64,000 nucleotides of DNA from the NCBI GenBank assembly GCA_038373865.1, contig JAXGGA010005807.1:1-64000 (forward strand). Direction: 5' to 3'. Both the position numbers and the translations under genes were made by a program. Shown piece by piece: positions 1-64,000 of the stretch. The notes beneath the pieces are model-generated. The model saw only the letters and a list, made by a program, of their open reading frames with translations. It made no database searches and was not told the origin of the DNA. The stretch is from Uloborus plumipes. Lineage: Eukaryota > Arthropoda > Arachnida > Araneae > Uloboridae. Positions within the stretch are counted from its first letter, which is position 1, and each line of letters starts with the position of its first letter.

Positions 1-880
1 ATGCATGATTATTAGAAGTTATGGTCAAGGGATGGTACTACCTCAAGAAAACCGAGTTCCAAGCGGCCACGTAGAAGGAAGATCGACTAATCTTGCGTAC
101 GGCTGTGGCGCATCGTACTGCATCAGCGGCTGACATTCGAGCTGCAGTTGGTATCGTTGTGACCCAAGGAATGGTAAGAAATTGCTTACTTTAAGGACAG
201 CTCCGAGCCAGGTAGCATGTTGCCGGTATTCCATTGATTGCCAACTATTGCCGTTTGCGACGGCAGTGGTGCCAACACTGAGCTTACTGGAGGTCTGAGT
301 GGAAATCTGTTGTGATTTTTGATGAAAACAGATTCTGCCTTGCTGCCAGTGGTGGCTGTATATTGGTCAGAAGGAGACCAGGGGACCGCCTGCATCCAAG
401 CGGTCTACGGCCTAGACACACGGGACCCACACCTGGAGTCATGGTCTCTGGAGCAATTTCCTACGACAGCAGGGGCACTCTTGTGGTTATCCCAAACTCA
501 CTGACTGAAAATTTGTCGTCAGTCTGGTAATTTAACCAGTAGTACAGCCCTTCATGAGTAGCATTCAAGGGGGAGTTTTCCAACAGGATAACGCTCGCCC
601 TCACATCGCTGCTGTAACGCAATGTGCTCTACAGAGTGCTGACATGTTACCATGACCTGCAAAATCACCAGGTCTGTCTCCAATTGATAACGTATGGGAT
701 ATCATTGGACGGCACCTCGAGCATCATCCACAGTCAGCAATGACGGTCCTAGTATTGACACAACAAGTGCAACAAGCATGGCACTCCATACCACAAAGTG
801 ACATTCGGCACCTGTATGACATAATGCATGCACGCTTGCAGGCTTGCCTTCAAAATTCTGGAGGTTACACCCTCTATTAA
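1..880 (+). pseudogene. decayed Tc1-like transposase
   Basis: Tc1-family transposase remnant, originally a DDE/D nuclear cut-and-paste enzyme. Visible pieces are the region around 312-530 (FDENRFCLAASGG, then GVMVSGAISYDSRGTLVVIP), the second catalytic block FQQDNARPH near 580-606, the third catalytic block SPIDNVWDIIGR near 675-710, and the C-terminal end QNSGGYTLY before TAA at 878-880. The third acidic residue reads D where most relatives have E. It is inactive: the middle and C-terminal blocks are in a different frame from the 312-530 block, TGA at 653-655 replaces the Trp of the usual LPWPA motif, and the N-terminal half is interrupted by stops. Confidence 0.85.
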
Positions 881-1046
881 ATTAACATAATTTCACATTT
901 GCACAGCATTTTCTTGAGCTTAAATTAGCCAATGATCTTGTACATTTAATCAATTAAACATGTTAACTAGACAATTGCATTACCCAAATTTCATTACTCT
1001 GCAGTAATTTTTTCTTGGTGTTGGGATTTTTTTTTTTCCGCCAGTG
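1..1046 (+). mobile_element. Tc1-like DNA transposon, 3' part
   Basis: The window opens inside a Tc1/mariner-type element. Its right terminus ends CCGCCAGTG followed by a TA target dinucleotide at 1047-1048, after a T-rich run typical of this terminal repeat. The left terminus lies before base 1. It carries the decayed transposase described separately. Confidence 0.8.
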
Positions 1047-1048
1047 TA

Positions 1049-1801
1049 TTAAAAACACACGTCTGTGATAGGAATCCTGACTACGATCATTCACCTTTTT
1101 TCTTGTCCGCGCAAAATTGATATCTTTCACCTTTTTGACCACTTTCTTAAATCAACACAAGGTGGGACATTCAAGCTCTAGAGCTGCAAATTTTTACTAG
1201 GCGTTAGATTCCGTCATTTTCCGCGTAGTTCTGCCATATCTCATAGATGGCAGCACGAGTGAATTCCAAAATTTTTAAATCCGATTTTTACAGAATTTAC
1301 GAAAAGAATATAGATTGACATTGTGTATGAACTATTTCTGGAATACAAAAGTGGTCAATTAAAAAACAAGGCTCCTGACAAGTTAGTTTCGAGATTTTTT
1401 AAAAGTAATAACACAAATAACGGGATTAAGGAAATTAAGGATTAAGGAGATAAGGAAATTGAAAACTAACTTCAAAACAACGTTTTGAAAATGGATGAAA
1501 ATTTTTGAACTTGGTTTTTACTTATTCGCTTATTTTTTCGGCACACAAAGAAAATACATGCATATATAAAAACAAAAGGAATTTTAGTTTATATTGTTCA
1601 TAAGAATAGTGACACATAAACAAATTAATTATTATTTTTTTTAAGGTGATTGCGAACTGAACGACAAAAATATGAATTGAAACTCTGTTGTAACTGTTTT
1701 TCGAACACGAAAGGGGTCAAATTCATAAATAAATCTTTTAATGTTCATTGCTTTTCCTGAAAGGAGAGGGCAGGATTAAAACTATTAAAATTTGATAACA
1801 C
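1049..1801. other. AT-rich intergenic stretch, no gene seen
   Basis: No coding, RNA or transposon-end signal was recognised. Around 1420-1455 there is a short purine-rich near-repeat of AAGGAAATTAAGGATT type. Confidence 0.5.
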
Positions 1802-1805
1802 TACC

Positions 1806-2325
1806 CAAGTAGCACACATTCGTTGTTTAAACGTTGCAAATCCGTTAGGCCATCCGTTGAAACAACGTTAGTATCAAACGTGTTTTCAACGCTAATAGGT
1901 CTCGTTGATTATGCTGTTTTTCAACCAAATGTTTCAACCTTAAAATAACGCAACACTTTCCGTTGAAACAACGTTGGTATCAAACGTGTTTCCAACACTA
2001 CTATATCTCGTTGTTTATGCTAATTTTCAACCTTTTTTTCCAACGTTGAAAAAACGGTAACGCCTACCGTTAAAATGACGTTTGTATCAAACGTGTTTTT
2101 AACGCTAATATGTCTTATTGTTTATGCTATTTTTAAACCATTTTTTCAACGTTGAAAAACCGTTAATGCCGTCCGTTGTAATTGCGTTTGTATCAATCGT
2201 GTTTTTAACGCTAATATATTTCGTGGCTTATGCTTTTTTTTCAACGTTAAAAAAATTAACGCTTTCTGTTGAAATGACGTTTCAAGCGTGTCTTTAACGC
2301 TAATATGTGCTGTAGCTTATGAAAG
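1806..2325. repeat. subterminal tandem repeat, about 115-bp unit
   Basis: Four to five diverged copies share the succession CCGTTGAAA.GACGTT, GTATCAAACGTGTTTT, AACGCTAATA and GTTTATGCT. They lie directly inside the left terminus of the 7-kb element. The right end (8700-8875) has a related but different pair of units built on TTTTCAACGGAAAACATTTGCG. Confidence 0.75.
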
Positions 2326-2705
2326 CCCTCTTTGAAAGTTCGCTGTAATAAACGTGCATTATGTAGAAATTTTCCATGAACATCAGAAAGGCTTTTTTAC
2401 TTCCTCTTACGTAGTAAAAAGATGCATTGTGATCGCAAAAAAAAAAAAAGAAAAAATCACTCAATTTTGGGTCTAAATTTTGATTTTGGTCACCCCCGAA
2501 TGAATATTGAGTAGTTTTCTCGACCTGTCAGCACGTGCATATCTATACCTACCAACATATAACCAGTCGAAAAATATTTTTCAACCACCCCCGAGTTAAT
2601 TACGACGAGTTTTCTCGTAACGTCTGTATGTACGTATGTATGTCGCATAACTCAAAAACTATCCACCGTAGAAGCTTCTAGATTAGAATATAGACTTTGA
2701 GAGGC

Positions 2706-3180
2706 GTCTAGTTGTGCACCTCCCCTTGTGGTTGCATTCGAATGTTCCCAAGGGGGTGTTTTCCCCCTTTTGGGGGTAAATCACTGTTAATTGCAGACAA
2801 GTGATATGAATTGGTGCGACCACTTGGCGATATATCGCCAAGCTTTTGGTCGCCAAGTATTTGACGCTAACTTGGCGACGAATCGCCAAGTTGGCGACAA
2901 ATGTGGCGAAAACAATTATTTTTTGAATGTGGGCTCAATTTGGCGCTATTGGCGATATTCTGCGAAGAATCCACTGAATGAAGTTAAAATCAGAGATATT
3001 TAGAAAATTATTCATTGTCAAACATTTTTTTGCAATTTTTCGTGGCAAACTAGGGGGTGTGAATGCTTGAATTGTTATCTTGCTCACTCCAAACACTATT
3101 TTAACTCCTAAGGCATCTACTAAGAAATTTACACGTAAAAGGAAGTAGTGTGAGGGTCCATATCAGATCTTTTTGAATAT
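2706..3180 (+). repeat. left arm of a large inverted repeat with GGCGA motifs
   Basis: Shares many blocks in inverted orientation with 7205-7905: GTGGTTGCATTC, CCAAGGGGGTGTT, TGATATGAATTGG, GACCACTTGGCGATATAT, AAGGCATCTAC and TTTACACGTAAAA. The segment at 2818-2905 packs many TTGGCGA/TCGCCAA half-sites. No coding content was recognised. Confidence 0.75.
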
Positions 3181-3923
3181 TCTTCTATTAAATAAAGAAT
3201 TAAATATGAAACCTTTGCTCTAGGAATACTTCACACATGTATCTACTGCACGAATCGGTAATAGACAAAAAATGTCGCTAAAAAAGGAAGAAAGAAAAAG
3301 ATATAGTGCAACACTAAAACTCGACAGCAAGTAAAAGAAAATTAACAAGTTTATTGCTAACATGTGCAATGAATAAAATTTAAATAAAAAATATTACTAT
3401 GGTATACATTATGTTACATGTAATTTTTTTTATGACATTAAGTTTTGAAAAATAAAAGATATACAGTTGGACCCAGTACAATACAAGCCTTTGCAATGAA
3501 AACGAATTTTAAGATTAGAGAATTATAAATTAAACAAGATGAAAGACTGAAACTAAATTGTTTCATAAATCAACTGCTTGACAAAATTAATCATTTAAAA
3601 ACTTTATTTTTATACAAGTAAGAGAACTTGTTCGGTGAATTTTAAATTTGAGCATACATAAATTTAATAAAACAGATACTTAATAGACTCGAAAATCCGC
3701 AAATAAAAATCCATCAGTCATATAATACAATACAATATTAAAAACTTACCAAATCATAATCAATAAATTACTTCACTCAAGTCCAAGCTCTCCTAATAAA
3801 TGTTTCCCCAATAATAAAATCTAAATTTAACCAAACAATATGTAGCAGAAGATTAAGTAAGCATGTGCAAAATGCAGCGAAATACAAAATAAATAAATAT
3901 TAAATGACAAAATTATTATACAA
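3181..3923. other. AT-rich filler between repeat arm and Helitron-like insert
   Basis: Very AT-rich, with no open frame or recognised repeat terminus. Confidence 0.4.
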
Positions 3924-5550
3924 CTAGCAAAAATACCCGGCGTTGCCTGGGCCAGTAAAAATATTGAGAAACAATTTATAATCGCTTTTTTTCCCCAAAC
4001 TAAAAGAACTCAAAACGTACCGCTTTGACGATTTAAAATGTCGCTAAATTTGCGGTAACTGTTTTGGGATACCTAGGATAATTTTTCTCCCCTCCCTACT
4101 TTATGCAAATATGCTTAGGTATTATTAAGCCAGTAATTTTTGTCAAAGAAAAATTGTCATTTAATGCTAAGAAAATATTGCTGACCATGAAATGACGCTA
4201 AAAGTTTTTGTCCTAAGTGATTTCGAAATTAGTAGGGAGCATTTGACAATTATTTGTGCGAAAAACACAAATTAATGGTAATTTTAGTTTTGGGGTCTGA
4301 TTAATTTCGTATGCGGATTACTTTCTGCTTTGACGTAAGTTTCAAAAGTTTTTTAATGACAACGTACGGAATCGGCCAAAAAAAAAAAACAACTTTTCTT
4401 CAACTGTGAGAGTATTATTTCGATGATTAAGATTTTGGCGCAGTCTACAAATATCAGACAACAATCGTTTTATTTTAGTTATATCGTAAGAAGTAAAATA
4501 TTATTACATAGTCTTTGGCGCCAGAACTGGCGTCAGTGGAAAACATTACCCATAATCTTAGTTATTATAATATTTTTGCAACAAATTCGGCAAGATACCT
4601 GTTCGATTGTATTCTAAGTGACCAATTGTAAGTACCGCCCAATCAACGCCAACAAATTTTTAAAAATACTGTAAAATTGTATTTAAAGTTCCATTAAAGT
4701 GGAAAATGCTGAACCTAATCCATTTATTAGTTGCCAATCTCTTCAAGCGATTACATTACCGATACTCTAAAACACTAAAACACATACTGTCGGCCCCGCT
4801 CAAACGAATACTGTCGGTTCCAAGAAATATTATTTGATTAAGCGGAGAATTCGATTAAGCGGAATCTTTAGCATTGCGTCTATGGCATGGGAAATATCTA
4901 GTTCCAGGATATTTTATTCGTTTATCCGTTAGACGATTAAGCAGGACCGACAAATTCACGAAACTTGTGAAAATAATTGATACAGTCAACAATTTACTAA
5001 CAAAGGAATACAATTTATTCTAAAAAAATAATATTTTCACGCAGCAATGCACATTAAAAAACACATTGCTTAAGGATAAATATTCTACTTACACAACTAA
5101 GACTACAAAACGTTTTAAATACAAATCATGGTAAAAGCCTGGATATTCCCCATGAAGCTGGAAAAAAAACCTTCATGATTTGACTTGAGAAAAGCCTTGG
5201 ACATTAAATACGGAAAGAAGAAATGATGCCCGCAATTTTAGCTTTCGACAGGGAGTTGAGATGATACACTAAATACTGAGTTAGTTTGGTCAATGCCTTT
5301 TGATTTATGAGAAATATGTACCTTAAATTGGAATGAAAAAGACGCTACCGATCGAACTTTTTTGAATATCGTTATAAATTATAGCCTATGTGTTATTCTG
5401 ATGTATATGCTACATTATGGTAAAAGTTTCATCAAAATCCATTCAGTAGTTTTTGCGTGAAAGAGGAACAAACATACATCCATCCATACATCCATCCATA
5501 CATCCATCCATCCATCCATACAAACTTTCGCATATATAATAGTAGTAAGA
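3924..5550 (-). mobile_element. Helitron-like non-autonomous element
   Basis: On the minus strand the element begins TCTTACTACTATTATATATG and ends with a GC-rich hairpin (stem CCCGGC/GCCTGGG at 3936-3951 on the plus strand) a few bases before a terminal CTAG. It sits between A and T. A TC start, a hairpin near the 3' end, a CTAG terminus and A/T insertion are Helitron hallmarks, and the ACGCCGGGTA-type end recurs in arthropod non-autonomous Helitron-like families. A CATC/CATA microsatellite occupies 5477-5520. No Rep/helicase coding is visible. Superfamily is inferred from termini only. Confidence 0.55.
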
Positions 5551-5716
5551 TGTATTTTTTAAGGAAACATTCACATTTGATTTTTTTTTTGTTCCAGCAG
5601 TGTATGCTTGAGGACTAGTTTAAATGCTCCATTCGATATTCTTATCTTTTGCGTTTTTGCGGCATCGATTCTGTCGTACAGCATCTGTAAAGCAGAAAAA
5701 AGTGAACTTATATGAA

Positions 5717-5760
<44 letters not shown>
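5717..5760. repeat. (TA)n microsatellite
   Basis: Uninterrupted TA repeat of roughly 20 units. The Tyr-Ile frame across it is low-complexity, not a gene. Confidence 0.9.
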
Positions 5761-5763
<3 letters not shown>

Positions 5764-6384
5764 ATTTTAACTAAATGTAATTGTTTGAATTATAACTAAT
5801 TTTTTTTGTTTAAAACTTAGCAAAAATGTTTTCTTAATCACTTTTATTTCTTTTATTTTCTCTCTCTCTCTCTTTTAAATAGTTTTCATTAATCAATGAG
5901 TGTTGGTAGGATTTAGTTAGCAAAATTCCTAGTGATTTCAGTGTTATTTCATACGATATAGGAGAATAATTGGAATTTTCTATGATGTTTAAGGGAGACT
6001 TCGCAAAAGATTTTATCATTAAGAAGTTATCAAAATACAAGCTTATCCTATTAGCAATGTATTTCTAATACGAGGCAGCGAGAAGCAAAGGGATGTAAGT
6101 GCAAAAATTGAAAATTTGAAGAAACTAGTTGGAAATTCTCTATTTCATTTTGGGACAAAAGATAGTCCTAAAAGCTCTAATAGTAAAGTTGATAGAAATT
6201 TTATACATAATTTTCATGCAATAGTTTACTGCTTGCTAAATTCGTAAAACATGACCAAGTTAAATATAAGTAAAAGAAACTTACGATTCAATGAAGTTTC
6301 CCGGCAAAAAAAAATCGAATCGGTCATCTGGAAACAGAAAGAGCCATTATAGATTGATAAATAAGTTTAACAGCATTTTTAAAA

Positions 6385-6430
6385 ATTATATTCCAAATGC
6401 AGCTTAGTAAAGCTGCATTTGGAATATAAT
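6385..6430. repeat. perfect 21-bp inverted repeat with 4-nt loop
   Basis: The arm at 6385-6405 (ends ...AAATGCAGCTT) is perfectly complementary to 6410-6430 (AAGCTGCATTT...), with AGTA between them. Transcription on either strand would give a 21-bp hairpin. Origin unknown. Confidence 0.85.
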
Positions 6431-7204
6431 TGTAAAATCTTTTACTTTTAAGAGGTCCACAATTAAGCCTTAAACTGAATTTAGATCAAGAAGACTTGGT
6501 TCTTTTTGACACTTTATTTGTTTCTTAAGATTTTTACTTATTTCATGTTTGTTTTATAAAAGGTTATGATTAAAAACACATTTTCCACATTAAAAGCAAA
6601 AACTAATTTAATAGAAAATTTAAAGTTTGATTTTTTTAATTTGAGAAGTTTAAGACAATCTAAATTTTTTTTCATCAATATTTTGTTAAAACCCTTTGGG
6701 CGCCATGGGTTCTACTTTAGAACCACTTAATAATTTTTTTCTGCCTCTAAGTAATATATTTTATTTTTTTGAAATTAACTTGAGATCAATAATTAAGTTC
6801 CTAGTTCCATTGGTACTTTTTTCCAAAATTCTGGACGGTAAATTCATCCAATGAAATATCTAAAAGCGGAATTTTACGTCGCGATCGCTCAAAGAGTTAA
6901 AAATAAATAATATAATTGTTTTTTTCTCCTCATATGGTATGTCAGAGACTTTTTGCTTGAACCGCATTATTATTATTTTATTAATTTATTTACATTTTAA
7001 TCACCAAAATTTGAAAAATAGTACAAAAAATACACTATCTGTTATTTTTTCACTTAAAAATTCGTAACTTTTATAGTTATAAGAAAATTAATCCCAAAGT
7101 TCTCCTTAGCAGATTATATTGAAATTACAAAACGATTTCAATTTCTTTGATGAAGGTTTTAAAGTTTAGGCCTAGTAATTTCGTGGAAAAGGTTAAACTG
7201 AAAA

Positions 7205-7905
7205 AATCTGGTTTGGACACCACACAACTTCTTTTTACGTGTAAATACCGTAAAGTCGGGTTACTTGGACCCTAGGGGGTTACTTGAGCCCATTACAGTA
7301 AAATGATAAAATCTAGGTTTGGTACTTATTAGTTGAAGACTTACACGTAGTTCCTCGTTTCTCTGCTAGGTAGAAGCACTCTGCAGTCTCTAACGCTAGT
7401 ACCAAACCCAGATTTTATCATTTTACTGTGGGCTCAAGTAACCTCCTTGTGGGTCCAAGTAACCCGACTTTACGGTAATTTAGTAGATGCCTTAAGTGTT
7501 AAAATAGTGCTTGCAGTGAGCAAGGTAGCTGTTCAAACATTTACACCTCTAGTTGCACGAAACAATGCAAAAAAATGTTTTACAATGATTAATTTTCCAA
7601 ATATCGCCGATTTTAACATTATTAAATGGATTTTTTGCAAAATATCGCCAATAGCGCCAAATAAACCCAAATTCAAAAAAAAAAAAAAAAAAAAAAAACC
7701 AAATTTGTCGCCAAGTTGGCGATAAGTCGCCAAGTTGGCGTCAATCACTTGGCGACCAAAAGCATGGAGATATATCGCCAAGTGGTCGCGCCAATTCATA
7801 TCATTGGAGACTGCATTGAAATGAACTGATTTACCCCAAAAAAGGGGTTAAACACCCCCTTGGAAACATTTGAATGCAACCACAATTGGAGATGTACAGC
7901 TAGAC
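7205..7905 (-). repeat. right arm of the large inverted repeat
   Basis: Inverted, diverged counterpart of 2706-3180, interrupted by the MITE at 7248-7475 and by an A-run near 7675-7698. The frames open across it come from low-complexity and GGCGA-motif sequence and have no protein likeness. Confidence 0.75.
7248..7475. mobile_element. palindromic MITE, TA-flanked
   Basis: Its ends are inverted copies, CCGTAAAGTCGGGTTACTTGG at both termini (read inward). The inner arms also match (AGTAAAATGATAAAATCT and its complement), leaving a loop of roughly 80 bp. TA duplications at 7246-7247 and 7476-7477 point to Tc1/mariner-type mobilisation. It interrupts the right inverted-repeat arm, so it is younger than that arm. 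Confidence 0.85.
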
Positions 7906-8700
7906 TATATTATTTCTGATTTTGTCCCATTAAACTGACTGCTGCATAATTGCTGATAGTTTTTTCGCACGAAACTTATGTTTCCTACAGTAATCTCAAC
8001 CTTGCATTCAAAATATTTCGAATATTTGATAAAAATGTGTAAAAACTACATATTTTTACTTAAATATTGTTTAATAATCCTTCTAAGCATCTAAATATAT
8101 TTTTTTATTTCTTAGCAATGATATGAATCCGCTAGTTAAAAAAAATAAACGTAATAAACTTGTAAACACAGAATATTCTTCCGACAACTATTTTCAAAAT
8201 GGCAGCCGATTCCAAAATATCAATTCGAAATAATAATGCTAGAATAGCGTTTCTTCTTTTGAAGTTTTCATATCTATCCCAAAATTAAATTACGATTTCC
8301 TTTAAATATTTGGATGCATCTTCTCAAAATTCACATAATCAATGAAATTAAAAAGAAAAAAAAAAAACAGGAACACAATTAACCAATTACTACATACAAT
8401 TTTAATTTTAACGATGCACATAGATTTTTAAAATTTTATACGTGAATGCAGATAACTATAAAAGAATACGAAAAATGTAAAACAGAGAATTATAACACAA
8501 AAAACAATACGGAAAATGGAAAACAGAGAATTATAAAATATTTTATAGTAAGTAAAATACAATTTCCAATACTTTACGTACCTTTGAGATGAACATTCTT
8601 TACAAATGTTTTTCTTTGTCTGCCGTTGAAGTAATGGCTGCTTGCAAGAGAAGACAAGAGTGTTGAGATGTAGACTGCTGCTGTTTTTGGACTTAGTTTT
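7906..8700. other. AT-rich interior of the 7-kb element, no gene
   Basis: No coding or transposon-end signal was recognised. A stop-free minus-strand frame at 8428-8703 is low-complexity and has no family likeness. Confidence 0.4.
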
Positions 8701-9076
8701 CAACGGAAAACATTTGCGTTACAAAAACGTTGTAAAATCGTTAAAAACACAACTTGATTTTCAACGGAAAACATTTGCGTTTTAAAAACGTTGTAAAATC
8801 GTTAGAATCGCAACCTAACGGATTTTCAACGATGGCAACGATTTTAAAACGTTAATTCAACGAAGTGTGCTACCTGGGTATAGTGCTTTAAAATTTTATA
8901 TACATTTCAATAAATGCACAATAATGATCAACAATGAATTTCCAGTTAAAGGTTCACCTCAATTTCAGCATGAAATGAATTGAAAGCAATTATAACTCAC
9001 GTTTTAATTACTTTAGAATATTCGAATGAATTTTCTCTGATGCAGAAAAATCAGGTGTTTTTATCGACATGTAATA

Positions 9077-10359
9077 CCGTAAAATGAGTTGAATCAGAAC
9101 ACTTTTCAGTTTTAATTGTAAGAAAAGTAGTTAAAAGATTTTTTTTAATTTGATTTTTTGGGTAAAACTTCGGTCTTGCTTTGCTTTTGATATTCCAAGC
9201 AAAGACAAAACATTTCGAACAGTTATTATTTATATATATAGGAATTTAGGGGTCACCCCGCAGATAGGGTCAATCGGAACACATGTTAAAATTTCTACTT
9301 TTTTCAATCTAACAGGTAATAGGTCACACAAACATGAGTAATATTGATGGGGAAAAATAAGAACAGATAGTTATTGTCAAATAAATATTTATTTTCTGTA
9401 CCAGTAAACGTTTATGGTTTTTCAAAATTTAAAATGATATTGAATTTATGAAAAATTAGAATTAATTTTAAGAAATGCTTTTGAGTTGAAATACAAAAGC
9501 TGTAACATAAATTGAAGTCACTCGTCCACAAATATGTACGTCCACAAATATGTACTTGTCCTTAAAACTAGCAGTTGTGGCTTAAGTTTTTTCATAACAT
9601 CTTCTTTGATGAATGCTGTCTTTTCTTTAGTTTCTTGAAATCTCTGCGTTTTGGGGATTGTCCTGTAAGATTTTCCCACTTATTCATCACTGTCTGTGTG
9701 CTGGACTTTTGCTACATAAAGTTTGTATGACTTTCCCCTGTGTATTTTAGGTAAAAAGAAGTCTCCTGGAGCGAAAATCTTCTTAAATCTGCAACTTTCT
9801 GTCATCCTAAGATCTAGTTGCTCATGAGAAGAGATAACCAGTAATAAATACTTGTTCTTGTCTGAACTAGAAGAATTGGGGTTAGAATCTGGATGTTTCA
9901 AACAGTTTCCTTTAAATAAGTTTGAAATGGAACAACAGAAGCAAGTGTTCCGATACACCCCGCAAATTTTTTTCCTATAGCATTTTTCAGAATTCTTCAT
10001 TTTTACGACACAACTGTTAAAAAATGAAAATTCTAATGTGGTATTCTGTTGTTCAGATACATACATAATTGAAACATACCACTCTTAGGTTTAAAATATA
10101 ACACAGTTTGTACTTACATATGAAGTTTTGCACTCTATGAAAACGTGATGTTTTCTAGCATTCCACGTGCAGCCCTAATTATAAGCCAGTAGTAATGCCA
10201 AATTGACAAAAGTAATTTTTTCCTACTTCCTATGATCTTTTCTTTCTAAAAAAAATATTAACAAAAAAGCCCAGTAGTGAAATTATGAAGAATTTCTTCG
10301 TGCGGTCGAGAAGTTTTGTTCCGATTGACCCCGCTGTTCCTATACACCCCATTTTCCGG
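9077..10359 (-). mobile_element. mariner/pogo-type element with TACCGKAAAATG termini
   Basis: The left end CCGTAAAATGAGTTGAATC and the inverted right end CCGGAAAATGGGGTGTATAG are similar, and TA flanks both (9075-9076, 10360-10361). The motif GGTCAATCGGAACA recurs inside near both ends. It contains a C-terminal transposase-like frame on the minus strand (9680-10066). Confidence 0.65.
9680..10066 (-). pseudogene. transposase C-terminal remnant
   Basis: A 128-residue frame ending PGDFFLPKIHRGKSYKLYVA then KVQHTDSDE. The GDF.L.K....KSYKLYVAK pattern resembles the C-terminal region that follows the DDE domain in pogo/Tigger-like transposases, and the frame sits inside an element with matching termini. 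No DDE motif, start context or full domain is present, so I treat it as a fragment. A spurious open frame remains possible. Confidence 0.4.
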
Positions 10360-10361
10360 TA

Positions 10362-12900
10362 CTAATTTTTGCGAGCATGTTTTCGAACTCATACTAGAGG
10401 TATAAAGCAGTGAGTAACCGCCCTTAAGCAAGGGCTAAGACAGGAACATGTTCACATTAGCTATTAGTTCTTTTTTTGACTTTCTTTGCTTTATAAGAGG
10501 ATTTTTGCCTCCAACTCGGCTACTTTCGTATTCCATGCTGATGAGTGCATAATAAGCACGAAACTGCAGTCCATGGATCGAAATAGCCGAGTTGGCGGTG
10601 TATTGCATCATGCTAGAGGATTTACGCAAAAAATTGTTTAAAATTGGAGTAAATGAATGATTTAATAAGTTAAGGTGAACTAATTAATTTGATTATATAA
10701 TATTGCATTGTTATCAGGTTTGAGGTCGCATACCAAAGTTAAAAAGAGTCCGGTCACAGGAAGTGGGTGAAAATTGAGTTGCAAGATTCCATTACATTGG
10801 TACAGATACAAAGTGCATAACACAAAGCTTATTTCTCAAAAATACAAGTTTTTTTTTAGAAAAAAAATTCTTATGTGATTGCATCGATCGGCATCGACCA
10901 CCAATAACGATGCCGATGTTTTTTTTTTAAATAATCGGCACTGATGCATTGGTACTATGCGTTTTTGTCCATAAAGTAAATAAATAATTAAATGCATAAA
11001 TTGAAATTCACCACTTTGGCGACCAACAACAGATTTTCGGGTAGCCAGAACAATTGTTTTACTGGTCACTGGCGAGTGGCGACCGCTAGTCCGACCTTTA
11101 ACTGCTAATGATCATGAAGTCACGATCTATTGAATTTTTGTTTGAAATAATTAAATTGTAGCTTAAAAAAACTAAAAAATACGCTTTTAGTGTTAACGCC
11201 TTTAATGTAAAAAAAGTATTAAATATATTACTTTTATGTTTGCAAAGAACGTGAATTTTATCTTTTATTCAGAATTACATACTAACAACTAACATAACGA
11301 AACACTTATAATGTATCAGCATGTAATACAGTTTAGCCTTCAGTATTAATAATAGTACTAAATATATTACTTTTACATTTGCGATGAACGTGAATTTTAT
11401 TTTTTACTCAGAGTTACATACATACTGACAAACAAACCCACATGTGGAACTAATAAAAGCGTATTAAGAAGGGAGGATAACCCTGTTTGGCATACCCACG
11501 AAAGTTAATTTTGAATTAAGGTAACAAATTAACAATTAATGTTTTATAATTAATTTTTAGATTTTATAAAACTTCTATTAATTTGACACGTAGGTTGATA
11601 CAAAAAAATATTTACAGTATAATTATTCAGATTGTGACTCTAAACAATTCATGTTCTGATTTCATTACGTGCCTAATAAAATTTTATTAGCAGCAGTGGC
11701 GGATTTACTGGTCTGTTGTAATGCAATTTTGGGGGCACTTTGTGCATCATAGAACTAAATAAATCATTTACAACGTGCATTTTTGATGCTCTTTAGGGTC
11801 CCTGTTGTCGTGGGCCTGTCATAATTGCGACAGTTAGAAGATCCACCTTATAAATTTCTCTGAGGGGAGGGAAGGGGTGGCGGGACTGAAAAGAGTATTT
11901 AAAAAAAGAAAGTAACAACGATTTTGTTTTCTTTCTTTACTTCTTTCATATTCAACCTCATTCTGGAGTCATAAAAGCTGTTTAGGGATATTTAGCAGAA
12001 AAAGTGTTTGGTTAAGTACTTCTTTGCTCCAAAAATAAGAGATTTCGTTTTTCCAAACATCTTTTTATTACGAATAGGAGAGGTTGTTAACACATTTTGC
12101 TTGGAGAGAACAGTAGTAAACGATTAACAGTCCGAAAGCATAAGCATTTTAGTGTTTCGGAGTAACCATAGCAACAGAGTAAAATGCTCCGAAACTGATT
12201 TATGACTGCCAGCTATTCGAAAAGAGCAGTGGAATTTAATAGATAAAATTACGAGATTATTTACGTTATATGAGTTCATTCTACATTTCAAGGTTAAATA
12301 CAGCGAAACTGAGGTTGTAAAGAAAATTAAAATAGTTGGTTTGATGAATCACAATCAGGCATCCTACTACAGCTCACTGTTATTAAAGTGTCTTTAAGCA
12401 GGTGTATACGCATTCATTAAAATATTATTATTATTCTCAAAATACCTTTACCCTTTGCAAACATTGTTTGAAACTTCCGATATAACATTGCCTTTCATGT
12501 TCAAGCATTAGGGCACGGATTTCAATGGCAGACAGAATTTTGATTCCCAGAATGTGAGCTTTTGGGCCCTTACGAGGGGAAAATTTACTAGGAATTTGAT
12601 TTGATCGAGAGTACTCTAGTAAAATAGATACTCAAGGGTATCTTAAACGTGTCACGTATTGCATTTTAGAGACATCTAATCTCTTCAGGGAAAATGATGA
12701 AGAAATAGCTAATATTTGAATTTACTCACTTGTTTTTCGATAAAATGCTTCTTTATATATTATACATAGTTGAAACTCATCAAAGCGAACTCCAAGGGGT
12801 CTTTAAAATAGTTTCGTATGATTCTATTAAGTGTTTTTGTGCCGGTTTCAAAACTTATGTTTAAATGTAGTATCGATAGTGTTCAAAGAATAAAATTATT
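10362..12900. other. repeat-rich non-coding stretch, no gene seen
   Basis: Contains an imperfect palindrome around 10880-10915 (ATCGGCATCG / CGATGCCGAT) typical of hAT-type sequence, two related AT-rich segments with TAAATATATTACTTTTA (11215-11245 and 11355-11385), and a single hAT-like end CAGTGGCGGATTTAC near 11694 without a matching partner. No splice-bounded coding exon was recognised. Confidence 0.4.
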
Positions 12901-13085
12901 TTTAGCCCCCGACGCACAAAGGAAGGGGGGTTACGTGTTTGACGTGTATGTGTATCTGTCGATCTGTGTATCTGTCTGTGGCACTCTGCCACCTAAACGG
13001 ATGAATCGATTTTTTAAAATTTTTCTTAGGGGGGTTGATCGAGAGTGTTCTTAGCTAGGTTGCGTCTTCGGATGGTATTAATTAT
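12901..13085 (+). repeat. dispersed arthropod-type repeat fragment
   Basis: Carries the succession AGCCCCCGACGCA, GTGTATCTGTCTGTGGCA, CCTAAACGGATGAATCGATT. This block recurs in arthropod interspersed repeats in my recollection. Family not determined. Confidence 0.4.
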
Positions 13086-13974
13086 CGAAGATATTAATTA
13101 AAAACCTTTGAAAGTTTTTTCGGGACTTTAGCATTGAAAACATACTTCAAAAGTTAAAAATGGAGCACCAAATGAAAGAGAAATTTTTTTTTTGCGTCTG
13201 ATACAATGCAATTGGATCTTCCATGTTCTATAGAACGCGAGTTATAGCCTTTTTTCAGCAAATGCAGATTAGCCTTTATTCAAGCGATTGGAACCGTTTT
13301 CATTGTTGGCAGACAAGGAAAGCAAGCTCTCATATAATTTATTAAAATGTTTATCATTTTCCAGTTTCTATTTTTTAACAAATAAAATATTTGTAATTGA
13401 TTTTATTTACTTTTTAGAGCACTTGCCGAGTGATAAAGTTCTGAAGTCGGTACAATTTTTTTTTCAAAAATATTTTCATGTTGAAACACAGTTGTTATTA
13501 TATCACTATACTGAGATGTTATGGATGTCTTGTGTTCAACACTTTTACTTTATCAGTATTTCATTTTTGGATGAAAAAAAATCATGATTTTCAAAGGAAA
13601 AAAAGCTTTGATATTATGTCTGCAAATACCGAATAGCTTGTTCTACAAGTTTTGCCTTAGCTCTGGCTATGGCTTGGGTTCGTAAGTTTACTTGAAAGTT
13701 ATTTTTAAGAATTTTCATAGTGAAAACTACATTGAAATATTCAACAACAATAGCATTATCCGTTATTGTATCGAGCGGAAAAGGACAAATAGGAGAAAAA
13801 TTCATTAGTTTCTTTTTAGACTGAGCAGAAAGTATCGGACTCTAAGTACAGTTTTCCCCAACTATTGAGTGAGTTAAATATCAAATAATGATTGTAAATT
13901 GCTATGTATCCTTTTTGTAGAGCACATTTAAACTTTGTGTACGTATTTGTAGTCTTTCAATGTAATTTGCAATT

Positions 13975-14194
13975 GAAGGGCCAGGGGGAAAAAAGATGAA
14001 AGTGATCAAAAAGCGATTTTGAGGAAAACGAAGAACAAAGTTTGATTTCAGAGTTTTCAGGCACATTTCGGTCGATTCCCCCCCCCCCCTGTTGTTCTAC
14101 CAGATGAAATATTACTCATCATAGCCCCTAGATAGCGCTAATATTTCAAAATTGACGAAAAAGTGACTTTCATCTTTTTTCCGCCTAGCCCTTC
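13975..14194. mobile_element. MITE with GAAGGGCYAGG termini
   Basis: Terminal inverted repeats GAAGGGCCAGGGGGAAAAAA and GAAGGGCTAGGCGGAAAAAA (right end read on the minus strand), then GATGAAAGT on both sides, flanked by AATT at 13971-13974 and 14195-14198. No coding capacity. Confidence 0.75.
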
Positions 14195-14816
14195 AATTGA
14201 AACGTATAGATGTAGGGCGGTTACTTTTTTCAGGAAGGCCCATATCAGTAATATATGATTACTTTTGGTTCTGTTTTCTCTAGATATTTATTTGTGAATT
14301 AAAGATTTAGACCTCTTTGTTGTTTTCCTTTCTTGCATTTTTTTAAAAAGCCTTTTAAATATTCTTTTAAGGTGAATCCGAAGAAAGAGACTTATTTTTT
14401 CCCTTCTCTATTCAAACTTTTTTAATGCATGGTGTCATAGTTTTTCATCATAATTATTTTTTATATGGTTTGAAAAAAAGTATTTTTGAGCGCAGAAATT
14501 CCAAAAGGAAGAGAAATTTCAAACTCTGACTTCCATCCTTGGCTTAGTAGCACATGTAGTCAAGCTGTCAGAAAAAGCACATAATTTCGAGAGCCTATTG
14601 AATTTAGAATTGGCCAACTTTTAAAGATATTTCACTACAATATGTTGAGCAACGATTTTAATTGAAAGGAAAAAAAGGTAAAAAAAACTTAGAGTATTTT
14701 TTTGCAATTTTAGAAAGTCAATATGCTAGTCATCTCTTATCTCTTTTTATGTAATCTAAAATTTTGTTTTGAAGGAACTTTCTAAGTTTAGGAAAAAAAA
14801 AAGAAAACACTACAGC

Positions 14817-15013
14817 CAGGCCAGTCATTTCGAACTTTTCTACATGAGCGGGAGAGCAGGGGAGAGGAGGAGAGGGGGGAGGTCAAAGAACATGTACCGA
14901 ATGTAAATTATTAAAACAACTGCAGAAACTACTGCCACTTTCAGACAAACACATTGATTTCCAAAACCTTGGGGGGGGGGAGTTGACTTCCTGCCCCCCT
15001 AAAGGACGGCCTG
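14817..15013. mobile_element. hAT-like MITE, CAGGCC family
   Basis: The left end CAGGCCAGTCATTTCGAA and right end AAAGGACGGCCTG form short inverted repeats around G- and C-runs. Flanks ACTACAGC and ACCATAGC are an eroded 8-bp duplication. A further right end of the same family (GGACGGGCCTG) is visible near 15153-15163. Confidence 0.6.
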
Positions 15014-15317
15014 ACCATAGCGTTTCAAAACGTCTGTCACCTAGATTTTGGAAAAATGATGTAAATATATATTTGTTTTTGTATTTTGTTAATTTTTCTT
15101 GAAAAGGTGTATTATTGAGTATATTATTTGCCCCTTCTCCCGAAAATTGAAAGGACGGGCCTGCATGCATGTAATTTCATCTTGCAAGTTTTCTTTTAGA
15201 AGATAGATGTATAATGGCGCCCCCTCCCACCAAACACTAGAAAGGCCCTCCAAGAATGAGATCTCCCCCCCCCCCTCGCCGAGTAAATTAGTAAAATGCC
15301 TCTAAAAACACCCTCCT

Positions 15318-15570
15318 CACCTGAGTTGCCAGATTTAAGAGCTCTGAATATGGGACAGACTTCTGGAATGGGAAGGGGGGAGTCGAAAAGTCGAATTTTC
15401 ACAACCTTGGCTTTAATATCAAACGTTTCTCAAAAATATACACGAAGAAAAAAATACTCAATGAACTTATGAATGGGAACTACATTTTTTACCATAACAT
15501 GAATATATTTCTCCATGAATATTAGTGGGACAAGTTTTAATGCTAAATATTGGGAAAACTCGTCCTTTTC
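15318..15570. repeat. inverted fragment of the 19-21 kb hAT family
   Basis: Begins GAGTTGCCAGATTTAAGAG and runs through CACAACCTTGGCTTTAATA to CATGAATATTAGTGGGA. This matches, in inverted orientation, the right-hand part of the hAT element ending at 21541. Confidence 0.65.
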
Positions 15571-15653
15571 TGCTGTTTAGACCCCCCTCCCTTTTTTCGG
15601 CGCAAGCCCGTCCGAATTTTACCAGGGGCTATACATAGGGTATTCAGTGTAAA

Positions 15654-15691
<38 letters not shown>

Positions 15692-15777
15692 AGCATTAAG
15701 CGCTCTCACTTATATGTAAATACATTAAGTTCCCCAAACCAGATGTGTCTGGGCAATTGACCCCAGCACTCTGATTC

Positions 15778-15938
15778 CAGGGACGTCATTTCAAGTTTTT
15801 CCAGGGGGGGGGGCAAAGGGTCCAAACGCAATGAAATTTCATCAGAAAACATTAAAAACCACGCCCATATGTAAATACTTTGATTTCTCAAATCCAGGGG
15901 GAGGCAATTGACCCCCCCCCCCCTAAATGACGGGCCTG
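15778..15938. mobile_element. hAT-like MITE with perfect 8-bp duplication
   Basis: Starts CAGGGACGTCATTT and ends AAATGACGGGCCTG, with TCTGATTC on both sides (15770-15777 and 15939-15946). Length 161 bp, closely similar to the 160-bp copy at 48207-48366. An 8-bp duplication with a CAG start is typical of hAT superfamily elements. Confidence 0.85.
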
Positions 15939-16399
15939 TCTGATTCCCAGAATGATTCCCCTATGAGATTCCCTGATTCCCCTATGAGAAGTTAACTCAA
16001 ACCAAACAAAAATTCAATATTCAATATCTTTAGGGAAAAAAACTACTGATTTCTTAAAATTATTATAACATGATAATTATTCTAATATAATGTCGGCAAA
16101 TTCTTTTTTTTTAAATCGCATGTGCTACTTGATTTTACTGCTGTAATGATGAGATTGTTTTAGTGTGTCTTTAAGTTTGCAGTAAAGCTCATTACAATTC
16201 ATATTTGTGCTATTCATTGTAAAAATTGTGTATCTTCATATCGAGTGATATGAAAAGCAGAAGTTTATTTTTATAATAAATTTAACTTCGATGTTAAAAA
16301 AAAAGTAAATTTATTCTCCAATTCCTCTTAATGAGGTGTAGCTACGAATAATATAAGAACTGAGATGTTTGCAATGAAGCATCCGACATTTTTACCGTA

Positions 16400-16727
16400 G
16401 ATCATATTATTTTTAGATTTCTTTTTATTTTTTCGCCGTGATTCTCAGTCATGCTCTGTGGAGAAGTAGCCATGCAGGATTCTGTAAACCAAACACTTGC
16501 CGTTGCTATGGTATTCTGTGACATTGCCAGATTGATGAGGCCGAGTGATACAAAGGCAGTTTTTACTGTGGAACGTTGGTAGTTCTGCTGAGCGTTTATC
16601 AATGTTTATAGAAATTTGTTTCAAATTTTGTGTTTCCAAAAAGAAAATCTAGATCTGAGGATTACCACGTTACAAGATGAACAGAGTGAAACAATTAAAA
16701 AGCGACTATCGTAACACTTTTCGAAGT
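16400..16727 (+). other. candidate 5' non-coding exon / promoter-proximal island
   Basis: This stretch is less AT-rich than its surroundings, carries no transposon ends, and ends with a good splice donor (CGAA/GTAAGT, GT at 16728-16729). It lies about 7 kb upstream of the first coding exons of the MAK-like kinase, both of which have a splice acceptor before their ATG and so need an upstream untranslated exon. The assignment is inference; transcript data would be needed. Confidence 0.25.
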
Positions 16728-16729
16728 AA

Positions 16730-18190
16730 GTCGTCTGCTATGATAAATATCTGATTTTAGGCTTAGCGTTGGTTCTTGTATTATAATTGAATGACAACGT
16801 GTTATTGTATACTGCTTTATCAGTTATTAATAGTTTAAAAATGTTCTTCATTCAAATTATCATGTATGTGTGGTGTTTTTTTTTTTTTTTTGCTTTGGAG
16901 AATGGAAAGTTTTGAGTTTTTGTAATGCCAAGTGCACAATACTTGGACAATCGTTGTTACGTAGAAATTATTTTTAATGTTGATAGTAATCGCATTCAGT
17001 TTTTTATGGCTTAAATTGCAGTATAAATTACGTTCCAAAACTTTTTTCTCTAAGTTTCTCTGCGACAGTATATTGTTTCACTTAAACACCCTTGTTTTTA
17101 ACCACAACGAATCAAGAGATTTATCGTTAAAATCAATATGAAATCATTTTTGATCAAATTCAAAGCAAATCAGCTGGGTTTAGATTTGTCATCGCAGTAA
17201 AATCTTTTTATGCTGGCTTATAAATCTTCAGTTACTCATCAAACTTCAGTGAAACTGTGTTAATTTCATGAAATATGTTATTGATATTTTAAATTTTGTT
17301 GTTATAGTAGTTGCTATTTTAGTGTGTTTATCATAATTATTGCTATAATTTTTTAAAGGTTAGCACGGGTAGTGTATGATTGATTGTTTGTTTCAAACTT
17401 GGTAATTAATTCTAAAAGTCTGGATAAAAAAGGAATCTTATGTTGGTCAAATGTTAACTTGAAATAAATAGTTTGTGACAAACCATCATCACAATATGAT
17501 CACATCATAAAACTCAGAATTCCGATAAGAGTTCTTTGATATTTATCTAGAGTGCCACTACCTCCCCGCAAGGGAAAAGACATATCCCTTCAACTTCAAA
17601 TGGCAGGTAGAAGTATAGACCCGCCCCCTATAATTAGATTCCCAAAATATGACCAACAGCCATGTAAAATCCCCCCCCCCCTCTGAAAAAAATCAGATGA
17701 TGGGCAATTCCACGTTAATGTGTGACAATTGTACACTTTTGTTAAAAGGTCCTTTTCACTAGTGCAGCATCGAAGAATCAAGCATTGGTTAATATTATCT
17801 TATTATACATCCTTTTGTAAACTAATATCATGCACAATTTTATTGTTTCTAGTTTTTTTACAATTTATTATAAATTTTACAAAACTTGTAACGTGTGTGA
17901 TAACTGAAAACTGCAATTTGTTATCAAGTTATACAACTTATTTTTTTCCTGTGAATTGTGAAGTAAACTGCTATTCTTTTGTTTTGAAATAGTTACAATA
18001 TAGTGTAATGATTTGTGTTACATTTTTATCTATCTTTAAATTGGTTTGATTTGGGGAGAAATTGCACAAAAGCATTTGGTGTGTGACATCTATGTAATGT
18101 GTGTAACTAGCTCTGAAATTGCAGGTTACACTTATCTTATATCACTTAGTTAGGTTAAAATACTGAACTTGTGTGAAATATTTTCAAGCA
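16730..18190. other. non-coding stretch
   Basis: Mostly AT-rich. A small C-run segment near 17615-17710 resembles a decayed member of the CAGGCC MITE group. No exon recognised. Confidence 0.35.
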
Positions 18191-18201
18191 GTACTTTTTA
18201 G

Positions 18202-18290
18202 GGATGCACTGATAAGCAGATTGGCTGATTACCGATTAATCGGTTGTTCATAATCGGCCAACTAATTGGCTTGGCGGATTAATGATAATT
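18202..18290. repeat. single hAT-type terminus
   Basis: AGGGATGCACTGAT followed by alternating GATTGGCTGATTACCGATTA and ATAATCGGCCAACTAATTGG resembles the end of a hAT-type element. No partner end was found. Confidence 0.4.
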
Positions 18291-18499
18291 TTTATCAATT
18301 TCTCCATCACTTTTTTCTTTTACAATATCGATTTTAGAAATACCAGTGAATAATTTATTACAGCGATCCTATTTTTTCCCCATTTTCCTAACTTTTCCAA
18401 AATAATTTCAAAATTTTGTACAATTTTTATCAGCTAATTTTCATATTATTGTTAATAGAATTAACAATAATTTATAGTAATTTTTGCTGAAAGATATCC

Positions 18500-19328
18500 A
18501 TTCAATCAATTGTTTTTTGCATTTAAATCAATTGATTTTTTTAAAAAAATCATAGATTTAAATCACTTTTTATTTTAATCCTTAAAAAATTCTCTTGGAA
18601 AATCCCAATTTCATTATATTTACCATTTTCTTTTGGAGCTTTGATTTCCATCTAATAAATGAAAAAGTAATCCTACTCATCCCCCCTCCACAGATGCTGG
18701 AAGGTTGCAGTCCAAAGAATATGTATGCACAGATAGTGCTATTTGTTGTCTAATATGTGAAATAAAGAAAATACATGCAGGGTGCAGGACAGGTGTTGTA
18801 AAGAGTGAATTGAGGGGGGAGGGACAAGATAGAATGTGTGTGATATACTTTCAGTGAAAAGAAAAAACAAAAACAACCAAACAGAAGATGAATTTTCTGT
18901 GCCTTGCATTAGCAACTGGAGGGGGGCGGGAGGCAGTCTTTATTAGTGGCTGAAATGGAACATATTCCAGCTTTACAAAACAAAAGCAAAATAAAGAGGA
19001 AGAGGGGCTGAATGAAGTGAGGATTGGTTTGAGCTTCCTGCCCATTTGATTTTTATCCTAGCTAGTAGAAAGGATTATTTTCAGATTGGCTCCGAACACT
19101 TTTTTCTGGGTTTCTTACTAGTGAAGCTTTACTTCAAAGGTGTTTTTGTATTTTTAAAAACTTAAAAGTCAGTTTTTCACAAATAAAAATTAATTAATAA
19201 CTGAAGATTCTAATTTTTCTCAAAAAAATCAAAAAAATCCGATTTAAATAAAAAAAATCTGATTTGAATAAAAAAAATCCGATTTTTTTTGATTTTTTAA
19301 AAAAAATCATTGATTTTTTTACACCCTG
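18500..19328. repeat. diverged, truncated copy of the 43-kb hAT family
   Basis: Shares TTTAAATCAATTGATTTTTT, the block CTTTACTTCAAAGGTGTTTT and the closing TTACACCCTG with the element at 43008-43972, in inverted orientation. The left terminus is not clean. The younger hAT at 19337 inserted just past the CACCCTG end. Confidence 0.6.
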
Positions 19329-20254
19329 GTCATAACCAGATTTGGCAGACGTCCCAGATTTCAAAGGACAGTCCCGTTTTTTGTAAAATTGTCCCGCGTC
19401 CCGGGGAACCTTGATACGGGACGGCTAAAGTCCCGTATTCTAAGCTAGGGGCAACATTTTAAAGAACGAAACGTTATTTTCAGAAAAAATAAAGTATAAT
19501 AAAAAATGTGAAATAGAGTGATAAGAAAATTGATTCAACCATAATATTTCTCTGTTCTGAAGTGTAATGTTCAATTCAGTTAGAGCAGGAAACATTGTGA
19601 CAGTCAATTCAACAAACATATCGTTCATTGTAAAAGTGGGTAGCTCGTTGTAAATGATTTTTTTATGACTTATTATATACGTCGTTCTCAATTTTTTCCT
19701 TACGAAAGAAATATACATGTTCAGCTACTATTAGTCACCAGATATTTATCTTTTGAAATTTGCTTTGCTTTTCGTTTTTACTAAAAGATGTAACTAAGTG
19801 TTCTTCCATTTAGTAAACAAATACGAATATTTAAAATATGAAAATACATAACTTTTACAATGAACGGCAGTAATACGAATTGCAATGAGTTTTATGGCAA
19901 ATTAAAGACACAGCAGAACTTAAGAAGAATTATTACAGCGGTAAAAACAAGCAGTAAGTATGATTTTTAGAAAAAAGAGAGAGAGATAATTTTTCGACAT
20001 TATATTAGAATAATTATGTTATAATATTTAAAAAACTGTACAGTTTTCCCCCCTAAAGATATTGAATATTGATTTTTTTAGGCTAACTTCTTATAGTTAG
20101 TTTAAGTAGTTAAGATTAATTCTATGTCTATGCAATTGTAATCAACATTTGTGTTAGTGACTCATTAAACATATTTTTCACGCATTCAAATTTCCCCACT
20201 GGTGCGTCTTGTTTTTTCTAAAAAGACATACTAAACATTAGTCATCATTAGAAG

Positions 20255-21050
20255 CAGGGCCGCCACTACCAGAGATGGGGCCCAGTACCAATTTTAATGC
20301 CAGGTCCCCCGTGAACCCCCCTCCAATTGCATATTTTTATGCCGTCGTTTCAGCACATTTGCAATTGTAAAAAAAAAACAAAAAAATGGAGAAAAATAAT
20401 TTTTTTTTGAAAGACATTTTTTTTTAAGTTACAAAAGTGTGCATCTGATTTTATTTTCATGTTATTTAAATCGCTAGATAATTTTAATATTTTTTAACAC
20501 GAAACGACAAGTTTGAAAACAGAAAAACACAATTTTTGACGTTTGGTTCGACAAACTTCAAAATTAATAGTTTGAAATCGCATTCACATGTAATATTGCA
20601 TTGTTTAGTTGCTTATAACTGAATTTTTAAATTTTAATGTAAATTTAAAAACTGTAATTCAAAGTTTTTGTAAAAATCTGGATACAGAAAAAGTTGGATA
20701 ACTTTTCATGTCTGAGATAAGTGTCCCCGGGCTACTTAATTCTTGTTCTTAAAGTGCAAGAGACATTTGTCAATGACAGTTTAGACTTGGTTTTACGTTT
20801 GACGAGTTGGAAAGCAGTGCATTTTCCTTTGCGCAAGCGTGTTTCATTCATTAGTACTTGTACAAGCAATTGTTTCAATTGAGAATCGGCAATGGAAAGC
20901 AAAATTTTTTTTTTTTTTGAAAAACAGCTTTTTTTTTTGAGGAAATTATTGACACTGTTACTGAAAAAATATGTTCATAACCTTACGGGCCCCCCAAAGC
21001 TCCGGGCCCGGTACTAGAGGTCCAGTATCCCCCCTCAAACGGCGGCCCTG
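20255..21050. mobile_element. nested hAT element with 8-bp duplication ATTAGAAG
   Basis: Ends CAGGGCCGCC and GGCGGCCCTG are perfect 10-bp inverted repeats. ATTAGAAG is duplicated exactly at 20247-20254 and 21051-21058. Length 796 bp, no coding capacity. It lies wholly inside the 19337-21541 element. Confidence 0.9.
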
Positions 21051-21084
21051 ATTAGAAGCGACTATTATATCTTCCACACGCCAA

Positions 21085-21258
21085 GACAAGCTCGTCATTT
21101 GGGGGATTAGGGTGAGTGGTCAACTGCTCCCTCCCCCTGGTTTTGGGAAATTAGTAATGTATTTACATATAAGTGGGAGTGGCTTTGCTGTTTTTTGGAA
21201 AATTTGCATTGAATTTTTACTTTTTTCTCCCCTGGTAAAATTCGAAATGACTGTCCTG
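21085..21258. repeat. diverged CAGGCC-family MITE
   Basis: CTCGTCATTTGGGGG on the left and AAATGACTGTCCTG on the right bracket a segment with ATTTACATATAAGTGGGAGT, as in the 15.8-kb copy. No clean duplication. Confidence 0.5.
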
Positions 21259-21549
21259 TGTCTGGAAAAAGAGGGTTGATAACAGGGAAATACGAACTTA
21301 CACAATAGATAATGTTAAATCTTTTATTACCCCTTAATATTCACGAAGAAAAATAACTATGCAATATAAAAAAATAGTTTTTATTCATGTAATAATTGTG
21401 TATTGTTTTTTCTTTATGTATATTTTTGAAGAAGGTTTGCTATTAAAGTCAAGGTTTTAGAAATTCAACCTTTAGACTTCATCTCACCCCCCCCCCTATA
21501 AGGTTGTCCTGTAATTACAGTTCTTAAATCTGGCAACCCTGGTCATAAC

Positions 21550-23645
21550 GCTCAACACCAATTTCCAGGTACTAGGTTAAACTTAACATTCGTGAAATCA
21601 GACAACTGGCAATAATTTTTAATAGCAATATCTGGCTGCTTATTTTCTTGTGTATATGCCATAAATTAATTTCATTTTCTATGTGGTTCACTAGTATTAC
21701 ATGCATTCTTTGCATGGCACCAATTTTTTGGCACAACACTCCATGCATTTTAAACTGAATTTTCTCTGTTTATCTCATCTTTGCTAATGTGAATACTCGG
21801 TTAAGAAGTAAAATTTGAGAATAAAAAGAATTAAAAAATATAAGAATTTAAAGTTGAAAGATAGGTTGCACTGCCAAATGTAGGGAACAATGAAATATTT
21901 TTTAAACTAATTATTTTGTAGTAAATAAAAAATACTATGCATCATGCAAATAACATCACACTCGTTACGTAATGTGTGTGACATGCAGATTTGGGCCCGG
22001 AGAGAGCTAGCAGATTAGGCTTTCTGCTTAAAACTTCTGCTACATGTTCAATATCACTAGCTAACTTATAATATGAAATATAATCATTTCTGATAAATTT
22101 TAACTGTTTAGGAGATTAAAAGTACTTATTAATTGTAACGTGTGTGATATTTTTACACATATGTATTTTATACCACTTGTCCACCTCAAGTATTGAAATT
22201 TTGATTTAAAATATTAATAGAATTAAAAGGGAAGATTAACAAAAGTTAGAACAATAGTTTTATTCATTTAATTGTTCGAATAATTTCAAAGAGAGGGAGA
22301 TGAAACCTGGACTGCAAATTGGCTTTTCTAAACCATGAACACTAGACTCCCAATTTCCTTATTTATAAAGCATATAAAAAAATTTAATCTGATTTTTTGT
22401 GTTTTTTCTTATAAAATACAAACTAATAAATAATAATAAACAATTGAATTTTCAAAAAATTTTTTTTGCTAAAAAGGACCGCTTTCTGTGGAATCGCCCT
22501 GATGCAGTCTGTCCCTTGACCCCCCCCCCCTTTTTATGGTTTACTATTGTACTGTGACAAATATTTTCTGTAAATAAAAACATGTAATATTTTTCAGAAA
22601 ATACATGCTATCTATAAATCCAACATGTTTACTATGCATATGTTCTGTAAATCATTTCAAAGCAGTCAAACTAAACTATCTCCAAAAAAAAAAAAAAAGT
22701 TATAACCTAGTTGTAATATTATTGAATTTTAACTCATAAAAAATTAAACATTTATCAAAGAACTATATAAATATAACATTATCAGATTGATGCAAGTGTA
22801 TAGTAGAACTCATCAATATTTTTGTTGTTTGTGGGCTGTTAGAGCTTTGACTGGCCCTGAGACAAAATGCTGACATTTGTTTCCTTTCCAACATTTGTTT
22901 AGAACCTTTTCTACTGATTATCTAAATTGTTGGGGACTGACCGTCTGTGGGGCTAGACACAGACATTTTTCATGTCCATGTTCTTTTATTTCATGTCCAT
23001 TCATACGCAACAATTAATTTATGAAACGTTCATAATCATGAGTGAACAATTCTAATTATTCTTTATGAGACACTGTTTCATGACATTGTTAAAGAATGCA
23101 TGGCTTCTTAATATTTTGCTGTATTAGCCAAGTCTAATAAAACATTTACAATAAGATTTTGGGAGTCTGCCATATTTTCTAGGACTTTTGACAGCATTTC
23201 CTTTCTTTAATATGCCTTTATGGCTGGAAAAATTGCTTGATCAGAGGGGGCGGGATAAATACTTTTTTCTCGCTGAATTTCAAGAAAAAAATTTCAGTAG
23301 AAATGGAAGAGTTTTTTTTTTTTTTTTTTTGTATTTTGCTGCTGATTTAAGGAAAATAATTTTCTTTAGTTCATAACAATAAACAAAGTTTTGAGTACAA
23401 AAAGCAATGGTTTTTTAATGTACTTGTATACAATTGGATAGGACTTAGCGATTCTGATATCATTAAACCACTGATAACGTTAACTGTGATCACTTAAAGT
23501 GGCCTCCCCTGAAAAAAGTGTGCCAAACATAACAAATGTTCTTCTTAGATTTTTATCAGATAAATATCAATTTTATGATGAAAAAAATTTCTTAAAAGAA
23601 TCCTCACAACTTCTTTGTATTAATTCCATGTTTTTCGTTTTTCAG
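21550..23645. other. non-coding, 5' flank/intron of the kinase gene
   Basis: AT-rich, with several homopolymer runs (for example T-runs near 23316-23332). No exon recognised before the splice acceptor at 23645. Confidence 0.35.
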
Positions 23646-23823
23646 TTTAATGAAGTATCCCAATGTTAGCGACCGTAAAACCTGGAGTCCACCAGTTGAT
23701 ATCTCCAGCCGTTGCGTCTGGCATGAATCGATATGTGACGTTAAGTCAACTAGGAGATGGTACCTATGGAAGTGTAATGTTGGGACAGCGGCTGGATACT
23801 GGGGAGAAAGTAGCTATCAAGAG
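23646..23823 (+). CDS. MAK: MAK-like kinase, alternative first coding exon 1a
   Basis: Splice acceptor TTTTTCAG at 23638-23645, donor AG/GTATTG at 23824. The likely start is ATG 23723 ([18 protein letters not shown]), the same N-terminus as vertebrate MAK (MNRY...). An in-frame upstream ATG at 23663 would add 20 residues ([11 protein letters not shown]...). It encodes the glycine loop and VAIK lysine and ends in phase 2 (AG of an Arg codon). Confidence 0.88.
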
Positions 23824-26800
23824 GTATTGCTGGTTGCATAGTACTACAGCACTGATGTAGTTTTTTGTCTTTAAATGTATTTACATATTAATTAATATTT
23901 TTAGTTATTAAGTTTGATGGAGTTTTTATGATTTAAACCATTCCACTGCCCCTCTATTAGAAGCAATGAATTATTTACTGTGTATTTGCTTTTTTTAATC
24001 AGCCGAAATCATGCATTTTTCTTTGTTTTGCAATAACATTATACAAAGATTTTGGAAGTTGGTGAGAATTTGTTTTTTTACATAACACAAAATAAAATTT
24101 TAATGAATTTTTCAGTTTTAAAATGAAACAAAAATTAAGTGCAATGTCTCATTTTGTTGTTTGATAAAGTGTCACTTTTCTTTTGTTTTTTGTCAATAAT
24201 TATTCCGTTTTTGTTTTTAGTTTGAATGAGCTTTTGAAATTTAGCTTCAAGGTTGTAGGGCTTATAAAAATTTCCTACTTTTTTATGTTTTTTTAAAAAA
24301 AGTTATAAATAGTAAGATTTATTGAACAGTTTAGAAAAAAAAGTGAACTAACCAGAATTACATATCACATGGTGAACATGAAATGAGAGTTGTGTTATTT
24401 CCTTGCAGGAAAAAAATCAACTGAGTAATTTTTTGAAGCATAAATTAGTTGTTAAAATTCAAATTAAATTTATTTAATGTTCTTTGTATTGAATAAATAC
24501 AGTATTTAGATATTAATAAAGTCATAAGATATTAATGAATAAAATAAAAATGAATTTAATATGGAGGCGGGTTAAAATTGTTATAAAAACTGAATGAGAA
24601 AGAATATCACAATGATTCAGGAACTGTTTTGTAATTTACTTCATTAATTTTATAAATTTTTAACTCATTAATGCCCAGCATTTTTTTTTTCTAAAGATAT
24701 TTTGTATACTGGTTACAAATAGTGTCTAATGGACAGGAAAAATAGTTAAAAAAATATCTTGTAAAATATTTTTTTTATTAAAAAAAGAAAAATCATCCTT
24801 AAAAAGGGAAGCTAGGGGTAGCTCAAGGGACGATTTTTTTTTCAGGCTATGATATAATATTTAAAAAGACATTTTATGAGAAGAAATAAAACCAGCAATT
24901 AACATAAACTGGGAAGTAGATTCAGAGAACAAGGAAATATTGGTATTGTTGAGTATGAAAGTCAGCAAAGCATTTGTTGTGCAAACCTACACTACATTTG
25001 CTGCATTTCCGATAAGCTTTTTTACTTCAATGGGCACATTAACCTGAAAGCAATATAACGACTTTCCCCATAATACCTAACTCAATCGGGTAGGTACTCT
25101 TGAGCTCAATGCATTCTGTACAGCATCTTCTAAAATAAAAACGAAGAGCCGCACAACTCTTTTTTAGATTGGATCAAGATCTGTAATTCCCGATATTTTG
25201 ATCCATGGGATCCCAATGCAACGTGTACTGAGCAACCATATTTGGTTCGTCAATTTCAATTAATTTCTTTTCGCTATTTGACAATCGCTTAGCCTTTACT
25301 ATAGGATAAACTCCATAAAGATTCAATGCAATAGTTACGACATTGCTATTATTCCATCAAACCAACGTAATATTATTTTACCTGTCACTGTCATTTATTC
25401 AAAACTTCCTTGAACAACGTAACTTTAGTTAATGGGCATTTTTTTATCCGATTTTTGCACAAAACCTTTCTGAGACAAATTATCAAGTGGAGCGCAAGAG
25501 AAGTAAATAAATTGTCACAGTAGAGATCAAAATTGGCATGCTCAGGGAATTCTAAAATTAAATCTGCAACCACTGCCCCCCCCCCCCTTCCAAACAACAA
25601 ATGCATATGCAATCCCTGAATTCTTCATCAAGGTGCTAAGCTTCTGAAACAGCTTAGGACTTCTTCAACAGTCAGACTAAACAATAAAAAAACCCTAAAA
25701 ATGCACTATGGAAAAGTAATTAAATGCAATAAATAATTAGTGTTTTAAAGAATTACATTTTTGAAATAGCTTTCTTTCAAAATTTACCTTGCGTATTTTT
25801 CGTAATTTCAAATTAAAAAAATAAAATATTTAAGAAAATTTTAATTAAATTTATATATTAATTAATTTAATTTAGATTTTTTAAGTTTTAAATATAAAAA
25901 TTATCTATTTTTAGTCTAAAAACATTTACTACCTTCTTTTGAGATAAATTATAGATTCTAAGCAGAAAATCAGCCACGGTTAGTCAATGCAGCCTTTTGT
26001 GCCTAGCGTCCCTTTTTAGGGACGTTCTTAAATTGCTATAAAATCCATAAAAAAATAAAATTTACAAAATTGCAAAAAAAGGTAAACTAAAACATTGATC
26101 AAAGTAGCACATATATCAAACACAAAGAGATTTACTTGTTAATAATTTTAAAAGCTTAGCTTTTTGTTCTTGAGATTGTGAACGATGTAATTTTTGACAA
26201 TGATTGTAATAAAATGGCTACAGAACACACTTTACAAGGGTTATGTGCTGCAATATGTTAATAATGAATTGAAACAATACCAAAGTAAGTATTGAACACA
26301 ACTATTTGGTTGAAATGTTCATTTTTGGAAAATTCAGACACACTTTTTGGACCGTTGCTAAAAAGGGACGCTAGGCATTAATGGGTTAAGCTAATATTTT
26401 TTTTTTTGGTTGAAATATTTTTTCTCTTTAAAATATTTGCCATTAGTAACATATTTTCAGAAACAGCCTTTTCTCTTTCTGATAAATGCTTTCTAACACT
26501 ATGTATTGTTTAGCAACCAACAAAAAGTAAAGTACAATGATATGACATAGTTGGATGTTCAACTTTCTGAACATATGATACAGAATTTATAGTTATTTAA
26601 CTGAAGCATATTTTGTACTTCAGTATTTTGGCTACTGTAATGCAAGAAAATAACTATAGTTAGAAATTTTTAGTGCATGTTTTATTGTGTCATACAAGAA
26701 AAAAAAAAGCTTCTTTCACTGCTTCTTTTTATTTTATTGGCATTATTGTTTTATTTATATTTTCTTTACACTTAAAAAATGCATACAACCCTAACTTTAA

Positions 26801-29800
26801 AGTACAGAAAGTTATTTAAACTAATTTATTTTAACTTTTTGTTTATCCCCTGCACTTATTGCTCAGGTGGTGAGTGATGTCTTTTTGCCAACAAAGCCCA
26901 GCTATGCATGCTGATTTATAAAAATGCCTTAAAATTTATCTTCTTTCAAGAATGGGTATTATGTCTAAGCGCTACAAGTTTATGAACACTCTGGGTAATG
27001 GCACATATGGCACTGTATTACTGGCATACAACATGGAATCGGGGGAGAAGGTGGCTATTAAAAGGTAACTTGGAGCATGCTTTTATTCCCTTTTATTTGC
27101 ATTTCTGTTTTTGTTGCTTTTTGTTGGGTTATTTCCATTATCTGCACTGCTTTATGCTTTGGTTTATAAAATGCAACTGTATGTGTTATCAGTGGTACCA
27201 GGAAATCAGTGCGGGTGCTCAAGCGCAAAATATGGCTTTAGGGCAGCTGTCGTCAACCTAAATGGACTGAAGATCTAAATTCCAAGTTGGTGTGGACATA
27301 AGATTGACTGTGTGTGTGGGGGGGGGGGGAGGGGTGATGCATACACTGCAGATTTAAACGGATTAGTTGCAAATGCAGTTAAGTTGAGATGATGATGAAT
27401 TTAAATTGCAAGTGTTTTGTTCTCGTGTCAAAGAAGACTTTAATACTGATTAAGCTGTTGCTTTGAACTGCCAGATTGATTTTATGTTGAAACACATCAA
27501 AATATTTGTGATAACTATAAAAACTTTAAATAGCCTTTGATTTAGACATTAAACCTAATTTTATTCCTGAAATTAATGTTTTTTAAATTTGTACTCAGAC
27601 AGAAAACAGGGTCAAAACATTACCGCGATTGACTTGAAATGTGCTTGAGATTGACTGGTCGTCCACCGCTGCTTTAGGGATTGGGGAATAAAAAAGGGTT
27701 AAAATTCCTAATTCCGTCTATATGTCAATACTTCAGGTGCTTTTTAATCATGAAGTATGAGATGGAAACCATTAAATATAACTGCTATAATAGGCACTTT
27801 TCTCTACAATGATGACTGTACAAATAAATAACTGACATAAAAACTATATAATACCATGTTTTCATCATATAAATAATAATGAAAGTAGTGATGCTCGCGA
27901 GCACTTTCACACCATTTACATTGGCTGCAAATATAAGTTTTATTAAGGTTAAAACTTTTCCATTATGGTATTTCAATATTGTTAAAGAGTTTTATAATAG
28001 ACATATACTTTTCCATGTTAACTTTAAATGAATTCTAGGTATGGTCTCAAAACAATGATTATTAGCATAGTGCAGAGGATATCGATATGCATAGGCGTAG
28101 CGTGACCAAAAGTTTTTTTTGGGGGGGGAGGGGCACAGGTTAAAAATTTCAGAAGTGCTGGTGGAGCTTTTGACCCCCCCCCCCTCCCCTTAGATTTTTT
28201 CCTTTGATTTATCTCTGAATATTTCCTCTCCGAATTATTATTTTAAGTGCAACAATGAGGGAGGGAGAAGGTCAGGATAAAATATGGTGCACGGGGGACA
28301 CACACTTGGGGGGGGGGGGACACACCCCTTAGAGGCCTTGCATTTAACCTTATTGGCAATCCTAAAGATTGTTTTGACTAAAAAAATTCCTTCTAGACGA
28401 TAATTCTGGGTTCCTTTAGTGGATAACCGATAACGAAAACTGAAATAATCTTTCTCAAGATTTTCATCCCTGTTTCAGAAAAGATAAAGAGCCAAACATT
28501 TAAAATTTTAACAGTGGGCCTATATTCCTCCTTGCCCCCCCCCCCCCTCAAACATGTGAGTATAATACTTAAATTTAAAAAAAAAGAAAAAGAAACTGTA
28601 AATGATACTCTGATTGATTATGAAATTAATTATGATTTTCGTTTTGATTTTGCAAAACTTCAGGTTCTAAATTCTAAGTGTCCATCAAGTTGGGGGGGGG
28701 GGGGCACGTGCCCCCCTGTGCCCCCCCCTGACGCTACGCTTATGTTGATATGTGGTGCATACTTTATTTTTATCTTACTGTTTATTAGTTGCTAACACAA
28801 CAAAGGTATTAGTAAAAATACTAGTGTAGCTTTATTCATGCTACTGAAAAAAAGCCCTAGGAATTGTTTTACGATGAAGTATGGGAACAAATAAATAATG
28901 TTTCAAAATATTTTCATTCCTATTTATTAAATGAATGTTGTCAATGCACAACAACAAAGCATAACTTTCTGGCTTGGATATTTATAATCAGATAGTCGGT
29001 TTATGTTTACATGACAATGTTTGTTTAAATGACAATTGAGGAGCCGTGGTGGCCCGAACGGTAAGGCATCGGACTCGTGTCCGGAGGGACCCGGGTTCGA
29101 TCCCAGCCGATCAAAGATCCACTGTCTTGATTAATGGTGGCTGGGAGGCATTAAAAATGTCGTGGTCACAAAGTCCTCCAAGTGAAACGATACCTCTGGG
29201 GGGTGCTGGGCCTAGGGTTTGCTCGACCCTAGGTTCTAGTTCAAAATTAAGAACAGAGCGCTCTTCAGGGTCCTATTCCGGTTAAACCACGAAGCTGTGG
29301 TAGGTACAGGGGACCCTGGAGTGTGAAATGAAATGAAATGACAATTGATGTTTTTGTTCAGCAATATTACAATATATGGATGTCTCATCGTCTATCATCA
29401 TCATTGTGAAAAATGGATTCTTTGTTTTAACCACAACTCATTTGCGTATATATGGTCCGTGGAATTTTTTGTTATTTATGGTGTCTAATCTAACTATCAA
29501 AGTAACTTGAAACACCCGTCTGCATCAAAGCCATGAAAGGCTTAGATTCTTCAAAAAGTATAATGAAATGTTTAAACAAATATTTTCCACATCAAATTTT
29601 AAACACTTTTATTGCATTTTAAAAATACCTAATTTATATTATACCTTCTTATTTACAATTAATTGCTCTTAAACGAATTCCTCCAACCTAATGCAATTAA
29701 AAGAGAAAAATCTTCAAAGATTGAATGATGATAATTGATATGTAATGTTAAGCATCTAAGTTCTATAAAATTACTTAAAATTTATGAGAATTCATTAAAC

Positions 29801-32800
29801 TTTATGTTATGTATATGAAACCTTTTTGTCCATTGAAATAAAAGGTATATTTCTTGTGTTTGACCTATTTGAAATTTTTGAAAATTTAGAATGAAAAAGA
29901 AATATCACTCTTGGGAAGAATGCATGAATCTGAGGGAAGTAAAGGTATGATTTACTGTTTGTTTGTTCTATTGAAGATAAAATAAAATAATTAAGCTCAC
30001 AAATATGGAATATAGAATATGTATATAAAACATCATTATTACTATTATTTTGATTTTTACCCTAAATTTATACTTGTCTGCTTGTACAAGAACAGTACAT
30101 ACCTTATTTAGTAAGGAACAGGATTCGAACATTCACTAGTGCTAGTTTTTTTTAAACACAATTTATACCATGTAGATTTTTTAGTTAAAGTAACTTTTTT
30201 AAATTATTATAAAATGTTTCATATACAGTCGACGCTCGTTATAACGACCACACGTTATAAAGACCATCCTAATATAACGACCGGTGAGAAAATCCCCAAC
30301 TGTATCCTAATATACTCTATGTTCTACCTCTTATAGCGACCACTCGTTATAAAGACCGTTTTCTGTAGGACGGAGACGGTCGTTATATCGAGCGTTGACT
30401 GTATATAAATTTTTTTTCAAACAATTCTACTAGCATGCCAATCCTTTCTCATTGCTATTTTCAGTCTTTGCAGAAACTTAGCCATGCTAATTTGGTGAAA
30501 TTAAAAGAAGTCATCCGGGAAGACAATACTCTTTATTTTGTTTTTGAATATATGAAAGAGAATTTATATCAATTAATAAAAAGCAGGTAAATGGTTCTAT
30601 TTTACTGAGCACTTCATGCATATGTTTTTTTTAATCATTAATCACATAATTTTCTGAGTGATATTTACTGATTTGATGTTTTTTTTTCCCTAGGGATAAT
30701 CCATTTTCTGAAAATGTGATAAAAAATATTCTTTTCCAAATCTTACAAGGTCTGGCTTTTATGCACAAACATGGCTTTTTTCATCGTGATATCAAACCAG
30801 AAAATTTGCTGTGTAAAGGACCTGAGCTCATTAAGATTGCAGATTTTGGTCTAGCTCGTGAGATCAGATCTAGACCCCCATACACCGATTATGTTTCAAC
30901 CAGATGGTCAGTATTAAAACTTTGCAAATTTTTTTCTCAGTTTATCTTTACTCTCGAAATAGACATTTATTTATGTGATTCCATTTTGATTTCTAGGTAT
31001 AGGGCTCCAGAAGTATTGCTCAGGGCAACAAATTATAATTCCCCTATTGATATGTGGGCCGTAGGTTGCATCATGTCAGAACTGTATACATTACAGCCCT
31101 TGTTTCCAGGAAGGACTGAAATTGACCAGATCTTTAGGATATGTTCAATTTTGGGAACTCCAGATCAAGTAAATATTTTTATTTACTAAGAGTGACACCA
31201 ATGAGGAACTAAGTACCCTCCTTGAATCCTTGTGTACCTGTTATTGTAAAGAAAGAATTTTGTCATTTTGTCTTTTAGAGAGATTGGCCTGATGGCTATA
31301 GATTAGCATCAGAAATGAATTTCAAATTCCCTCAGTTCAAAGAAATGCCAATCAGCTCTATTGTCAGGAATGCTGGTCAGGATGGTTGTACATTACTGAA
31401 AGATCTCTTGAGGTGGAATCCTGACAAGAGGCCAACAGCAGTCATGGTAACTACTTGATTTAATATTTTAAACTTGCTCTCTAGTTGAAATTTCCTAACT
31501 GCTTTTGCAATACTTTATGAATTTTTTCGACGAAGATGTTTTATGTATCACTTAAAGCTACTGTTAGTATTTATGCTCCGCCAGTGTAATCTCAGCTTGA
31601 ACTTTGAAAACATTTTTTCATTAATAGAAATTTTGATATCTCTGCTTTAATTTATTAAAATTATTACGGAGGTTTCATTCAACAGTGTGCTATGTACAGC
31701 ACATATTTAAATATTTTGTTTCCTTTTGCTTGAAGATGAAATATTTTTCCACTTATTATGATTATTTTTTAAAAGTCATGTATTGTTGTATTGACCACAT
31801 AAAGAAGTTTTCTTATCTCCTAAAAATATAGTTTTTCTTTTTTTAGGCTGCTCGTTATCCTTATTTCCAAAGTGGTTTTAAGCCCATGGCTCAGACAAAT
31901 CGTCGTGTTTCTGCCTTTAATCGGCACCTTCCAGATTCATATCAAGATATTTCGAAATTGAAACCTTCAGAGGTATGTTATTTGTATGCATTTACTTAGG
32001 ATATAATTGATGCTTCTGTTATAAGTATTTAAAAATCACTGCAAAGTATTTAAATCATTTTTATAGAATATTCTTTTGTAAACTTAAGCATCAAAATGGT
32101 ATTATTCTTTCTTAATCATATGATTCTTCCCTCATTTATTTTACTGTCGAAATATTTCGATAATTTTGGTGCATATTTAGGTTAATGTATCTTTTGTTAC
32201 TTCAAATCTTTCACAGGAAAAGTCGGCGTATAGAAGACGATGGGGTGGTCAGTTGACGCATGAAAATGAGCCTTCAGATTCTGAAAATAGCATTGATAGG
32301 GAAAAAATGTAAGTTTAATTTTATGTACGCAAGTTTGTGGTCATAAATGATTCCTTATTCAGTTGAGATGAAATGCTGTAAATTAAGGCTTTTATTAATA
32401 TTAAATTTTGAATCACTCGACGGTTTTAGTATAAATCAGATAGAGTTCTTTGCTTAAAGGCAGAATGCAAAAAATGCTGCAGGGATGAAGTGCTTTTAAA
32501 ATCCAGAACAGGCTAGGCTTTAAAAGGCCGCCCGTTTGATTCTAGCAATTGTGGACTGTGAGTGTAAAGCTTATCATTGAGTCCCTGGGAGTAGCATATT
32601 TATTTGGTTTTAACCTTGTATAACTTTAATTGTAAGTTGTTTTGTTCAAAATATGCATTACATATTGATCTTCAGTGCCTGGTTAATTCTTTGCTACACT
32701 GGTGACCTTAGACACATAATCTGGCATGATGCTGGTTCTTGTTAGCAGTGTTCTGGAGGCAATTTAGTTTGATACAGAACTTTCAGCTAAGATAGCTGTT

Positions 32801-35800
32801 CTCTTTTTCTTTGAGGTGGAGTTAACGACTTACTTTAGATATTTTTTTTTCTTAATATGTTTCAAGTTGTGAACGTACTGTTTCATGTTAGTATGAAAAC
32901 AAACAAAAAGTTAAATAATTCAACATGAACTAGCTGGTGAAAATGCAGTGTAATAGGGTTTCTGTGCAAGTACCTAATTTTTCACCAAATAAGACTAGTA
33001 TGAAAACAGAGCTAAATTATTCAACATGAAGTAGCAGTTGAAAATGCTGAATGTAATAGGGTTTCTGTGAACATAAAAATTTGGAAATGGCAGGCAAAAT
33101 CTTTAAATGCACTGATTTAGTTGTAAACTCAATACAAAAGCAAACTATTAAACCATGATTGAAAATTCAGAACAATTGCAAGCTGAAGGTTGAGGAGCAC
33201 ACAATGTTATTTAAAACACGTAAGTGTTCAGTATTTCCAAATCAATTTTGTGGGCATGAACAATTTAAAGTTGCTGGAATCCTGTCCTGAATCTCCCTTG
33301 AAACTTGTATTACATATTGTTTTGCATCTCCTTTTCATTGTGGCAACCTAGTGCAAAGGTATGTCAGGGGACGTTACTCAATTTTTGCATCAAGTAGTTT
33401 TTCATAAGTTATTTTTCCCCATAGCATACATCAATCCATTTCCTGTTCTCAAAATAGTTATTTGTGCCACTTGGTGGGATTAGTGAGAGAAACTTCTCGT
33501 TACATTTTGGTTCCTTCATTGTATGCAGCTGTAGAAGTATTGTAATTGAGAAAGATTTTACCTTTTATAATTTTTTAACTGATTAAAAAACATTTAATCA
33601 GTATAGAAGGAAGTTGTTTTATATCCTCGTTATTATTATTACAGTTAAACACCCTTAAAATGAAATACTGCTAAGATAAAATTACATTTTCAATTCCTTT
33701 CCTATTGTTTGTTATGTATTATTTGTCAGATAAGACAGGTTATAGTTCAGTCAAATTAACTTTCAAGGTACCTTGGGGTTCGTTTTAATGAGGTTCAACT
33801 GTATTTTGCAGTAAAATGTGTTCTGCGATCTTGGAGGAGAGTCCTATCTGCTTTGCTCAAGAATTTGAATTTTAGGCCCGGATTTAGGATTGTAGTCGAT
33901 AAATATATTTATCAGAATTTTTCTGTTTCTATGATAGTGATGGTTAAATCCAAAACATATAGTATATTCTTGTAAATAACAGTAAGATTATAAAAATGAA
34001 TTTTATTTAATCTCAAAAAACTTTAAACAATTACCCATTTTCGCACATTTGAAGATATATTTTACATAAAAGAGTGGCTTGAAGTTCTTATCAAATTCAA
34101 AAAACAAATTTCAAAATATCCACTAAGACAGAAGATGTAAACTTAGAGAATTTTTTTTGGCTCTGTCCTACTTTCTAACTCTAATTGTTTTGAAAAAAGA
34201 TTATAAATTTAAATTTGATTAATATAGATGTAGTAGATGAAAATTAATTATTTTTTGAGTACCTTATGACTTATTTTTTTAAATGAGAAGCAATTATATT
34301 TATATATCCTAAAATACACTGCATATATTTACAAGTTTGCATTTTAACTAAAATGTGTGTGCGACAATAGAAACTATGTGGGAATTTTTTTTCTCTCTCA
34401 CTATGGTTGTATTCAATTTTATTCGCATAGCAGAAAATTATTCCTAAGAAAATTATCCCTATACTAAAGAGCAACTTAACTTGACAGAACGTCACTACGG
34501 GCGTAGCCTATAAGAGCTCACAAGCAGTCAGTGATCTCCTTTAATTTGCCAAGTAGGCTGTGACTTTTTATCTAGCTCGTTTGTCATAGGCTAACGCAGA
34601 AGTGGCCAACCTTTTTAGGGAGAGTGCCACTATCTGGAGAAAAAAAGCTCAGCATGCCACATTGTGTTTTTCCAACAAATTGAAAATTTTCACAAAGTTC
34701 AAAATAAATTATTTGTTGGCTGACTATGCAATTCTTCTCCAAATAAAACATTTTTTCTCGCACATCGGAGTAATCGAAATTAAAATGATAATAAAGAAAA
34801 AACAATTCCGAAATTAAGAGTTGTCATTAATAAACACTTTTTAGGTTCTGTCATTTGAGTTATGCTTAAAATAGAAACAAATAATATGAAACATTCTATT
34901 CTAAAAAGTAAGCAGCTTGTACTTAATGTGGTTTATGAGTCTGTATCTTTTTTGCCAAGTCCTTGATTTTAGGATTAGTTCTTGAGAATCCTAAGAAGTT
35001 TAAGTGTTTTAAGTGCTATCAATTATGTAATGTTTAATGGTATTTAGATTTTTATGCATTCATAACAGAAAATATTTCTTAAGAAACATATTTTGAACCA
35101 AATTTACAACAGCACCAGAAGGCAAAAGCGTGTAAATGTAGAAAAAAAAATTGTTGGTACAAATTTCCAAAATAAGGTGGATGACTTTCTGTTGAAGTAA
35201 GCTCTTATATTTGATTATCAATGCAAAAGGTCAGTAATTCCGATTTTGATTTCAGGAGGGTAACAAGTAGTGTCTTGCAGAGAAATAGACAAAAAATTTG
35301 AAAGATCAGCTTTTTTTCTATCATTTTGAAAATTGTCAAACCTAACACTGAATGAATACTTAAAATAGGTGTAAAATTTTCTCCATATTTCATTCCAAAA
35401 TTATTAATTTTTTGTTGCTACTTTCAGTACAATTTTAAATGTTTTATTCTTTTTTTGCCCAAGTTGAGAGAAAGAAACTGAAGTTTCATTATAAAAGAAT
35501 GTAGATGGCCTATACTGGTTTAGGAAACTTTTTTTCTGTGTACAATCTTAAATTTTAATTATTTAAACGCCGGATAATAAGCAATGAAATAGCTAATTTC
35601 AATCCCTATTCTTCATTCTAAGTAGCAAGTCCTCATTGCTTTCCTTCCAGATATTTTAAAAAACACACCCACTACAATTCTAAAATCTTATGCCTATCTT
35701 TCCTTTGTATAGTTATAGCACCATGTCAATGAAAGAGTAACTTGCTATACTCTTCTCTTTCTCCGGGGAAAAGTTCACTAAACATTCAGATCTCTAATTC

Positions 35801-38283
35801 GAAATTTGTCGATACAGTGAACTCTACAGGGTCACCAACACAGAAAAACTCTCATTCCGTGGCAAATAATTTAATGACACTTTTGAAGGTTTTTCCAAAA
35901 ATAATTTTCAAGTAATGTAAGAAAAAAAATTTAGGGTCTTCATTTGTGCAACCATACTGAATTTTGTCCAATCTGGTTTCTGAACTTTAGTTGCAGAGTG
36001 AAATTCCATCACCCGCTGTAACTATTGCAGATCAAGAATCCATTCTGCATCAATGAAAGTTTCATTCGTGTTAAGCACAGATATGCTTTACAAAGTATTG
36101 TTTATAGTGTCACAGCTTTCGTTGGATATCCGAAGCTAACGCTAGGTACTTTGTAACATTGTAGTTCAGACAATTTTACGCCAGCCTACTGACATTTGAT
36201 CGTCATAATATCATTATATTTATCAGTGAAAGGGTTTTAGTTTTTGTCAATATTTTTTGAAATCAGCATTTTTTCCTCAATTTTAGAATTTTTTCAAAAA
36301 GTATTCACGTGCCGTGGCCACATTGTGGCACGCTTGCCGTGGGTTGGCCACCCCTGGGCTAACGTCACGATGTATTTGTCAAGAAACCTTGCAGTGTAGT
36401 ATAGTCCTGTTTTAGTGGTTATTTTTTTGGAATTGGTGGTCACTATTTTGATGACTGTAAACTGTACATACCTCTGATTAAATCTCAACACTCCTGTTTC
36501 TTGCTCATTCTTAATTTGTCTATTTAAATTCATTAAAAGTTAGCTGTTTTTGTAAAAAAATGTTTCCTGGTGCATTGTGAAGATAATTTCATGGTATTTA
36601 AAGTATATTTCGCATTTGTAATTTTTCTGTTTAGAGTGAAATAAAAATTGTACATTCTAAATATTTACAATCAGTTTCTGGGAATCCTAGTGCTTGATTT
36701 TTGTTATCTCTTCTTTTTCCAAAAGAAAGCCAACTCATGACGTTGCTCGTTTTTCTGCAAAACAACAATATTTGGGGAAACCAGGAATCTACAGCAATCA
36801 AAATGCAAGAATGTACAATGATTCTGCAAGATTGAAACTAACAGGTATGTACCTTTTCTCTGTTTTGCGCTGTTTCATACAATATGTTGTAAATTGTCTT
36901 TCAGTTGAACGATATTGTTTCGATAAACCTCTGTAAAACAAAAGTGTTCTTAATAAAGATTGATTTCTTCTCTTTTTTAAACAAATCTTGTTATTTCCTT
37001 TATTACTTTGCAATTATCTTTGAGAGAAAGAGATCTATTTAAAAAAGTAGATGAAATCTGTGCTCGCCCTTTTTCAATTTCCTAATGCTATGCCAAATGC
37101 TAAAGTACCCTTGCCTTTCTTATGTCTTGGATACAAATCAAATATCCTACTTGTTTTTCTCGCATATTTGTTCTATTGTTTGTTTGTTTTTTTCTTAAGA
37201 AGAAGGAATTCAAGCTTTGTGCTTGGTTTGGCCATTTGTTCTTTAACATGTAGATTATAAAAACCATTCAAAAGTTTAATGTTTCTGAGTTTTGGGTTTT
37301 TACATTTTCTGAAAGGCTGCTTTTTTTCTGAGAGACAAATAAAGACTCGAAACTTTCATGTGTTTTAACTTTGTTTGTTTTTGTGTTTAACCGTGACCAT
37401 ATATGATAACATTCATTTTTACTAGTAGAAGAAAACAAAATAATAACCATTCTTTGTATGGGTCTATATTCAGTTTTTATTCTAATTTTCTAGGGGGTGT
37501 TAAGGTTTTTATCTGTTCCTCAGTCGTTTTAATTCTAACTACAATTAATTTATGGTTTACATTTTAGAAGCTTGCCAAAGCAACGGAAATGTAGAATCTT
37601 ATTTATGCTTGTGAGTTACAGTTACAGAGTCTCTGATAGGGTAGAGCATTGTTCTCATTGGCTGTTGCAACTGTATGTGACTGGGCACTGAATGTTTAAG
37701 TGAATTCAGTCGAGCCTCGTTAAAATGAACTCCAAGGAACCCATAAAACTAATCCTCTTAACTGACAAACGGTGCTGAGCAAGTAATGGAAAAGAGATCG
37801 GAAATGTAGTTTGTCTTAGTAGTAATTCTTTTTAAGTGTGTTTCTAATTAATAAGGTTCAACTGTAATTTTGTTGATACTTACTTAGGTGTTTATTCAGA
37901 GTCACAAAATTTTGTAATTAAGACAAAAAAGGTGAAGTTTAAAAAAATCTTTAAACTAGATTGAAGTAGTTTTGTTGAAATCTCATTTTCAAAATGTAAG
38001 AACTGTGTGCATTACACCTTATATTTGTTTTGTTGAACAATCATTGCTTTTTAAATATACTTCTCTTCTTCAAGTTCCTTGTAGAAAAGCATTCTGCATC
38101 CAAATATTTTTTTTTATTTTAGGTCACTTTAATGCTACTCCTTTCCAACCTTCAACTTTTGATCGTAGAAATTCCCAGTCCTCTATCAGTGGAACTCCGG
38201 TACAAAAACCCGTCCAAAGTTATGGTCGATCTTCCAATCAAGTCTTTTCAATACCTGGGAAAATAGACTGGAGTGCTAAGTAA
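23646..38283 (+). CDS. MAK: MAK/CILK1-family serine/threonine protein kinase (whole gene)
   Basis: CMGC-group kinase of the RCK family (MAK, CILK1/ICK), which in animals acts at cilia, limiting cilium length and intraflagellar transport turnover. The exons join in phase to about 442 residues: glycine loop GDGTYGSV (11-18), catalytic lysine K33, helix-C glutamate in NLRE (E50), catalytic loop HRDIKPEN (123-130), DFG (143-145), activation motif TDY (157-159, at the same positions as in human MAK), APE (167-169). The C-terminal tail keeps the family features RRRWG (exon 8) and GKIDWSAK (end). Coding exons: 23646-23823 or 26951-27064, then 29890-29944, 30465-30586, 30694-30906, 30997-31168, 31279-31446, 31847-31972, 32217-32308, 36726-36844, 38123-38279. 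The 4.4-kb intron before the ninth shared step could hide a further tail exon. The tail is shorter than in vertebrates. A single MAK/CILK1 co-orthologue is expected in invertebrates, so the symbol is by family. Confidence 0.9.
24664..26385 (-). mobile_element. decayed piggyBac transposon in the kinase intron
   Basis: Flanked by TTAA at 24660-24663 and 26386-26389. The ends CTCATTAATGCCCAGC and CCCATTAATGCCTAGC (right end on the minus strand) are inverted repeats. It carries piggyBac transposase fragments on the minus strand, including part of the catalytic domain (25391-25612) and a cysteine-rich C-terminal motif [10 protein letters not shown] encoded near 24970-25000. It separates the two alternative first coding exons. 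Confidence 0.85.
25391..25612 (-). pseudogene. piggyBac transposase fragment
   Basis: A 73-residue frame with [15 protein letters not shown], then [19 protein letters not shown] and [18 protein letters not shown]. It corresponds to the part of piggyBac transposases around the conserved D-NFFTS-L block and the later NRL..CPL motif. The surrounding sequence has stops and frame changes, and only fragments remain, so it is inactive. Confidence 0.8.
26951..27064 (+). CDS. MAK: MAK-like kinase, alternative first coding exon 1b
   Basis: Acceptor TTCTTTCAAG at 26941-26950, donor AG/GTAACT at 27065. ATG 26952 opens [21 protein letters not shown] then [17 protein letters not shown]. It aligns residue for residue with exon 1a over the glycine loop (GNGTYGTV) and catalytic lysine, and ends at the same phase, so either exon can join the exon at 29890. 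The frame closes soon after the donor, so it is not a separate gene. It is a duplicated, diverged exon giving a second N-lobe. Confidence 0.85.
28090..28744. mobile_element. hAT-like MITE with CATAGGCGTAGCG termini
   Basis: Left end CATAGGCGTAGCGT, right end ACGCTACGCTTATG, flanked by TCGATATG and TTGATATG (8-bp duplication with one mismatch). The interior has several long G and C runs. No coding capacity. Confidence 0.75.
29040..29335 (+). mobile_element. tRNA-derived SINE
   Basis: The head resembles a tRNA with an A-box-like TGGCCCGAACGGTAAGGC and a B box GGGTTCGATCCC. The tail ends in (GAAAT)n. A 13-bp duplication AAATGACAATTGA flanks it at 29027-29039 and 29336-29348. It sits in the intron between exon 1b and the next kinase exon. 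Confidence 0.88.
29890..29944 (+). CDS. MAK: MAK-like kinase exon 2
   Basis: ATTTAG acceptor, AAG/GTATGA donor. Encodes [18 protein letters not shown], residues 35-52, with the helix-C glutamate in NLRE. It completes the Arg codon begun by exon 1a or 1b. Confidence 0.93.
30226..30401. mobile_element. pogo-type MITE
   Basis: Ends CAGTCGACGCTCGTTATAAC and its near-inverse, with TA flanks at 30224-30225 and 30402-30403. Internal TTATAACGACC/GGTCGTTATA motifs repeat several times. It lies in the intron between the second and third shared-numbering exons of the kinase. Confidence 0.85.
30465..30586 (+). CDS. MAK: MAK-like kinase exon 3
   Basis: CTATTTTCAG acceptor, AG/GTAAAT donor. Encodes [19 protein letters not shown] through [14 protein letters not shown], residues 53-93, covering beta-4, beta-5 and the hinge. 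Confidence 0.94.
30694..30906 (+). CDS. MAK: MAK-like kinase exon 4 (catalytic and activation loops)
   Basis: TTCCCTAG acceptor, TG/GTCAGT donor. Residues 94-164, with [28 protein letters not shown] and [11 protein letters not shown]. It holds all catalytic-loop residues (D125, K127, N130), the DFG aspartate D143 and the TDY motif. Confidence 0.96.
30997..31168 (+). CDS. MAK: MAK-like kinase exon 5
   Basis: GATTTCTAG acceptor, CAA/GTAAAT donor. Residues 165-221, [25 protein letters not shown] and [13 protein letters not shown]. The preceding intron (30907-30996) is 90 nt, has no in-frame stop and so stays open if retained. Confidence 0.96.
31279..31446 (+). CDS. MAK: MAK-like kinase exon 6
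   Basis: TCTTTTAG acceptor, ATG/GTAACT donor. Residues 222-277, [19 protein letters not shown] through [14 protein letters not shown], the C-lobe end with the conserved arginine of the KRPTA motif. Confidence 0.95.
31847..31972 (+). CDS. MAK: MAK-like kinase exon 7
   Basis: TTTTTTTAG acceptor, GAG/GTATGT donor. Residues 278-319, starting [11 protein letters not shown], the end of the kinase domain, then a tail region. Confidence 0.93.
32217..32308 (+). CDS. MAK: MAK-like kinase exon 8
   Basis: CTTTCACAG acceptor, AT/GTAAGT donor. Encodes [20 protein letters not shown] and an acidic stretch. RRRWG is shared with vertebrate MAK and CILK1 tails. Confidence 0.88.
32890..33071. repeat. local direct duplication in the kinase intron
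   Basis: The blocks TAGTATGAAAACA, TTCAACATGAA.TAGC, TGAAAATGC and GTAATAGGGTTTCTGTG occur twice, about 106 bp apart. Confidence 0.75.
33642..33801. mobile_element. pogo-type MITE
   Basis: CAGTTAAACACCCTTAAAATG on the left, inverted CAGTTGAACCTCATTAAAAC on the right, TA on both sides (33640-33641, 33802-33803). 160 bp, close relative of 37707-37864. Confidence 0.8.
34597..36356. mobile_element. hAT element with 8-bp duplication GGCTAACG
   Basis: Left end CAGAAGTGGCCAACC, inverted right end CAGGGGTGGCCAACC. GGCTAACG is duplicated exactly at 34589-34596 and 36357-36364. The 1760-bp interior has only short open frames and no recognisable hAT transposase. Confidence 0.88.
36726..36844 (+). CDS. 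MAK: MAK-like kinase exon 9 (tail)
   Basis: TTTTTCCAAAAG acceptor, CAG/GTATGT donor. Encodes [20 protein letters not shown] and a basic, Asn-rich stretch. The frame matches the phases of exons 8 and 10. Homology in this tail is weak apart from the AKQQYL segment. Confidence 0.8.
37707..37864. mobile_element. pogo-type MITE
   Basis: CAGTCGAGCCTCGTTAAAATG on the left and inverted CAGTTGAACC on the right, with TA kept only at the right flank (37865-37866). It lies in the last kinase intron. Confidence 0.7.
38123..38283 (+). CDS. MAK: MAK-like kinase exon 10 with possible terminal stop
   Basis: TTATTTTAG acceptor at 38122. Encodes [19 protein letters not shown] through [18 protein letters not shown] is the conserved C-terminal end of MAK/CILK1. 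The sequence AAGTAAGT contains both a consensus donor (AA/GTAAGT, exon end 38279) and a stop in frame (TAA, 38281-38283). If unspliced the protein ends at this Lys; if spliced, a tiny final exon follows that I could not place. Confidence 0.88.
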
Positions 38284-38508
38284 GTCAAAATATTTCAATT
38301 ATAGTTTTTTAAATGTAAATACCATTAAATCTCTAACTTGAATTTAAATGAGAGAAAGGGGGCTTCAAACGAACCAACACTGGGACCAGAGGTCTATTGT
38401 ACTAGAAATGGCTAATTTGGTTCAAAGACCATTATTTTTAATAAACTATTGCTAAAGTCATTATTTTCGATACTTTTCTAAAAAAATAAAAACCTGAAGC
38501 ACCCTTAA

Positions 38509-38738
38509 CCTTTTGGATCCGGGCTGTTCATATAGAAATTTTTCTTTTGACCCAGGTAGTGCGACAGTTTAACCAGATTTCTTTTCCATTGAAAAGAGAA
38601 GGCATAAACTGTCGTAGCAGACGTATGAAACCTTGGAAAAATCCCCGCCTCCAAAGGGTTCGAGTGAAAATTTCAACAATGTCCTCTAAACTAGACGAGA
38701 CTTATGGTACAACATGTGTACCGCCGGTTTCCTAAAGG
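38509..38738. mobile_element. TTAA-flanked MITE, copy 1
   Basis: CCTTTTGGATCCGGG start, CCTAAAGG end, TTAA on both sides (38505-38508, 38739-38742), as for piggyBac-type elements. It is about 230 bp and is the inverted counterpart of 39906-40134. It lies just past the kinase stop. Confidence 0.8.
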
Positions 38739-38934
38739 TTAAGAAACTATGCCTTATTTCGAAATTTTGCATGGTAATGCTTTTACTTGAGATTTTAAAT
38801 GATTAAAATTTCAAACCAGTGAAGTGAATATCAAATTTTCAATCACATTGTTTCTTCTGCTTTACATGGCATAAAACTGATAACAGATGTGGAAAGTCTA
38901 TCCTATTTTATTACTGTCTTTGTAGTTTTCAAGA

Positions 38935-38940
38935 AATAAA
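38935..38940 (+). promoter_or_regulatory. candidate poly(A) signal for the kinase gene
   Basis: AATAAA about 650 bp past the TAA at 38281-38283, repeated just downstream. Position fits a 3' untranslated region that would include the first TTAA MITE. Such hexamers are common in AT-rich DNA. Confidence 0.3.
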
Positions 38941-39905
38941 ATAAATGATACTCTTTGATCTTGTCAAAGACTATAACCAACCGAAAGACCTTCAACGGTG
39001 ACCTCACAGTCGGAATACAAAAAAGCTAGCTAGACATACTAATATCTTCATGATACAGAAGAGTTAGTTTCGCTAAAGTTTATATTTTGCCAGTATATTC
39101 TTGAAAAAAAATTAAGTACCTATTTTCTCTCATCTATTTAGGAATGTGTTGCAATTTATATTCAGGAAAATGCTGCAATGTACACAGCAGCAAATTTTTC
39201 TTTGTGTTGAAACATATTTCTTGATTTATTTTTAAAATGCAAGAGGCAACTTATGCTAAAGCTTTAATTAATACAAGAATGATAATGACATTCTACAGGT
39301 TTTCTAACGTTAGGGTTTTAAAGGTTGTTACTTTTATCCAAAAACTGGGTCGAACGTTCTGATTAGGTTAAAAATGGAATGTGGCCAGAAGATCTACTGT
39401 AAATATTATTTGTCTTGATGAGTACTATATTTCATTTGGTTTTTTCTTTCTGAACTGTTTATGATTATTCTATAGACACTATTAAAAATGTATGCTTGTG
39501 TACTTTATGATGTGAAAAGACTGGCTAGACATCTAAAATCTTGAGTAGATATTACTCATGTCATACTGTATTTGATTTCAAATAAAATTGTATAATATGT
39601 TTGGAAAATTCTAGTGCATAAATTTGCTATTGTTTATTATCTAAAAATAAAATTAAGAAATAAATTAAAAGCTGCCCCACCCCCTCTTTTTTTTTAAATT
39701 TATTATAATTATTTTAAAAAATCCATGTTATCTAAACATCCACATTTTTGAAGTCCAGATGCACATGCTACAGCCAGACTGCTGTACATGCATTTTGAAA
39801 GTTTTTTCAAAAGGCCATTTGGAACTAGTATAGCACTCACAATTGTTCAAAAACCTTCTTTAAATGAAAACATAGAAATTAGCTACTGAAGATAAAGAGC
39901 ATTAA

Positions 39906-40134
39906 CCTTTAGGAACCGAGCGGGACACATGTACCATAAGTCTTGTCTAGTTTAGAGGACGGGGTTGAAATTTTCACTCAAATCTTTTGGAGCCACGGGT
40001 TTTTTCAAGGTTTCATACGGCCGGTATGACAGTTTATACGTTTTCTTTTCAATGGAAAAGAAATCTGTGGTTAAACTGTCGTACTACCTTTGTCAAAAGA
40101 AAAATTTCTATATGAACAGCCAGGATCCAAAAGG
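39906..40134. mobile_element. TTAA-flanked MITE, copy 2 (inverted)
   Basis: Inverted copy of 38509-38738, with TTAA at 39902-39905 and 40135-40138. Shared blocks include TAGTTTAGAGGAC, TGAAATTTTCACTC and AAAGAAAAATTTCTATATGA. Confidence 0.8.
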
Positions 40135-41074
40135 TTAACATTGTAAAAGTTTTGGCAGTAGATCTTAAAATAGCATGACCTTTTCCGAACTAAAGGTGTT
40201 TTTGTAAATCTTAAGGGTACTTTAAAATTTGTATTTAACTTTCAACATCATGTTCTATGTGGAAGCATTGAAAAATCTTTTAACTTTGCCTCTTTCCCTA
40301 GAGTGGAGGTAAATGAGTAGTATTAACATCCTTCATTTTATATTCAAAATACATGTACTTTCCACAGGTATTTGAATTGAAAAAGCAAAAACTGCCTCTT
40401 TCCCGTCCAATTCCCTTTCGAGACAGTGGGTCTTGATTCTAGTCAATTTCTGACAAGTGAACTCCAGTGTTTGGAAGAGCTCTGATAATTTTTGCTTCAA
40501 GAGAATGGAAAGACAGAATATTGAGAACTGTGTCAATATCATTTCTCGTCATGGTGCTGTGATGCAAAAATTCAGGAATTTTTATTCAAAATATTGCCAA
40601 AAGTGAACAATTGGTTTTTATCTCTCATAAAAGATTTTTTAATGTGTATATATGTTTGTAGAATATTTGTTTTTATTTTCGTTATCATTTTTTCTCTTTT
40701 TGGTCTTAAAAATATGAATAGGTTATCTAGCTCATTGTAAAATTAAAAAAAAAATAAATAAATAAATAAATAAAATAAAAATCAATCTTACGCATAAATT
40801 TATTTAAATGTGATTCATCTACACAATTCCTATGTTGCTTTTTTACTACAAAATTATGTTATTAGTATACCTTATTTTGACTAAAGCAAAAACATTGTTG
40901 AGTAAGATAACTTGAACTCAAAGGCAGCTTATCAATAATTCTATGCAAAATTTTCTTTTCATCTATATCATGTCTATTTATTCATTTATTTATTTTGGTG
41001 AATTGCTGTGCATATTGTTTATGACTTTGCTAGTTCATAATGTGTGCTACAGTTTATGTACTCATGTGTATATA

Positions 41075-41242
41075 TTCGAACCTCGTTAGTTCCAACTTGT
41101 TTAAAAAAATTACTGCTAAGACAAACTACATTTGTAATTCCTGTTCTATTGTAGTTACACCTAATATAATACTTATTATTTTTCAGATAAGACAAATTAA
41201 TTTTAAAAGTCCCTTTCAGTTTGTTTTAACAAGGTTCGAATG
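41075..41242. repeat. pogo-type MITE, eroded ends
   Basis: TTCGAACCTCGTTAGTTCC on the left and AACAAGGTTCGAA on the right, with the interior block AGATAAGACAAATTAA shared with the 33.6-kb copy. Abuts the CA/TA microsatellite. Confidence 0.6.
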
Positions 41243-41243
41243 T

Positions 41244-41328
<85 letters not shown>
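41243..41328. repeat. (CA)n(TA)n compound microsatellite
   Basis: About 14 CA units followed by about 29 TA units. The open frames across it on both strands are repeat-derived. Confidence 0.95.
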
Positions 41329-41329
<1 letters not shown>

Positions 41330-41499
41330 CTGGAAAATATCAATATTTGGCATTGAATGTCAGCAATCTCAGATTGTTGACACATCACAAATAACTCCAT
41401 TAACAAGGTTTTACTTAGACACACAATGTTACTGTTAAAGACTCATAGCTGTTAAATAACGACATTTGGCCTTGAATGTCAACAATCACCAAACAAATA

Positions 41500-41640
41500 C
41501 AGTCGAACCTCCATATATCGAACTTCCATATATCAAAATTTTCCATATATCGAACTTCTAGCAAATTCACATGTTCATTACATAGAAAAACTGTTTCTAT
41601 ATATCAAAAAAATCTCCATATATCGAATTTTTTTGGAGGC
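41500..41640. repeat. one-sided pogo-type repeat
   Basis: CAGTCGAACCTCCATATATCG at the left, then repeated CCATATATCGAA units. No matching right terminus seen. TA-rich microsatellites follow at 41826-41850 and 42474-42502. Confidence 0.55.
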
Positions 41641-43007
41641 GTAATTGGAGATTTTATTCCGCTTTTAGACAATTTACCTCACGAAAGATGAAAATCAGGA
41701 GAAAAGGGAAGGTCAGAAAAGGTCACTGCAAACCCCACTGTCAGCTGTAGATAAAGTGTGGACCCCTGGATGTACATTGACAAAAGACATTAGCTAATTT
41801 TGATCCTCCACAGTAACATATGTATATATATATATATACACACACACACAGAAAGTGCATTATAAAAGATATGGGCACATAGTTTTTTAAAAACTAATTT
41901 ATTAATCTAACCCGTACAAAACTGCTAAATATTAATTTGAAATAAATTTGTGCAACCATTTTTTCCATCTCTGCAAGTCCTTAAGGAACTTAGTAACATG
42001 GGCTGAATGTTCTCTACAGTTTCCCAATGTTTTTCCTTTGAACTCTTTTTTTCAAGTGAGGGGGGGAAAACACACACACAGCTTGGGGCTGTGTGTGGGA
42101 GGAGGGAGGGAGGGGTAGGAAGAGCTTAACAACTACACCATACCGCCTCTCCTTAAAATACTTGTGCCGTTTCCCGTCTTGGAATCTCGACAAGCAGTCA
42201 TCTTTAAAGGTCTGTTGAAGCATCTGGTAAGTTTTTATAGCACTGAGCCCTAGCTGCTAGTAAAATTTGATGGTACATCATTATTTGAGTGATTCCTTCA
42301 TTGTACCGTGTTACAAGGTGCGAAAAAAGGTCTTGTGCAGAAACTATCAGCAAACTCAGCCCTATCTCTATTGGAAAGGCAACTCCACCCCCCTATTTTA
42401 TACCCCTGGGGGTTCGCAGCTGCAATGGACTCTCGCATTAGAAAGAAATCATGCTCATTACTTTTATAATGCTCTCTCTCTCTCTCTATATATATATATA
42501 CACATATACATTGTGCAGAGTTGGAAACTATTTCAATATAATATGTGAGTAAAAATTATGTTAACATACTAATTTAAAAACGTGGCATTATAATCATCGA
42601 CTCAATAGCTCTATAATCATTTCACACTATAAATGCAAGTATAAAAAATTTAAAAATAACATAAGAATCCTTGTAACTAGTTTTTAAGCTATTAAATAAT
42701 GATTATTAAACAATGGTTAACGTTTTTGCTTAAGATAATTATTAATTTTCATTTTATTTTACTTAGGTAATTTTTCTGTATTTGGAATCACATGCTTCAT
42801 AACTCCCAGTGGTGGCAAAATGCGTTCCTAACGTCATAAATACTAAAAAGGATTAAATAATTTTATTATGTTACTCAAAGAAAATGTGAGATAAAAATAT
42901 CTCACTAGCATTTTTTTATATTGCACCTTAAATAATAAATAAATGAGTGTTGTGATTTTTCAATTAAAAATATTTGGCCTCCTCCTAATAATTTTAATTC
43001 TGAAAGG

Positions 43008-43972
43008 CAGGGCGTAAAAAAATAAATGATTTTAAAAAAAAATCGGATTTTTTTTATTTAAATCCAATTTTTTTATTTAAATCCGATTTTTTTTATTTAA
43101 AAAAAATTAGAAACTTGAGTTATTAATTAATTTTCATTTATGAACAACTTACCTTTAAGTTTTAAAAATACAAAAACACCTTTGAAGTAAAACTTCACCA
43201 AAAAACTTTGATATAAAACCAGATTCAATGCAAATACATATGATTCTAGTCATTTTTGATATCAACAAAATTGTGAAACACTATACAAAAAAATTAAAGA
43301 AAATAAAGACATAAAGCAGAATTACATGAAATTTTAATAAAATGCTATATGCGATCAACTTATAGTTGGAACCTGCTAAACAGACAGCATTTTAAAATCA
43401 TATTCTCTGCATCAACATATTTCCAACTTAATTACTTAACATTTACTCCTGCATGCCCATTTCTATGCACCTAGAGTGAAAGATAATGAGTTCTATATCT
43501 ACAAAATTCAGCCGTAGAAGTACAATGAGAAATTTATATGTAAACATTTTAAAATTAAATATAACTTTTTCAACTGTAATGAAAATTAAAAAAAAAAAAA
43601 AAAAACAAAAAGAATGAAATTAAGAAATACAACAATTGTTAAAGTGTAGAGATGGGAAATAACCAGCTGAGGATTTTTTTTTTTTTTTGGTAAGATATGT
43701 ACAGACCTTGCAGTTGACTTTTTAAAAATTTTAGGGGAATTTTCGGGACATTTTTTCAAAATTTTAGGGGACTGCAACCTTCCACCATCTGTGGAGGGGG
43801 GGATGAGTAGAATTACTTTTCAATTTATTAGATGAAAACCAAAGCTCTAAAAGAAAATAGCAAAAATAATGAAACTGGGATTGTCCAAGAGAATTTTATA
43901 AGGTTTAAAATAAAAAGTGATTTAAATCGATGATTTAAAAAAAATCAATTGATTTAAATCATTGACACCCTG
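43008..43972. mobile_element. hAT-like element with 8-bp duplication CTGAAAGG
   Basis: Starts CAGGGCGTAAAAAAATAAATG and ends TTGACACCCTG, with subterminal repeats of the AAATCGGATTTTTTT/TTTAAATC type. CTGAAAGG is duplicated exactly at 43000-43007 and 43973-43980. Length 965 bp, non-coding. Confidence 0.85.
43695..43790. repeat. fragment related to the 49.4-kb hAT end
   Basis: TTGCAGTTGACTTTTTAAAAA and two AAAATTTTAGGGGA units resemble the left end of the element at 49355. It lies inside the 43008-43972 element. Confidence 0.5.
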
Positions 43973-43980
43973 CTGAAAGG

Positions 43981-45178
43981 TAGACTTTGTTATGGTTATT
44001 TCTAGATTACTACTTTTGCATGGTTGAATAATTGTATAATCCTCATAATGTGTATATAAGTTTTTAAAAATGTTGACATTTGTTTTTTCTTTTTACTGAA
44101 TTATTATCAATCTAATTAATATGCAAATAACAATTACAGAACATGAAAATATCATCAAATAAGCAAATTAACAGATTAGATAATATTCAAGTTATCGAAT
44201 CAAGCTTTTTATGAGTTGAATGTCAAAATAAGGTATAATTAAAAAAAAAACTTTTTGAATATTCAATTTCTGTTTAAATGAATATTAAATGTCAGAGAAA
44301 TTCGGCTTTGTTCTTTTCAAATTTCATTTTTGAATTCTGAATTTTTATCTGTTTTTCATGAAAAATGTACTGATAATCAACAATTAATGATAAAAATGCT
44401 CAATCCTGGAAGTATCAAGATTTTAATGCAACTGAATATACTTATGTGCCTTACATTCAAAAAAAATCAAAATATCAATTGTATTGAATGTTTTTTTAGT
44501 TTTAGTCTTGATTGAAAGTTTTTTTTTTTTTTTAATTTATATCATTTCATTCATTGGGATTGTACTGATATTTTAATTAAATTTTTATTTAAATATATCA
44601 CTAGTCATAACATTGTAAAATATCTTTATGAGTATTTTGGTATCTCATGAAGCTATAAATAAATACTTTATGTGCCTAGTCCTTTTGTTTAATTATTTAC
44701 AATTTTGTATACTGTTTTGTTTACGTATGAAAAAAAATTATTCAGGATCTACTATCAGGAAAGTGCTAGACTAAAGTCAGGTTATGATTCAGAGATTTTA
44801 GGGACGGGGGGGGGGGGGGGAGCTTGGAGTTATACATTTGAAAAAAGTGTTGTAGAGTTGCAATGCCTCCCCTTTTTATCATTCATATGCATCGTTATAT
44901 AGGCTACATTATGCTCAGAGTTAGTGGCAACTTTAGTTCTCTGCAGGATCCCAATTTTATATTTATAAAAAAGTAGCTATATTTTTTTACTGATTATATT
45001 AACTTTAACTAAAATGTATTTTCTCTGACTAATACATTTTAAAAAAATGTAAACATTAACTACTGAATTAAAACCAAAAAAAAAAAAATAAATAAAAAAA
45101 AAATCCTACAAAAAATTATTTTACAAGTTTCTCACAAATGGAAATACTGTGTGTTTCTTTAGTCCTAAAAATAGTTTT
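43981..45178. other. non-coding AT-rich stretch
   Basis: Homopolymer runs (T-run at about 44519-44533, G-run at 44808-44820). No gene or clear element recognised. Confidence 0.35.
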
Positions 45179-45907
45179 AACTTACTCATATAGATATTTT
45201 ATTTGTCTAGGTAAGCAATGCCTGAACATCAAATCTCAGACTTCGCTCTGTTTTTAAAGATGGTTACCCTTTGATTTTCTTTAAAAGGATCAGCATTGTT
45301 GGAATTAAAATCTTTGTATCATTATCAAATTGTAATTATACTTTATTTCTGTGATGAGTTAAAGATTGTTATCCATTCCATTAAAATTAACAAACAGTTA
45401 AAATTATATAAAAATGGACTAAACCATAGTGGCTTCTGAGAGATTCATGTCACAGAAATTGTCATATGTTTGCTTTTTTTTAGTAACTAGTATTATCAGT
45501 AATCAAGTAAAAATAGTTTCAACAGAAAGATTTTTATTCCTACATTACTGATCCTTTTAAAGAAAATCAAAAGATAAAATTCTTTAAAAACAGTGCAAAG
45601 TTCGAGATTGGATGTTCCTATCGTCGCCACCATGCTAAACTAACAAATGTGAAAATTGGCACTTTTCAGGAGAGCCAAAACACTGCATATAACTTATTCC
45701 CACCTGACGTGTTTGGTTATTTTCAATTTTTAAACTTTTATAGATATTTTTAAGCGTAAAACTATCGTTCGAAGGTATAATTTTAATTATTTGTGAAATT
45801 TGAACTTGAAAAACGTGATTTTTCACATTCGTTAGTTTAGCATGGTGCCGATGATATGTAATTGCTTACCTAGATTAAAAAAAAAAAAAAATCTAAATGA
45901 GTAAGTT
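45179..45907. mobile_element. fold-back element with ACTTACTCATWTAGAT ends
   Basis: The left AACTTACTCATATAGAT...TCTAGGTAAGCAAT and the right end are inverted. Inner arms also pair (CCTTTTAAAGAAAATCAAA near 45550 with its complement near 45275). No transposase. Its right arm is duplicated at 46283-46405. Confidence 0.65.
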
Positions 45908-46282
45908 GAATTATATCTTTGGTATATTTTGTATGTAAAAAATTTAAATAATGGAGAGTTAATGAAATTTTTTTTTCTAAGTTTAATGCAGAAAGATAGC
46001 TTTTACTATTTCATTATCCACTGATAGAACTTAGGAGAAAGAGAACTTATGTGACTTATCACAATATGCAATTTACTCGCATGAATGCTTTTTGTATAAA
46101 GCTTATTCAATAGAAAAATACATTAAAAACGGTTGGTACTGTGTGCATTTATAAAGGAGCCTGGAGCTCAATAAGTTTGCTTTTAAAGAAGTACAATTAA
46201 TTTACTATATGCTTCCAATGAGTGGACGTGGAACCCTGGTTGGTTGCTTGGATTGGCCAGCTCTATAGCCACCCTTGTTGAG

Positions 46283-46405
46283 AAACTATCGTTCGAAGGT
46301 ATAATTTTAATTATTTGTGAAATTTGAACTTGAAAAACGTGATTTTTCACATTCGTTAGTTTAGCATGGTGCCGACGATATGTAATTGCTTACCTAGATT
46401 TAAAA
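46283..46405. repeat. near-identical partial copy of the fold-back element's right arm
   Basis: Matches 45758-45880 over about 120 bp with a single clear substitution (GATGATATG versus GACGATATG) before the A-run. Confidence 0.85.
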
Positions 46406-46820
46406 AAAAAAAATTCCTCCTTTTTTTCATTCAGGCTATATAAACATGGCAACTATTTTGCATGTGTCACAACCTAAAAGTTAATAAAAATTCATTTGTG
46501 TTTACTTCTAACTTTATTCTGGATAATAGAGTGTTGAATTCATCAAACAAACAACACTTTCCCTTGAAATTACAGCTTTATAGTTTTCTGGAAGCCCCTG
46601 GACCGGGCCTCATGGGCTTCTTTGCACCTTACTTCAATATTTATACCCCTATGACGTTGTGGGGCCAGAACACTGACAATTTTTTAAAACAGGTGCTGCG
46701 GATTTCAGTAAAAGGCTGCATAAATTTTTTTATCTATGCGCTATATTATTATGTACATGTTAGCTGTGGGGAAAAATAACAAATAAAAAATGTTACGATT
46801 TTCTGTAATGCAACATTTAG

Positions 46821-47172
46821 TTATGCCAATGGAAAACCCCCAAATCAAATTCCACCTGGATTCTCACAGAAGCATAATCTACTGTCTAAAATTTTTCCGT
46901 GCGACCTCCGAGACATCTGCGCACGCGCCAAGTCTCTTCGGACTTTCTCGAAATAGGGGGGAAAAAGCAGCGAGGACGTAATAAGTGAACAAAAGCTGAA
47001 GGCATCGGGTAGTGCACATCCTAAACCTATCTCCCCGTTTTCAGATGGAAGCGTCCGTGGCTCCCAGGCGCACAATACGCAAACAGACAGTACCACTGCT
47101 TATCAGGAGCTAAATCAGATGCTACAGCAGCAAGTGCTGACAATTATAAAGCTATTGAAATTGCAAAACATG
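46821..47172 (+). pseudogene. coding-like island, one in-frame stop
   Basis: A less AT-rich stretch bounded by an acceptor-like CATTTAG (46820) and a donor-like ATG/GTAACT (47173). One frame runs YANGKPPNQIPPGF through DICARAKSLRTFSK, TAG at 46954-46956, then GGKSSEDVISEQKLKASGS and an amphipathic TTAYQELNQMLQQQVLTIIK. Composition looks like protein, and the stop is the only interruption over about 117 codons. I do not recognise the family. It may be a decayed exon, a retrocopy of a host gene fragment, or a real exon in which I misplace the frame. It is not the missing kinase end, whose conserved tail is only a few residues. Confidence 0.35.
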
Positions 47173-47179
47173 GTAACTG

Positions 47180-48198
47180 CTATAATAGGTTATACAGAAA
47201 TTCACTAGAAAATAAGCAAGTGAAATGCAAATGTGCAAAAAGCTTTGGATGTGTTCATACTCATATTTCGCTCCAAATAACGCAGACTATAATTACAAGA
47301 AATGGCAGTTTCTTTTACTTACTGTAATACTTTACAGTGTCAAGAAGCAGTAAATTATTAGGCATTTTAAAACAAAATTTATTCCAGTTTGTTCTTAATT
47401 ACAAAATTTTATTATTTTCTAATATTCTTTTGCCAATTAGGTAATTACAGTAAACTTCATATGGTGAAAAGTAGATTAAATATGGTAAAACCAATTGCAA
47501 CATAAAATTATCCTTATTGGAAAAAAGTATTGCACAGTATAAAGTTACGGATAAAATTTTATGGAAATAATTTTCGATAAAGATGAAAATATTCAATAAC
47601 ATAACAAATTTTTGGTACATTTGATCGCTTTTTTAAATAGAATGAAAGAATAAGCAAAACTGTATACTTGTAATCGTGTTCACAAAAAGATTGTCAAATG
47701 TTATTAGCGAAATTTCAATATATAGAATAGGCAAATCCTCCTCCATTGAAGGTGTTTTTAGTAGGCATCCATGATCCCCAGACTAATTTCAGAGCATGTC
47801 CAGCTTTATTTTTTTTTTAAGTGGGCCATAATTTAAATATAAACACACATATCAGTTAAGGCGTAGGAGTATGCTATACCTACTAAAAGGACTATACTAT
47901 CTTCCACCAAACAGTCCTAACCAGGGAACCACACAAATAGTGTAATAATGAAAAAAAAAAAAAAAAATAGGTAGTTCGCAGAAGAGTATATCGAGATTTT
48001 TTTTCGGACCCTAAAAGAAAAGATGTCTTTCATTACTCACTAAAACTTGCTAAATTTGGCTACTTTCATTAATATTTTGACAGCCTTTTAGACCTCATGT
48101 TTTGATAATAGGGACACAAAAGCAAGTAATTTATGCATCCCACAAAATGTTTTAAACTCTTTTGATAGCAACTAATGAAGATTTTTTAAATCATTACA
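47180..48198. other. non-coding stretch
   Basis: No coding or element-end signal recognised. Confidence 0.35.
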
Positions 48199-48206
48199 CT
48201 ATTATA

Positions 48207-48366
48207 CAGGCCCGTCATTTCAAACTTTTCCAGGGGGGGGGGGTGTACTATGTAAATGATACCAAAAAACAGCAAAAACCATGCCCATACGTAAATGCAG
48301 TGATTTCCCAAAGTTACGGAAGGGGGGTGGGGGTGGGGGGAATAATCCCCCAAAATGACGGGTCTG
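48207..48366. mobile_element. hAT-like MITE, CAGGCC family
   Basis: CAGGCCCGTCATTT start, AAATGACGGGTCTG end. Flanks CTATTATA and CTACTATA (8-bp duplication, one mismatch). Same family as 15778-15938. Confidence 0.85.
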
Positions 48367-48374
48367 CTACTATA

Positions 48375-49354
48375 TGGTTTCCTGATAAGAAATGTAACTT
48401 TAAGCTATATTTAAACAAAAACTTTGTTCAATATGCTAAATTAAAATGACACCTTTCATGGAATATTTTTCAATATCAGTAATTAAAGGGGAAAAAAAAA
48501 AGCCTAACAGTATAATTTAGTAAAAAGTCACGTAACACATAAGTTTTTTTCACTCAATAACATTGTAATGTGCAAAAGTTGGAAGTTTCTGTCAAAGAAC
48601 ATTTCATATGCTTAGTATTGAAAAAAAAAAAAAAAAGTACAGAAAATTAATGGCACAGGCAAAAAGAAATGCAGGAGGAAAGCTTCATATGGTTAGCTTT
48701 TTTATTTTACGCAATTATTCCTTTTTAATTTTACACTAACCACCTCCCCTATTTCCCTCTTTGGCTTCATTACTATTTGTATGTATCGGTAAGCGTACCC
48801 TCGCTTTTATTTCCTTCAGAGAAACATTTGCTTTATCCTCAAGCAATTGAAAACAAATGAGCTAAATCAGTTCATTTAAGGAAAAGTTTTGGGAGACAAA
48901 CAAACTAAATGTCATGTATGCAAATACCAAACAGTTCATAACAGCATACAGAGACTGTAGTTTTATCCTTGCTATAGAGTCGAAAAATAAAATAACATGC
49001 TTTCTAAGAATAACTTTCAATTAAAAAAAATATATATTATCTGTAACTAGGAGGATACTCATCATCCTCCTGGATAATAACAAAAGTGATTGATGGGGAA
49101 ATGAAAAATTGCCCAACTTCCATATAAACGGAATACTATATGTATAATAAAACTTTTTTCAGCTGTTTAGAGATTTTATTCACTAGGGTATTATTGTAGT
49201 TAAATTTACTACTATATGTTTGTGATTAATATTTAAAAAAAAGAATGTGCCAGGAAAAAATACACATCAATAAGTCACTACACATATTATTGTGACAAAT
49301 TATCAGGAGAATGTCGAGTTTTATTGATGAATATCAATATTTAGCTGCTTAGTG
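48375..49354. other. non-coding stretch
   Basis: AT-rich with A-runs near 48490 and 48620. No gene recognised. Confidence 0.35.
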
Positions 49355-51527
49355 CAGGGCTCGCAGTAGACTTTTTCAAAATTTTAGGGGAATTTTAGGA
49401 ACATTTTGACAAAATTTTAGGAAAATTTTAGGGGTAATTTACGATTTTTTTTGACTAAAAATAGGCCCCTAACTGTAGTACTCGACAAAACAAACTGAAA
49501 ATGCATATTATTTATTATAGCATAACTTCCAACCTTCAAACACTTCCGCACAAAAAAAAAAAAGAGTCAAAACTAAAAAAAATAATGTTTGAATGTTATA
49601 TAACTGCTAATAAGCCAGAAGGCACTTTAACTTGCAGTCATGTTTTCAAAATTTTCACTTTCAAAGATAGGCATATGCGAGTTTTTCCATTTGATCAGCT
49701 TCTACAGACATTAATTCCGTTCAGCAATTACTTCCATAATGTTTAACTACAACAGGTTTCTACAGCAGTTTTTAAACGCTATTTTACTAGACCCAGAGAT
49801 AATATTCATTCTTTAAACTCATTAATATTTTTGTTACTTCAACAAATCTGCGAATTGTTATTATTATTTTTTTTTTCACTTTTTCCAATAACTTTGTTTT
49901 CAAGTTTTTTCTTCATATCTAGTAAAACAGTTCGTGAAGTTTACCCGTGTGGCCTGTTATGTTCTATGTTACAAATCGTAAACCATCTTGCATCACCAAA
50001 CAATTTTTAGTTAATAATTTTCTCTCTCTCCCCCCCCCCCCCCATATTTTCAAATGTAATGTAAGGAACTAAAAACAATTGATTTTCCGTTGCCGGACAA
50101 CTTTAGAAAATCTTAATGTGTAAAATGTTCTGCATATATCATTAAGTTATGCCACAGCTTTATAAATTCTATTAGTTGCGCTTAATGCACTTTGATTTCA
50201 AAGTTTTAAGATTATCTACAAAAAAAAAAAAACTGCTTGTTAATATTTTTCGTCAGTTTCTTAATTTCCAGAAAAGTTTCCTATGCATAAAGTTCTTCAG
50301 ACCCACAACAATCTTTTGTTTCGAAACCAGAGTAGCGTAACATTTATTGTATTGTCAAAAGCCTATATATTTGCTTTCCAACTCTGCCTTCTTGCCCCCT
50401 ATATATATTCAATATATATTCCATATCACAATACATTATATTGTGATATTTCAAGTAGTGTAAACATTTCTGAATATCAAATTAAGCTGAGGCTATAATT
50501 TTATACATGCTTCCTTAAACTCTCAATAAATAAGACGTGATAAGTAAATGCATTTTTAAAAGCAGATAAAGTATGCAAATGGTGAAGAAAAAACTGTTGA
50601 GCAAAAATTTGAAAGAACTGTAGGAATAATTAATAATTATAATTGACATAATAGCCCTAATTTTGAATAAAAAATTAAAGTAAGAAAAAGAAATATATAT
50701 ATATCTCTCTCATTGGCTTAGTACAATTCACATATTTTTAGAACATTTGCCTAAGTTTACTAGATCTGTTGTATACCACGATTCCTGAATTTTAATGCTG
50801 TACCAAACATCCTTCTCAACATTTTAAATCCATTTAATTTTTCAAAATCTTTTTTGAACCAAAAACAAAGTTTCAAAAAAAGTGATAATACTTTTTAAAA
50901 ATGCTCATGGTTTTAACTGATTCAGATGCAACAGGATTCACATTTTTGAATAGGTTGACATGAAATGATGAGCCTGCAAATAATCTAAAAACAAAAGAAA
51001 ATTAAGCAAGGTGCAAACTAATGGTAAGAATAAAATTATCGATATCCAAGAGGTGAATTTGCACAGTAAACTAAAATGAACGAGTTTTATAGAAGCGGAT
51101 GCAAACAGATTGCAAAATTCGCAAATAATCGAGCTTAGGAACGTAAGAAACAACTAAAAACCGAAAATTTTCACAGGCAGGTTCTGTTTTATTCAGGTAG
51201 AATGGTGAAACAGCTGTTTTGAAGATTAAATAGATCGTTTTTAAGAGGAAGAATTTTAAGTCTGTCCAAAAATTAAAAATAGTGTGAAGAATGCGTTTTT
51301 AATGAAAAATTTTGTAAAATGTCTATTTATCCCACTAAATATCTAGGGGAAAATTCTCTTTTGGCTACAAAATACTTTCAGAAAGGTATTTTAAGTTCCC
51401 CTAAAGAGTTCCTGTAAATTTTCTCATTTTTTAGGAATGCCCCAAAATTTTAGTACAATTTTAGGAATTTTAGGAGGTCTGAAATTTTTTAGGAAATTTA
51501 GGAATTTTAGGGGTATTGCGAGCCCTG
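49355..51527. mobile_element. hAT-like element with CAGGGCTCGC ends
   Basis: Perfect terminal inverted repeats CAGGGCTCGC / GCGAGCCCTG, subterminal TTTTAGGGG/AATTTTAGG repeats at both ends, and direct flanks TTAGTG (49349-49354 and 51528-51533). The 6-bp flank is shorter than the usual hAT 8 bp. The interior shows no transposase. Confidence 0.75.
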
Positions 51528-51533
51528 TTAGTG

Positions 51534-51987
51534 TAATTCTGGAATACTAGATAAATATTTTTATTTCTAACATACACCAGGTTATGCAGACATCCACCTT
51601 GCACTAATAAGGAATATTGAATATGTCAGAAATTTATTTTCTCCCCATATTCCGACGTTATATAACGTAACAATGGTCAAGTAATTACCCTGTTTCTCTG
51701 GCTGAGTGGAATGACAAATCACAGTAAGAAAAGATCCCTATTGATGTGAAGTGAAGAAGTGTGATGTGACTAGAAGAATTTTAATTCAGAATTAACTCCA
51801 AAGAATTTTAATGCCATGTTAGATTCAAAAGGCAACCCGAGATATTTTTATTCGTTTAATTTGTTGTAAATGCAGCTTTAGATTCTAGAGTAAGAAGAGG
51901 TATAAATAAATATGATGTATGATAGCGTTGTAATTTAGCTAAATGTTAAGCATTAAGTTCAGCTAATAAAGAGCAATATAATGCTAA
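51534..51987. other. non-coding stretch
   Basis: No gene or element end recognised before the TTAA at 51988. Confidence 0.35.
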
Positions 51988-53388
51988 TTAAGGGCCATTC
52001 CATCGTGACTAACGTAACATTCAGAGCTGATTTTATAACTTATTTTACCTGTAACTTAAATGATAAAAAATAATTTTTCGCTGTGTTGGTGGATTTGCAA
52101 TGTAGATGGTGTATATGTATTATTTTTGTTAAGAATTTAAAATAAAATTACTGACAACAGATATTTTTTCCACCAAAATAGTAGTGTGACTAACGTAACA
52201 TTTTTGCAACCTTGAAAAATAATGTTCATGTTATGAGGCAAAAATTTCTGAAATTTAAGCAAGTGAGAAAAATTGGTTGATATATTTGAAAAATATGGAA
52301 TGTTAGCATTTAAAAATATATATTATATTTAGTAAATTTTGAATTTTTTTAGTCTTAAGTGTCACTTTTCCTGAAAATGGAGTGTGACTAACGTAACATG
52401 ACTAACGTAACCATCGAATAACAAACAAAAGATTTCTCAAATAAAATTTATTATGGCTAATATTATTGATAATTACATTAATTTTTCCTTTTTTTAAACT
52501 TATTATGTTGCATATTTTTATTTATTTATATATTTATTATTATTTTTTTTATTTTATGTATTTTTTTATTTATTTTTCTGGGGTAAGAAATTGTAAATGG
52601 AAGGCTCTCTTTTAACTTAATTGAGTCTGTCAAAGAAAACTTAGCTTTCGCAAACTGAATATTATCAGATTTGGGCCATTTAAATCTTTGACCTGTTTCT
52701 CTCATCTTTGAGCTTTTGAGCTCAATGTTTGACCAATGTTGCCACTTCTTAGAGTTAACTCGCATTTTTTTTTCGAAACCAGTTTCTTCATTCTTATTAA
52801 TTTTTTTATAAAGTTGATAGAGTTCTTCTAAGTTATATATATAGGCAAACCCTTTTGTAGCCTCTTTCTCTTGTTGGCAACAAAGTTCTTTACATATTTA
52901 ACATCTTTCTTGTGGGGGAAAAAATCGCGAATTATCACATTATTATAAAATTAGAGAACTTATTGTTTTGTATTATTCGACAAACTTAACGATTGTCTAT
53001 GGGATTTAGGATTTCCTATATTAACTGCTATACCTGATGCCAGCTTTTGGATAGATATAACTTTCTTTCAGGGACTGTTGGCTAAAGCTTTTTTTCATAT
53101 TTCTTCGTTGCCTTTTCCAGTGCTTGCCTTGTGAGAAAAGGAGCTTCTGCAGATATGGAGGAAATAGTAGTTTGTTGTTTTGCAAGCATCTTACTTATTA
53201 ATTATTTTGAGGCTTCTCTTTCTTCCTCTTTTAACTTCCTACCCAAAATTGTGTTTTTTCGTTAAAAATGCATCAATATTTTTGACATTTCTCTTTCATA
53301 TGAATTTTATAGAGGCTCTGATTCGCCCGACTTCTTCTTTTCTGTTCTGAAGCAGTCAAAGGAGCTATTTTGCCTCAAATATTTCAAA

Positions 53389-53393
53389 TTAGT
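53389..53393. repeat. target-site duplication TTAGT (left)
   Basis: Exact 5-bp copy of 56254-56258 flanking the LTR retrotransposon, as expected from integrase-mediated insertion. Confidence 0.93.
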
Positions 53394-53563
53394 TGTTTTA
53401 TATGCACAAATAAATTGCATTGCTTATAAAACTAATGCTTTATTCGTAACATGACTAATTTAGTTTCAAGTCCAAATTTGAAATATCAGTAGAGAGAGTC
53501 ACGAATTGTTGCCAATGCGTACAAACAAAACATCTTATAGCCAGACCAAGGCAATACATTACA
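53394..53563 (-). repeat. 3' LTR
   Basis: 170 bp, TGTAATG...AAAACA on the minus strand (TG...CA ends). It contains a CTATAAGA TATA-like box and AATAAAG, a poly(A) signal. One A/C difference from the 5' LTR (within CACGAATTG versus CACGCATTG on the plus strand). Confidence 0.93.
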
Positions 53564-53575
53564 TTCCTCCCTTCT
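53564..53575 (-). promoter_or_regulatory. polypurine tract
   Basis: AGAAGGGAGGAA immediately before the 3' LTR on the minus strand, the expected position of the plus-strand primer. Confidence 0.8.
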
Positions 53576-53628
53576 AAATTCCTGAAAAGTAATATTATTT
53601 ATATGCACATAAAATGGGGAGGGGGGGA

Positions 53629-54972
53629 TCAGTAACCCAATCTTTCAGGTGCTTTTCGAGCTCTCCGAGGATACTTGTAAACAACATCATTCTCATTAAC
53701 TTCCCGAGAAGTCTCGTTTTGACTTTCTTTTACAATTGTATCCTTTTTATTTTCTAATTCGCCTTCGTTCGCTTCTTCTTCAGATTTATCTATTTCTGGG
53801 TTGTATGGCCAAGACTGTGGTGACTCCCATGTTTTGTTATCATGATTACAATAATTGTCTTCGCCATTCAACTCTTTAAACTTAACGGTCATGCCTTCCT
53901 TATGACATCTCCATATTTGATCTAGTTTGTATGCTTTCTGCCTTTCTTCTTCTAAATGCAATCTCCATCTGTAGATTTCATCCAAAAGATCCTGTTTCTC
54001 TTCGGATATTTTCTTTAACCGTACATCCAAATTTAAAGATCCTGCATTTTTCAAAATATCTGCTCCTTCCTGTGAAATAAGAGCCATTTTGGCAATCCTT
54101 TTTGGTCTTTTGGATTCTAATATCTTTTTTTCTCCATCCAACAGATTATTATCATCAGCATCTCTAATTTCTTCCTCCTCTTCTTTTCCTCCAACAAGGA
54201 CTAAACAATGTTCTGCTATTAATTCATCTCTGAATTTTATGCATTGTTTCAGAATTTCATTTTGGTTATTGAGATCTTTTAAGTCTTGATTTAGCAAATC
54301 ATGAGCCCTTGACACATTCCTGAAGTTCTTTTGAACCAATAAATACATTTCTTCAATTTCATGGAGTTCATCCTTTAATGTGTCAACTTGATAGGACAGT
54401 GTAGTCTTTTCGTTGTCTAGTTGAGCTGTTGTTATCATGGATTTACGAAGCTTTTCTTCCAGTTTTAAAACTTGATTTGTCAAAAGCTTGTACTCTTTGC
54501 TTCCTATTACGCCAGAGTATTCTTCACTACTCCGACGTGAGCTTTTCCGGGAGTCAACAGAGGCATAGGATGAAGTTTTCTCATTCCTGATTCCTCTAGA
54601 AGGTCTTGAAGGTTCAACACTTATGTGATCATCATATTGATATTCTCCTCGTCCATCATGCTCTTCAGCTTCTTTCTGCTTTTCAATTTCCCGCATTCGT
54701 ATCTCCCGAGCTTCAGTCCTACCTTGTCGCCTCGCAACAAGCGGAGCTTCAGCCGTTTTCAGTTTGTCGATTCGCTTCTGTAAATGACTATTTGCAGTTT
54801 CCAGCTCTTCTATTATTGCCTGTGATTCTAAATACTCTCTTTGAAGTTTTCGTTTTTCCGTTTTCAATTCATCTTCAGTTGCTTCAGCACTTTCTGCATG
54901 AGCCTTGTATCTGTTCAACTGTCCTTCAAGTCGAGACACACTTCTCTGCAGAGCTGTTATTTCTTGCTCAGC
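53629..54972 (-). CDS. captured LRRFIP-like coiled-coil ORF of the retrotransposon
   Basis: Continues the gag frame past UGA; a first Met is at 54939 (436 residues from there). Segments resemble LRRFIP1/2, cytoplasmic coiled-coil proteins that bind flightless-I and act in signalling. Residues 2-60 match the C-terminal coiled coil (SRLEGQLNRYK, EKRKLQRE, NSHLQKR). Residues 64-90 match the N-terminal region (TEAREIRMREIEKQ). Residues 140-335 match the central coiled coil (NEKTTLSYQVDTLKDEL, RDELIAEH, DVRLKKI, LEEERQK). The order is thus permuted relative to the family. Residues 370-436 are unlike LRRFIP and end YPRRARKAPERLGY, like the C-terminus of Ty3-type polyproteins. It is intronless and uninterrupted. 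Family order and identity are from memory of vertebrate and insect LRRFIP proteins. A highly charged coiled coil can mislead, but several separate motifs agree. Confidence 0.85.
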   Translation of the reverse strand, partial: AEQEITALQRSVSRLEGQLNRYKAHAESAEATEDELKTEKRKLQREYLESQAIIEELETANSHLQKRIDKLKTAEAPLVARRQGRTEAREIRMREIEKQKEAEEHDGRGEYQYDDHISVEPSRPSRGIRNEKTSSYASVDSRKSSRRSSEEYSGVIGSKEYKLLTNQVLKLEEKLRKSMITTAQLDNEKTTLSYQVDTLKDELHEIEEMYLLVQKNFRNVSRAHDLLNQDLKDLNNQNEILKQCIKFRDELIAEHCLVLVGGKEEEEEIRDADDNNLLDGEKKILESKRPKRIAKMALISQEGADILKNAGSLNLDVRLKKISEEKQDLLDEIYRWRLHLEEERQKAYKLDQIWRCHKEGMTVKFKELNGEDNYCNHDNKTWESPQSWPYNPEIDKSEEEANEGELENKKDTIVKESQNETSREVNENDVVYKYPRRARKAPERLGY

Positions 54973-56028
54973 TCATTTTAGCCTGTATTTGTAGCCACTA
55001 ACTTGCTTATTGGCTTCTCTTTGGACTTCCAGAAGTTTCATTTCAGAACCATTAGCTCCTGTCCTCATAAGATATAATTGTTCTTCACTAAATTTTTTAA
55101 AGTCATTAAACGATTGCACATCATTGTTGTTAAAATTATCGCCAACATAATTTATGCCAAAATAACCAGCGGGTGCGATGATGTTGTTAAATTTATATCT
55201 TGATTGCATGTCATTGTTATCCAAATTATCGCCAGCATCATTATTGCCAAAATAATGCTGTGCGGTAGTGGTATTATTTTTAAGCTTATTTCTTTTTCCA
55301 GCACACATTTTACTTAAATGGCCTTTAATTCCACAATTGTGGCATTTATATGAGCGAAACCGGCATCTGCTTATATTATGATTAAATTTACCACAGCACC
55401 GACATTTTCCCGATTTATATTCAGGTACACGATGATGGCGGAACTTCCTAAAATTTTCATTCACTTCTTGAACTCTATGAAGCCCACTAATTTGTTTTTC
55501 TTCTCTCACTTTAGCTGAGTGTAGACGAGCAGCTTCCATAGTTGTAGCTATCTCTACTGACTTTTGAAAAGTAATACTTTCAGATTCACAAAACAGTCTA
55601 TCTAAAATTGGACCACTACGGAGACCCACTATAAAACGATCTCTTAAAACTATATCTAAATTACCTTCAAACTTGCAATATTTAGCCAGTTCTTTCAATT
55701 TTGCACTCCAGTTAGCAATATTTTCATCTTCACTCTGGCATGCTCGATGAAATTTATACCGCTCAGCAAATACCGATCTTTTCGGTGCTACATGATTACT
55801 TAACTTTTCAATAAGTTCATCAAATTTTAAATCTTTGAGCTGCTTAGGTACACATAAATTTTGTAACAGCTTATAAGCCACTTCACCAACTGAGCACAAT
55901 AATATACTTGCTTTCCTTTTCTCATCCATAATTCCGTGGGCGATAAACATTTGCTCCAACATTTCATGATAAACTACCCAATCATCTTTTGATGGGTCAA
56001 ACTCTTTCAAGTTTCCAATTAAACTCAT
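54973..56028 (-). CDS. gag: Ty3-type Gag with two zinc knuckles
   Basis: 351 residues from ATG 56028, the first Met after the primer-binding site. Residues 1-165 have the retrotransposon capsid-like pattern (W..Y...L, RDRFIVGLRSG). Two CX2CX4HX4C knuckles follow (CRCCGKFNHNISRC and CHNCGIKGHLSKMC, about residues 212-245), which bind RNA in assembled particles. An imperfect repeat of an Asn-rich segment (NNDAGDNLDNNDMQS / GDNFNNNDVQS) lies at about 265-310. The last 26 residues (from NGSEMKLLEVQREANKQ) belong to the captured LRRFIP-like sequence, so capture begins inside this frame. It stops at UGA (54973-54975), with the next frame in the same phase. Gag identity is confident; function not testable here. 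Confidence 0.92.
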   Translation of the reverse strand: MSLIGNLKEFDPSKDDWVVYHEMLEQMFIAHGIMDEKRKASILLCSVGEVAYKLLQNLCVPKQLKDLKFDELIEKLSNHVAPKRSVFAERYKFHRACQSEDENIANWSAKLKELAKYCKFEGNLDIVLRDRFIVGLRSGPILDRLFCESESITFQKSVEIATTMEAARLHSAKVREEKQISGLHRVQEVNENFRKFRHHRVPEYKSGKCRCCGKFNHNISRCRFRSYKCHNCGIKGHLSKMCAGKRNKLKNNTTTAQHYFGNNDAGDNLDNNDMQSRYKFNNIIAPAGYFGINYVGDNFNNNDVQSFNDFKKFSEEQLYLMRTGANGSEMKLLEVQREANKQVSGYKYRLK

Positions 56029-56065
56029 CTTTCACAGTTTATGGAAGAAATTTTTACGCATGTAT

Positions 56066-56082
56066 TGTTTTTCTCGTCGCCA
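56066..56082 (-). promoter_or_regulatory. primer-binding site
   Basis: TGGCGACGAGAAAAACA on the minus strand, one base inside the 5' LTR. TGG pairs with the CCA end of a tRNA, as in many Ty3-type elements. The tRNA species is not determined. Confidence 0.7.
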
Positions 56083-56083
56083 A

Positions 56084-56253
56084 TGTTTTATATGCACAAA
56101 TAAATTGCATTGCTTATAAAACTAATGCTTTATTCGTAACATGACTAATTTAGTTTCAAGTCCAAATTTGAAATATCAGTAGAGAGAGTCACGCATTGTT
56201 GCCAATGCGTACAAACAAAACATCTTATAGCCAGACCAAGGCAATACATTACA
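56084..56253 (-). repeat. 5' LTR
   Basis: 170 bp, identical to 53394-53563 except one base. Followed on the plus strand by the second TTAGT (56254-56258). Confidence 0.93.
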
Positions 56254-56258
56254 TTAGT
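56254..56258. repeat. target-site duplication TTAGT (right)
   Basis: Exact partner of 53389-53393. Confidence 0.93.
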
Positions 56259-57019
56259 TTGATATATTTATTCACTCTTAACTGGAAATTTAAATAAACA
56301 CTAAAATAGTTAAGCTTTAAGCTACATTAATCTTTTTTTTAATTGTTACCATATCACATTCAAACTGTTACGTTAGTCACACACCTAAAATGTTACGTTA
56401 GTCACACTAATATTTTTGTATTAAAATTATCTAAAATAAATATTTTAGGATTTTCAAGTAGATATGATATAGACATAAGAAAATAAAGAGCTATGGTATT
56501 TAATTATTTTTAGTTCAGTTTAAAAATAGAAAACATTGCATTTCTGTGACTGACGTAACATAAAATAAGAAAGTGAAATAATGAAGATAATTAAAATGCT
56601 TATGTTATAAACTGAATGAAAAATGCTGTTAATTCAATCAGATACAACTCCAAACTTTCATAAGAAACGCAGTTCTTTTAAAAATTCACCGAAATTTTAA
56701 CATTATGCACGAAAACAATGACCAATGTTTTTAGCGTTTATTAAGACTTTTCTGCAGCCATGTACTTACAGAGTTCCAACATAAACACCAAAAAAGATTT
56801 TTCAAAATTTTTGCTAGATTCATATACTAGAAAGTATGTTGAATAAAATGATAGGTCACAGTTAAGTCTTTTAGGTACTTTTATTTTTTAGGCTGAGGTT
56901 GACATTTCTATGGAATGACCCTTAATATAATTAGCAAACATAAGATAAAATAGGGTGACTGATTGAAAAATTACAATTTAATGTATCTTTTCTATCATTT
57001 AAACTTAATCTGCTGTCTA

Positions 57020-57235
57020 TCCTGTCTAGTGGTCAGAGAAGTCTCATTGCCGATGGCGAGGTTATGGGTTCGAATCCCGGCTCGGGTACGGACGCACCTT
57101 CTCTCTCCAGTCCTTTTCCTTTCTTTGTGTGAATGTTGTGTCCTGTGAATGGTTGCCTATCTTATAAACGAGTCTTTATGGCATGTGCGCACTATGGAAG
57201 TCAGGCTTTACACCAAATGATAGTACAGTTGAAAA
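57020..57235 (+). mobile_element. tRNA-derived SINE
   Basis: A box-like CTAGTGGTCAGAG, B box GGGTTCGAATCCC, then an unrelated body ending near TTGAAAAAAGG. It differs in sequence from the 29-kb SINE, so two SINE families are present. The anticodon arm does not fold as a clean tRNA, so I do not call a tRNA gene. Target-site duplication not resolved. Confidence 0.7.
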
Positions 57236-57239
57236 AAGG

Positions 57240-59192
57240 AAGCAGCGCACCCCAAATTGTCAGCCTAGCTGACTGATGCTCTGCTGACTCTTTTGATCTC
57301 GACTTTTCTTTTTAGCCTCCACCAGAGCCCATCTCTGCTTGTCCATATATATACACTGGCAAAGGTCTGAAAACATAATATAATAAAATATTGGGTCTTT
57401 CACCAGCCTATTTGCTATGTGATGACTACCAATGAAAGTCAACGTCCTCCAATCTTTAATCATAACATATACATTACAAAGTTGTACTTCAAGTAGTCTT
57501 ATCAAAACACTGCAAACAAAAAGTTAAATTTTCTTTCCCGTTTAGAAGATTTAAAAAATCAAACAAGAGTTTCCATATGCAATTGATCACAGATATGAAA
57601 ATGAGTGAATATTGTTAACTAATAATTTCCAGAAGTACATAGACACTCTTAATTTTTACATATAATACTCCCTTTAAATTAAGTTGAAACTCATACAACT
57701 GAATCAAGTAAAACATGTTATACTAAGATATGGAAATAAAATGAAACACCTTATTTTGATAAAAATGAGATTCTTCATAAAAATATACATGACAATCAAA
57801 ATTCAGGCTAATTGTAAATTTCACACAAAAAAGTACAATTTCACACACATTGCTTGATTTAAAATCCAAAAATATAGTAAAGGATTGTATGGCACTTTTT
57901 AGGTAACAATTAAAAATCTAAGAATCGGCTTTAAAATGGCACACATTCCATATTTTTATAAATTCAAAACATAAGTTGCATTATACTCATTTTAACATTA
58001 TTAACTTTAATTATTTTTCATGTTCTTAATGAAATAGACACAATCTCTAGAATTACATGCTTTTCGGATATTTGAAAGACCAAGTCAGAAGAAATGTATT
58101 GACTTTTCTCCTCCAACATAAATTGGTACAAATGCTTCTACATTCCCTTCAACAAATTTCTTTTACACCTGACTATCCTTTTGCTGTGAAAAAAAAATGA
58201 GAATTTGTATGAATTTATGAATATTGTGTTACATAATATGAATTAGATCTTTACTTATTGGTAGTTAAACAAATTTAAAACATGAATTACTAATACATGT
58301 TATGATCTTTTGTGCTTTGAAAAATCACACTTAAAATTTTGTATTGTTTGTTTCATTTTTGGACAAATATATATTATATTTGTGAGCAAAATTTGACTAG
58401 TGTTGCACAAACATCAGACTCAGCTCATGGCTTTTATTTTGTTGGAATAAGGCTAACCCTCGATATTAGTTTTAGTGTTTAATGATATGGTGCAATGAAC
58501 GTCTGCTTCAGCAAATATTTAAAACAGTAAGTTTTAACAATTGCATGTTCTATTCTTATGAACAAAGGCATGCTTATTAATTAAAATAAGAACGATCTAT
58601 AGAAAAGTCGAACATAAAATTGTCCAAGCTTAGAAACTGCAGGATTGCTGTCTGTCCACTGCTGTGACTCACATTTTATTATAACCTATTTTCTGTAATA
58701 TGTAGTTATTTAATTAAAACTTTGAACTCTGAACAATATTTTATGGGGAATGTATATTTGTGAACTGTAAAGAAAAACTAATCACTGCTCACACGTAATT
58801 TTAGAGATCCTTTATAAGGAGAGACTTGATGGAAATTTTACATTGTACACAACATGAGCGTCATCACATTCGACTTTTGTTCCAATTTCAGGTTATAAAA
58901 TGCACTTGAAATACAATAAACTGATTGCTAACATTGTCGTAGGTTCAGTTTATTTATTTTTTTTTTTTTTATCGTTAGCTGATGTAGCTGCTAGAATCTG
59001 CATTTTTAGTTAAAGAAATTAAAATACTTAAAACTTAGTAACATCTTTGCTCAACTTTATCTTGCAGAATTTTACGTTAGTAAAGTTCACTCTCCCTATA
59101 AAGGGTCTCTACTTATCATTAGCTTTTGCTCATGAAATGTATCAGGAATAATGCTTCACATAAACAGTTCTAACTCCACTACATCAACCATA
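57240..59192. other. 3' flank of the BPNT2-like gene, no coding exon
   Basis: AT-rich. A stop-free minus-strand stretch near 57260-57505 has no family likeness. Confidence 0.35.
58949..58954 (-). promoter_or_regulatory. candidate poly(A) signal of the BPNT2-like gene
   Basis: AATAAA on the minus strand, about 240 bp past the stop codon at 59193-59195. Plausible by position only. Confidence 0.35.
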
Positions 59193-59437
59193 TCAACTTG
59201 AAAGACTTGATAGTTTATGTACAAAATCATCATGATTATGTAGAGAAGCTACGAGGCCCTTTTCATTTTTCACAATTGTCGGATCTCCGTAATTGATAGT
59301 TGTTCCATCCAGTGCAGTCATCTTGCCTCCCAGTGCATTCAACAATGCATTGCCAGCACATATATCCCATTTCTTTATAAGAGTTACATGAATATAGGCA
59401 TCTGCTTTTCCTTCTGCTACTTGTAGTGACTTGAAGC
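59193..59437 (-). CDS. BPNT2: BPNT2-like last coding exon
   Basis: Acceptor CTTATAG just above 59437. Encodes [52 protein letters not shown] and a tail ending [12 protein letters not shown] at 59193-59195. WD.CAG.A...A.GG is the IMPase-family signature. Confidence 0.94.
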
Positions 59438-62400
59438 CTATAAGACAAACAAATTAATTAAAATTGGAAGGGATGTTATATGGCAGTTGTGACTAACCTA
59501 TTTTTACCCTCACGCCACACCTTATATTGAGATGAATCTCACAAGGGCCGGAATAAATATAAATTTCAATATATTTTTGGTTTTCTAGATGATATGGGAA
59601 AACAAGGCAAATGAAAGAAAAGTGCAAACCTAGAATCATTTTTATCATAGCTATATGCTTTATCATAACTATACCCCAGGGTCAGTCTAATGTAAGTCCA
59701 TTTCTGTTACTTTTCAGCAGTGTGCAAAAACAAATGTCTGATGCATACTAAGGATGGAACTCAAATCTTTTAACACTGCTAAATAACTATGAAGGTATTT
59801 CTTTTATAGAATAATTTTCTCATGGGTAGATGTGAATAAGATTCTACATGCAATGCAGTAATAATTTGAAAATTGTCATTTTTGGACTTACGTTAGTCTT
59901 GTTCAGAGGTACAGCTTTATAGGTACAAAATTTTCATCTGTTCTTTTGAAACAAATTTCTAACTGTTTGGCTTTAAATTTGCAGCAATCACTCAGAATAC
60001 TGAATAAACATAATCAGTGGTTTCGGAAGTTTTTAGCACCTATTTTTTGAGTTATAACATTGAACACGAGAATTGGCCACATGGATTAGCTTCGCAGGCT
60101 GTAAATTGGGCACCGCTGTTATATGGGGATTACCAACATTATTTATTTTGCATGCACATTTAAAATTAATAGCAAAATGTTTTTACAGACTTTTTCGCTC
60201 ACTTCTCCATAGAAAAAACTTTTCCCTGTAACATGATATTAAAGTTACAATACTTAACTTTTAACTTAAGGGAAAATGCGAAGGATTTTATCTGATATGC
60301 AAAAGAGTTGAAGATTAGAGTTAAAAGGCGGAAAGCTTCTGCAAAAAGAAGAGATGGTCGGCAGCTTCATTAACCATATTTCTGCAAAAAGAATTTAAGT
60401 GTTTACCAAAAGGGCTGTCTAGAAATAACATTTTCTTCTTCAAAATTATTTGATCTCCTGTTTGTTGTTCGTTGGGTAAGACCTGTGGTTGGAAAAACTA
60501 CATTTCTCTTGTAGCGAACTACAACTACTTTGTGACAAATGTAGTTAACTACAACTACTTTTTTTTTAATGTAGCAACTACAAACTACTTTTGAATTGTA
60601 GTCGCTACTTCGCTACTTTTTAAAAAATGAATAAATAAAAAGCATACACCGTTTAAGGATTGATCGCAAAAATTCGACGCAAAAAGTGGTTTACATTAAT
60701 AAATTTACTCATTTGAATATGGAATAGAACTAGGAATTGTCTTTAAATTTATTTGTTACTTTTCCTTTTTGTTCCTTTTTTGCTAAAATTTGTCCTTTTT
60801 AGATTTTTTTTTTCCGCAATTTGAAGGAATATTCGCCACAAGAAAGGATTCCAAAGTTGAAAGATTGAAAGAATTCAACCTTCAATTTTTTTTTAATTTC
60901 TTGCAGGGAATATTTAAGAACATGAAAATTATTTGAAGGAGAATATAAAAATTATGAATCCAAATAAACCAATGACATAAAACAGATAGTATATATCTCG
61001 TCAAAATGATGTATTTAAGACCTGCTCATATTTTTATGGTTCTTATTTCTCATTGCTTCCACTGCTGTACTTGTGCAAGATTTGCACCAGTCAGAATCAA
61101 TTAAACCTTTTTTTTTTCATTCGTTCTCTTTTAAAAATTTTTTTTCATTTGTTTATTTATTTTTAAATTTAAAAGTAGTTTCCAGAAATCGCTACAAACT
61201 ACTATTTTTTTTTGTATCGCGCTTCTCACTACTCTACTGTTTTTAAAAGGTAGTACACTACACTACAAACTACTAAAAAATGTAGCTACTACTGTAGTTT
61301 CGCTACTTGTAGCGTGCTACTTCCGACCACTAGGTAAGACAAACTACGGTTAAGATGAAGCAGTAAATCAAAGATGGTATACCGAACACAGAAAGCTTCT
61401 GCAAAAAGAAGAGATGGTTGGCAGCTTCATTAACCACACTTCTGCAAAAAGAATTTAAGTGTTCACCAAAGGAGCTGTCCAGAAATGACATTTTTATTTT
61501 CAAAAAGTTTCGACCTCCTGTTTGTTGTTTGTTGGGTAAGACAAACTACGGTTAAGTGGTACATCAACAATCCCTTGGAGTTTGTTTTAACATATTTCGA
61601 CTGTATTACAGAAAACAAAAATGTCATTGCTCAAAAGAAAAATTAATTTTACTTTTGATATCTTGAATTCAAATTATGTTTTCTGCAATTACGAATTGCG
61701 ATAGGTGTGTGTAAAGGACATGGGTGTCACCATCCAGAGATGCAGGGGCCGGTGGACAATGTCTCGGGAAGTGGAGCAGCGGAACGCCCTGTAGCAGACT
61801 TCAAGTTCAATATGAAAAATGGACTACACAATGTCTGAGGTTCAAAAAGCAATTTGTCATTGTTAAAAAAAAAAAAAAAAACATTTTAATTAAAGTGAGT
61901 GACCAATTTTCAATATATACCTGCACCCCCAGCAGAGATTACTTCTGTTTCAGGTCCAAATGCTGCTTTGGCTACCTCCTTTACCTTGCCAGAGTGAGAA
62001 CGAGACACAATAATTTTAAATGGTTTGCTCGGGTCGTGAGCCTGAGCGGCTGATGCAAGCTTTGGATTGGAAGTGCCACGTCCATCCCAGCCCCATACTG
62101 CAAAAAATGAATGCAAATGCTATTTCAAATTATTTTGTTAGTTCAAATAATATAACAATATTCAATAAAACTTTCTGTAATGAGCAAGGAATAAATTTTG
62201 CAAAAAACATGTTTTTTTAGTTTTCAGCACACTTTTAGTAACTTTCAAAAATAGGTCCCAAGAATTAATTTGGCACTTAGTCAAACAGAAATTTAGGCAG
62301 CAAATCAAAACTTTAAGTCAAAAAATGCAACTAATCACTGCTTATTTCTAACACATCACCAAGGTGATATCTTACTAAATTTAAAGTAACTTAGAGGCCT

Positions 62401-63117
62401 TGTGCCAGAATTTTTTTCAGTTTTGTGCGAGAGATTTTCTAGAACCAATTTCTTTCTGCAACATGAATATTCTTCAATAATAAATATATATGCAACCCTC
62501 TTACAGAAACACAAGGTGTTTATATTTATAAAAACGTAAACATAAAAACTATAGATTCATAGAGTTTTTTTCTGGTGGCTGTTTTGTATTATTTTTTTTC
62601 TTAGATTTTTTTTTTTTTGCTCTCAATCACAAAAATCTTTCTGCACGCTGTCTCCCCGATTCTGCGACAATGTTGCCAGCTTTCTGCTGCAGGGCTTAGA
62701 GGTACATAGTTTGCAAATAGCATCTTGAGATTTGCACTAACTTATTTGTATTGATAAACTGTACTGCTGTATTTGTATGCATATACAGTGAAATACATTT
62801 AATACAAAATGATGAATATGTACAGCCTGAACAATATTGTGAAATTTAGTTATACATATGATTTATGAAACTCAATAGGAAACGTTATTCCGGTACTCCC
62901 TATTTCGTGTTAAAATGGTTTTTACTGTACATAATTACATTTGCCTAAAACTGTGTTTTAAAATCAGTAATTACTAATTTCAAATCAGTATGATTGGTTA
63001 CTCTAATTATTGTAATTTTACCTGTAACATTCTGGAAAGGTTGATGTATAACTCCTATTACTGGCTTTCCTCTTACAGCAACACAAACCATAGTAGTCAC
63101 ATATTGCAAAAGATTTT
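59193..63117 (-). CDS. BPNT2: Golgi 3'-phosphoadenosine 5'-phosphate phosphatase, last three exons
   Basis: BPNT2 (IMPAD1, gPAPP) family of the inositol-monophosphatase-fold, lithium-sensitive phosphatases. Family members in the Golgi lumen hydrolyse PAP, the by-product of sulfotransferases, to AMP. Three exons join in phase: 63022-63117 ([19 protein letters not shown] then [11 protein letters not shown]), 61921-62097 ([27 protein letters not shown]) and 59193-59437 ([20 protein letters not shown], the family signature 2 with its metal-binding Asp). All have GT-AG junctions. Upstream exons with the signal anchor and the DPLD-type metal site are outside the window. The gene runs toward the MAK-like gene (convergent), and its introns hold transposons. 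Confidence 0.92.
60331..61556. repeat. tandem duplication of about 180 bp split by a hAT insertion
   Basis: Copy 1 (60331-60482 plus 61341-61354) and copy 2 (61391-61556) share GAAAGCTTCTGCAAAAAGAA, GCAGCTTCATTAACCA and CTCCTGTTTGTTGTT. The right side ends in a pogo-type terminus TTTCGACTGTA near 61603-61613. It lies in a BPNT2-like intron. Confidence 0.8.
60483..61332. mobile_element. hAT element with 8-bp duplication GGTAAGAC
   Basis: CTGTGGTTGGAAAAACTAC at the left and inverted TAGTGGTCGGAAGTAGC at the right. GGTAAGAC is duplicated exactly (60475-60482, 61333-61340). The ends are rich in GTAGTT/AACTAC repeats. 850 bp, no transposase. Confidence 0.88.
61702..61879 (+). repeat. GC-richer insert ending in a poly(A) run
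   Basis: An island much richer in G+C than its surroundings (AGATGCAGGGGCCGGTGGAC, GGGAAGTGGAGCAGCGGAAC) followed by 17 A at about 61863-61879. It looks like a retroposed 3' fragment of a LINE/SINE or transcript. No duplication identified. Confidence 0.45.
61921..62097 (-). CDS. BPNT2: BPNT2-like penultimate exon
   Basis: Acceptor TTTTTTGCAG above 62097, donor GCAG/GTATAT below 61921. Encodes [36 protein letters not shown] and VISAGGAG. Confidence 0.95.
62098..63021. other. BPNT2-like intron
   Basis: AT-rich, with T-runs near 62590-62620. No coding content recognised. Confidence 0.6.
63022..63117 (-). CDS. BPNT2: BPNT2-like exon, third from the end
   Basis: Acceptor ATATTTTTAG above 63117, donor ACAG/GTAAAA below 63022. 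Encodes [20 protein letters not shown] and [11 protein letters not shown], nearly identical to the vertebrate block. Confidence 0.95.
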
Positions 63118-63184
63118 CTAAAAATATGTACAATAAAAAATTGCAGAAAAGTTGAAACATTATATATTCTGGAAATAAATTATA

Positions 63185-64000
63185 GAGGAGGGTGGGGATG
63201 AATGGGACACATTTCATGTTTTAATTAATATTTGAAAAATTCTACATTTTTCAGCCACTTAAAAATTTTTATACAAATATTTCAACTATTTGTTACACAT
63301 AAATAAATGAATTCAGTCAATTTGCTATCATTTTACATTGCTAAAATATTTTTTATGAGTGCATGTATTCTGTCCCATCTATCCCCATAAAGGGGATGAA
63401 TGGGACAAGTGAAGAAAATGACTAGAAAAAAAAAGTTTAATGTTTGGTCTTCTGTTTTTTTTTTTTTTTGCTTTTTCCATTGCTTGTTTCTCAATGACTT
63501 CTTTTTCTGGGATGTCAGTTAGAACACGACAGTATTTTCGTTTTCTTCTTCTTCGTCCTGTTTTTCTTGGAGATGCTTTTGGATACGGGCGAATAATTTC
63601 GAGAGGACTGGTGTCTTTTGCTTGTTGGAAACATTTCTGCTGACGTCCCAGGGCTATTGTCCCAGGGCCTGAGAGCCAATACTTTCCCGCAATTTAATTT
63701 TCCTCCCACCTTGATGGAACATTTCCTAAGAATTGTGAAAACTCAAAAGTTAGCTTCTTTGTTTGAACAGTTGTGAGACCATAACACATTTGAGATGATA
63801 TTTTCAAATATTCACTCAACTGGTTTTCTTCTACGCTTGAAAATATTTTCATGTTTCCAACATTTGGATTTGGAGCATAGGATTCTAAATCAGCACTCTG
63901 CTTAGCTTCTTTCACATATCTCCTAAAGTCGACTTGGACATATTAAATGCGTCTGCAACTGTTCTTACAGGCAATTCCCTTCAAGACCGTGGCATCCAAC
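63185..64000 (-). mobile_element. pogo/Tigger-like transposon, internally deleted, runs off window
   Basis: The 3' terminus (minus strand) is at 63185, next to TA, with the repeated GGGGATGAATGGGACA motif here and at 63394-63409. Its reading frames hold an N-terminal psq-type helix-turn-helix and a C-terminal block, but no DDE core. The left terminus lies past 64000. It sits upstream of exon 63022-63117 in a BPNT2-like intron. Confidence 0.75.
63440..63990 (-). pseudogene. internally deleted pogo/Tigger-like transposase
   Basis: Reading down the minus strand: RTVADAFNMSKST then, after a 1-base frameshift, RRYVKEAKQ (psq helix-turn-helix). Next come SVEENQLSEYLKISSQMCYGLTTVQTKKLTFEFSQ pieces and VPSRWEEN (second DNA-binding block). 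After that the sequence passes directly to a block with IIRPYPKASPRKTGRRRRK and VLTDIPEKEVIEKQ, which in full-length relatives follows the DDE domain. The catalytic domain is thus deleted. Two frame changes are visible. The identification rests on the order of these motifs. Confidence 0.75.

What the first reader, a model, noticed from the sequence alone, without database searches (positions are those of the whole stretch)
53394..56253. Young LTR retrotransposon that has replaced pol with a host LRRFIP-like gene
Seen: 170-bp LTRs (one mismatch), TTAGT duplication, primer-binding site, polypurine tract, Gag with two zinc knuckles. Where protease, RT, RNase H and integrase should be there is an intronless frame with several motifs of LRRFIP1/2 coiled-coil proteins, closed by a short polyprotein-like C-terminus (YPRRARKAPERLGY). 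Known: some retroviruses and a few plant retrotransposons transduce host coding sequence; I know of no described arthropod Ty3-type element carrying LRRFIP. Inference: this is a transducing, helper-dependent element, and its frame is largely intact.
Basis: partly seen in the sequence, partly recalled or inferred. Interest (0 to 1): 0.95.

Follow-up and report, generated by a model that had tools for sequence, protein, structure and literature searches.

The report
Jumping element carrying a rotated host gene
A small, recently inserted retrotransposon lacks its enzyme genes and carries instead an intron-free copy of the animal gene LRRFIP whose two ends are swapped as if it had been copied from a circle, which would be explained if the element had picked up a circular RNA.

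Summary
On the minus strand, 53394-56253 is an LTR retrotransposon: 170-bp LTRs with one mismatch, TTAGT duplication, a primer-binding-like site, a polypurine tract and a 351-codon Gag with two zinc knuckles. Pfam finds no protease, RT, RNase H or integrase; instead there is a frame with a strong LRRFIP match (E 4e-58).

The finding hints only in one word ('unpermuted') at the key fact: this LRRFIP copy is circularly permuted. The C-terminal piece comes first (profile 271-300, E 4.5e-8), then, in frame, profile 1-267: one full turn with essentially no overlap and a few linker residues missing. Gag, both pieces and the tail share one frame, broken by one TGA 26-27 codons into the LRRFIP part.

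Best reading: a helper's reverse transcriptase switched from element RNA onto a circular LRRFIP RNA, copied one turn and switched back. The chimera is shown; the circular template is inferred. The host gene, its exon borders, further copies and a helper could not be sought: genome search did not complete and the protein search was off. Host gene capture by LTR elements is known, and LTR-flanked circRNA retrocopies are reported in mouse, so this is a new variant.

The parts
56084..56253 (-). 5' LTR, 170 bp, TG...CA
   Evidence: direct repeat, 99% identical to the other LTR
53394..53563 (-). 3' LTR, 170 bp
   Evidence: one mismatch to the 5' LTR
56254..56258 (.). target-site duplication TTAGT, upstream copy
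53389..53393 (.). target-site duplication TTAGT, downstream copy
56073..56082 (-). primer-binding-like site TGGCGACGAG, one base inside the 5' LTR (complementary to a tRNA-Ser(GCT) 3' end as recalled)
   Evidence: sequence; tRNA identity recalled, not tested; no tRNA gene in the window
53564..53575 (-). polypurine tract AGAAGGGAGGAA abutting the 3' LTR
54973..56028 (-). Gag ORF, 351 codons and stop; its last 26-27 residues are LRRFIP-derived
55363..55404 (-). first zinc knuckle CRCCGKFNHNISRC
   Evidence: sequence
55303..55344 (-). second zinc knuckle CHNCGIKGHLSKMC
   Evidence: sequence; Pfam zf-CCHC at Gag residues 228-242, E 0.002, below cut-off
54757..55053 (-). LRRFIP C-terminal piece (A), placed first
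   Evidence: profile 271-300 of 300, E 4.5e-8; ungapped alignment to the recalled human C-terminus
54973..54975 (-). in-frame TGA inside piece A
54754..54756 (-). permutation joint (KLK-T-AEAPLVARR): C-terminal end joined in frame to the N-terminal region
   Evidence: profile position 1 aligns with the next residue
53914..54753 (-). LRRFIP N-terminal and central piece (B), placed second
   Evidence: profile 1-267, E 4e-58; E 2.3e-58; end taken
53629..53913 (-). tail in the same frame, to the stop, ending YPRRARKAPERLGY; possibly the remnant of the Pol C-terminus
   Evidence: no Pfam match for 53901-53629; resemblance recalled only

Best explanation
A pol-less, helper-dependent LTR retrotransposon whose enzyme region was replaced by one complete turn of a circular LRRFIP RNA. 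A helper's reverse transcriptase, copying co-packaged RNAs from the 3' end, left the element RNA near the end of pol and entered a circular LRRFIP RNA in the variable linker before the last coiled coil. It copied once round, through the back-spliced joint, until it met its own start point where the template was already copied or digested, then returned to element RNA at the end of Gag. This gives Gag-[LRRFIP C-term]-[LRRFIP N-term..centre]-tail, integrated with a 5-bp duplication. SHOWN: LTR element anatomy, no pol domain by Pfam, LRRFIP identity, permutation, one-turn structure, shared frame, one TGA. INFERRED: template switching, circular RNA as template, helper, Pol origin of the tail. UNKNOWN: whether the chimera was made in the event that inserted this copy or belongs to an older mobile family.
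For: Two Pfam matches in swapped order, 1-267 and 271-300, without overlap (in one search, which was not cut by me at the joint, the same two parts appear as 1-267 and, weakly, 266-292, a two-position overlap). Against a human LRRFIP1-type protein recalled from memory, piece A aligns to 286-384 of 393 without gaps (54 of 99 identical; score 280 against a maximum of 93 in 300 shuffles), and piece B to 23-277 (score 328 against a maximum of 104 in 300). The pieces abut with 8 residues missing in a variable linker. Otherwise only the extreme N-terminus, the last 9 residues and the stop are absent, as expected of a circle of internal exons. Two independently placed ends would abut within 10 residues in about 5% of cases under a simple uniform model. 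The matched region has no intron, while human LRRFIP1 has 29 exons (PMC6406849, passage). LRRFIP1 circRNAs are listed in human cells (hsa_circ_0119391, PMC7176856, passage) and goat (PMC8944478, passages). PMC5408686 (passages) describes template switching by LTR elements and mentions mouse circRNA retrocopies with flanking LTR sequence.
Against: The host gene and its exon borders were not available, so the joint KLK-T-AEA could not be tested as a back-splice. It could equally be a microhomology jump between two linear mRNAs, since an Ala lies near the joint on both sides in the recalled human protein. The listed mammalian LRRFIP1 circRNAs (904 and 2842 bases in those tables) were not shown to be the near-whole-coding circle needed here, and nothing is known of this host's circRNAs. 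Only one copy is known. The Pol origin of the tail has no database support. No helper was found in the window.
Confidence: 0.55

Rival explanations
1. Two linear LRRFIP mRNAs (or one used twice) were copied in succession: the reverse transcriptase left one near its 5' end and resumed near the 3' end of the coding region of another, then returned to the element RNA.
For: Template switching with packaged linear mRNA is the model of LTR-mediated retroposition given in PMC5408686 (passages), which says it can in theory occur several times. An Ala near the joint on both sides leaves room for microhomology.
Against: Requires a third switch, and entry and exit within about 10 residues of each other by coincidence (about 5% under a uniform model). 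The joint is in frame.
Confidence: 0.2
2. The permutation arose after capture or in DNA: a tandem duplication or an extrachromosomal circle of an LRRFIP retrocopy, or recombination between LRRFIP-bearing element copies, followed by trimming.
For: Tandem and circular DNA intermediates of LTR elements are established knowledge (recalled). The element has a diverged 72-bp duplication in the Gag linker, so internal duplication has occurred in it.
Against: Needs several steps that happen to leave one turn. No leftover second copy of an LRRFIP part is listed in the element (repeats of 20 bases or more).
Confidence: 0.15
3. The host lineage already has a permuted LRRFIP-like gene or transcript (genomic rearrangement or exon shuffling), and the element captured that.
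For: Not excluded: the host genome could not be searched.
Against: No such gene is known to me. The Pfam family has the normal order, and the abutting ends of the insert would still need explaining.
Confidence: 0.07
4. Ordinary pseudogene debris or an assembly artefact in which LRRFIP retrocopy fragments were trapped between LTRs.
For: One TGA is present; a single copy is known.
Against: TSD, near-identical LTRs, and one frame shared by Gag, both LRRFIP pieces and the tail (799 codons with a single internal stop; the other two same-strand frames of the 55056-53629 part hold 36 and 52 stops). Three joints in frame by chance is about 1 in 27, or 1 in 9 if the tail is not counted as coding (arithmetic, not a test).
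Confidence: 0.03

Closest known systems
Bs1 of maize and other LTR elements carrying host gene pieces (PMC13317346 and PMC6431247, passages)
   Same: LTR element carrying host coding sequence, explained there by transduction or template switching
   Different: Bs1 carries segments of three plant genes (membrane ATPase, xylan endohydrolase, glucanase). The passages seen (12 of 15 and 12 of 16 places) describe captured ORFs downstream of pol or in lieu of env; none describes a permuted insert or LRRFIP
LTR-mediated retrocopies in animals (Tan and co-workers, as described in PMC5408686; original not read)
   Same: Host mRNA joined to LTR element sequence by template switching
   Different: The model there is for linear mRNA; here one full turn in circular order, in frame with Gag and with a tail
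circRNA-derived retrocopies (mouse cases with flanking LTR sequence, as mentioned in PMC5408686; original not read)
   Same: Order that a circular template explains simply; LTR sequence involved
   Different: As I recall, those are pseudogenes near LTR sequence, not cargo inside a complete LTR element in frame with Gag
Acute transforming retroviruses (recalled)
   Same: Helper-dependent, host gene in place of viral genes, often a Gag-host fusion
   Different: Not a virus and no env seen; the host gene is an LRRFIP and is permuted
Mag-type Ty3 retrotransposons (recalled)
   Same: Short LTRs, 5-bp duplication, TGGCGACGAG primer site, two-knuckle Gag
   Different: No pol, so clade membership cannot be tested with RT

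Membership tests
LTR retrotransposon | Direct terminal repeats TG...CA with short target-site duplication | tested here: met
LTR retrotransposon | Polypurine tract beside the 3' LTR | tested here: met
   sequence
LTR retrotransposon | Primer-binding site complementary to a host tRNA | tested here: inconclusive
   TGGCGACGAG one base inside the 5' LTR; the tRNA is recalled, and no tRNA gene is in the window
LTR retrotransposon | Gag with zinc knuckles | tested here: met
   two CX2CX4HX4C motifs by eye; zf-CCHC E 0.002, below the curated cut-off; weak PDB nucleocapsid hits, best E 0.11
Autonomous Ty3-type element | Protease, RT, RNase H, integrase | tested here: not met
   no such Pfam match in either ORF; hence non-autonomous
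Mag clade of Ty3 | RT/integrase phylogeny | not testable with these tools
LRRFIP family (PF09738) | Profile match above cut-off | tested here: met
   197.5 bits against 28.2; piece A alone 33.2 bits
LRRFIP family (PF09738) | Normal N-to-C order | tested here: not met
   profile 271-300 precedes 1-267
circRNA-derived retrocopy | Permuted order without intron | tested here: met
   at protein level; exon order itself is unknown
circRNA-derived retrocopy | Joint at host exon borders (back-splice) | not testable with these tools
Transducing element | Further copies with the same cargo; helper with the same LTR | tested here: inconclusive
   none elsewhere in the window; genome not searchable

The most novel reading that the evidence does not exclude
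A retrotransposon in an animal genome traded its pol genes for a complete turn of a host circular RNA, giving a Gag-fused, rotated LRRFIP polyprotein that is mobilised by a helper. [quoted passage not shown] This would make circular RNA a source of new mobile genes.
Probability: 0.35. Interest if true: 0.88.

Novelty: new variant of a known kind. Interest (0 to 1): 0.68.

Why it matters
Host gene capture by LTR elements is known, but the product rarely records what the template was. A one-turn circular permutation is a signature that can be read in sequence and checked against host exon borders, so it would make the question 'do circular RNAs feed the evolution of mobile elements?' directly testable. 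It also gives a case in which a host gene linked elsewhere to RNA binding and innate immunity stands where pol should be, in frame with Gag. As to print: a search for LRRFIP, LTR retrotransposon and Gag (at least two of three) gave 1,801 papers; the 15 listed, where papers with all three should rank first, hold no LRRFIP. A search for LRRFIP with retrotransposon alone timed out, so this is a limited look.

Tried and rejected
Generic coiled coil: rejected, because LRRFIP outscores all other families by a wide margin and the PDB hit is LRRFIP1. For the short piece A alone 77 families score at E up to 10, many of them coiled coils; of the 25 shown only LRRFIP passes its cut-off. Sister copy, partner or LRRFIP exon elsewhere in the window: none (best chance matches 20 bases by blastn, E 2.5 by tblastn). 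LRRFIP or Gag relatives in viral contigs: none confirmed. A degenerate pattern for the peptide ELKxEKRKLQRE (x any residue) gave 0 viral contigs and 1 bacterial contig, in which the matching frame reads as a different protein. A structure of the first 199 Gag residues from one sequence was poor (mean pLDDT 43), so I made no fold search. No Rfam match and no tRNA in the window. dN/dS was not possible without a host gene or a second copy. A neutral simulation at LTR-level divergence (0.6%) expects about 0.5 stops in the 447-codon frame, so the single TGA fits decay after insertion and says nothing about selection. A leaky Gag-Pol-like stop was considered and left open. Two paper searches that ran gave nothing decisive, apart from leading to the reviews cited.

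Full report
What is there. On the minus strand of the window, between two copies of TTAGT (53389-53393 and 56254-56258), lies an LTR retrotransposon of 2860 bases. Its LTRs are 170 bp, begin TG and end CA, and differ at one site over the 172 bp that match (p = 0.006, 95% interval 0.0001-0.032). One base inside the 5' LTR is TGGCGACGAG, and a purine tract abuts the 3' LTR. From memory, not from any call, the former fits the 3' end of tRNA-Ser(GCT), as in Mag-type Ty3 elements. Gag (56028-54973) has two CCHC knuckles by eye; Pfam sees one (E 0.002, below cut-off) and no confident Gag family, and the PDB gives only weak nucleocapsid-type hits (best E 0.11).

What stands in place of pol. No protease, RT, RNase H or integrase family matches either ORF. 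The frame 54972-53629 matches LRRFIP (PF09738) at 197.5 bits (E 4e-58) over profile positions 1-267, and human LRRFIP1 (PDB 4h22) is the only PDB hit at E up to 1 (E 6.7e-10).

The order is rotated. The last 27 residues of the Gag ORF match LRRFIP positions 266-292, weakly (18.4 bits, below cut-off). Taking 55056-54751 with its TGA as X, profile 271-300 matches at E 4.5e-8 (33.2 bits, above cut-off), while 54753-53629 matches 1-267 at E 2.3e-58. So the C-terminal part stands before the N-terminal part, and the two ends of the insert meet at about position 266-271 of the normal order, with at most two positions of overlap. The joint is ...KRIDKLK-T-AEAPLVARR..., in frame. Missing, by that comparison, are the extreme N-terminus, nine C-terminal residues and the stop, and eight linker residues at the opening.

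Frame. Gag, piece A, piece B and the tail share one frame of 799 codons with one internal TGA (54975-54973). In the LRRFIP-to-end part (55056-53629) that frame has 2 stops, the TGA and the terminal one, against 36 and 52 in the other same-strand frames and 24, 22 and 13 on the other strand. Three joints in frame by chance is 1 in 27, or 1 in 9 if the tail is not counted as coding. That favours a fused product that mattered at some time, but it is weak evidence from one copy. In this copy the TGA leaves Gag plus 26-27 LRRFIP residues; the first in-frame ATG after it is at 54696. Neutral simulation at the LTR divergence expects about 0.5 stops in the 447-codon frame, so the TGA may simply postdate insertion.

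How it probably arose. Reverse transcription runs from the element's 3' end. A helper's enzyme that jumps onto a circular RNA can copy once round until it reaches the part already copied and digested, and then must leave. This predicts a rotated insert of one turn with little missing at the opening, as seen. Two linear mRNAs copied in succession would need a third switch and a coincidence of ends (about 5% within 10 residues under a uniform model); that figure is a rough guide, not a test. Template switching by LTR elements, and mouse circRNA retrocopies with LTR sequence in the flanks, are described in PMC5408686 (passages seen). Human LRRFIP1 has 29 exons (PMC6406849, passage), and LRRFIP1 circRNAs are listed in human cells (904 bases, PMC7176856, passage) and goat (2842 bases, PMC8944478, passages). 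Neither was shown to be the circle needed here, and none of this shows that this host makes it.

What is not known. Whether the host LRRFIP gene has exon borders at the joint; whether other copies or a helper with this LTR exist; and whether the insert is as young as the LTRs. The genome search did not complete (13 attempts, last), the protein database was off, and the collections that did answer hold viral contigs and prokaryote genomes.

Setting. The element sits inside another mobile element: TTAAGGGCCATTCCAT at 51988-52003 and TTAAGGGTCATTCCAT on the opposite strand at 56925-56910 form terminal inverted repeats flanked by TTAA. Five exact copies and one near copy of GTGACTAACGTAACA lie inside it, where 0 are expected by chance. 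So the LTR element is the younger of the two (inference from nesting). Of 10 further ORFs of the window scanned with Pfam, out of 385 stop-to-stop frames of 45 or more residues counted, 2 matched: a protein kinase exon and, about 3 kb from the element, an inositol-monophosphatase-family exon at 59196-59453.

Verdict. A real, chimeric, pol-less LTR element with a rotated LRRFIP insert. Host gene capture by LTR elements is known, so this is a new variant of a known kind. The rotation is the unusual part, and it turns a general question into one that a single host gene model could settle.

Noticed in passing
51988-56925: A TTAA-flanked element with 12-bp inverted ends (GGGCCATTCCAT / GGGTCATTCCAT), resembling piggyBac-type ends as recalled, with subterminal GTGACTAACGTAACA repeats (6 in the window with up to 1 mismatch, 0 expected). 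The LTR element is nested in it.
   Followed up: partly
55094-55255: A diverged 72-bp direct duplication (76% identical, spacing 90) in the Gag region after the zinc knuckles, giving an Asn-rich repeat.
   Followed up: no
30677-31186: Protein kinase exon (Pkinase E 2e-35); reads like a MAK/ICK-type kinase by recall.
   Followed up: no
59196-59453 (minus strand): Exon of an inositol monophosphatase family gene (E 2.1e-14).
   Followed up: no
57020-57380: Stretch with a tRNA-like GGTTCGAATCC box, resembling a tRNA-derived SINE by eye.
   Followed up: no
1849-2245: Tandem array of a 106-bp unit, 3.7 copies.
   Followed up: no
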